A DNA stretch of 36,027 nucleotides, taken from NCBI GenBank assembly GCA_947629715.1, contig CANRET010000017.1, positions 1-36,027 of the forward strand. The letters run 5' to 3'. The notes under the pieces are model-generated. The model had not been told where the DNA came from and ran no database searches. It saw nothing but the letters and a program-made list of their open reading frames with translations. The position numbers were made by a program, and so were the translations under genes. Positions 1-36,027 of this stretch are shown piece by piece. Within the stretch, counting starts at the first letter, position 1, and the number at the start of each line of letters is the position of its first letter. This DNA is from an uncultured Akkermansia sp. GTDB taxonomy: Bacteria; Verrucomicrobiota; Verrucomicrobiia; Verrucomicrobiales; Akkermansiaceae.

Positions 1-33
1 ACCGGTCCCGCGAAAGTAGATCGCTGCCAGGAC
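1..33 (+). rRNA. rrf: 5S ribosomal RNA, 3' end only
   Basis: The first 33 bases match the conserved 3' part of bacterial 5S rRNA: a CGCGAAAGTAG segment (compare CGAGAGTAG in E. coli) followed by CGCTGCCAGG. The 5' part lies outside the window. A strong hairpin terminator follows at once, as expected for the last gene of an rRNA operon. The exact 3' end cannot be fixed without the pairing 5' strand. Confidence 0.8.
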
Positions 34-37
34 CAAT

Positions 38-77
38 GCAGCCCGCAGTGCCCAAAGCCCTGCGGGCTGCTCCTTTT
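38..77 (+). terminator. Intrinsic terminator of the rRNA operon
   Basis: A perfect 11-bp inverted repeat, GCAGCCCGCAG (38-48) with CTGCGGGCTGC (60-70), has an 11-nt loop and is followed by TCCTTTT. It starts a few bases after the 5S rRNA end, so it most likely ends the rRNA transcript. From here to 273 I see no gene. Confidence 0.85.
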
Positions 78-273
78 ACACATCCCCTCGCAATCAACCA
101 AAAATCTTTCTCCTACCCCAGACCTCATTTTCCCAATCCTCCTCGATGGTGGCATGCGGAAAGAGGAGCTGCAGATGGTGGAAAGGGTGGAAAATCAATC
201 AAACCTACCCCCTCGCTTCCTTTTCTACAGAGGAATACGACTGCTCCAGAGTTGTGACGGGAAGAGACTTTGC

Positions 274-1413
274 CTAATCTCGGAGGAGCTCAGCAATTTT
301 TCCTTTGGCGTAATCTATGGCTCGCTTGCCGTCTTTATCACGCGCGTTTTTATCCACTCCATCTTTCAAGAGACGTCGCACCATCTCCTCGCGGTTCGAA
401 CGAGCCGCAACAATCAACAAAGGGGTCTTCCCCGAGCAAATCGGATTGTTTGGATCCACACCGCGCTTTCTCATTTGGTCGTACGCACTTACGTTTCCTT
501 TCCCGACGGCCAGAGACATAGGGGTGCCGACAGCCCAGCTCAACGGAGAGTAGTTCATCACATTGAAGTGGGGAAGTAACGCAGAAAACGCTTTCATCTT
601 GTCAAAATAAATTGCATCATGGATCAAGAAAGCTCCGTTACCAAAGTTATTGTGAAAAGGACAGCAACCGGAGTTTATCAACAGGGGTATCAAGTCCGCT
701 CTGTCATGCATCAAGGCCGTGTAGAGGGCGGTTGGTTTTCCTTGAGGTTCAACGATGACAAAGCCCGCCTTCAAAAGCTTGCGAATGATATCAGGACTGC
801 TCTTTTTACATGCTGAGCAGAGAAGGTCCGTATTTTTACCGGAGGGAGAAGCTGCGTTGGGATTCAATCCTCGTTTCAGGGCATCGCTGAGTGCCCCTCC
901 ATTCCCCTTCTCCAGATCTTCATAAACTCTCAGCTCCGTTTCACGCACTTTCTTAGCGTAATTAAACGCAAACTTGACCGCGCGGGAAGCCGCGAGCTCC
1001 TCGGCCGTTTTTCCTCCTTTATTCTTGATTTTTGTATCTGCGCCGGCATTCAGCAACAACTGCACGGCATCAGGCTGCGCGTGCAACGCAGCGATGTGGA
1101 GCGGGGTGTTGCCATCCTTGTCTTGGTGGTTCAGTTCTTCCTTATTGAGGCTCCAGCGCATGAGCATGCGAATATTTCCCTCCTTGGCTGCTTTGTGCAC
1201 ATTGCACTGGGCATCGCGGGCATAAATCTTCCCCACGCCTTCATGGACACTTTCTTCCCAAGGATCTGTGGGCGTCCATAGGAAATAGGAAGAAAGGCAG
1301 CCTGCAACAATGCCCGCAATGGCTGCAATCGAGACTTTGACGCCGGGAGAGCATTTCTTTTTCTCCGGCTCTTCTCTCAATTGTTCGCTGAGTTCTTCTG
1401 CAAGTGTCCGCAT
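274..1413 (-). CDS. Membrane-anchored ankyrin-repeat protein
   Basis: A 379-residue protein with a charged N-terminus, one hydrophobic segment at about residues 25-46, and ankyrin repeats after it. The clearest repeats are at about 67-98 and 100-131 (GNTPLHIAAL, then LLLNAGAD) and at about 325-360 (SGKTPLLIVAA, then LLKDGVD); weaker ones lie between. The topology suggests a short cytoplasmic tail and repeats on the outer face of the membrane, although the orientation is inferred. Ankyrin repeats bind proteins, and the partner is unknown. The gene stands alone, divergent from uvrA. The start ATG has no clear Shine-Dalgarno site. Confidence 0.8.
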   Translation of the reverse strand: MRTLAEELSEQLREEPEKKKCSPGVKVSIAAIAGIVAGCLSSYFLWTPTDPWEESVHEGVGKIYARDAQCNVHKAAKEGNIRMLMRWSLNKEELNHQDKDGNTPLHIAALHAQPDAVQLLLNAGADTKIKNKGGKTAEELAASRAVKFAFNYAKKVRETELRVYEDLEKGNGGALSDALKRGLNPNAASPSGKNTDLLCSACKKSSPDIIRKLLKAGFVIVEPQGKPTALYTALMHDRADLIPLLINSGCCPFHNNFGNGAFLIHDAIYFDKMKAFSALLPHFNVMNYSPLSWAVGTPMSLAVGKGNVSAYDQMRKRGVDPNNPICSGKTPLLIVAARSNREEMVRRLLKDGVDKNARDKDGKRAIDYAKGKIAELLRD

Positions 1414-1436
1414 ACAAAATAATGACCGTTTTCCTC

Positions 1437-1465
1437 GTTGTACTGAACTTTTCTTTCATAGTCAA
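1437..1465 (-). promoter_or_regulatory. Candidate promoter of the ankyrin-repeat gene
   Basis: On the minus strand TTGACT (1465-1460) and TACAAC (1442-1437) are separated by 17 bp. The start codon lies 23 nt downstream of the -10 box. The -10 is weaker than others in the window. Confidence 0.45.
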
Positions 1466-1640
1466 GTACAAATATTCCTGAGGATGGAAGTTACGTGACG
1501 GAGAGATTCTTTGTCCTTTTCTTTTTAGCTTACACAGAGAGGACTCAAAAGTTCTTTTCCGAAAGAGGTGTACAACAAGTCTTCTTATAGTTCGGAAAGG
1601 GGAGTGCATTCCTTTCGAATCAGAGCATCCTTGTTTGGTC

Positions 1641-1669
1641 TTTTCAACATGGGGAAGTGGGGGTAGAAT
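1641..1669 (+). promoter_or_regulatory. Promoter of uvrA, predicted leaderless
   Basis: TTTTCA (1641-1646), a 17-bp spacer ending in a run of G, and TAGAAT (1664-1669). The ATG at 1676 comes only 6 nt after the -10 box, so transcription should begin at or next to the start codon. The -35 is a poor match; the -10 fits the GG-TAnAnT pattern seen before other genes here. Confidence 0.55.
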
Positions 1670-1675
1670 AGGGGC

Positions 1676-4600
1676 ATGAGCAAGGGAGAAGGAGACTACA
1701 TTCGCATATGCGGAGCGTCGGAGAATAATTTGAAGGGAATTGATGTGGACATACCGCTTGGAAAGCTTACGGTGGTGACGGGACCGAGTGGGAGCGGCAA
1801 GACATCGTTGGCAATGGCAACTCTATATGCAGAGGGACAGAGAAGGTACATGGAGACCTTTTCGCCGTACGTGAGGCAGTTCATGGATCGTATGGACAGA
1901 CCGGCGGTGGACAGCGTGGAAAACGTGCCGCCGGCGATTGCCCTGGGACAGAGAAACTCAGTGAAGAATTCACGCTCCACGGTGGGTACGATGACGGGGA
2001 TCAACGAGTATTTGAAGCTCGTGTTCTCGCGGCTCGCCGTGGGGCGCGATGAGCATGGGCGCGAAGTGCGCCCGGCGACTCCACAAGGGGTTGCAGCGGA
2101 ATTGCTGCGGGATGATGCAGGTGAGGATGCGGCGATTCTTTTCGGCGTGGAACCTGTGGGAAGCTTTGCTGAGATGCGCGCCGCGCTGACGGCGCAGGGT
2201 TATTTGCGTGTGTGGGTGAAGGGCGAGATTTTGAGGCTGGAGGAAGCCACGGAGAAGCAGCTGGGCATGAAACTTTGGAGGGTGGTGCAAGATCGCGTAC
2301 GACTGCTGCCGGAGAATGCGGAGCGCCTGGTTGAAGCACTGGAAAACGCACTGCACTTCGGGCAGAATATCGTGCAAATTTCGATACGAGTAAAAGACGG
2401 CGGCTGGGGTGAGCCCATGCAGAGGCGCAGCGATTGGTATCCGCTGCTTGAACCTCAGCCGGGACTCTTCAGTGGCAATTCTCCGCTGGGCGCCTGTCCC
2501 GCATGCAAGGGCTACGGACGCGCCATTTCGTACGACTACAACAGGGGAATCATTCCTGAACTTACGATACGCGACGGTGCGCTCAAAATGCTCTCCACCC
2601 CCACGCTTTCCGCCTGCTATCGCGACTTCGTGCGCGTGAATAAAAAGTGCAAGGCCGTGCGCGTGGATGTGCCGTGGAACAAGCTCACGAAGAAAGAGCG
2701 CGACTTCGTGTTGCTGGGCAACTGCGGAGATATGGATGTGTGGGAGGCTTACGACAAAGGTTGTTGGTACGGCTACAAGGGTATTATAGAGGACATGGAA
2801 AGGCATGCGCACAAGATGACTGCGCGCGTGTTTTTGTCGTACTACCGCGTGTACAGCGTGTGTCCGGCGTGCGGTGGGGGCAGGTTGCGACCGGAGGCTC
2901 TGGCGTTCACGCTGGGAGGGCTCACTGTACCGCAGGTGCAGGCGCTTCCGATGGATGAGCTGTTGGCCTGGACGGATAAGTATGTGCTGCCGCAGGTGGG
3001 GGAGAATCGATCGCTGGCGCAGGCCGCGCGTGAACTACGCAGCCGCGTGTCTTACCTGTGCGATGTGGGACTACCGTATCTGAGCGCATCGCGGCTTACG
3101 CGTTCTCTTTCCGGGGGTGAGATTGAGCGCGTGAGTCTGACAGCCTGTCTGGGGGCTTCGCTCACGGAATCGCTCTTCGTGTTGGATGAGCCGACGGTGG
3201 GGCTGCACTCGCGCGACACGTCGCGGCTTATTGCTGCTATGCGCCAGCTGTCGAATCGAGGAAATACTCTGGTGGTGGTAGAGCACGAAGAGGCGGTGAT
3301 GCGCGCGGCGGATTACATTGTGGACTTAGGACCATCCAGCGGCTCGGCAGGCGGGGAATTGACGTACGCCGGCGCTCCGGCCGGCTTGCTTAAGGCGCCA
3401 GAGTCGCTTACCGGGCAGTATCTGAGCGGCGCACGAAGCATCCCGCTTCCCAAGAAACGCCGCAAGCCCGCAGCTTGGCTGCGCATTCGCGGCGCGGAGT
3501 GTCACAACCTGCATGATTTTGACGTGGACCTGCCGCTCGGTGTGTATACCTGTCTCACCGGGGTATCCGGCAGCGGCAAGAGCACGCTTGCGCGTCACGT
3601 GCTCTACGGCTATGTTCACCCGGAGGAGCTGGACGATGAGGAGAGAGGGCTTGGGGCAAAGTCCGTTCGCGGACTGGAGAAAGTGGATGAGGTCGTGCTG
3701 GTGGATCAGAGTCCCATTGTACGCACGCCGCGCTCTACCCCCGCGCTCTACATGAAGTTCTTTGAGGACATCCGTGCACTGTTTGCGCAGGAGCCTCTTG
3801 CCCAGGCTCGAGGATTGAAGCCCGGCTACTTTTCCTTTAACAGCGGGGAGGGTCGCTGTCCGCGCTGTGCGGGTTTGGGCATGGAGAAGGTGGAAATGCA
3901 GTTCCTCTCGGATATCTTCGTGCCCTGTGCACTTTGCCACGGCACGCGCTACACGCCGCAGGCGCTCGGCATCACCCATCGAGGCCTCAATTTGTCCGAG
4001 GTTCTCGCCATGGATGTGAAGTCGGCCATCTCATTTTTCGATCAAGAAAAAAACGCACAGGCGGAACGAATTCTGCGGGGGCTCAGACTGCTGCAGGAAG
4101 TGGGGCTCGGGCATCTGTTGCTCGGACAGCCGTTGCATACACTTTCCGGGGGCGAGAACCAGCGTCTCAAGCTTGCGCGCATCCTCTCCGAGACATCCTC
4201 TGCTGACACATCGGGGAAGGGGAGTCTGCTGATCCTTGACGAGCCGGGAACGGGACTGCATTTTTCGGATTTAGAGACGCTGCTGGGCGTATTTTCGCGT
4301 CTGGTGGATCAGGGGCATTCCCTGCTGGTCATTGAGCATAACCTGGACCTTATCAAATGCGCTGACTACGTGATTGACCTGGGACCGGAGGGCGGCAAAG
4401 ACGGGGGACAGATCGTGGCCGCCGGTACGCCGGAGCAGATTGTTCGGCAAGGGCGGGGACATACGGCCGGATTCCTGAAGCGCGCGCTGGAGGGTAAGCC
4501 CATGACTCCGCAGAAGTCGTGCGCTGTTCGACGAAAGTCATCGAAATCACGCGTAATTTCCCTACGAGGAGCACGCCATCACCAACTCAAAAACATCGAT

Positions 4601-7195
4601 ACCGACATTCCTCTGCATGAGATGACCGTAGTGACCGGTCTTTCCGGCAGCGGCAAGAGCACGCTTGCCTTCGACATCATTTTTGCTGAGGGGCAGAAAC
4701 GTTTTATGGATGTGATGAGCCCTTACGCGAGGCAGTTCACTGATCAAATGGAGACTCCGGACATCGATGCTCTCACCGGGTTGCCGCCTACGGTGGCCAT
4801 CGAGCAGAATCGTTCCAGGGGAGGCAGCAAATCCACCGTCGGAACGGTCACTGAAATATGGCAATATCTTCGCTTACTCTACGCCAAGCTCGGAACGCCA
4901 CACTGCCCGAAATGCGGAGTGGAGGTCGGACGGCGTTCTGCCGCTGAAATTCACGTTGCCGTGCAGCAGATGATTGCGCGCAAGCCGGCATCACTGCTCA
5001 TCGCTGCGCCCGTGGTGCGCAATCGCAAGGGGCATTATGCCGACTTGGCGCGCTGGGCGGCCCGAAAATGCTGTCCCTTCCTCATTGCAGACGGCAAATT
5101 GGAGACGCCGGACGACTTTACGCCGCTGGACCGCTATTCCAACCATGACGTGGATGTTGTCCTCGCCGAACTTTCGGTGAAACGCAACGCGATTTTCATG
5201 AACGGAGCGTCCTGCGATTTCGCGGCGCTGCAGGAGTGCATCGACCGCGCACTGGAGATGGGCGACGGCTTCCTGCGCCTCATTTTGAACCGGGACGTGA
5301 AGCATGCCACGTTGTTGGGTACGCGCCTCACTTGTCCGAAATGCGGAGAATCTTACGCTGATCCTGAGCCGTCCACCTTTTCCTTTAATTCGCCGCACGG
5401 GTGGTGTCCCGCATGTTTGGGGCATGGTTTTGTACGGCAGAGCGTTCGCGCTCATCGCGAGGAAGAGTGGCGTATCAGCGAATTGGAAAAAGAGCTGCGT
5501 TTTGACTTGGAGACCGAGCAGGCAGCCGAGAAAGGCGAACTTACTTGCGTGTGTCCGGATTGCTCCGGAGCGCGGCTGAATCCCTTTGCTCTCGGGGTCA
5601 CTCTGTTCGGACGAAACATTGCTGAACTCGGCGAGATGGATGCGCAGAGTGCACTGCGCGTGGTGCAGGGATGGCGTTTCAGCGGACGCGAGGCGGAAAT
5701 CGCGCGTAACGTGGTGGCGGAAATCGAACCGAGGCTGCGTTTCCTGCGGGGAGTGGGACTGGGCTATCTTTCCATGAACCGCGCGGCTCCCACGCTCTCC
5801 GGTGGTGAGATCCAGCGCATCCGTCTGGCGGCGCAGCTTGGCTCAAACCTTCGTGGTGTGCTCTACGTGCTGGATGAGCCTACCATCGGTTTGCATCCGC
5901 GCGACAACGAGCGTCTGCTCTCCACGCTGGACGACCTGAAGCGGCGCGGCAATACCTTGCTCGTTGTAGAACATGATGAGGACACGATGCGCCGCGCTGA
6001 CCACATCATCGATCTTGGTCCCGGAGCAGGCATCCACGGCGGGCAGGTGGTTGCTGAAGGGACGCTGAGCGATATCATGAAAAGCCCGGCATCGGTGACA
6101 GGGCAAGCATTTCGGGAGACGGAGGCGCATCCCTACTGTGGCAAGCAACTGCCGATGAAACATGTGGAGTGGCTGGAGCTGACAGGGTGCTCGCTTCATA
6201 ACCTGAAAGACGTCACGCTTCGCATTCCCCGAGCTCGTTTCACGGTCGTGACAGGACCTTCCGGGGCGGGCAAGACATCACTGATCACCGATACCCTTGG
6301 TCCCGCCGTTCGTCGCGCTACCGGCGATTCTTCCGTTCTGAAAACGTGGAAGAGCGCTAGGGGATTGAACACCGTGCGCGCATTGTACCGAGTGGACCAG
6401 AGTCCGCTCGGAAAAACGCCGCGTTCCACTCCTGCCACCTACATCGGCATATTTGATGAAATTCGCAAGATTTTCGCGCAGACGGCAGACGCTCGTCGTC
6501 TCGGGTTTGACGCGAGCCGCTTCTCTTTCAACACCTCTTCCGGCAATTGCCCGGACTGCAAAGGTACCGGTTTCATTCGCCGCGAGATGGATTTTCTGCC
6601 GCCCTGCGCTGTGCCTTGCGAGACGTGTCGCGGCTCGCGCTACAACTCTCGCACCTTGCAAGTGCGCTACCATGGCAAAACTATTGCCGATGTGCTGGAG
6701 ATGAATATGGAGCAGGCTGCCGAATTTTTTGAAAGTCAGCCGCGCCTTGCCGATCCTCTGCGTCTCCTTTGTGACACGGGGTTGGGTTACCTTACTCTCG
6801 GACAGGCCAGCAACACGCTTTCCGGTGGCGAGGCTCAGCGCGTCAAACTCGTCTCCGAACTCATCAAGGGGCGGCGCGCTACGCTCACGGCCATCCGTCG
6901 CGGGCGTTCCCTGCCTCAGGACCTTTACCTCATCGAGGAACCTACCATCGGTTTGCATCCGCAGGACGTCCGGCTCCTCGTGCGCGCGCTGCGTCGCCTC
7001 GTGGAACTCGGCAACACGGTTGTGGTGATTGAACACAACCTTGAACTCATTTGCGAGGCGGACTACATCGTTGACATGGGACCTTCTGCCGGTTCTGACG
7101 GAGGACGAATCATCGCTTGCGGCACTCCCCGTCAGCTTGCGCGTTCCAAAATCGCTCCCACCGCCCCTTTCATCCGCGCCGAATTGGAAAAATAA
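1676..7195 (+). CDS. uvrA: Double-length excinuclease subunit UvrA (two UvrA units fused)
   Basis: A 1839-residue DNA damage sensor of nucleotide excision repair, nearly twice the usual ~940 residues. Two complete UvrA units lie in tandem, joined near residue 955. Each has two ABC ATPase heads, giving four P-loops (GPSGSGKT, GVSGSGKS, GLSGSGKS, GPSGAGKT) and four signature motifs (SLSGGEIER, TLSGGENQR, TLSGGEIQR, TLSGGEAQR). Zinc-binding CxxC pairs are present (CPACKG, CPRCAG, CPKCGE, CPDCKG). The first CxxC of unit 2 (CPKCGV) is missing from the matching place in unit 1, where the sequence reads VGRDEHGRE. Tandem UvrA of about 1800 residues is known from Chlamydia and relatives. One chain probably replaces the UvrA homodimer. 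The ATG at 1676 also has AGGGG just upstream. Confidence 0.95.
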   Translation: MSKGEGDYIRICGASENNLKGIDVDIPLGKLTVVTGPSGSGKTSLAMATLYAEGQRRYMETFSPYVRQFMDRMDRPAVDSVENVPPAIALGQRNSVKNSRSTVGTMTGINEYLKLVFSRLAVGRDEHGREVRPATPQGVAAELLRDDAGEDAAILFGVEPVGSFAEMRAALTAQGYLRVWVKGEILRLEEATEKQLGMKLWRVVQDRVRLLPENAERLVEALENALHFGQNIVQISIRVKDGGWGEPMQRRSDWYPLLEPQPGLFSGNSPLGACPACKGYGRAISYDYNRGIIPELTIRDGALKMLSTPTLSACYRDFVRVNKKCKAVRVDVPWNKLTKKERDFVLLGNCGDMDVWEAYDKGCWYGYKGIIEDMERHAHKMTARVFLSYYRVYSVCPACGGGRLRPEALAFTLGGLTVPQVQALPMDELLAWTDKYVLPQVGENRSLAQAARELRSRVSYLCDVGLPYLSASRLTRSLSGGEIERVSLTACLGASLTESLFVLDEPTVGLHSRDTSRLIAAMRQLSNRGNTLVVVEHEEAVMRAADYIVDLGPSSGSAGGELTYAGAPAGLLKAPESLTGQYLSGARSIPLPKKRRKPAAWLRIRGAECHNLHDFDVDLPLGVYTCLTGVSGSGKSTLARHVLYGYVHPEELDDEERGLGAKSVRGLEKVDEVVLVDQSPIVRTPRSTPALYMKFFEDIRALFAQEPLAQARGLKPGYFSFNSGEGRCPRCAGLGMEKVEMQFLSDIFVPCALCHGTRYTPQALGITHRGLNLSEVLAMDVKSAISFFDQEKNAQAERILRGLRLLQEVGLGHLLLGQPLHTLSGGENQRLKLARILSETSSADTSGKGSLLILDEPGTGLHFSDLETLLGVFSRLVDQGHSLLVIEHNLDLIKCADYVIDLGPEGGKDGGQIVAAGTPEQIVRQGRGHTAGFLKRALEGKPMTPQKSCAVRRKSSKSRVISLRGARHHQLKNIDTDIPLHEMTVVTGLSGSGKSTLAFDIIFAEGQKRFMDVMSPYARQFTDQMETPDIDALTGLPPTVAIEQNRSRGGSKSTVGTVTEIWQYLRLLYAKLGTPHCPKCGVEVGRRSAAEIHVAVQQMIARKPASLLIAAPVVRNRKGHYADLARWAARKCCPFLIADGKLETPDDFTPLDRYSNHDVDVVLAELSVKRNAIFMNGASCDFAALQECIDRALEMGDGFLRLILNRDVKHATLLGTRLTCPKCGESYADPEPSTFSFNSPHGWCPACLGHGFVRQSVRAHREEEWRISELEKELRFDLETEQAAEKGELTCVCPDCSGARLNPFALGVTLFGRNIAELGEMDAQSALRVVQGWRFSGREAEIARNVVAEIEPRLRFLRGVGLGYLSMNRAAPTLSGGEIQRIRLAAQLGSNLRGVLYVLDEPTIGLHPRDNERLLSTLDDLKRRGNTLLVVEHDEDTMRRADHIIDLGPGAGIHGGQVVAEGTLSDIMKSPASVTGQAFRETEAHPYCGKQLPMKHVEWLELTGCSLHNLKDVTLRIPRARFTVVTGPSGAGKTSLITDTLGPAVRRATGDSSVLKTWKSARGLNTVRALYRVDQSPLGKTPRSTPATYIGIFDEIRKIFAQTADARRLGFDASRFSFNTSSGNCPDCKGTGFIRREMDFLPPCAVPCETCRGSRYNSRTLQVRYHGKTIADVLEMNMEQAAEFFESQPRLADPLRLLCDTGLGYLTLGQASNTLSGGEAQRVKLVSELIKGRRATLTAIRRGRSLPQDLYLIEEPTIGLHPQDVRLLVRALRRLVELGNTVVVIEHNLELICEADYIVDMGPSAGSDGGRIIACGTPRQLARSKIAPTAPFIRAELEK

Positions 7196-7220
7196 ACCGT
7201 AGCTGCAAATCACATTGCGC

Positions 7221-7249
7221 TTGCAAAATGCCTGGCGCAGGGGCATAAT
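7221..7249 (+). promoter_or_regulatory. Candidate promoter of adenylate kinase gene
   Basis: TTGCAA (7221-7226), 17 bp, CATAAT (7244-7249), again preceded by GG. The start at 7260 is 10 nt past the -10, implying a leader of only a few bases. This argues against the ATG at 7248, which lies inside the -10 box. Confidence 0.5.
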
Positions 7250-7259
7250 GGACCGAACT

Positions 7260-7913
7260 ATGAAGACCTTGAAACGATTTGTACTGGTGGGTGCGCCGGC
7301 ATCCGGCAAAGGCACGCAGTCCTCTTTCCTTTCGGAGAAGTACGATCTGAAGCCCCTGAGCACGGGCGCTCTGTTGCGTGCGGAGGTAGCGGCGCAGAGT
7401 CCGCTGGGATTGGAAGCCAAGAAGTACATGGATGCCGCGCAGTTTGTGCCGGATGAGGTTGTGAATGGGATTGTGGCGCAATGGCTGGGCAACAACAAGG
7501 ATTGCGGGTGTCTGCTGGATGGTTACCCGCGCACGGTGGCGCAGGCGAAGACACTGGATGCAAACTTGGAAAAGATGGGACTTGGAGTGGACATTGTGGT
7601 GTATCTGAATGTCTCCCCGGAACTCATTGAGGCACGCATGCTCAAGCGTAAGGCTTGCCCGAAGTGCGGGGAGACCACGCGCAACGGTGAGGAGCTTTGC
7701 CCGAAATGCGGCACGCCCATGATTGTGCGCACGGATGACAACCCGGAGGCTTTTGCTAAGCGTCGCAAAGATTATGAAACGCTGACGCTGCCGGTGGTGG
7801 AGCATTACCGCGCCCAGGGCAAGGTGGTGCAGATTGACGTGACGGAGGAAGGAGAGCCGGAAGTTGTTTCCGCTCGCATCGCCTCTGCTGTCGCGGCGTA
7901 TTGCCAGGCATGA
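7260..7913 (+). CDS. adk: Adenylate kinase with zinc-type LID
   Basis: A 217-residue cytoplasmic kinase converting AMP and ATP to two ADP. The P-loop GAPASGKGT is at residues 11-19, and the LID carries four cysteines at 133, 136, 147 and 150 (CPKC ... CPKC), the metal-binding type known from many bacteria. The spacing between the two pairs (10 residues) is shorter than in the classical zinc LID. In-frame ATGs at 7215 and 7248 would add residues not found in the family; 7260 gives the usual length and fits the promoter. It lies 64 bp after uvrA in the same direction but appears to have its own promoter. Confidence 0.95.
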   Translation: MKTLKRFVLVGAPASGKGTQSSFLSEKYDLKPLSTGALLRAEVAAQSPLGLEAKKYMDAAQFVPDEVVNGIVAQWLGNNKDCGCLLDGYPRTVAQAKTLDANLEKMGLGVDIVVYLNVSPELIEARMLKRKACPKCGETTRNGEELCPKCGTPMIVRTDDNPEAFAKRRKDYETLTLPVVEHYRAQGKVVQIDVTEEGEPEVVSARIASAVAAYCQA

Positions 7914-7949
7914 GGGCGCTCCAGGGATTTAGCTCCTCTAAAAATTCTC

Positions 7950-8291
7950 GCGGCAAGGGTATATAATCGCCTTGCCTCCGAGCGTGGGCTCAACCGCGTG
8001 ATGGTGGACGCCTATTCCTCCAAGAAGGGCTGTTACAGCATCCAGCACATCAACGCCTACCACGGCGGGTTGAAACGCTTTGTGCTGGATTTTAACGGAG
8101 TTTCCACGAAGCACCTGAACGACTATCTGCTCTGGTTTAACTTCGCGGCGTATGCCAAGGAGACATACACGGAGAAGATGCGTCTGCTGGTGCGTCACAT
8201 CATGACGGCTCAAAGCTACACGCGCCGAGTGGATGTCCCCAACCGTCCAGCTATTCCCTACATTTGTCAAGCGGTCAATAAAGTGGCGTAG
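7950..8291 (+). pseudogene. 3' remnant of an IS1595/ISXO2-type transposase
   Basis: The frame ending at 8291 reads like the C-terminal third of IS1595-family DDE transposases: YNRLASERGLN, then HINAYHGGLKRF, then FNGVSTKHLNDYLLWF. The catalytic DDE core and start that should precede it are absent; upstream is directly the end of adk. A GTG at 7998 could give a 97-residue product, but without the catalytic core it would be inactive. I read it as a decayed insertion sequence next to the restriction-modification gene. The family call rests on remembered motif similarity. Confidence 0.7.
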
Positions 8292-8401
8292 AACTTGCTT
8301 AAATAAGTGCTTGATACGTCCAACAAATGGGAACTATCCACTTGACTGCACCAACAGGTTTTTTGGAGGGAGGTGAGAATTTTGTTAGTTGTGAATTTTT
8401 C

Positions 8402-8430
8402 TTGTCGTAGGTAGGGAGGTGGGGTATATT
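8402..8430 (+). promoter_or_regulatory. Candidate promoter of the restriction-modification gene
   Basis: TTGTCG (8402-8407), 17-bp spacer ending in GGGG, TATATT (8425-8430). Transcription would start near 8437, about 20 nt before the ATG at 8457 and before the poly-G tract. This supports 8457 as the true start of the intact gene. Confidence 0.55.
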
Positions 8431-8483
8431 ACGCTTGAGGTATACTATATATAGTTATGCAAAACGCTGAAAATCAATATATC

Positions 8484-8492
8484 GGGGGGGGG
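8484..8492 (+). repeat. Poly-G tract (nine G), likely phase-variation switch
   Basis: An uninterrupted run of nine G lies nine codons after the ATG at 8457. With nine G the frame from 8457 meets TAG straight after the tract (8493-8495), giving only 12 codons. With 8 or 11 G it runs without a stop into the frame of the large enzyme at 8689. The downstream frame is open upstream to 8455 but has no ATG, GTG or TTG before 8689. Poly-G slippage is a known cause of phase-variable restriction-modification genes. Confidence 0.8.
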
Positions 8493-8688
8493 TAGCAATC
8501 CTCTAAGGGAGAATGAGTTAGGCAGTGGGTGTAAAGTTTGCACGCAGCGCGATGGAGTTGAAAATGAGCCGCTGCAACAGGTTGAAGGTTTTGAGAGGAA
8601 GGAAACATTCCGCGAAGTTATTGAGCAAGTTAGGGAGAAGACGAAGGATTCGTCTCAGTCGGAGAAGGGTACGCGCTTTGAGGAGCTG

Positions 8689-11600
8689 ATGCGTCGCTTT
8701 TTTCAGTATGATCCGGCGTATAAGCATCGTTTTTCCAGTGTATGCCTTTGGGGGGATTGGCCTTACCGCAACGGTATGCACGACACAGGAATAGACCTCG
8801 TTGCCAAGGAGCGCGTCTCGGGCAGATATGTGGGCATCCAGTGCAAATTCTACGATAGCGAAACCCTCTATTTGAGTGCTGTCAGTACCTTTTTCACGAC
8901 GCTCACCATGAAGTGGGACACGGACAATGGTCCCGACGACACCTTCGTGGGTGGGATTATTATCAACACTTGCAATCTTGCGAGCGATAATCTTACAGAG
9001 ACTATTAAAAATCATAGTGTTCCTTGCGCTTTTATAGGATTGTCTGAGTTGGAGAGTTGGGAGGGAATTGACTGGGGAGCGTTGAGAAGGGGACAAGCAT
9101 ACGATATTCCCAAGAAAGAATTGCGCCACCACCAAGAAGAAGCTGTCAATGCTGTGGTGGGGGCATTCCGTAACGGCACAGAGAGAGGCAAGATGATTAT
9201 GGCGTGCGGCACGGGTAAAACCTTTACATCCCTGCGCTTGACGGAGAAATACACTGGCGGGAAAGGTTGCGTGCTCTTCCTTGCTCCCAGTATTGCTCTC
9301 GTCTCGCAGAGTCTCCGAGAGTGGATGAACCAGACAAAATGCAAGATGCACCCTATCGCCGTCTGCTCGGATTCCAGTGCTTCTGCTGTCGATGAAAACT
9401 ATGACCTTGCCGCAGCAAATCTTCCATCCCCTGCCACCACCGACCCTGAGGAGATTGCTAGAAACTACCGACGTTTCAAAGATACCCATCTGACGGTCAT
9501 TTTCTCCACCTATCAATCCCTCGACAAAGTTTGTAAGGCTCAGGCAGCAGGTTCTCTCCCGGAGTTCGACCTCACCATCTGCGATGAAGCCCACCGCACT
9601 GCCGGTCCTTCTGTCATGGTAAATGGGGAAAGAGCAGAGACTGATTTCCGCCGTGTTCATGAGCAGAAAGAACTCAAGAGCAAGAGACGCCTCTACATGA
9701 CAGCTACGCCAAAGGTGTACAGTGATGCTGTACACGAAAAAGCGAAACGCACGGAGGGAGTGACGTTGGCAGACATGAATGACGTCTCGACCTTCGGCGA
9801 GGAGCTGTACTGCCTCCCTTTCTCTGAAGCTGTGCGTAAAGAGTTGCTCACAGATTACAAGGTGCTCGTACTGTGGGTGGACGAGACGTACGTGAAGGAG
9901 TTGATGGGATCACAACATAAACAGGGAGAAGAAGAGCAATTTGAGATGGAGGATGCCGTCAAACTTGTCGGCTGCTACAACGGTTTACGCAAGAAAATGT
10001 ACATTGCCCATGGTGACTCCATGGCTGACATGATGGGCATCAGTGAGGAAGAGTACGACAAGAAACGCCCTGAGCTTCTCAACTGGCAAGAAGATCATAT
10101 CAACGACTTTCTGCGCAGTGACCCCGACCCCATGCTCCGAGCCGTAGCCTTCTCCGGCAACATTCCGAATTCTAAGGCCTATGCTGAGCTGTGGAAACAT
10201 GTCGTCAAGACCATCAGGGAGAGTGAGAACACTAATACGCCGTTCGATAGCGAGATGCACCATGTGGACGGCGAGATGGGTATGAACGAGCGCGAGCGCG
10301 AACTCCTCTGGCTTAAGGATAAAGACTCAACAAAATGCCGCATTCTTACCAATGCTAAGTGTCTCTCGGAGGGCGTGGATGTACCGGCTTTGGATGCCAT
10401 CATGTTCCTTGCACCCAAGAAGAGCCAGATCGACATCGTGCAATCCGTTGGACGTGTGATGCGCAAAGACCCCTCCGGCAAAAAGAAGTTCGGCTATGTG
10501 ATTATCCCTGTCGGCGTTCCGAGTGGGGCAAAAGCAGAGGACGTGCTGGATGATGATAAGCGTTTCAAGGTCGTCTGGCAGGTGCTTCAGGCTCTCCGTG
10601 CTCATGATGACCGCTTTGATGCCGAAATCAACGCCCTTGAATTCAATAGGCGTAACAGCAAGCACATCTCACAGGGGGTCGTCACAAAACCGTTGCCAGA
10701 TTCCCCCGGCGAGAATGGCGACACGGAATACGTGGAGGGATCTATCGAACAAAAAACCTTCCATGAGATTCTCGCTTTCACGAACAAAGTGCGGGAGATG
10801 AAAGATGCCGTATATACCCGCATGGTGTCCCGCGTCGGAGCTCGCATCTACTGGGAAAACTGGGTGAAGGATATTGCTGACATTGCAGAACGCCGCCGTC
10901 AGGCGATTGCAAACCTCATTCAGCAGCCGGACTGCTTACCAAGATTCCAAGAATTTAAGCAGGGGCTCAAGGAGAACATTCGCGAGAATATCGAAGATGA
11001 TGATGCCGTAGAGATGCTCGCGATGCAGTTCGTTTCCCGCCCGGTGTTCAATGCTCTTTTCGGTGAATACGAGTTTGCGGATAAAAACCCCGTGAGCGTC
11101 ACGATGAACGCTATGCTGGATTTCATTGAACAGCGTATCGGTTCAGAGGATGATAAGACAATGAAACGCTTCTACGAGGACGTGAAAACCCGCGCGGGCA
11201 GCATCACCACAACGGAGGGACGCCAGAGTGTCATCAAGGAACTCTACGAGAGCTTTTTCAAAAATGCCTTCAGGAAGATCGCCGATGCTCTCGGTATCGT
11301 TTATACCCCCATTCCTGTTGTGGATTTCATCCTCCACAGCGTCCACAAGGTGCTGCAAAAGGAATTCAATATCGCGGACGGCTTGAGCGCGGAGGGCGTA
11401 CGCATTCTTGACCCCTTCACAGGCACCGGCACCTTCATCGTACGCGCTATCCAGAGCGGACTGATCAAGAAGGAAGACCTGCCGCGCAAGTATGAAAAGG
11501 AACTTTTCGCCTCAGAAATCGTGCTTCTCGCCTACTACATTGCCTGTGTGAACATCGAGGTCGCTTACCACGGCACTACCGAACAAAAACAATACACTCC

Positions 11601-13524
11601 ATTCGGTGGCATCTGCTTTACCGATACCTTCCGTATGCACGAAAACAGCGCAAACGACCGTGACCTCTTCCCTGAGTTTGAGGAAAACGGTGAGCGTGTA
11701 AAAAATCTCTGCAAACAGGACATCCGCGTCATCATTGGCAACCCGCCGTATTCGATTGGACAGAGGAGAGGTGGTGACAACAACCAGAATCCGGACTGTC
11801 CCGAGGTTGATAAGAGAATTGCGGAGACGTATGCCGCTCGAAGCACGGCAGGCCTGAAGAAGGGACTTTATGATTCCTATATTCGTGCGTTCCGTTGGGC
11901 GAGTGACTGCATCAAAGGCGATGGCGTTCTTGCCTATGTGACCAATGGAGCTTACATTGACAACAACGCCATGGCGGGATTCCGCGAGTGCCTGATGGAT
12001 GAGTTCTCTTCCATCTATTGCTTCAATTTGAGAGGGAATTGCCGAACGCAGGGGGAACTCCGAAGAAAAGAAGCGGGTAATATCTTTGGTGAAGGCAGCC
12101 GCACTCCCGTTGCAATCATTGTGCTGGTGAAGCGTGCGGATCACGCGGCTGGACAGCGAGCCACATTGCATTACCACGACATTGGTGACTACAAGACCCG
12201 CGATGAGAAACTTCAAATTCTCAAGGACACCGTTGATATTGATGGAATCGACTGGACAACTCTCACCCCAGATAAAAACGGAGACTGGATTAACCACCGT
12301 ACTGATGACTACACTCAATTTATGCCGATTGGCGACAAGTTGGCAAAGGGTAAGGAGGATACAAAGGCTCTTTTTAGTATATTCTCCCTCGGCGTTGTGA
12401 CTGCCAGAGACCCATGGTGTTATAGGTATAGTCGCAATGGATTGCGAAATTCAATAGCTAGTAGCATCTCCTATTTCAATGCACAGGCAGATGCCTACGC
12501 TAAACGCAGTGGTGAGAAACAAGACATCAAAGACTTCATTGTGGTTGAAAAGGGAAAATTTGCTTGGAGCCATCTACAGTATATGGACGCTTCCAGAGGA
12601 AAAACATATACAATGGACGAGCAATCGTTGATTGTTGCCACGTACAGACCCTTTGTCAAGCAGTACTTGTATTTCAATAAAAGTTTGAACGCCCGTGTGT
12701 ATCAGATGCCTAAACTCTTTCCAACACCGAAGCATGATAACCTTGTAATCCAGATGATGGGAGTTGGATCTTCTAAATCATTCTCTTGCCTTATTTCTGA
12801 CACAGTTTCAGATTACCAGAGATTCTTCAACGGTCAATGCTTCCCGCTTTACTGGTATGAAAAGCAAGCGGACAGGGAAGGAATGCTGGAACTAGGAATG
12901 GAGGAAGCGAAGAGCGATTACATTCGCAGGGATGCCATCACGGATTGGGGGCACAAGGAATTCAAGCAAGCCTATGGCGACCCGAAAATCGGCAAGGAGG
13001 ACCTCTTCTACTACGTGTACGGACTTTTGCATAGCGAAGAATACCGCACCAAGTACGCCAACGACTTGAAAAAGGAACTGCCGCGCATACCTTTCGCCAA
13101 GGACTTCTGGGGCTTCAGTGAAGCCGGGCGCGAACTCGCCGCGCTGCATCTCAACTACGAAACGGTAGATCCCTATCCGCTGGAAGAGGAACACAACGGC
13201 GGAGACTACCGCATCGAGGGCAAAATGCGCTTTCCCAAGAAAGGCGAAAAGGACGCCATCATCTACAACAGCCACACCATCCTGCGCGGCATACCGGAAG
13301 AAGCCTACGAGTACATCGTGAACGGTAAATCCGCTATCGAATGGTTGATGGACCGTTACGCCGTCACCATGGACAAGGATAGTGGCATCGTGAACGACCC
13401 GAACGACTGGTGCACGGAACACAACAACCCGCGCTACATCATCGACCTCATCAAACGCATCGTCACCGTCAGCGTAAAAACCGTCAAAATCACCCGTGCC
13501 CTCCCCAAACTGGAAGAGCTATAA
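8689..13524 (+). CDS. Type ISP-like restriction-modification enzyme (nuclease-helicase-methyltransferase in one chain)
   Basis: A 1611-residue enzyme with the layout of the LlaGI/LlaBIII family. Residues 1-110 form an Mrr-like nuclease (GID at 34-36, QCK at 51-53). A superfamily 2 helicase/translocase follows: P-loop ACGTGKT 172-178, DEAH 299-302, motif VI QSVGRVMRK from 585. An N6-adenine methyltransferase carries DPFTGTG at 908-914 and NPPY at 1018-1021. The C-terminal ~350 residues should hold the target-recognition domain. Such enzymes methylate one strand and cut when translocating complexes collide. The ATG at 8689 cuts into the conserved N-terminal helix: the family-like KGTRFEEL lies just upstream. 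The full protein probably starts at 8457 and is about 77 residues longer when the poly-G length allows. In the present state it is OFF or truncated. Confidence 0.9.
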   Translation: MRRFFQYDPAYKHRFSSVCLWGDWPYRNGMHDTGIDLVAKERVSGRYVGIQCKFYDSETLYLSAVSTFFTTLTMKWDTDNGPDDTFVGGIIINTCNLASDNLTETIKNHSVPCAFIGLSELESWEGIDWGALRRGQAYDIPKKELRHHQEEAVNAVVGAFRNGTERGKMIMACGTGKTFTSLRLTEKYTGGKGCVLFLAPSIALVSQSLREWMNQTKCKMHPIAVCSDSSASAVDENYDLAAANLPSPATTDPEEIARNYRRFKDTHLTVIFSTYQSLDKVCKAQAAGSLPEFDLTICDEAHRTAGPSVMVNGERAETDFRRVHEQKELKSKRRLYMTATPKVYSDAVHEKAKRTEGVTLADMNDVSTFGEELYCLPFSEAVRKELLTDYKVLVLWVDETYVKELMGSQHKQGEEEQFEMEDAVKLVGCYNGLRKKMYIAHGDSMADMMGISEEEYDKKRPELLNWQEDHINDFLRSDPDPMLRAVAFSGNIPNSKAYAELWKHVVKTIRESENTNTPFDSEMHHVDGEMGMNERERELLWLKDKDSTKCRILTNAKCLSEGVDVPALDAIMFLAPKKSQIDIVQSVGRVMRKDPSGKKKFGYVIIPVGVPSGAKAEDVLDDDKRFKVVWQVLQALRAHDDRFDAEINALEFNRRNSKHISQGVVTKPLPDSPGENGDTEYVEGSIEQKTFHEILAFTNKVREMKDAVYTRMVSRVGARIYWENWVKDIADIAERRRQAIANLIQQPDCLPRFQEFKQGLKENIRENIEDDDAVEMLAMQFVSRPVFNALFGEYEFADKNPVSVTMNAMLDFIEQRIGSEDDKTMKRFYEDVKTRAGSITTTEGRQSVIKELYESFFKNAFRKIADALGIVYTPIPVVDFILHSVHKVLQKEFNIADGLSAEGVRILDPFTGTGTFIVRAIQSGLIKKEDLPRKYEKELFASEIVLLAYYIACVNIEVAYHGTTEQKQYTPFGGICFTDTFRMHENSANDRDLFPEFEENGERVKNLCKQDIRVIIGNPPYSIGQRRGGDNNQNPDCPEVDKRIAETYAARSTAGLKKGLYDSYIRAFRWASDCIKGDGVLAYVTNGAYIDNNAMAGFRECLMDEFSSIYCFNLRGNCRTQGELRRKEAGNIFGEGSRTPVAIIVLVKRADHAAGQRATLHYHDIGDYKTRDEKLQILKDTVDIDGIDWTTLTPDKNGDWINHRTDDYTQFMPIGDKLAKGKEDTKALFSIFSLGVVTARDPWCYRYSRNGLRNSIASSISYFNAQADAYAKRSGEKQDIKDFIVVEKGKFAWSHLQYMDASRGKTYTMDEQSLIVATYRPFVKQYLYFNKSLNARVYQMPKLFPTPKHDNLVIQMMGVGSSKSFSCLISDTVSDYQRFFNGQCFPLYWYEKQADREGMLELGMEEAKSDYIRRDAITDWGHKEFKQAYGDPKIGKEDLFYYVYGLLHSEEYRTKYANDLKKELPRIPFAKDFWGFSEAGRELAALHLNYETVDPYPLEEEHNGGDYRIEGKMRFPKKGEKDAIIYNSHTILRGIPEEAYEYIVNGKSAIEWLMDRYAVTMDKDSGIVNDPNDWCTEHNNPRYIIDLIKRIVTVSVKTVKITRALPKLEEL

Positions 13525-13632
13525 AATGGGTAAATCTAGTCCCCCTTTCTAACGAACGCCTCAAAAACCAGACTATGGCAGGACAGAGGTGAATTGTATA
13601 ATGCGTTCGCTTTGACATGACAGTTAGCAGAC

Positions 13633-13661
13633 TTGTCCGGGCGGGGAATGTGTGGTAGATT
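13633..13661 (+). promoter_or_regulatory. Candidate promoter of the sulfatase gene
   Basis: TTGTCC (13633-13638), 17 bp, TAGATT (13656-13661), with GG just before the -10. The two possible ATGs follow 9 and 12 nt after the -10, so the leader would be very short. A second TATAAT at 13597-13602 lacks a good -35. Confidence 0.45.
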
Positions 13662-13670
13662 GAAGGAGTT

Positions 13671-15935
13671 ATGATGCGCTTGATTACACTGCTTGCTGCT
13701 GCATGGGCGATGAGTCTCTCGGCATGGGCTGAGCACCAAAAGCCGAACATCATCCTGATTCTCGTGGACGACATGGGGTGGGGGGACTTAAGCCTTAATA
13801 GCAGAGGCGCCGTGGAGCAGAATACGCCGCAAATCAGCACTCCACATCTCGCTAAGTTGGCCCAGCAGGGGATGCTGCTCACGCGCCATTACACGTGCGC
13901 GCCCGTCTGCGCGCCCGCCCGCGCATCGCTGTTTTCGGGGGTGCATCAGGGGCATGCCGAGGTCGTGCGAAACAACAGCTTTGACGCGGCCTTGGAGGAC
14001 AGCCATACGCTGGCCAGCGTGCTCAAGGAAGCCGGATACGCCACGGCGCTGATCGGGAAATGGGGAATAGGCGGAGGCGTGGAGGGTGGAGGCTCCCCGA
14101 CCACGACGGGAGCCTGGCCCACCCGGCGAGGATTCGATTATTTCTTCGGGTACAACAATCACATAGCCGGGCACAGGCATTATCCCAAGGAGGAAAGCGT
14201 AGCCGATTCGGAGACGAAAAAGAATGCCATTTGGGACGGTGATAAAATCGTGACGGACCATTTGGACGGGGCATACAGCACGGACCTTTTCACGGCGCGC
14301 GCAAAAAAGTGGATTCAGGATACGCGCGCGGCTGATCCGAAGAAGCCTTTCTTCCTTGCGCTCACGTTGATAGCCCCTCATGCTCGTCTGGCGGTGCCGA
14401 CCATGGAGTATCCCAAGAACGGGGGCGTGCGCGGTGGCGTGCAGTGGTTGGGGAAACCCGGCAAAATGATCAACACGGCAAGCGCCAAGTGGGACTGCTT
14501 CATCTATCCGCGCTATCGCACGGCCTGGGAGAAATACGCTGCCAAACGGTACGGTCAGCAGGCGCAGGCCAAGCTCGCGGGTGCACGACGTCACGCTACC
14601 ATGATCACACGTGTGGACGATGCCGTGGGCGATATTGTTCAGCTTTGCAAGGATCTGAAAATAGATCGCAACACCTTTCTCGTATTCACCAGTGACAACG
14701 GACCTCACAACGAACCTGGGTCCGTGAGGGGCGAGGCAGACCATCCTGCGCCGGCGCAGGATCCCTCCTTTTTCCGGAGCTACGGCCCGCTGGATGGCAT
14801 CAAGCGCGACGCGTGGGAGGGAGGGCTGCGCGTGCCTTGCGTGGTGTGGGCGCCGGGTATTGTTCCGGGGGGAGTTAAGAATACGCAGCCTGCGCAATTC
14901 CAAGATTGGATGGCCACTTTTGCCGACTTGGCCGGCGTACCCGTGCCGATGCGTTGCGACGGAGCGTCGTTGCTGCCCATGCTGAGCGGAAAGGAGACGG
15001 AAAGGCACGGCGGCGTGGTGTATGCCGAGTACGCATACGGCGGCAAAATGCCGCGTTATGACGACTTTGCGATCAATAAAACCGATCGCCTGCGCGGCGA
15101 ACAGCAGGTTATCCTTTTCCCCGTACCCGCCGGTAAGAATGGTCGAGCCTCCCGCTGGCTGAAAGCCATTCGCACCGGAATTTCCACCGGCGAAGAAGAT
15201 TTTGAAATTTACGATGTCGATGCCGATCCTCACGAAGCCCAAAATTTGGCTGACCGGTATGCGAAATATCAGGATCAACTCAAAAAGAGCGTTCTCTGGA
15301 ACCGCAGAGCCTACGATTATGTGCGCGATCCCGCCGCCGGCAAACGCAGCAATCCCTGTGGCGGGCGGCGTCCCTACGATGGTCTGCTCGTCCCTCCGGA
15401 TGAGCCGGGCGGAGAACTTCTGCCAGGTCTGAGCATGCGCCGCGTCATGGCGAAGACGCCTTGGACACCGGTATTTGACACGCTCCCTCAGGCCACGCAG
15501 GCTCAGACGGGCGTGGCGTCGGACTTGGGGAAGGAGGAGCTGCCGGCAGGCAGTGTAACGGAATACACAGGCTACATGCGCGTGCCGGCAGATGGCAAGA
15601 AGTGGCACTTCTTCCTGACGCTCTCGGATGTTCCCGGAACCAAGGCGTACATTAAGCTTCACAATTTCCAGCTTATTGACGCAGACGCCAATTACAAGCC
15701 GGGAACAACCGCCACGGAAAGCGCGGCCGCTAATGTTGTGGAGAGCGTAGCAGACAAGACCGGCAAAGCCGGCATACCTCTCCGCGCCGGATTGCACGCA
15801 ATTTGCATCACTGTGGTGCAGGGAGAAGGAGGCGCGGGCAAAATCCGCTTAGAACGCAAACTCGGAGATTCAACGAAACGAGAGGAAGTGTCTGCCGCCG
15901 ACTTTGTGCATGAAAACCATGGGGAATCGGATTAA
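13671..15935 (+). CDS. Secreted type I sulfatase (formylglycine sulfatase)
   Basis: A 754-residue sulfatase that hydrolyses sulfate esters, probably of host or algal glycans. Residues 1-20 are a signal peptide (hydrophobic core, cleavage near AWA). The N-terminal metal-binding PNIILILVDDMGWGD is followed by the CxPxR motif, CAPAR at 80-84, whose Cys is converted to formylglycine by a maturase not seen in this window. SDNGPH near residue 345 is a further conserved metal/sulfate site. After about residue 610 there is an added beta-rich domain of about 140 residues, probably for carbohydrate binding. The start may be the second ATG (13674), which has AAGGAG at a 5-nt spacing. The substrate cannot be read from the sequence. 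The gene is convergent with the transporter operon. Confidence 0.93.
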   Translation: MMRLITLLAAAWAMSLSAWAEHQKPNIILILVDDMGWGDLSLNSRGAVEQNTPQISTPHLAKLAQQGMLLTRHYTCAPVCAPARASLFSGVHQGHAEVVRNNSFDAALEDSHTLASVLKEAGYATALIGKWGIGGGVEGGGSPTTTGAWPTRRGFDYFFGYNNHIAGHRHYPKEESVADSETKKNAIWDGDKIVTDHLDGAYSTDLFTARAKKWIQDTRAADPKKPFFLALTLIAPHARLAVPTMEYPKNGGVRGGVQWLGKPGKMINTASAKWDCFIYPRYRTAWEKYAAKRYGQQAQAKLAGARRHATMITRVDDAVGDIVQLCKDLKIDRNTFLVFTSDNGPHNEPGSVRGEADHPAPAQDPSFFRSYGPLDGIKRDAWEGGLRVPCVVWAPGIVPGGVKNTQPAQFQDWMATFADLAGVPVPMRCDGASLLPMLSGKETERHGGVVYAEYAYGGKMPRYDDFAINKTDRLRGEQQVILFPVPAGKNGRASRWLKAIRTGISTGEEDFEIYDVDADPHEAQNLADRYAKYQDQLKKSVLWNRRAYDYVRDPAAGKRSNPCGGRRPYDGLLVPPDEPGGELLPGLSMRRVMAKTPWTPVFDTLPQATQAQTGVASDLGKEELPAGSVTEYTGYMRVPADGKKWHFFLTLSDVPGTKAYIKLHNFQLIDADANYKPGTTATESAAANVVESVADKTGKAGIPLRAGLHAICITVVQGEGGAGKIRLERKLGDSTKREEVSAADFVHENHGESD

Positions 15936-16235
15936 AAACGCGATTGCCTGGTTACGAATCGTCGAACACTGCCAGCCCGTAAGAAATCGGGACGAGAGGG
16001 GGAGGTTTCTCTGCTTGCCTCCGTTGTATTCACAATGGAAGCGCAGGATCAAACGTCGTGGCTCACTTGTCAATGTCAGCACATGTCAGCGAACATGCAA
16101 AGTCGGTGACGGCGTGCATTTGTCGAAAAGTTTTAAGCTTTGCAAAAATAGCGCCATCCCATCTCTGTCACGATGCGCCCAGCGAAGACCTGTTGATTTC
16201 GTTTCAGGTTGCCGATCTTCGTAAATCGTAGGTTC
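15936..16235. other. Gap between convergent genes, no feature seen
   Basis: This 300-bp stretch separates the ends of the sulfatase and the transporter ATPase. I found no coding frame with family resemblance, no RNA gene and no clear hairpin-plus-T terminator on either strand. Confidence 0.5.
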
Positions 16236-17219
16236 TCATTGGGTGCAGGCGGGGCAGAGTTCGACGAAATGCCCGGGGGAGATTTCGGTGAATGGAGGAC
16301 GCTCAGAGCCGAGTGGGGCGGGACGTCCCAAGCGTTGGCAAAAGCGGCAGCCTGTGACGTATTGATGAGGCGGGGGCACACTGCCCGGGATGCAGAGCAG
16401 AAGGGATTTGTGCGGCATATCCGGTCGGATGGTGGTGGCGAGGAGAGCCCGCGTGTAGGCATGCAGAGGGTTTGCGAAAAGTTCGGCCGTCGGGGCGCAT
16501 TCTACGACGCGTCCGGCGTACATCACATAGGCGATGTCGCAGTTCTGCGCAATGACGCCGAGGTGGTGCGAGATGAGCAGACAGGCTGAGCCGGATTTGC
16601 GGCGCAGGTCGCGCAGGAGGGCGAGGGCTTGCTGTTGCACGGTAGGATCCAGCGCGGTGGTAGGTTCGTCGGCGATGATGAGTTCGGGATTGCAAGCCAG
16701 GGCGATGGCAATCATCACGCGTTGACGCATGCCGCCGGAGAGCGCGTGCGGGTATTCTCTCGCGCGCTGTGCGGAGCTCGGAATATGCACGGCTTCCAAC
16801 AGGCTGACGGCGCGTCGGCGAGCTTCTTCTTCGTCCAAACCGAGGTGGAGCATCAGTGGCTCGGCGATTTGATCGCCGATGCGTTGCGTCGGGTTGAGGG
16901 CTTGTCCCGCCTCCTGAAAAACGACGCCAATGCGGGCGCCTCGGATGGCACTGAGTTGTCGGATGGACATGGCGAGCAGATCCTGTCCATGAAAGATGGC
17001 CTGTCCGGAGAGGATGCGACCGTCCGGCTGGGGCAGCAGGCGAAGAATGCTCATCGCCGTTGCGCTTTTCCCGCATCCGCTTTCTCCCACGATGCCGACG
17101 CATACGTTCTTCGGGATGCTCAAGCTCACGTCATCCGTGACCGAGAGGAGACCGCTCTCTCCGTTGAAAGCAACGGTGAGATAGCGTATGTCCAGGAGGG
17201 GGGCAGGCGGCTCGTTCAT
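16236..17219 (-). CDS. oppD: Peptide ABC transporter ATPase, OppD/DppD type
   Basis: A 327-residue ATP-binding subunit powering peptide import. Walker A GESGCGKS 45-52, Q-loop Gln102, signature LSGGMRQR 160-167, Walker B ending ADEP at 183-186, H-loop His218. The C-terminal extension with GCRFCQR and a later CPAC matches the oligopeptide-transporter domain that carries conserved cysteines in OppD/DppD. Its ATG overlaps the stop of the substrate-binding protein gene by 4 bp (ATGA), showing translational coupling. It is the last gene of the operon; the expected partner ATPase OppF/DppF is not encoded nearby, so this subunit works as a homodimer or pairs with a product encoded elsewhere. Confidence 0.92.
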   Translation of the reverse strand: MNEPPAPLLDIRYLTVAFNGESGLLSVTDDVSLSIPKNVCVGIVGESGCGKSATAMSILRLLPQPDGRILSGQAIFHGQDLLAMSIRQLSAIRGARIGVVFQEAGQALNPTQRIGDQIAEPLMLHLGLDEEEARRRAVSLLEAVHIPSSAQRAREYPHALSGGMRQRVMIAIALACNPELIIADEPTTALDPTVQQQALALLRDLRRKSGSACLLISHHLGVIAQNCDIAYVMYAGRVVECAPTAELFANPLHAYTRALLATTIRPDMPHKSLLLCIPGSVPPPHQYVTGCRFCQRLGRPAPLGSERPPFTEISPGHFVELCPACTQ

Positions 17220-19426
17220 GGGGTTGGGCTCCCGGCGGGGAGGGGAATGAGAAGTTCGTCCTCGGGAAAGCGTCGGCCTTCTGATCGGGCTCGCTGCGTC
17301 TCTCGCACAAGTTTGGGGTCAATCCAATACAAGTGGCTGTCCAGGGGATCGAAATAGAGAGGCGGACAGAATCGGACGCTTTCCGTGTTCGGCCAGCAGA
17401 GCCAGCGCCACTGCGCGAAGCGCCAGAAGCGCGAGGACCAGCCGGGAACCCACGCGGCGGAATCGGCGATGAGGCGCTGCACGTTCCGCTGGGCGCGGAC
17501 GGCTGCTGTGGCGGTAGAAGCAGAGCGGGCTTCCAAGATGGCGCGGTCGAGTTCGGGAGAGGCGGTGGCAGTGATGTTGTCGGTGCCGGGCAGAGGCTTG
17601 CCGTCTGCATCGTACGCGTACTGCGAGAGAAAGAAGGGACCGGCATCCGGAACCGGTGGACTGAATCCCCAGGAGAAGATGCACGCACTGTAATTCTTGT
17701 TCTTCACTTTCAGAAAAAAGACCGTGTCATCCATTTGCTCGAATTGCAGATCGAGGCCGCAGCGAGTGGCATCAGGCTTCAGAATGCCCATGGCAGCAGC
17801 GTAGGACGGATCTGTGCGCGAACTCACCGTCACCTGAAGCCGCGTGCCATCCGGCTTACGCAGAATGCCGTCCTCTCCCTCCTCCGTGAAGCCGGCGGCG
17901 GCGAAATACGCACGCGCGCGCTCGGGGTCATAGGGCAAGGCGCGTATCGACGGGTCGGTGAATTCGCCGAAACCGGAGAAATAGGAACTGCCCCTCCGGT
18001 AATCGCCTCGGAAGAGAGTGTCGATGACCTCTTGCACGTTCAAGGCGTAGTGGAAGCCACGACGAGCGTTGATATTATCGAAAGGCGCGGAGGAGCAGTT
18101 CAGATGGAAGCCGAAGCTGTTGCGCGGCCATTCATTGTGAAACATGACGCGTTGAATGTAGCCGGCATGCACAGGGGGAATTTCCAAGCCCTCGTACCAG
18201 AAGTCTGCGTCGCGGCCGGAGACGACGTCCAGTTCACCGATACGGAAGAGTTCGCGTATCTTGGAGGCCTCGGTGATGAAGGCGTAGGAAATGTGATCCA
18301 CATTGCAGGTGTGGCGCGTGTAGCGGCGGTCGGCGGCCCACCAGTCTTTCACGCGCGAGAGCACGAGCTTGCTGCCCATCAGCGTCTTTTCCGCATCTAC
18401 GGCATAACCGCCGGTTGTGGGAACTGCGCGCCACAGGTAACGCTCCGGGTAATCGGGACCGAACTCGGCGAAAAAGCGCGTGCAGGCGTTCGGCAGACTG
18501 CCGGCGTAGAATGCGGCGTAGGGGCGGGGAGAAGGAAGCGTGACAGAGAGCGTGTGGTCGCTGTAGATGGCGACGCGCGCGAAGTTGGCGACGTAGAAGT
18601 CACGGTAGAAAGGATCGGCGCTGTAAGGGGACGTGCGCAGGAAAAGAGAGGTCACAAAGTCGCGCGTGGTGAGGGGGTCGCCGTTGGAGAAGCGCGCGTC
18701 GGAATCGATGTGAAAGTAGATCGTGCGTCCGTCAGGAGAGATGGCCCAGCGGTCCGCCGTGCCGGGAATGAGTTTTCGCGTGCCGGGGTGCAGACGCACC
18801 AGAGGAAGGTCGAGGTCGTTGTAGATGTAGCGCCGGGTGGAGTTGTTGCTGTTGGGACCGAAGACGCGAAGTGTGTTGGGGAAGGAGCGTTGGAGAGCGA
18901 GACGCAGGGTTCCGCCCTTGACAGCGGCAGGGTCGCCGAGTTCCGGTTCGTATCCTCCGTTGATCCACTGCAGGTTGGACGGCAGGTCTTTTTCGGTGAG
19001 GAAAATAAGGTAGCTCCCCATTTCTCGTCGTTTGTGCAGTTGGCGGGCCTCATCGGCAAGCAGGTCGCGTCGTGCGCGGATGGCGTCTCGGTCGGGATTC
19101 TGTATGTCGGCAATGCGCTGGTTGAGGCGTTCAATTTGTTCGTTCACTCGAACAAGTCGATCGCCCAGCAGGGATTGCACTTGGGAGTTCCAGCGCTCCG
19201 GAAAACCGCGGAATCCGGGAGGCATACGCCAGCGTTTTGCGTAGTTCGGGGCATCGGAGTCAGCGTCAAAGGTCGGGGGAAGCGAATCCAGTTCCGGGGG
19301 AACCCAGCTTAAGCCGTTGCGTGAAGATTCGTCCTCACAGCTCATCATGGCACAGATTGAGAGCACGGCGAGGAACAGACCGAGCGGATGCCGGCGGAAG
19401 CGGAGTCTGTGAATCGGGTTATTCAT
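17216..19426 (-). CDS. oppA: Peptide ABC transporter substrate-binding lipoprotein
   Basis: A 736-residue extracytoplasmic solute-binding protein of the SBP_bac_5 family (OppA/DppA/YejA). Residues 1-29 form a signal with a lipobox-like end (AMMS-C30), so it is probably lipid-anchored. A coiled, charged stretch at about 80-125 (LVRVNEQIERLNQRIAD) precedes the binding domain and is unusual for the family. Typical binding-protein features follow, such as DRWAISPDGRTIYFHI and SNGDPLTTRDF. The frame is open further upstream, but the ATG at 19426 overlaps the permease stop by 8 bp and yields a proper signal peptide; earlier starts would lie inside the permease gene. Long for the family (usually 500-600). 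Confidence 0.9.
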   Translation of the reverse strand: MNNPIHRLRFRRHPLGLFLAVLSICAMMSCEDESSRNGLSWVPPELDSLPPTFDADSDAPNYAKRWRMPPGFRGFPERWNSQVQSLLGDRLVRVNEQIERLNQRIADIQNPDRDAIRARRDLLADEARQLHKRREMGSYLIFLTEKDLPSNLQWINGGYEPELGDPAAVKGGTLRLALQRSFPNTLRVFGPNSNNSTRRYIYNDLDLPLVRLHPGTRKLIPGTADRWAISPDGRTIYFHIDSDARFSNGDPLTTRDFVTSLFLRTSPYSADPFYRDFYVANFARVAIYSDHTLSVTLPSPRPYAAFYAGSLPNACTRFFAEFGPDYPERYLWRAVPTTGGYAVDAEKTLMGSKLVLSRVKDWWAADRRYTRHTCNVDHISYAFITEASKIRELFRIGELDVVSGRDADFWYEGLEIPPVHAGYIQRVMFHNEWPRNSFGFHLNCSSAPFDNINARRGFHYALNVQEVIDTLFRGDYRRGSSYFSGFGEFTDPSIRALPYDPERARAYFAAAGFTEEGEDGILRKPDGTRLQVTVSSRTDPSYAAAMGILKPDATRCGLDLQFEQMDDTVFFLKVKNKNYSACIFSWGFSPPVPDAGPFFLSQYAYDADGKPLPGTDNITATASPELDRAILEARSASTATAAVRAQRNVQRLIADSAAWVPGWSSRFWRFAQWRWLCWPNTESVRFCPPLYFDPLDSHLYWIDPKLVRETQRARSEGRRFPEDELLIPLPAGSPTP

Positions 19427-21011
19427 AGCGGTTGAGGCGGCGCGGGGAGATAGCCTCGCGTACGGATTCGCCGATAAACGTGATGAGCAAGAGCATGATG
19501 ACGAGCGCGACCACAGCGGAGGAGGCCACCCAGGGAGAGGAGAGCCGCGCCAGACCGTCGTTGAGCAGACGCCCCCAGCTCGCGCAGGTGTCTGGCAGTC
19601 CGAACCCCAGGTAGTCCAGTGAGGTGAGAGAGAGTACGACAAAGGCGAAGCTGAAAGGAATGAGCGTGATGACGATGCCGGTGATGTTGGGCAGGATGTG
19701 GTGCAGCAGGATGTGCGGGGCGCTTGCTCCCATGGCTCGGGCTGCGGCTACATAATCCCGTGCTTTTTCGCGCATCGCACCGGTGCGGATGAGATAGGTC
19801 ACCGGCATCCAGCCCAGCAGGGCCATGAGCAGCAGGGTGGTTGGCATTCCGCGCAGACTCGACGGAACCATGTCCGTGACCGCCATGATCACGAAGAGAA
19901 AAGGAAGCTGAGAGAGAATCTCGATGATGCGCTGTGTCACCATGTCGAACACGCCGCCCAAGTAGCCCATGAGCATGCCGATGCTCAGGCCGATGCCGTA
20001 CACGAGCGGCAGGTAGAAGAGGGCGGCTTTCACATTCACCTGCAGCCCGCCGAAGAGAATGGCGACAATGTCCTGGCCTCGGCTGTCGGTTCCCAGCAGA
20101 TGGCCGCCGGAGAGCGGAGACGCGGGGTGGTAATGAATGAGGAAATGCCTGACGCTGCTCTGCTGTAAAAAGCGGGGAATGTCACCGGGACCCCGGTAGG
20201 TTTCGCGAATGAGTTTACCGCGTTGCCAAACGGCGCTGTACACCTCGCGACGATCGGGATTCCAGCCCTGCGTCATGCCATCCGGCACGCCGTTGCGGTA
20301 GCGGATGCGCAGGTGGACGTCACCGTTCGGGTAGAGGCGGCAGGCCAGACCGTCAAAAGGAGTGACGCCGTCCGGGGCGTAAAGTCGGTTGTGCAAGGCC
20401 GGCAATTCTTCCCTAGGGAAGGAGGTCGTGTCGCCGGCAGGGTCGTAGGGGATGGGCGGCATGAGGACGAACTGCGGACCGCCGGGTTTGCCCAACTCGG
20501 CGTGCAGTCGGCGATAGTCGGCTTCGGCCAGTCCCTCATTGCCGGTCAGTCCGAAGACGCTGCCGGGAAGCATGTGGCGTCGGAAGGCCGGAAAATGCCA
20601 CTTGCCTTGTTCTGTGACGACGATCAGAGCGCGCTTGCCGACCAGAGTCTGATCTAACCCGGCGAGTGTCAACAAGACCATGAATACGCCCAGCGAAACG
20701 AGGCCCGCCTTGTTGTTGCGGAAGCGTGCCAGGGCCCGTTCAGTTTGCGCTGACAAACGAAAAGCTCCGCGATGGAGCAGGAGGAAGATTCCGACGAGAG
20801 CCAGAAAAAACATTGTCAGCCAGCCGAACCACTGGATATGTCCGTCCGCTGCGAGCGCCGGGCACAGCTCGGGAGAACAGGAGAGGAGGTTCCATTGCCG
20901 TGCTGCCGTGAAAGGCCAGGAGATGGTGGGGACGAGCCAGCCGTGAAGCTCCCCGAGGCTGCCGAGTACGGCAGCCAGGATGAGCAGACAGGCGAGGGCG
21001 TTTTTTTTCAT
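19419..21011 (-). CDS. oppC: Peptide ABC transporter permease, OppC type, enlarged
   Basis: A 530-residue inner-membrane permease; usual OppC proteins have about 300. The C-terminal ~230 residues are a standard permease domain: LLGTDSRGQD entry motif, several membrane spans, and the EAA loop YVAAARAMGAS that contacts the ATPase. The N-terminal half is unusual: two extra membrane spans (about 5-25 and 64-80), a further span near 105-125, then a large soluble loop of about 190 residues. Part of this loop (YPNGDVHLRIRYRNGVPDG) faintly recalls MORN-like beta repeats. The ATG overlaps the oppB stop by one base (TGATG). The coding start contains eight consecutive A. Confidence 0.88.
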   Translation of the reverse strand: MKKNALACLLILAAVLGSLGELHGWLVPTISWPFTAARQWNLLSCSPELCPALAADGHIQWFGWLTMFFLALVGIFLLLHRGAFRLSAQTERALARFRNNKAGLVSLGVFMVLLTLAGLDQTLVGKRALIVVTEQGKWHFPAFRRHMLPGSVFGLTGNEGLAEADYRRLHAELGKPGGPQFVLMPPIPYDPAGDTTSFPREELPALHNRLYAPDGVTPFDGLACRLYPNGDVHLRIRYRNGVPDGMTQGWNPDRREVYSAVWQRGKLIRETYRGPGDIPRFLQQSSVRHFLIHYHPASPLSGGHLLGTDSRGQDIVAILFGGLQVNVKAALFYLPLVYGIGLSIGMLMGYLGGVFDMVTQRIIEILSQLPFLFVIMAVTDMVPSSLRGMPTTLLLMALLGWMPVTYLIRTGAMREKARDYVAAARAMGASAPHILLHHILPNITGIVITLIPFSFAFVVLSLTSLDYLGFGLPDTCASWGRLLNDGLARLSSPWVASSAVVALVIMLLLITFIGESVREAISPRRLNRYE

Positions 21012-22324
21012 CAGCGGAATTTGATGCGCGGGTCGAGGCTCGCGACGAGGATGTCGGATGTCAAATTGCCCAGCACGATGACGATCGAGCTGAGCAACAG
21101 GGAACCCATGATGAGCGCGTAGTCTTTATCCATGAGCGCCTGGTAGCACAGCATGCCGAAGCCCCGGATGTCGAACACTCGCTCAATGAGGATGGAGCCT
21201 CCTACCACTGAACAGATGACTCCGCCGAGACCGGAGGCGATGGGGATAATGGCATTGCGCAGGGCGTGACGCCATACGGCGCGGCGGTAATTTGCTCCTT
21301 TGGCTACGGCGGTGCGCATGTAGTCGGCGGAGATCTGGTCAAGCAGACTTCCCTTCATCATCATGGTGGTCAGAGCCAGGGAACCTGTGACGTAGCAGGC
21401 GAGGGGCAGGGCTGTGTGGTGCGCCAGATCCGTTAGTTTTCCCAAAATGCTGAGCGAGTCGAAGTCCGGACTCGTGAGGCCGTAGAGGGGGAAATACTCC
21501 AGCCGCGCGCCTAAGTAGATGAGCAGGATGGCGCCCAGAGCGAAGCCGGGGATTGCGTAGCCCACGTAGAGGAGCGTTCCGGTGACGGCATCGGCGAAAC
21601 TGCGGTGATGCAAAGCTTTCCAGATGCCGAGTGGGATGCTGATAAGGTACATGAGCAGCGCGCCAAGGATGCCGAAGTAGAGCGATACGGGGAGACGGCT
21701 GAGCATCATGTCCAACACGGGTTCATTGTACTTGTAGGACTTGCCCAAATTACCCTGAAGCAGACCGTCCCACTCGTAGCGGAACAGGATGACGCGGGCG
21801 CGCTGTGCGTTTCCGACTTTTTGCGGGGAGGAAGGGGTGAGCGGGTTGCGGGCGCGGCTGCGTTCTGCGCGCTCTGCAGGAGATTCTATGCGGATGCGCC
21901 AGTCCTCTTCGGCGAACCAGGTGGGCTGCCGAAACTCAGGGACAGAACCGCAGCGGCGCACGCTGAGTACGCGCGGGCTGCCGTCCGGCGCCGATGTGGT
22001 GGGATAGGCGAAGCCGTCATCATTGAACTCGGCTTTCGTGATGTCCACTCGGCGTCGGGCGAGACCAAGCCACTGCAGGTAGGCTTTCCACGCGGGCTCG
22101 TCCAGATTGAAGAGTTCGGCAAGGCGTTCGCGTTCGTCCTCGCTGACACTGCTTGAGCTCGCGGCATCTGCTTTTTCTCCGGAAAGTGCGCCGATAGCCT
22201 GCTCTTGCATGATGCGCTCCACCGGTCCGCCGGGAACCAGCCGCGTGAGGCAGAACACCAGCAGCGTCACCCCGACAATGGTGACCGGCGCCAGCAACAG
22301 ACGCTTGATGATGTACTCCCGCAC
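21011..22324 (-). CDS. oppB: Peptide ABC transporter permease, OppB type, enlarged
   Basis: A 437-residue inner-membrane permease of the OppB/DppB/YejB family (usually 310-365). It begins with the canonical MREYIIKRLLLAPVTIVGVT helix and the VPGGPVERI segment. The loop between the first and second spans is expanded to about 170 residues, including a polar stretch rich in Arg and Ser. The EAA loop is recognisable as MRTAVAKGANYRRAVWRHAL. The start is GTG, 7 nt after a TAGAAT -10 box, so the operon mRNA is probably leaderless. First gene of oppB-oppC-oppA-oppD. Confidence 0.9.
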   Translation of the reverse strand: MREYIIKRLLLAPVTIVGVTLLVFCLTRLVPGGPVERIMQEQAIGALSGEKADAASSSSVSEDERERLAELFNLDEPAWKAYLQWLGLARRRVDITKAEFNDDGFAYPTTSAPDGSPRVLSVRRCGSVPEFRQPTWFAEEDWRIRIESPAERAERSRARNPLTPSSPQKVGNAQRARVILFRYEWDGLLQGNLGKSYKYNEPVLDMMLSRLPVSLYFGILGALLMYLISIPLGIWKALHHRSFADAVTGTLLYVGYAIPGFALGAILLIYLGARLEYFPLYGLTSPDFDSLSILGKLTDLAHHTALPLACYVTGSLALTTMMMKGSLLDQISADYMRTAVAKGANYRRAVWRHALRNAIIPIASGLGGVICSVVGGSILIERVFDIRGFGMLCYQALMDKDYALIMGSLLLSSIVIVLGNLTSDILVASLDPRIKFR

Positions 22325-22331
22325 GCCCCGA

Positions 22332-22359
22332 ATTCTACCAAATTACACCCAACTCGCAA
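22332..22359 (-). promoter_or_regulatory. Candidate promoter of the peptide transporter operon
   Basis: Minus strand TTGCGA (22359-22354), 16 bp ending in GG, TAGAAT (22337-22332). The GTG of oppB follows 7 nt later. The site lies between the sigma factor gene and oppB, so the transporter can be transcribed separately from the sigma gene. Confidence 0.5.
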
Positions 22360-22381
22360 GAGGTTTTTTCAGGACAAGCTT

Positions 22382-22990
22382 CTACCGTTCAATATCACCG
22401 AGCAGACTTTGGAGTTGCTTATGGGCGTAAAAGATGCGGGAGCGCAGCGTGCCTTCGGAGACGTGGAGCATTTTGGAGATTTCCTGATAGGAGAGTCCCA
22501 TGATATCACTGAGAGTTACGACTTCGCGATGGGAGGGGGAAAGTTGATTAAGGGCTTTTCGAAGACGTTTTTTGAGGTCGGTGATGTGGGCGCCGCGTAC
22601 AGGGTCGGAGTCGATGGCTCGGTCGGCGAGTTCGCTGTCTTTCTCCAAGGGATCTCCATTTTCGTCGTCATCGATGCTGAATGCGTTTTCTCGTTTTCGT
22701 TTACGCAGGAAATTGCGGGCCTGATTTGCGGCAATCGCATAGAGCCATGTGTAGAATGCGCTCTTCTTGTTGAAGTATCTCAGAGATCTGAAAGCGCGCA
22801 GGAAAGACTCCTGCGCTACATCGTAGGCATCGGCTTCCGAAGCGAGCATTTGCAGAAGCATGGCGTGCAATTTTCGGCTGTGCCGACGGATCAACTCATC
22901 GAAGGCTCGAGTTTCTCCCTTCAACGTGATGCCGATGAGCTCCTCGTCCGGGAGTTCATTCCAATCTTGTGATGTGGCGTTATCGGGCAT
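22382..22990 (-). CDS. ECF-type RNA polymerase sigma factor
   Basis: A 202-residue sigma-70 family protein with only regions 2 and 4. Region 2 spans about 27-97, with the core-binding DVAQESFLRAF and the -10-binding FYTWLYAIAANQARNFLR. An acidic linker (about 105-130) leads to region 4 at about 142-193, with the HTH LSYQEISKMLHVSEGTLRSR. No anti-sigma factor gene is adjacent: downstream is the transporter operon after 57 bp, upstream is purF. Which promoters it serves cannot be told. It resembles RpoE-like ECF factors. Confidence 0.93.
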   Translation of the reverse strand: MPDNATSQDWNELPDEELIGITLKGETRAFDELIRRHSRKLHAMLLQMLASEADAYDVAQESFLRAFRSLRYFNKKSAFYTWLYAIAANQARNFLRKRKRENAFSIDDDENGDPLEKDSELADRAIDSDPVRGAHITDLKKRLRKALNQLSPSHREVVTLSDIMGLSYQEISKMLHVSEGTLRSRIFYAHKQLQSLLGDIER

Positions 22991-23071
22991 CGTTGCGTGA
23001 TAGATTGTGGGGAGCGCCTCTGGGGGGAGGCGAGGAGTGAAACGCGACGGAGCCGAGGCGCCGGGCGCGGG

Positions 23072-24991
23072 TCACACGGGCAGGGAGTACGAACGACCGT
23101 CGCGACCCTCATACCAGTTGATGAAGGCGACGTTGGCCGTGGTGTAACCGCCGGGGGTGGGGTAATTGCCGCTAAAGTACCAATCGCCGCACGGACCCTC
23201 GATGGCCGAGTGGAGACCCTCAAGCGTCTGATAGATGATTTGCACCTCGCAGGGCGAATTGTCCGGCGTGACCAGATGTGAAATTTCTTCAGTGATCTCA
23301 TCAGCGCTGAAGGGAGCGTAGATCATCTTCACCGGGTTGCCGCGTTGTTCCGGTGGGAGAGTGAGCTGGCGGCGGCATTCATCATACACATGGGTTATGT
23401 AAGCGTAGTCACCGCATTTTTTGAGCAGGGAGATGGCGGCTTGAAACGCGATGAACTTGCCCAGCTCGCTCATGTCGATGCCGTAGCAATCCGGATAGCG
23501 AATCTGAGGAGCGGAAGAGAGGATGACGATCTTGCGCGCCTTGGATCGGGCCAGCAGGCGCAGCAGAGATACACGCAGGGTCGTGCCTCGTACGATGGAA
23601 TCGTCGATGGCAATGAGCACTTCATCCTTGCCCACAGCGCCGTAGGTGAGGTCATACACTTGTGCAGCCATTTGCTTGCGGCTGCTTTCCTCGGAGATGA
23701 ATGTGCGGAGCTTAATATCTTTATGGGCGATTTTTTCGGCGCGCGGCCAACGGCGTTGGATAAGTTCGCGGATGAGTTCATCGGAGAGCGTACCGTTGTG
23801 AAAATTTTCGATGACAGCGGCGGTTACACGGTCTCGGCGGTAGGATCGCAGCCCCTCCAACAGGCCGTAGTAGGAGACTTCGGCGGTGTTGGGGATGTAG
23901 GTGATGGCGGCTTTGGAGAAGTTTTCATCGCCGAGGCATTCCACGACTTTCTCAGCCAGGTTGGCGCCGAGCTGTTTACGCTCCTGATAGATAATGGGGT
24001 CGTTGCCGCGCGAAAAGTAGATGGCTTCAAAAGAGCAGGGAGTAGGCTCCAGCGGCGTCGTGTAGGGGGCGATGGAGATTTTACCGTCGCTTTTCACCAC
24101 AATCATGTTGGCGCGGTCCAGTTCATGCACGTCCTCGCATTCCACTCCCATGACGCTCATGAGGGGCACGCGTTCGCTGGCGATGGCCAGGTACTCGTCT
24201 GTGAGCACATAATGGCAGGGGCGGATGCCGTGCGGGTCGCGCAGGCAGAAGAAATCGCCATTGCCTACGGCGCCCATGACGCAATACCCGCCGTCCCAGT
24301 TTTGGGAAGCTTTGCCGATGATGTCGTAGAGGTCGAGGCGTTGCGAGATGACGCTGGGAATTTCACGCCCCGGCATGTTGTCGCGCAATTCACGGTAGAT
24401 GTCTGTGTGGGCTTCATCAAGGTAATAGCCGATTTCCTCCAGCACGGCCTGAGTGTCGGTGTCAAAAATGGGGTGTTGGCCGCGTTCGATGAGCGTGCGG
24501 TTCAGTTCACTTGCATTCGTCATGTTGAAATTGCCCAGCAACATGAGCGTGCGGGTCGTCCAGTTCGTGCGCCGCAGGAAAGGGTGACAGCTGCCTTCGT
24601 CAAACTGTCCGCTGGTGCCGTAGCGCAGGTGGCCCATCAGGATTTCGCCGCCGAAGTTGAAGTTCTTTTTGTAGGCGTTGGCGTCCTGCACGCTCCAGTC
24701 CCCCATTTCCCGCAGTGTGCGCAGATTGCGTTGCTGGGAGGAAAAAATGTCGGACAGAGCCGAGGGGGTCGCGTTGCGTGCACGGAAGACGTAAGGTTCC
24801 CCCAGCGGCATATCCAGTTTCACGCAGCCGATGCCCGCTCCGTCCTGCCCGCGATTGTGCTGTTTTTCCATGAGCAGGAAAAGCTTGTTGAAAGCCCATT
24901 CCGGTGAGCCGTACTTGTTGGCAAAGTAGGAGAGCGGTTTGAGCAATCGAATCGCGGCTACGCCGCATTCATGGTGCAGAGGATCAGACAT
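23072..24991 (-). CDS. purF: Amidophosphoribosyltransferase, long form
   Basis: First committed enzyme of purine synthesis: PRPP plus glutamine to phosphoribosylamine. The N-terminal glutaminase domain begins after a short leader, with nucleophile Cys9 (HHECGV), normally exposed by removal of the first residues. The QHNRGQDGAGI segment follows. The C-terminal phosphoribosyltransferase domain holds the PRPP motif IDDSIVRGTT at about 462-471. At 639 residues it is longer than the E. coli type (about 505) and resembles the long variant of Bacteroidetes. It lies 54 bp after purM in the same direction. Its ATG has no Shine-Dalgarno site; the leader is pyrimidine-rich. Confidence 0.93.
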   Translation of the reverse strand: MSDPLHHECGVAAIRLLKPLSYFANKYGSPEWAFNKLFLLMEKQHNRGQDGAGIGCVKLDMPLGEPYVFRARNATPSALSDIFSSQQRNLRTLREMGDWSVQDANAYKKNFNFGGEILMGHLRYGTSGQFDEGSCHPFLRRTNWTTRTLMLLGNFNMTNASELNRTLIERGQHPIFDTDTQAVLEEIGYYLDEAHTDIYRELRDNMPGREIPSVISQRLDLYDIIGKASQNWDGGYCVMGAVGNGDFFCLRDPHGIRPCHYVLTDEYLAIASERVPLMSVMGVECEDVHELDRANMIVVKSDGKISIAPYTTPLEPTPCSFEAIYFSRGNDPIIYQERKQLGANLAEKVVECLGDENFSKAAITYIPNTAEVSYYGLLEGLRSYRRDRVTAAVIENFHNGTLSDELIRELIQRRWPRAEKIAHKDIKLRTFISEESSRKQMAAQVYDLTYGAVGKDEVLIAIDDSIVRGTTLRVSLLRLLARSKARKIVILSSAPQIRYPDCYGIDMSELGKFIAFQAAISLLKKCGDYAYITHVYDECRRQLTLPPEQRGNPVKMIYAPFSADEITEEISHLVTPDNSPCEVQIIYQTLEGLHSAIEGPCGDWYFSGNYPTPGGYTTANVAFINWYEGRDGRSYSLPV

Positions 24992-25045
24992 GGCAGGTTG
25001 GAGGGAGGAAAGAGAGAGGAAAGGCGGGTCGTTGGAGGAAGGGAA

Positions 25046-26044
25046 TCAGGAAGCCACGCGCACTCGAACGCCGACGCCTTGTTTCACAATGCCGAGGACG
25101 TGGGATTGAGGTCCCACACTCATGGCAGTGTCCACTTGGTCAGGGGAGACGATGGCAACCCAGCCGATACCCATGTTGAATGTGTGGAAGCGATCCTCCT
25201 CTTCAACGTACTGCAGCACCTTCTGCACGGAGTCATTTTGCCAGAAAGGCACGGTGAGTTCAGCGCCCATGTCGCCGAGGAAGCGCTCCAAATTTTCCGG
25301 GAGACCGCCGCCGGTAATATGGGCATAAGCTTTCGGCGTGAGATTTGCAGCGCGCATCTGCTCCACTACATCGTGGTAGAGTCGGGTGGGGGCGAGCGCG
25401 GCGCGCAGTTCTTCGCGGCTCAGCAGGTCAGGGTGTTGCGCGAGGATGCGGCGAACGAGGCTCCAACCATTGGCATGGAAGCCGTCGCTTTCGTACCCGA
25501 CGAGTACATCGCCCACTTGCACGCGGGACGGGTCAATCATGCTCTCCTTTTCCACGCAGCCGATGCAGAAGCCGGCCAATTCCACCAGATTCTCCGGAAC
25601 GACTCCGGGCATCTCTGCTGTTTCGCCGCCGGCCAAGATGCAGTTGCAGCTTTCCAGATAATCGCACATGCCGGATACGAGGCGGGTAATGCGCGGAGTT
25701 TCGCGTTTCAGGTTGGATATGCCCAAGTAGTCCAGAAAAAGAAGAGGGTCGCCGCCTGTTGTCAGGATGTCATTCACATTCATTGCCACCAAGTCCTTGC
25801 CGGCCGTTTCCGGCATATTCTGCTCAAAGAGCAGTTCCGTCTTGGTTCCTACACCGTCCGTTCCCGTCACAATGACCGGCTGTTTGTACTTGCTCAAATC
25901 GTATGCTGCTGCGAAAAGCCCGAAAGCGTTGAAAAGGCTGCGGTTCTTTTGCGTGCGCTTGACGTGTGCGCTGATATTATGGACAAACGATTGAGCTTCA
26001 ATGGTATCTACGCCTGATTGCCTGTAAGTGAGTTTTGAGGACAT
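25046..26044 (-). CDS. purM: Phosphoribosylformylglycinamidine cyclo-ligase (AIR synthetase)
   Basis: A 332-residue cytoplasmic enzyme forming aminoimidazole ribotide from FGAM with ATP, the fifth step of purine synthesis. Conserved motifs are GTDGVGTK (61-68), MNVNDILTTGG, LAGGETAEMPG and ITGGGLPENL. Usual length for the family is about 345. First gene of a purM-purF operon with its own promoter. The leader just before the ATG is CU-rich and lacks a Shine-Dalgarno site. Confidence 0.96.
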   Translation of the reverse strand: MSSKLTYRQSGVDTIEAQSFVHNISAHVKRTQKNRSLFNAFGLFAAAYDLSKYKQPVIVTGTDGVGTKTELLFEQNMPETAGKDLVAMNVNDILTTGGDPLLFLDYLGISNLKRETPRITRLVSGMCDYLESCNCILAGGETAEMPGVVPENLVELAGFCIGCVEKESMIDPSRVQVGDVLVGYESDGFHANGWSLVRRILAQHPDLLSREELRAALAPTRLYHDVVEQMRAANLTPKAYAHITGGGLPENLERFLGDMGAELTVPFWQNDSVQKVLQYVEEEDRFHTFNMGIGWVAIVSPDQVDTAMSVGPQSHVLGIVKQGVGVRVRVAS

Positions 26045-26079
26045 GGAGAGGATGAGGGGTGCGCGTTGAAATCGCCCGG

Positions 26080-26108
26080 ATTATACCTGCCCCCTCCGGG
26101 AAAAGCAA
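26080..26108 (-). promoter_or_regulatory. Promoter of purM-purF
   Basis: Minus strand TTGCTT (26108-26103), 17 bp, TATAAT (26085-26080), with GG before the -10. The start codon follows 35 nt later. The rest of the 286-bp gap up to 26330 shows no gene or clear riboswitch. Confidence 0.6.
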
Positions 26109-26330
26109 GACGGAATTCAGGAGCTTCGTCTATTTGATGGGGAAAGGCGAGCGCGGGATACGGGGCTTGCGCTTTATGTACAGCTCACGAGACATTTGAG
26201 TATGCAGGATCGTTTGCACCATGATCGGAGGGGGCTCCGTTCCTGACGCACAGCGCATCGGGGACTCGGGGCGAGCAGAGAAAGGAACCGAAACAGGCCG
26301 AAAAAAGCCGAATGAAGCAAACTTCGCGGG

Positions 26331-27269
26331 TTAATATGTCTGAGCAGCCTGTACAAGTCGGGAGTACATACTGCAGAGGAATTGCCAAGTGTCGCGTGCG
26401 GCAGCGATGAAGTCCTGTCCGTAGCTGGCAGGATGGAGTACGCCGAAAGCATACAGCACGACCAGCAAAATGGCGATGTTCATCACCAGCACGGTGAGCA
26501 GGGAGAAGAGGAGACCGTTTTCCAGCATATCCGGCTGTTCTCTGGGAATCACCCACACTGTCCAGTACAAGTGAAAACCCCACCAGAAGCCAAAGCCGGC
26601 ATAAAACCAACACTCCCACTCCGGGAAAGGACAAAGCCAGTTCGCCAGCCACAAAATGAGCAGCCACACGCACATCCAGAGCGGTACGAAATAGGGTGAA
26701 AGGGCGATGAAGAGATTGTCCGTGTCGGTTTCCACGTAGCCGCCATTGAGATCCACACGCAGGGTCTGAACTTTGCCCAGACAAAGTTTGGCGGCAATGG
26801 CGTGCGTGAGTTCGTGCCCTACGACATAGATATAGACCATGACCGGCAGCGCAATGCGCGAGATAACAAGCGAGACAAAGGAGCCTGCTCCCAGCAGACT
26901 GTACCACACCGGTATGCTGAGCCAGAAGCTGCGCTGTCCCACCGTTTCTCCCGCATGGTGGTAAAGATGCAGCAGCAACGCATATACCAGGAGTACAGAA
27001 AGGGGAAGAAGAACCAGCCATGCCAGGAGAAGCCGGAGTGCGCGCGACCATCCGCAGATGGGCATGACGGGAGGGTTGTCGGCAGAGACGTCGGCATGAC
27101 GGGGGAGATTTGATACTGTCTGCCAATATGCTACGCGCAGCTTAAGACGACGCCATACGTCGGGAGATTGCGGAGGCAGGTGCTCCGCTTCCTCTGTCTT
27201 TTCAAGGGGAAGACGCCAGTCTCCGTGCTCCATGGGAGGCAACGGATTCTTATTACGACGGAACATCAT
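26331..27269 (-). CDS. Membrane metalloprotease-like protein with HExxH motif (M50-like)
   Basis: A 312-residue protein with a polar 75-residue cytoplasmic N-terminus and about six hydrophobic segments (near 77-102, 119-140, 140-160, 190-210, 215-235, 248-275). HELTH at 152-156 sits inside a hydrophobic stretch (YIYVVGHELTHAIA), as in site-2/M50-type intramembrane proteases. The third metal ligand normally found in a later NPDG-type motif is not obvious; SPYFVP at 191-196 may be at that place. The function is unknown and catalysis unproven. Its ATG overlaps the recJ stop by 4 bp (ATGA), so it is translated with recJ. A second ATG is immediately next (27266). Confidence 0.75.
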   Translation of the reverse strand: MMFRRNKNPLPPMEHGDWRLPLEKTEEAEHLPPQSPDVWRRLKLRVAYWQTVSNLPRHADVSADNPPVMPICGWSRALRLLLAWLVLLPLSVLLVYALLLHLYHHAGETVGQRSFWLSIPVWYSLLGAGSFVSLVISRIALPVMVYIYVVGHELTHAIAAKLCLGKVQTLRVDLNGGYVETDTDNLFIALSPYFVPLWMCVWLLILWLANWLCPFPEWECWFYAGFGFWWGFHLYWTVWVIPREQPDMLENGLLFSLLTVLVMNIAILLVVLYAFGVLHPASYGQDFIAAARDTWQFLCSMYSRLVQAAQTY

Positions 27270-28978
27270 GAGTTAGAAGAGCGCATGTCTTGCAGAACGA
27301 TGGAGAGAAAGGTGCGACCCTTCCAGAAATTGCGTTCCAGATTGAAGACGATGTCCCATGGCGGGTCGGGCAGAGGAATGTCCGCAGCGTTGAAGAAGAT
27401 GGCTTCCTGCTCATGGCTGCCTTGGTGCAGAGAAAAGCGTAAGTGGTTGCCGGCTACGCGGCGTGGCGCACAGGAGGGCATGACATTGCGGCTCAGGAAG
27501 AGGGGTTGTTGGTTGGAATTGCCAAATGGTTCCAGCAGAGCGTAACTCTCCATAAGTTCCACGGAAAGCTCATCGAAGGAGACTTCAGCGTCGATATCCA
27601 GAGACGGAACCAGGGCCTGAGGGTCGAGACGCTCTCGCACGTACGAGGTGAAGGCTTCACGGAACGCGTCCAGCTGTTCTTCGCGCAGCTCAAGTCCGGC
27701 CGCCATATTATGACCTCCGCCGGCCACAATGCAGTTCGCACAAGCATGCAGGGCGTCCACCAACGAGATGCCGGGTATGGAACGTCCCGAACCCTTGCCG
27801 TTGCCCTGTTCATCGAACGAAATGATGAAAGTAGGTTTGTAGTAGCGGCGCATGAGTACGGAGGCCACGATGCCTACCACGCCGGGATGCCAATTGCGCG
27901 AGCCGAGTACAATCGTTGGACTTTCGCTCAAGTCAGGTCGCTCCGCAAGCATTTGCATGGCTTCGCTTTTTATGCGTTCCTCTTCCGCCTGACGTTTCCT
28001 GTTGTGTTCTTCTAGGTGAGAAGCGAGGGTTTGCGCTCGCTGTTCATCACGGGTGACCAGCAGTTCCAGAGCATCTTCGGGAGACCCCATGCGCCCGGCA
28101 GCGTTCAAACGCGGACCTATGCGGAAAGACACATGACTGGCATTTGCTGGCAGTTTGAGCCCGGATACATCGGCCAGAATGCGCAGCCCCATATTGCCGT
28201 TCTCCTTTCCCACAAGTTTGAGCCCGGCGCGGGTGAGCAGACGATTTTCTTTGACGAGCGGCACGATGTCAGCCACCGTGGCCACAGCCACCATATCCAA
28301 GTGCGTGCGCAGGTCGAGATTCGGCAGACGGCGCCTCTTCATGAGTGCGTGCGCCAACTTAAAGACGACACCGGCGCTGCAGAGGTAGGTGAGTTCGCTG
28401 TTTTCCTCCAGCTTGGCATTGACGATGGCCACGGCGCGGGGGCGTCCACGGGCGCCACCCTCGTGGTGATCCAAAATGATGACGTCCACTCCCCTGCGAG
28501 CAAGCTCATCGACCTCGTCCACGGAGGAAGTACCGCAATCCACGGTGATGAGCAGGGAGGGGGGGCGCTCGCATCGGTCCAGCGCATTTTGGATCCCCTG
28601 GCGGCTCAGGCCGTATCCCTCACGCGTGCGGGTCGGGACAAAGCAGGCGTGGTCAATGCCGTAAGCGGAGAGAACATTGTGCAGCAGTGTGACGGCGCTT
28701 ACCCCATCCACATCGTAATCTCCATAAATACAGACGTACTCTTCACGGTCCGCTGCTTGAAAAAGACGTTCCACGGCAGCCTCCATCCCCTGCATCACAA
28801 AGGGGTCGCCCAAGTCTGCCAGACGAGGTCGCAGATACTGCTCGGCCATGACTTGTCCGCTGATGCCACGTTGAGCCATGAGCTTGCGTATCAATAGAGG
28901 AAGCTCTGCATTCAGCTCTGCGCCGAAATCCACACTCCCGTTCATCGGGCGCAACACCCAATGGAACCTTGCTCTCAT
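27266..28978 (-). CDS. recJ: Single-stranded-DNA-specific exonuclease RecJ
   Basis: A 570-residue 5'-3' exonuclease acting in recombination and repair. DHH-family motifs are GDYDVDG at 86-92, DCGT at 147-150 and DHH at 170-172. The DHHA1 part has GGGHNMAAG and an OB-fold follows. The frame is open 18 codons further upstream (29032), but MRARFHWVLRP at 28978 matches RecJ N-termini and lies 7 nt after a good -10 box, so I choose 28978. Translationally coupled to the membrane metalloprotease-like gene. Confidence 0.94.
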   Translation of the reverse strand: MRARFHWVLRPMNGSVDFGAELNAELPLLIRKLMAQRGISGQVMAEQYLRPRLADLGDPFVMQGMEAAVERLFQAADREEYVCIYGDYDVDGVSAVTLLHNVLSAYGIDHACFVPTRTREGYGLSRQGIQNALDRCERPPSLLITVDCGTSSVDEVDELARRGVDVIILDHHEGGARGRPRAVAIVNAKLEENSELTYLCSAGVVFKLAHALMKRRRLPNLDLRTHLDMVAVATVADIVPLVKENRLLTRAGLKLVGKENGNMGLRILADVSGLKLPANASHVSFRIGPRLNAAGRMGSPEDALELLVTRDEQRAQTLASHLEEHNRKRQAEEERIKSEAMQMLAERPDLSESPTIVLGSRNWHPGVVGIVASVLMRRYYKPTFIISFDEQGNGKGSGRSIPGISLVDALHACANCIVAGGGHNMAAGLELREEQLDAFREAFTSYVRERLDPQALVPSLDIDAEVSFDELSVELMESYALLEPFGNSNQQPLFLSRNVMPSCAPRRVAGNHLRFSLHQGSHEQEAIFFNAADIPLPDPPWDIVFNLERNFWKGRTFLSIVLQDMRSSNS

Positions 28979-28985
28979 GGCTTCA

Positions 28986-29014
28986 ACTCTACCACATTTC
29001 CGTGATTTTGGCAA
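28986..29014 (-). promoter_or_regulatory. Promoter of recJ, predicted leaderless
   Basis: Minus strand TTGCCA (29014-29009), 17-bp spacer ending in GG, TAGAGT (28991-28986); the ATG at 28978 comes 7 nt later. It decides between the two possible recJ starts. Confidence 0.65.
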
Positions 29015-29170
29015 GTCCGGGCAAAACTGCATTCGGAATGCAATCAGTCAACTTGCGGTCAAAAGCCCACGTTCTTCTGTCGGAAAGTTTCCTTTAGTTT
29101 TTCCTGTTGATTTTTTCGGGATCGGAACTTCGCTGCGCTTGTCAAAGGCTCGGGGGTATGGCATGTTCGT

Positions 29171-30175
29171 ATGATGATTGAAGAAATTATACACCACGAG
29201 CTAGTGGGCAACCTCCCTGTGAGTCCCCTGGATATTATGCGCCTGTTTCTCGAGTTTGCCGAGGAAGCCAGCGTGATGCAGCTTGACAAGGAAGAAATCA
29301 TCAACTCCTTTCGGCGCATTGTTCGCATGGGCGTCAGCGGCATTGCAGAGCAGGAAAGAAGCGTTTCCTTTGAGACGGCAGCGAAGGAAAGTCTGCGAGC
29401 GAGGAGACATCGACGTCCCAGTACCTTGGCGGATTTGCGCTCTTACACCAATCGCATGTTGCGCTGTGTGCGCTTTTGCAGCCTTCCTTTGAGAAGTATA
29501 ACAGTTGATCATTGCCATGAACTTTTGCACAATCACTTCGGCTACAGTCCTCACGTGTTTCGCAAAGCCAAAGCTGTGCTGCACGGTGTTTTCTCGTACG
29601 GCATTCGTCGTGGGTGGTGTCAGACAAATCCTGTGAAAGCTCTGGAAAGTCCTCCGGTATTTGAGGAGCGCATTGTGCCGTTGAGCGGAGCACAGATTCG
29701 CGCGATTATGAGAACCTGTTTGGACGAAGATTTACGGTCCATGTTACCGGCCACGCAATTGCTGCTCTTTTGTGGGGTGAGGCCGGGCGAGGTGCGTCGT
29801 CTGCGCTGGAGGGACATCGACAGGCGTGAGAAGGTGGTTTACATTGAAGGACGCGCGAGCAAGACAGGGGGGCCCAGGGCGGTGCCTTTGCGCGGCGGAG
29901 CCAAAGAGCTGCTTGATTATCGCTGCCCGCCGAATGAATACATTGCTCCTCGAAATTGGACGCGGCTATGGCGTCGGTTGCGTTTGCGGGCCGGTATCAA
30001 ACGTTGGCAGAGGGACGTGATGAGACACACTTTTGCCTCATTGCATTTGAAACGATTTCACAACTTACTACAGCTGCAAGAGGAGATGGGGCACAGAGAC
30101 TGCAACCTGCTTCGCACCCGGTATTTGAACGTGAGACACGTTTCCACTTCCACTGCCCGGCGCTTCTTTACGTAG
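29171..30175 (+). CDS. Tyrosine recombinase / integrase-family protein
   Basis: A 334-residue site-specific recombinase. Residues about 75-160 form a core-binding SAM-like domain; the catalytic domain follows. Catalytic residues visible: Arg204 (GVRPGEVRRL), Lys231 in the beta-hairpin, Arg285 and His286 (DVMRHTFAS; the usual HxxR His is Asp282), His308 (MGHRD) and nucleophile Tyr318 (TRYLNV). The first ~70 residues match nothing I recognise. No att repeats, excisionase or phage genes are adjacent, so it is more likely a stand-alone chromosomal recombinase than part of an intact element. Its end overlaps the dprA end by 8 bp, tail to tail. ATG 29171 or 29174 may be used. Confidence 0.88.
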   Translation: MMIEEIIHHELVGNLPVSPLDIMRLFLEFAEEASVMQLDKEEIINSFRRIVRMGVSGIAEQERSVSFETAAKESLRARRHRRPSTLADLRSYTNRMLRCVRFCSLPLRSITVDHCHELLHNHFGYSPHVFRKAKAVLHGVFSYGIRRGWCQTNPVKALESPPVFEERIVPLSGAQIRAIMRTCLDEDLRSMLPATQLLLFCGVRPGEVRRLRWRDIDRREKVVYIEGRASKTGGPRAVPLRGGAKELLDYRCPPNEYIAPRNWTRLWRRLRLRAGIKRWQRDVMRHTFASLHLKRFHNLLQLQEEMGHRDCNLLRTRYLNVRHVSTSTARRFFT

Positions 30176-31280
30176 AGAAATCTGTCCCGGAGGCACATAC
30201 CTCGAAAGAGCCTCCCGGAGCTGGTACAATGCGTCGCTCAATCTGCAAACGCATCAATTGCGGAGTGAGTTCTGCAGCCGTCATCCCGAGTGCGCTGCAG
30301 AGCGCATCAAGGGTGCGGTGTCCTGCGGCAATGGCTGAGATGACGGGATCCGTTTGTTCGGTCGGCAGGTGAACGGGGAAGAGGGAGAGCTGTTTCTGAT
30401 CCCATCCCATGTCACCGATGATATCGGCGGCGGATGTACAGAGGATGGCGCCATCGCGGATGAGACGGTGACAGCCCAGGGAAGAGGACGTTGTGACAGG
30501 GCCTGGCACGGCAAAGACGCTTTTTCCGAGGTCTCCGGCGAGGCTGGCGGTGAGCAGAGCTCCGCTGCGACCGGCTGCTTCAACGACCAGAGTGGCGCAG
30601 CCCCATGACGCCACGATGCGGTTACGTTGCGGGAACGTGTTGCGAGAGGGTCGCGTGTTCATCGGGAATTCGCTGATGACCGCGCCGTGCCCGTCTGCAA
30701 TGCGTGTCGCCAGCGTTGCGTTTTCCGGTGGGAACATGCAGGAGAGGCCGCCGCCGAGCACGGCGATGGTGCGTCCTCCTGCATCCAGAGCGCCCCAGTG
30801 TGCTGCCGTGTCGATACCGCGGGCCAGGCCCGAAATGATGCAGCAGCCCGCGTCTGCCAGATCCCGGCTCATGCTGCGAGCGCAGTTCAGACCGTAGGGA
30901 GAGGCCAGACGAGTGCCCACAACAGCTACAGAGCGTTCAGCATCAGATGGGAACCATTCACCGATGGAGTACAGTACAACGGGCGGATCAGCCATGCGGC
31001 GCAATGCATCCGGGTATTCTGCATCCAGCAGCGTGGTGATGCGTACGCCGCCCCGTTGCGCGCATTCGAGTTCTGCGTGTACGTGGGTGCAGTGGCGCCA
31101 ATCCGCTATGGCTGTCGCCAATTTTTCTCCCAGACGCGGGACTTGACTGAGCAGGCTTTTCGGAGCCGCCAGCACGAGATCTGCTGAGCCGAAATGTTCC
31201 AGCAGACTGCGAATGCGCACAGATCCCAACCCGGGGATGAGGTTGAGGGTAATGAGGGCTTCTCGAGCAGACAACTCCAT
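30168..31280 (-). CDS. dprA: DNA processing protein DprA
   Basis: A 370-residue cytoplasmic protein that loads RecA on incoming single strands in natural transformation. An N-terminal SAM/HhH-like part (LNLIPGLGSVRIRSLL, about 13-28) precedes the Rossmann-fold domain at about 110-300, with VAVVGTR, SGLARGIDTAAH and AVLGGGL. A C-terminal winged-helix domain lies at about 310-365. The ATG follows the nadC TGA directly with no gap, so it depends on the nadC transcript. Confidence 0.94.
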   Translation of the reverse strand: MELSAREALITLNLIPGLGSVRIRSLLEHFGSADLVLAAPKSLLSQVPRLGEKLATAIADWRHCTHVHAELECAQRGGVRITTLLDAEYPDALRRMADPPVVLYSIGEWFPSDAERSVAVVGTRLASPYGLNCARSMSRDLADAGCCIISGLARGIDTAAHWGALDAGGRTIAVLGGGLSCMFPPENATLATRIADGHGAVISEFPMNTRPSRNTFPQRNRIVASWGCATLVVEAAGRSGALLTASLAGDLGKSVFAVPGPVTTSSSLGCHRLIRDGAILCTSAADIIGDMGWDQKQLSLFPVHLPTEQTDPVISAIAAGHRTLDALCSALGMTAAELTPQLMRLQIERRIVPAPGGSFEVCASGTDFST

Positions 31281-32150
31281 TCAGCGAGCCAGCGTGGTGA
31301 AGTCCAATCCGACGTCCAGGGCGGGGGATGAGTGAGTGAGGCAGCCGAAACTCATGAAGTCCACCCCGCTTTCAGCCGCCGCCGGTGCGGTCTGCAGGGT
31401 CAATCCTCCGCTCGCTTCGAAGAAAGGCTTGACGGATGCTCCTCGCATTTCAACGGCTTGTCGCATTTCCCCGGGACTCATGTTGTCCAGCAGGATGTAA
31501 TCTACGCCCTCCAGCTTGAGAAAGGCTTCTACCTGTTCCAAGCTGTCGGCTTCCAGCTCGACTTCCACACCGGGACGCTCGCTTTTGAGACGACGAATGC
31601 AGGTCTGCAGGTGCTCGGCATTGCCGTTTGTCATCAGGTGATTGTCTTTGACCATGGCTCGGTCGTAGAGGCCGAGGCGGTGGTTGGAGCCTCCGCCGTG
31701 CACCACGGCCGCTTTTTCCAGCAAACGATAGCCGGGCGTGGTTTTACGGGTGTCGAGCAGCTTGCACGAGGTGTGGGAAATGGCCTGTACGTAACGGCGC
31801 GTCATGGTGGCTATGCCAGAAAGGCGTTGGATGAAGTTCAGCGCCGTCCGCTCAGCCCCCAGGATAGAGCGAGCAGCTCCCCGGATAATCATGACAATCG
31901 CTTCGGGTGACACTTCATCGCCATCTGCCAACTGCACATCGACTTTAAGCGTGGGATCTACCGTCCGGAACACTTGCGCCGCCACTTCCACCCCGGAGAG
32001 CACGCCGCGCGCGCGAGGTCTCATAAGCGCTTGGGCTTGCAACGTTTCCGGCACAAAGTAAAGAGACGTGACATCTCCGCTGCCGAAATCCTCCTGCAGG
32101 GCGAGGCGGATCAATTCATCGCGGTTGTCGTTAACGCGCATGCTTTTCAT
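31281..32150 (-). CDS. nadC: Quinolinate phosphoribosyltransferase (nicotinate-nucleotide pyrophosphorylase)
   Basis: A 289-residue enzyme of NAD synthesis, converting quinolinate and PRPP to nicotinate mononucleotide. Recognised by LNFIQRLSGIAT, DTRKTTPGYRLLEK, HGGGSNHRLGLYD, MVKDNHL and the C-terminal FEASGGLT. The length is normal. The ATG is 6 nt after a strong promoter -10, so the mRNA should be leaderless. An operon with dprA. Confidence 0.96.
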   Translation of the reverse strand: MKSMRVNDNRDELIRLALQEDFGSGDVTSLYFVPETLQAQALMRPRARGVLSGVEVAAQVFRTVDPTLKVDVQLADGDEVSPEAIVMIIRGAARSILGAERTALNFIQRLSGIATMTRRYVQAISHTSCKLLDTRKTTPGYRLLEKAAVVHGGGSNHRLGLYDRAMVKDNHLMTNGNAEHLQTCIRRLKSERPGVEVELEADSLEQVEAFLKLEGVDYILLDNMSPGEMRQAVEMRGASVKPFFEASGGLTLQTAPAAAESGVDFMSFGCLTHSSPALDVGLDFTTLAR

Positions 32151-32156
32151 GGGGCC

Positions 32157-32184
32157 ATTTTACCTGATCAAGACTGCTTGTCAA
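32157..32184 (-). promoter_or_regulatory. Promoter of nadC-dprA, predicted leaderless
   Basis: Minus strand TTGACA (32184-32179, perfect -35), 16 bp ending in GG, TAAAAT (32162-32157), then 6 nt to the ATG. Confidence 0.7.
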
Positions 32185-32263
32185 GAACCGGCGATTGCCA
32201 TTTGTGATTTGGGCTTTGGCGTGGCTTGACTCATGCTCGGATCGTGTTCTTCTGCACGGTCCG

Positions 32264-32272
32264 CCCCCCCCC
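32264..32272. repeat. Poly-C tract (nine C) in the nadC/HTH-gene intergenic region
   Basis: Nine C on the plus strand (nine G on the minus), the same length as the tract in the restriction-modification gene. It lies about 80 bp from the -35 boxes on either side and inside no recognisable gene. Length changes could alter spacing between unseen regulatory sites. Confidence 0.6.
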
Positions 32273-32352
32273 TGAGACTCTTCAGTGTTCTTTCGCGTGG
32301 AACCGTCTCACAACGATCGGAAGTTTTGTCTTAGTTTGACGCTTATTCTTTC

Positions 32353-32381
32353 TTGACGAAATTGATGCAATAATATAGAGT
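32353..32381 (+). promoter_or_regulatory. Promoter of the HTH protein / kinase pair
   Basis: TTGACG (32353-32358), 17 bp, TAGAGT (32376-32381). Transcription would start near 32388, just before a good ribosome binding site. Confidence 0.6.
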
Positions 32382-32402
32382 GTGGTGCAGGGAGGAAAAA
32401 CT

Positions 32403-32741
32403 ATGGAAGATTTGAAACTGGATGTCAAGCTTTGGCTCAAAAAAAACAAGCACGATTACGCGTGGCTTGCACAGCGTTGCTTCGTCACGGAGACGACAGT
32501 GCGCAACTGGATGGCGAAGAAGCCGATACCTAAAGCAAAAGCGCACATTATTCGGGAACTCATTTCGCAGAATCCGGTGGTGATGCCAAGCATGCCGCCC
32601 ATTGACGTGACGCTCCAGACGCATGTGATGATCCGACTTGACAAGGACGTGACGAAGCGACTGGAAGACAAAGCTTTTGCCCAGGGGTTGACACTGGAGG
32701 AGTTCCTTTCGCGGACGCTGGCGAATTTGAGTGCAGAATAG
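32403..32741 (+). CDS. Small DNA-binding protein with HTH and ribbon-helix-helix-like parts
   Basis: A 112-residue protein of unknown function. The N-terminal half (about 5-50) has the pattern of a helix-turn-helix (YAWLAQRCFVTETTVRNWM). The C-terminal part, HVMIRLDKDVTKRLEDKAF then TLEEFLSRTL (about 74-108), has the strand-helix-helix pattern of CopG/Arc-type RHH proteins. It could be a regulator or an antitoxin-like repressor, but no toxin is adjacent. GGAGG sits 7 nt before the ATG at 32403, one of the few clear Shine-Dalgarno sites here; a GTG at 32382 would lie at the transcription start and is less likely. The kinase gene follows after 30 bp. A run of eight A lies in the coding region. 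Confidence 0.75.
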   Translation: MEDLKLDVKLWLKKNKHDYAWLAQRCFVTETTVRNWMAKKPIPKAKAHIIRELISQNPVVMPSMPPIDVTLQTHVMIRLDKDVTKRLEDKAFAQGLTLEEFLSRTLANLSAE

Positions 32742-32771
32742 GGAAGAGGTCAAATCAACCGGGCGTAGTCG

Positions 32772-34370
32772 ATGCAGGTTGCTTCAGTGATTGATTTGCC
32801 CTCCGGCACCCATGTCGGAGAGCGGTACAAGCTGCTTAAGGTGATCGGGCAGGGGGGCTTCGGCATTACTTATATCGCTTGGGATGAGGAGGATCGTTGT
32901 CGTGTGGCAGTTAAGGAATGCTTTCCTCAGGGAATTTGTGTGCGTGATCCGAGTTCCGGGATAATCGTGCCGGCGCGGGACAGTTACGGGCCGAGCTACA
33001 TGAAAGCTATTGAATATATGCGGCGTGAGATCCGCACGCTTGCCGGACTGGATCACGACGCCATCGTACGCATCCGAGATGTCGTTTGGGGGAACGGTAG
33101 CGTGTTTTGCGTGATGCCGTGGCTGTCCGGTGGATCGCTGAAAGACGTGATAGACACGCGTCGAGAGAGTGTTGCCACAGAGCAAGCGACGGAATGGCTG
33201 CGTACATTGCTGGGGGCTTTGCGCTATATGCACGAGCGCGGTATCGTCCATCGAGACATCAAACCGGCCAACATTATGTTTGACGAGCAACAACGTCCCG
33301 TGCTCATCGATTTCGGTGCGGCCCTTAACCGGTCGGAGCGCACGACGAGCACGACGACGTCCCAGGGAGCCTTCTCCCGCAATTATGCTGCCCCTGAGCA
33401 GATCACCGGAAAAGGGAAGGTGGGGCCATGGACAGATTTTTACTCTCTTTCTGTCACTTGGTACGAGTTAATTACAGGCATTCCTCCGGAAGCTGCCGAT
33501 GCTCGGCTCGTGCAGGACGACGTGAGAAAGCTCGCGAAGCAGGCATCCAAGTTGGGCTACTCGCGGGAGACTCTTGCTTTGTTGGATTGCAATATGTCGT
33601 TGCGAACCAATAGACGTTGCCAGAGTGTGGATCAGTGGGAGCAATGCTGGGAGGAGGGCTCGCTGCCGCGACTGGAAAATATCGCGGCCGGACGCCGAAA
33701 GCTGCTCCTTGCGGGAGTTTTCACCGTGCTTGGTTTTGTCGGCCTTTACGGAGTGTATGCGACTTTTCGTGAAAATGAGTCTGTCAATCCTCTCTCGCAA
33801 CTGTCCACCACGGGAGGCAAGGAAGAGTTGGTGAAATATGTGGAGACGGGAATTCATGCGCAGAACTTCAGGAAACTCTGCGATGATTCCCTGGAAAAAT
33901 ACCTTCGCTTACAGAAAGAGCATGCCGGAATCGTCCGGCGCATGGTGGAGCGGTATTCTGCGGCGATCGATGGAGTGGAGCGAGATGAGGATGGTGAGAA
34001 ACTATGGAAGGAGCTGGACGAAGAGAAGAGTATGCTTCTGTCGCTTTTTGCCCGTGACATTGAGAATGTGCGGAGTGATTTTCTGAAGGCCAGAGCGTCG
34101 TATAGTGTCTCGAGTGAGGAAATACAGCAGAAACTCAAGCCTCGCAATTCGGTAGAGGAGATCATGATGCCGGCTGTTTGCGAGGAAATAGCCGTGGCTC
34201 TTTCGCAATATGAGAGCAGGTTTTTTGCATCTTGTGCCGAGGATTATGACAGCTCTCAACTCATCACAGAATGGGGAAAACTTGAGAGAAGGCTGTCGAA
34301 GAAAAACGATGCTCTCCGAAAGGAAAGGTACCGGAGAGAACACGGAGCGCCGACCGCGACTCCTTCGTGA
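32772..34370 (+). CDS. Membrane-bound Ser/Thr protein kinase (PknB-like)
   Basis: A 532-residue Hanks-type kinase. The catalytic domain covers about 19-290: glycine loop GQGGFG 26-31, ATP-binding Lys48 (VAVKE), HRDIKPAN 160-167, DFG 180-182, APE 207-209. All catalytic residues are present. One membrane span at about 311-331 is followed by a roughly 200-residue extracytoplasmic domain, mostly helical and charged, likely coiled coil (about 345-470); no PASTA repeats. The architecture is that of a sensor kinase. No phosphatase is nearby. It probably shares a transcript with the small DNA-binding protein, a possible substrate. The ribosome binding site is weak. Confidence 0.92.
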   Translation: MQVASVIDLPSGTHVGERYKLLKVIGQGGFGITYIAWDEEDRCRVAVKECFPQGICVRDPSSGIIVPARDSYGPSYMKAIEYMRREIRTLAGLDHDAIVRIRDVVWGNGSVFCVMPWLSGGSLKDVIDTRRESVATEQATEWLRTLLGALRYMHERGIVHRDIKPANIMFDEQQRPVLIDFGAALNRSERTTSTTTSQGAFSRNYAAPEQITGKGKVGPWTDFYSLSVTWYELITGIPPEAADARLVQDDVRKLAKQASKLGYSRETLALLDCNMSLRTNRRCQSVDQWEQCWEEGSLPRLENIAAGRRKLLLAGVFTVLGFVGLYGVYATFRENESVNPLSQLSTTGGKEELVKYVETGIHAQNFRKLCDDSLEKYLRLQKEHAGIVRRMVERYSAAIDGVERDEDGEKLWKELDEEKSMLLSLFARDIENVRSDFLKARASYSVSSEEIQQKLKPRNSVEEIMMPAVCEEIAVALSQYESRFFASCAEDYDSSQLITEWGKLERRLSKKNDALRKERYRREHGAPTATPS

Positions 34371-34437
34371 CGACTGCTTCCTCATCAAGCACGACTCCTC
34401 TACCGATTTCCTCAGTGCGTAGCTCAACTCTTTTGGA

Positions 34438-34465
34438 TTGACATCGTCGTTGGTTATGGTAGAGT
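34438..34465 (+). promoter_or_regulatory. Promoter of plsX
   Basis: TTGACA (34438-34443, perfect), 16 bp ending in GG, TAGAGT (34460-34465). The ATG is 30 nt further on; the leader contains CTCCTCCC rather than a Shine-Dalgarno site. Confidence 0.6.
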
Positions 34466-34495
34466 ACGCTCAAATAAGAGAACTCCTCCCGAAAA

Positions 34496-35533
34496 ATGAA
34501 ATTGGCGCTGGATGCAATGGGCGGCGACAACGCCCCACAGATCAATGTTGACGGGGCGAAACTCGTACTCGAGCGATTGGAGCGCCTTGAAGCGCTCTAC
34601 ATGGTGGGGGATGAAGCCGTATTGCGCGAAAAATGTGATGCTGCGGGCATAGGAGGTGACAAACGACTGCACATCGTCCACGCCCCCGAAGTGGTGGGCA
34701 TGGAGGAGAGCGGTTTGGCGGCTGTGCGCCAGAAAAAGAATTCTTCCATGAGCATGGCGGTGGATTTGGTGAAAAGCGGGGAATGCGATGCGGTGGCATC
34801 TGCAGGCAACACCGGGGCCGCCGTGGCAGCCAGCACGATTAAGCTTCGCCTGTTGGAAGGGGTGGATCGCGCCGGCATTGTCTCTCCCATGCCGAGTGTG
34901 CACGGCTATGTGTTGGTGAGCGATACGGGCGCCAACCCGGATGCCAAGCCCGGTCATTTGGTGGGTTACGCCGTCATGTCCGCCATGATGGCTCGCTACA
35001 TCTACAACCGTCCCATGCCGAATGTAGCGGTGATGAGCAACGGCGCCGAAGACTGTAAAGGCAGTGAGTTTTCCAAAGAGGCGCATCACCTGCTGCAGAA
35101 CCTCAATGAGCAGGAGTTGCTGCCGTTCCGCTTCACCGGCAACTGCGAGGGGCATGACCTCTTTGAGACGGATTTGGATGTTGCTCTCACGGACGGTTTC
35201 ACCGGAAACATTCTGCTCAAGAGTGTGGAAGCCACAGCTAAAGCCTTTTCTCATTGGCTGAAAGACGGCATTAAGCGGAATCCCATGGCTATGCTTGGTG
35301 CATTGGCCATGCGTCCTGTGTTCCGTCGCATTGCTCAGAGCATGAGCGCCGATACCGTGGGAGGCTGTCCTCTGATGGGAGTGAATGGCGTTTCCATCAT
35401 CGCTCACGGGTCTGCCAATGCCACGGCTATTTTCAATGCTTGCCGCATGGCGGACGGCATGCTGCGCCATAGCGTGAACGATCGCATTGTGGAATCCATG
35501 GCCAAGATCAATACAGCGTTGCATTCGCATTGA
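34496..35533 (+). CDS. plsX: Phosphate acyltransferase PlsX
   Basis: A 345-residue peripheral membrane enzyme making acyl-phosphate from acyl-ACP for phospholipid synthesis. The N-terminus KLALDAMGGDNAP is diagnostic; SAGNTGA, NGAEDCKG and LTDGFTGNILLKS follow in family order. Length is normal. The usual neighbours rpmF and fabH are absent: the kinase gene precedes it and a tRNA follows. Confidence 0.96.
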   Translation: MKLALDAMGGDNAPQINVDGAKLVLERLERLEALYMVGDEAVLREKCDAAGIGGDKRLHIVHAPEVVGMEESGLAAVRQKKNSSMSMAVDLVKSGECDAVASAGNTGAAVAASTIKLRLLEGVDRAGIVSPMPSVHGYVLVSDTGANPDAKPGHLVGYAVMSAMMARYIYNRPMPNVAVMSNGAEDCKGSEFSKEAHHLLQNLNEQELLPFRFTGNCEGHDLFETDLDVALTDGFTGNILLKSVEATAKAFSHWLKDGIKRNPMAMLGALAMRPVFRRIAQSMSADTVGGCPLMGVNGVSIIAHGSANATAIFNACRMADGMLRHSVNDRIVESMAKINTALHSH

Positions 35534-35801
35534 CAAGATTGCGGGAGGAGGCTCCAAGAACCTTCATCACCTTTCCTTGCGGCGTTGTTTCCTGCTTCAG
35601 TGAAGCTGTCAACGGCATTTGTTGCAGAATTAACTTAGCAAGGATGAGAATTCTTTAACGCTTGCATCAGACATCTCCAAAGCAAATGCAGCGGTATACA
35701 TAACGTTGACGATCTTTTTTCAAAAACTTACCGAATCTTTTTCTTGCTCCTCCGGCAAAATGGGCACAGGTCCGAATTTTCCCAATTCTTTGATTTTCGC
35801 C
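35534..35801. other. Gap between plsX and the tRNA promoter, no feature seen
   Basis: No coding frame, no clear terminator for plsX and no repeats were recognised in this 268-bp stretch. Confidence 0.5.
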
Positions 35802-35830
35802 TTGACTTTCCTGGTCTGCTCTCCTATACT
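35802..35830 (+). promoter_or_regulatory. Promoter of tRNA-Gln
   Basis: TTGACT (35802-35807), 17 bp, TATACT (35825-35830). The mature tRNA begins 13 nt after the -10, leaving a short 5' leader for RNase P. Confidence 0.75.
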
Positions 35831-35843
35831 CCGCGCATCAGTC

Positions 35844-35914
35844 AGGGCTATGGTGTAATTGGCAACACATCGGTTTCTGGCACCGCTATTCGGGGTTCGA
35901 GTCCCTGTAGCCCT
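35844..35914 (+). tRNA. tRNA-Gln (anticodon CTG)
   Basis: A full cloverleaf can be drawn: acceptor AGGGCTA with TAGCCCT (7 bp), D stem GTGT/ACAC with an 8-nt loop, anticodon loop TTCTGGC (anticodon CTG, CAG codons), 4-nt variable loop, T arm CGGGG-TTCGAGT-CCCTG with one G-T pair. The anticodon stem has four pairs plus a T-C mismatch at its outer end. A at 35915 is the discriminator; CCA is not encoded. Confidence 0.95.
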
Positions 35915-35917
35915 ATG

Positions 35918-35955
35918 GAGCTAGGTATGTTTAGGAAACATGTCTAGCTCTTTTT
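35918..35955 (+). terminator. Intrinsic terminator after tRNA-Gln
   Basis: A 15-bp stem with two central G-T pairs (GAGCTAGGTATGTTT with AAACATGTCTAGCTC), loop AGG, followed directly by TTTTT. It starts 3 nt after the tRNA discriminator base. Confidence 0.9.
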
Positions 35956-36027
35956 GTACGTCAGGCATGACATGTAGCTGGGGTGAAAGTCCCCAAGAGC
36001 CGCTGACAGGGCGGAATCAAATAGCCA
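35956..36027 (+). mobile_element. 5' end of a class C group II intron (cut by window end)
   Basis: Directly after the T-run of the terminator comes GTACG, a fit to the group II intron 5' end (GTGYG-like). It continues with CAGGCATG, the hairpin GGGGTGAAAGTCCCC, GGCGGAATCAAATAGCC. These elements follow the same order and spacing as in domain I of the Oceanobacillus iheyensis class C intron as I remember it (GGCATG, AGGGTGAGAGTCCC, AGTAACAGTTAGCC). Class C introns are known to insert just after intrinsic terminators, which is exactly the site here. The reverse-transcriptase gene would lie beyond the window. Confidence 0.8.

What the first reader, a model, noticed from the sequence alone, without database searches (positions are those of the whole stretch)
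8457..8700. Poly-G switch at the start of a type ISP restriction-modification gene
Nine G at 8484-8492 separate an ATG with a promoter (8457) from the conserved N-terminus of the enzyme. The present length gives a stop after 12 codons; 8 or 11 G join the frames and restore a protein with family-like residues (EKGTRFEEL) upstream of the first internal ATG. The downstream frame is stop-free to 8455, which would be unlikely if it were not normally translated. The cell population could thus switch DNA methylation and restriction ON and OFF. Phase variation is well known in type I and III systems, much less in single-chain type ISP enzymes. A homopolymer miscall in the assembly is the main alternative; it would still mean the true gene starts at 8457.
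Basis: partly seen in the sequence, partly recalled or inferred. Interest (0 to 1): 0.85.

Follow-up and report, generated by a model that had tools for sequence, protein, structure and literature searches.

The report
Shared poly-G switch before defence genes
In gut Akkermansia bacteria, a short starter segment (promoter, start codon and a slippery run of about nine Gs) sits in front of several unrelated DNA-restriction systems and surface-modifying enzymes, so each can probably be switched on or off at random in single cells.

Summary
ATG 8457 is followed by nine G (8484-8492) and a stop after 12 codons; 8 or 11 G open a 1688-1689 aa type ISP restriction-modification enzyme. The downstream frame has no ATG/GTG/TTG between 8455 and 8689. 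Homology to LlaBIII (PDB 4xqk) begins at 8596, so the internal ATG 8689 is not the native start.

The finding is larger than reported. The promoter-start-G-tract leader recurs at 17 other tract-bearing loci: 16 in Akkermansia genomes and one in a Bacilli-binned contig. It precedes type ISP, type I (hsdRMS), type III (mod-res) and acyltransferase-3 genes. Leaders resemble each other by lineage, not by cargo, and one chromosomal site holds type I in one species and type ISP in another behind a 94-95% identical leader. Tract length is 7-11 (one locus has C8). At every locus one length opens a long frame; 4 of 18 are ON as assembled.

Slippage of a 9-G tract is published for A. muciniphila. Best explanation: slipped-strand ON/OFF switching through a portable 5' module. 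Type A copies begin exactly at a terminal-repeat-like sequence, which hints at transposon carriage. No raw reads were available.

The parts
7952..8327 (+). Relic of the 3' end of an IS1595-type transposase gene plus the start of an older 'type B' leader promoter (TTGATA, cut off in its spacer)
   Evidence: 94% identical to the upstream flank of G048, 93% G046:C4, 91% G042; the related ORF in G000:C9 hits PF12762 DDE_Tnp_IS1595; the window fragment itself has no Pfam hit
8329..8351 (+). Terminal-repeat-like GGGAACTATCCACTTGACTGCAC; left boundary of the type A leader unit
   Evidence: Homology with G020:C62 and L206 starts exactly here with unrelated left flanks; the same sequence is inverted beyond an IS1595 transposase gene in G000:C33
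8402..8430 (+). Promoter-like site TTGTCG-17-TATATT
   Evidence: the same position relative to the ATG is conserved among leaders, with TTGATA-17-TATAAT in type B
8457..8595 (+). Leader: start codon, nine codons, G tract, stop-free spacer
   Evidence: Aligned at 16 tract-bearing loci plus G072 and L206
8484..8492 (+). Nine-G tract, the proposed slippage site; OFF as assembled
   Evidence: 7-11 G (or C8) at the other loci
8493..8495 (+). TAG stop read when the tract has 9 G
8596..8688 (+). Family-conserved N-terminus of the enzyme upstream of the first internal ATG
   Evidence: LlaBIII 4xqk alignment from residue 48; leaderless homologues start here
8455..13524 (+). Type ISP frame: Mrr-like nuclease (8707-9093), helicase (9115-9714 and C-terminal part), coupler (10849-11217), N6 methylase (11230-11760), Type_ISP_C specificity domain (12370-13449)
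   Evidence: Pfam; translation

Best explanation
The nine-G run is a slipped-strand switch inside a translated leader that supplies the only usable start codon of a type ISP restriction-modification enzyme. With 8 or 11 G the ribosome starting at 8457 reads into the enzyme (ON); with 9 or 10 G it stops within about 16 codons (OFF, the assembled state). The leader is not native to the enzyme. It is a portable 5' module made of promoter, start, G tract and stop-free spacer. It is fused in frame to type ISP and acyltransferase-3 genes, and lies ahead of type I and type III operons as a short upstream frame ending 18-23 nt before the first gene. Shown: anatomy, frames, conserved module, exchange of cargo, length differences between close species. 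Inferred: switching within a population; coupling or polarity in the type I and III cases; the effect, namely cells differing in methylation, restriction or surface acylation.
For: One tract length opens a long frame at all 18 tract-bearing loci, and four are ON as assembled. In 12 of 12 leaders tested, only the ON frame is stop-free after the tract. Length hypervariable: 11, 8 and 9 G at type I loci 95-96% identical over 4 kb, with one other indel outside the leader. G048 has C8 where its 92.5% relative has G9. No alternative start in 78 codons, and LlaBIII homology starts at 8596. The same genus has an experimentally slipping 9-G tract, 9 to 10 G in 87-91% of reads (PMC13055324).
Against: No read-level or culture evidence for this locus. 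All members are metagenome-assembled, so a length could be a consensus of mixed templates or a miscall. 14 of 18 copies are OFF, which would also fit some decayed genes (G056 is truncated even in its best frame). No Shine-Dalgarno sequence is visible before ATG 8457. For type I the first gene has its own ribosome-binding site, so the leader's role there is less certain.
Confidence: 0.83

Rival explanations
1. Assembly error or a fixed frameshift: the true sequence has 8 or 11 G and the gene is always ON, or the gene is simply dead.
For: MAG data only; nine-base homopolymers can be miscalled. G056 and G042 carry damaged cargo.
Against: Seventeen other loci carry the tract at the same place with lengths spread over 7-11. 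The window's ISP frame is intact over 1689 codons, unlike a decaying gene.
Confidence: 0.08
2. Translation starts at ATG 8689, so the tract is irrelevant and the enzyme is made constitutively.
For: ATG 8689 is preceded by GAGGAG and leaves the annotated nuclease domain (from 8707) almost whole.
Against: It would delete 31 family-conserved residues, including GTRFEEL. The codon is Ile in G046, G020 and L206. Leaderless homologues start about 30 codons earlier.
Confidence: 0.05
3. Constant low-level expression by transcriptional or ribosomal slippage on the G run, rather than changes in DNA length.
For: Long homopolymers can slip during transcription or translation (general knowledge); it would explain why OFF copies keep intact bodies.
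Against: A programmed site would be expected to keep one length and sequence; here length, base (C8 in G048) and position vary. DNA-level slippage is documented in the genus (PMC13055324).
Confidence: 0.08

Closest known systems
LlaBIII / LlaGI type ISP enzymes (PDB 4xqk, 5ffj)
   Same: Same domain order and alignment over nearly the whole enzyme
   Different: The solved enzyme aligns only from window residue 48; the 47-residue leader with a G tract has no counterpart
Phase-variable type IIG enzymes of Campylobacter jejuni and Helicobacter pylori (PMC4889913; PMC3936762)
   Same: Single-chain restriction-modification enzyme switched by a homopolymer; the C. jejuni paper shows altered methylation and gene expression
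   Different: Different enzyme type; no leader shared among several restriction types is reported in the passages read. H. pylori type ISP frameshifts are stated not to be due to repeats
Amuc_1413 nine-G tract of A. muciniphila (PMC13055324)
   Same: Same genus, same tract type and length, slippage observed in culture
   Different: Single exopolysaccharide gene with the tract inside its own coding sequence, not a shared leader
cps1 inverton of Akkermansia (PMC13343947)
   Same: Phase switching of expression in the same genus
   Different: DNA inversion, not frame slippage

Membership tests
Type ISP restriction-modification enzyme | Single chain with Mrr-type nuclease, helicase, coupler, N6 methylase and ISP specificity domain | tested here: met
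   All domains in order, Type_ISP_C E=5e-108, ISP_coupler E=1e-35; LlaBIII and LlaGI are the best solved matches
Type ISP restriction-modification enzyme | N6-adenine methylation and cleavage activity | not testable with these tools
   No methylation data available
Slipped-strand contingency locus | Simple repeat whose length sets the reading frame of an intact gene | tested here: met
   8 or 11 G joins the frames, 9 or 10 does not
Slipped-strand contingency locus | Repeat length differs between related genomes beyond flanking variation | tested here: met
   11, 8 and 9 G in loci 95-96% identical over 4 kb
Slipped-strand contingency locus | Reversible length change within one population | not testable with these tools
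   No reads; precedent in the genus only (PMC13055324)
Cargo of an IS1595-type transposon | Matching terminal inverted repeats flanking transposase and cargo, with target duplications | tested here: inconclusive
   Left repeat at 8329 and exact left boundary in three contexts; inverted repeat after an IS1595 transposase gene in C33; no right repeat in the window at up to 3 mismatches

The most novel reading that the evidence does not exclude
A transposon-borne, cargo-independent switch: an IS1595-type element carries promoter, start codon and poly-G tract just inside its left end, so any defence gene joined to it becomes phase-variable. It moves between species, and possibly phyla, while its restriction-system cargo is exchanged.
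Probability: 0.3. Interest if true: 0.85.

Novelty: new variant of a known kind. Interest (0 to 1): 0.68.

Why it matters
Poly-G phase variation of restriction systems is known gene by gene. Here one 5' module appears to make four unrelated kinds of gene (type ISP, type I and type III systems and surface acyltransferases) switchable, and the cargo has been exchanged behind it. That makes it testable whether switching itself is the transferred trait, for example because a silent restriction system is safer to acquire. It also gives a simple sequence signature for finding phase-variable defence in gut commensals. No phase-variable type ISP enzyme turned up in the papers searched, although most subscription journals are not held.

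Tried and rejected
Poly-G count as evidence: rejected, since runs of 9 or more G are roughly as frequent as expected. The order-wide pattern gave one hit outside the genus, which looks unrelated. Purifying selection on the leader peptide: not seen (322/314/267 differences by codon position); only openness is kept. Direct fusion of the leader to hsdR or mod: rejected, no tract length joins them except to the truncated hsdR of G042. Plasmid relatives: none. G056:C99, an acyltransferase-leader relative, did not match my start pattern and was not scored. Structure prediction was not used: sequence homology already fixed the N-terminus.

Full report
OBSERVATION. The sequence is as described: ATG at 8457, nine G at 8484-8492 and TAG at 8493-8495. 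Nine G give a 12-codon peptide; 8 and 11 G give 1688 and 1689 aa; 7 and 10 G stop within 16 codons. The downstream frame is open from 8455 to the stop at 13522-13524, and its first ATG, GTG or TTG is 8689. A promoter-like TTGTCG-17-TATATT lies at 8402-8430. A nine-G run alone is not unusual for this composition, so the case rests on context.

THE ENZYME. Pfam finds Mrr_cat_2, ResIII, Helicase_C, ISP_coupler, N6_Mtase and Type_ISP_C in the order of type ISP enzymes. LlaGI (5ffj) and LlaBIII (4xqk) are the solved relatives. LlaBIII residue 11 aligns with query residue 48, window 8596. Leaderless relatives in G066, G030, G023, G059, G052 and G040 have an ATG or GTG within four codons of the same place. 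So 31 family-conserved residues precede ATG 8689 with no start codon of their own, and the leader ATG is the only ordinary start that can make the whole enzyme. In G046, G020 and L206 the codon at the position of 8689 is Ile.

THE LEADER IS A SHARED MODULE. A search with the full frame matched residues 1-52 next to unrelated genes. DNA and pattern searches show the leader in a subset of the genus, with no hits for the reversed-pattern controls. Named relatives are 'uncultured Akkermansia sp. isolate Lapin-...' MAGs; that 'Lapin' means rabbit gut is my inference. Aligned leaders share a sigma-70-type promoter, a block close to CTAGTTATGCA, about nine codons, a tract of 7-11 G, and a spacer containing CTQRE..ANEPLQQ; the acyltransferase leaders are more divergent after the tract. 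Downstream are eight type ISP genes (window, G020:C62, G046:C4, G055, G056, G048, G072, L206), five type I loci (G008, G026, G016 intact; G046:C16 without hsdR; G042 with truncated hsdR), one type III locus (G000:C33) and four acyltransferase-3 genes (G020:C52, G016:C5, G020:C45, G046:C109). Families were checked by Pfam for representatives; the rest are by sequence similarity. Two leaders without a tract (G000:C9, G026:C60) precede a D12-type methyltransferase; in C9 Pfam confirms it and it is followed by an EcoRI-like nuclease.

FRAMES AND STATES. At all 18 tract-bearing loci one tract length opens a long frame. Four are ON as assembled (G055, G072, L206 and the G016 type I leader) and 14 are OFF. 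In 12 of 12 leaders tested the ON frame has no stop between the tract and the conserved block, while the other two frames have 1-6 each, despite 576 non-synonymous against 62 synonymous codon differences in pairwise comparison. That is what a translated spacer kept open, but not conserved as a peptide, would look like.

VARIABILITY. Three type I loci, 95-96% identical over more than 4 kb with one other indel outside the leader, have 11, 8 and 9 G. Acyltransferase orthologues at 95% have 9 and 8 G. G048 carries C8 where its 92.5% identical relative G055 has G9. The genus precedent is experimental: the 9-G tract of Amuc_1413 became 10 G in culture, found in 87-91% of reads (PMC13055324).

EXCHANGE OF CARGO. 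G042 (type I) and G046:C4 (type ISP) share flanks from about -1658 to +149 at 95-99%, diverge at +149, the end of the leader, and show an 81% match again downstream. Leader similarity follows lineage, not cargo: the window's ISP leader is 81% identical to the type III leader and 78% to the G008 type I leader, but 63-68% to four other ISP leaders.

POSSIBLE CARRIER. In the window, G020:C62 and L206 the type A unit begins exactly at GGGAACTATCCACTTGACTGCAC (8329), with unrelated left flanks. In G000:C33 the same sequence lies inverted beyond mod, res and an IS1595 transposase gene. In the window this unit sits inside an older type B promoter whose upstream part (7952-8327) is an IS1595 transposase relic. 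No right repeat was found in the window, so transposition is a lead, not a result. L206 is binned as Bacilli; its left flank is 38% G+C against 49% for the unit, which means either transfer or misbinning.

MECHANISM. For type ISP and acyltransferases: frame switch of an N-terminal fusion (well supported by sequence). For type I and III: the ON frame ends 18-23 nt before the first gene, so I infer translational coupling or Rho-type polarity, at perhaps 60%. The likely consequence is a mixed population of restricting and non-restricting cells; this was not tested.

NOVELTY. Phase-variable single-chain type IIG enzymes are known (PMC4889913, PMC3936762). H. pylori type ISP frameshifts are stated not to be due to repeats. 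I found no report of a repeat-switched type ISP enzyme or of one switch leader shared by several restriction types; the library lacks most subscription journals.

Noticed in passing
G000:C5:16604, G000:C41:18115; L311, L315-L319, L321-L324: Second slipped-strand family in the same species group: secreted proteins (often about 510 aa; the C5 copy has ankyrin repeats) with a poly-C tract (7-11, one of 21 at a contig end) between a short leader (M..IVATPP) and the signal peptide; C5 is in frame, C41 out of frame.
   Followed up: partly
L141 and L143 against the ankyrin-family leaders: The sequence after the G tract of the acyltransferase leader (GGGGGGGGTAGCGACGATG) is the exact reverse complement of the ankyrin-family leader before its C tract; unexplained, possibly recombination between tracts.
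   Followed up: no
L206:2912-8000 (CANQOR010000018.1): Leader plus type ISP gene, ON with 9 G, on a contig binned as Bacilli from the same 'Lapin' project; horizontal transfer or misbinning.
   Followed up: partly
G000:C9:23299-25400 (L325): Tract-less leader relic with GTG for ATG, followed by a D12 methyltransferase and an EcoRI-like nuclease, behind an IS1595 transposase relic.
   Followed up: partly
G000:C28:2442: Nine G interrupt what looks like a glycosyltransferase family 2 gene: a long frame ends just after the tract and another frame continues for 117 aa.
   Followed up: no
G000:C16:4188: Poly-C tract before the signal peptide of an outer-membrane beta-barrel protein, out of frame from the nearby ATG at 9 C.
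   Followed up: no
32264-32272: Nine C on the + strand in the gap between the 31281-32150 gene and the ORF starting near 32403; no frame depends on it.
   Followed up: no
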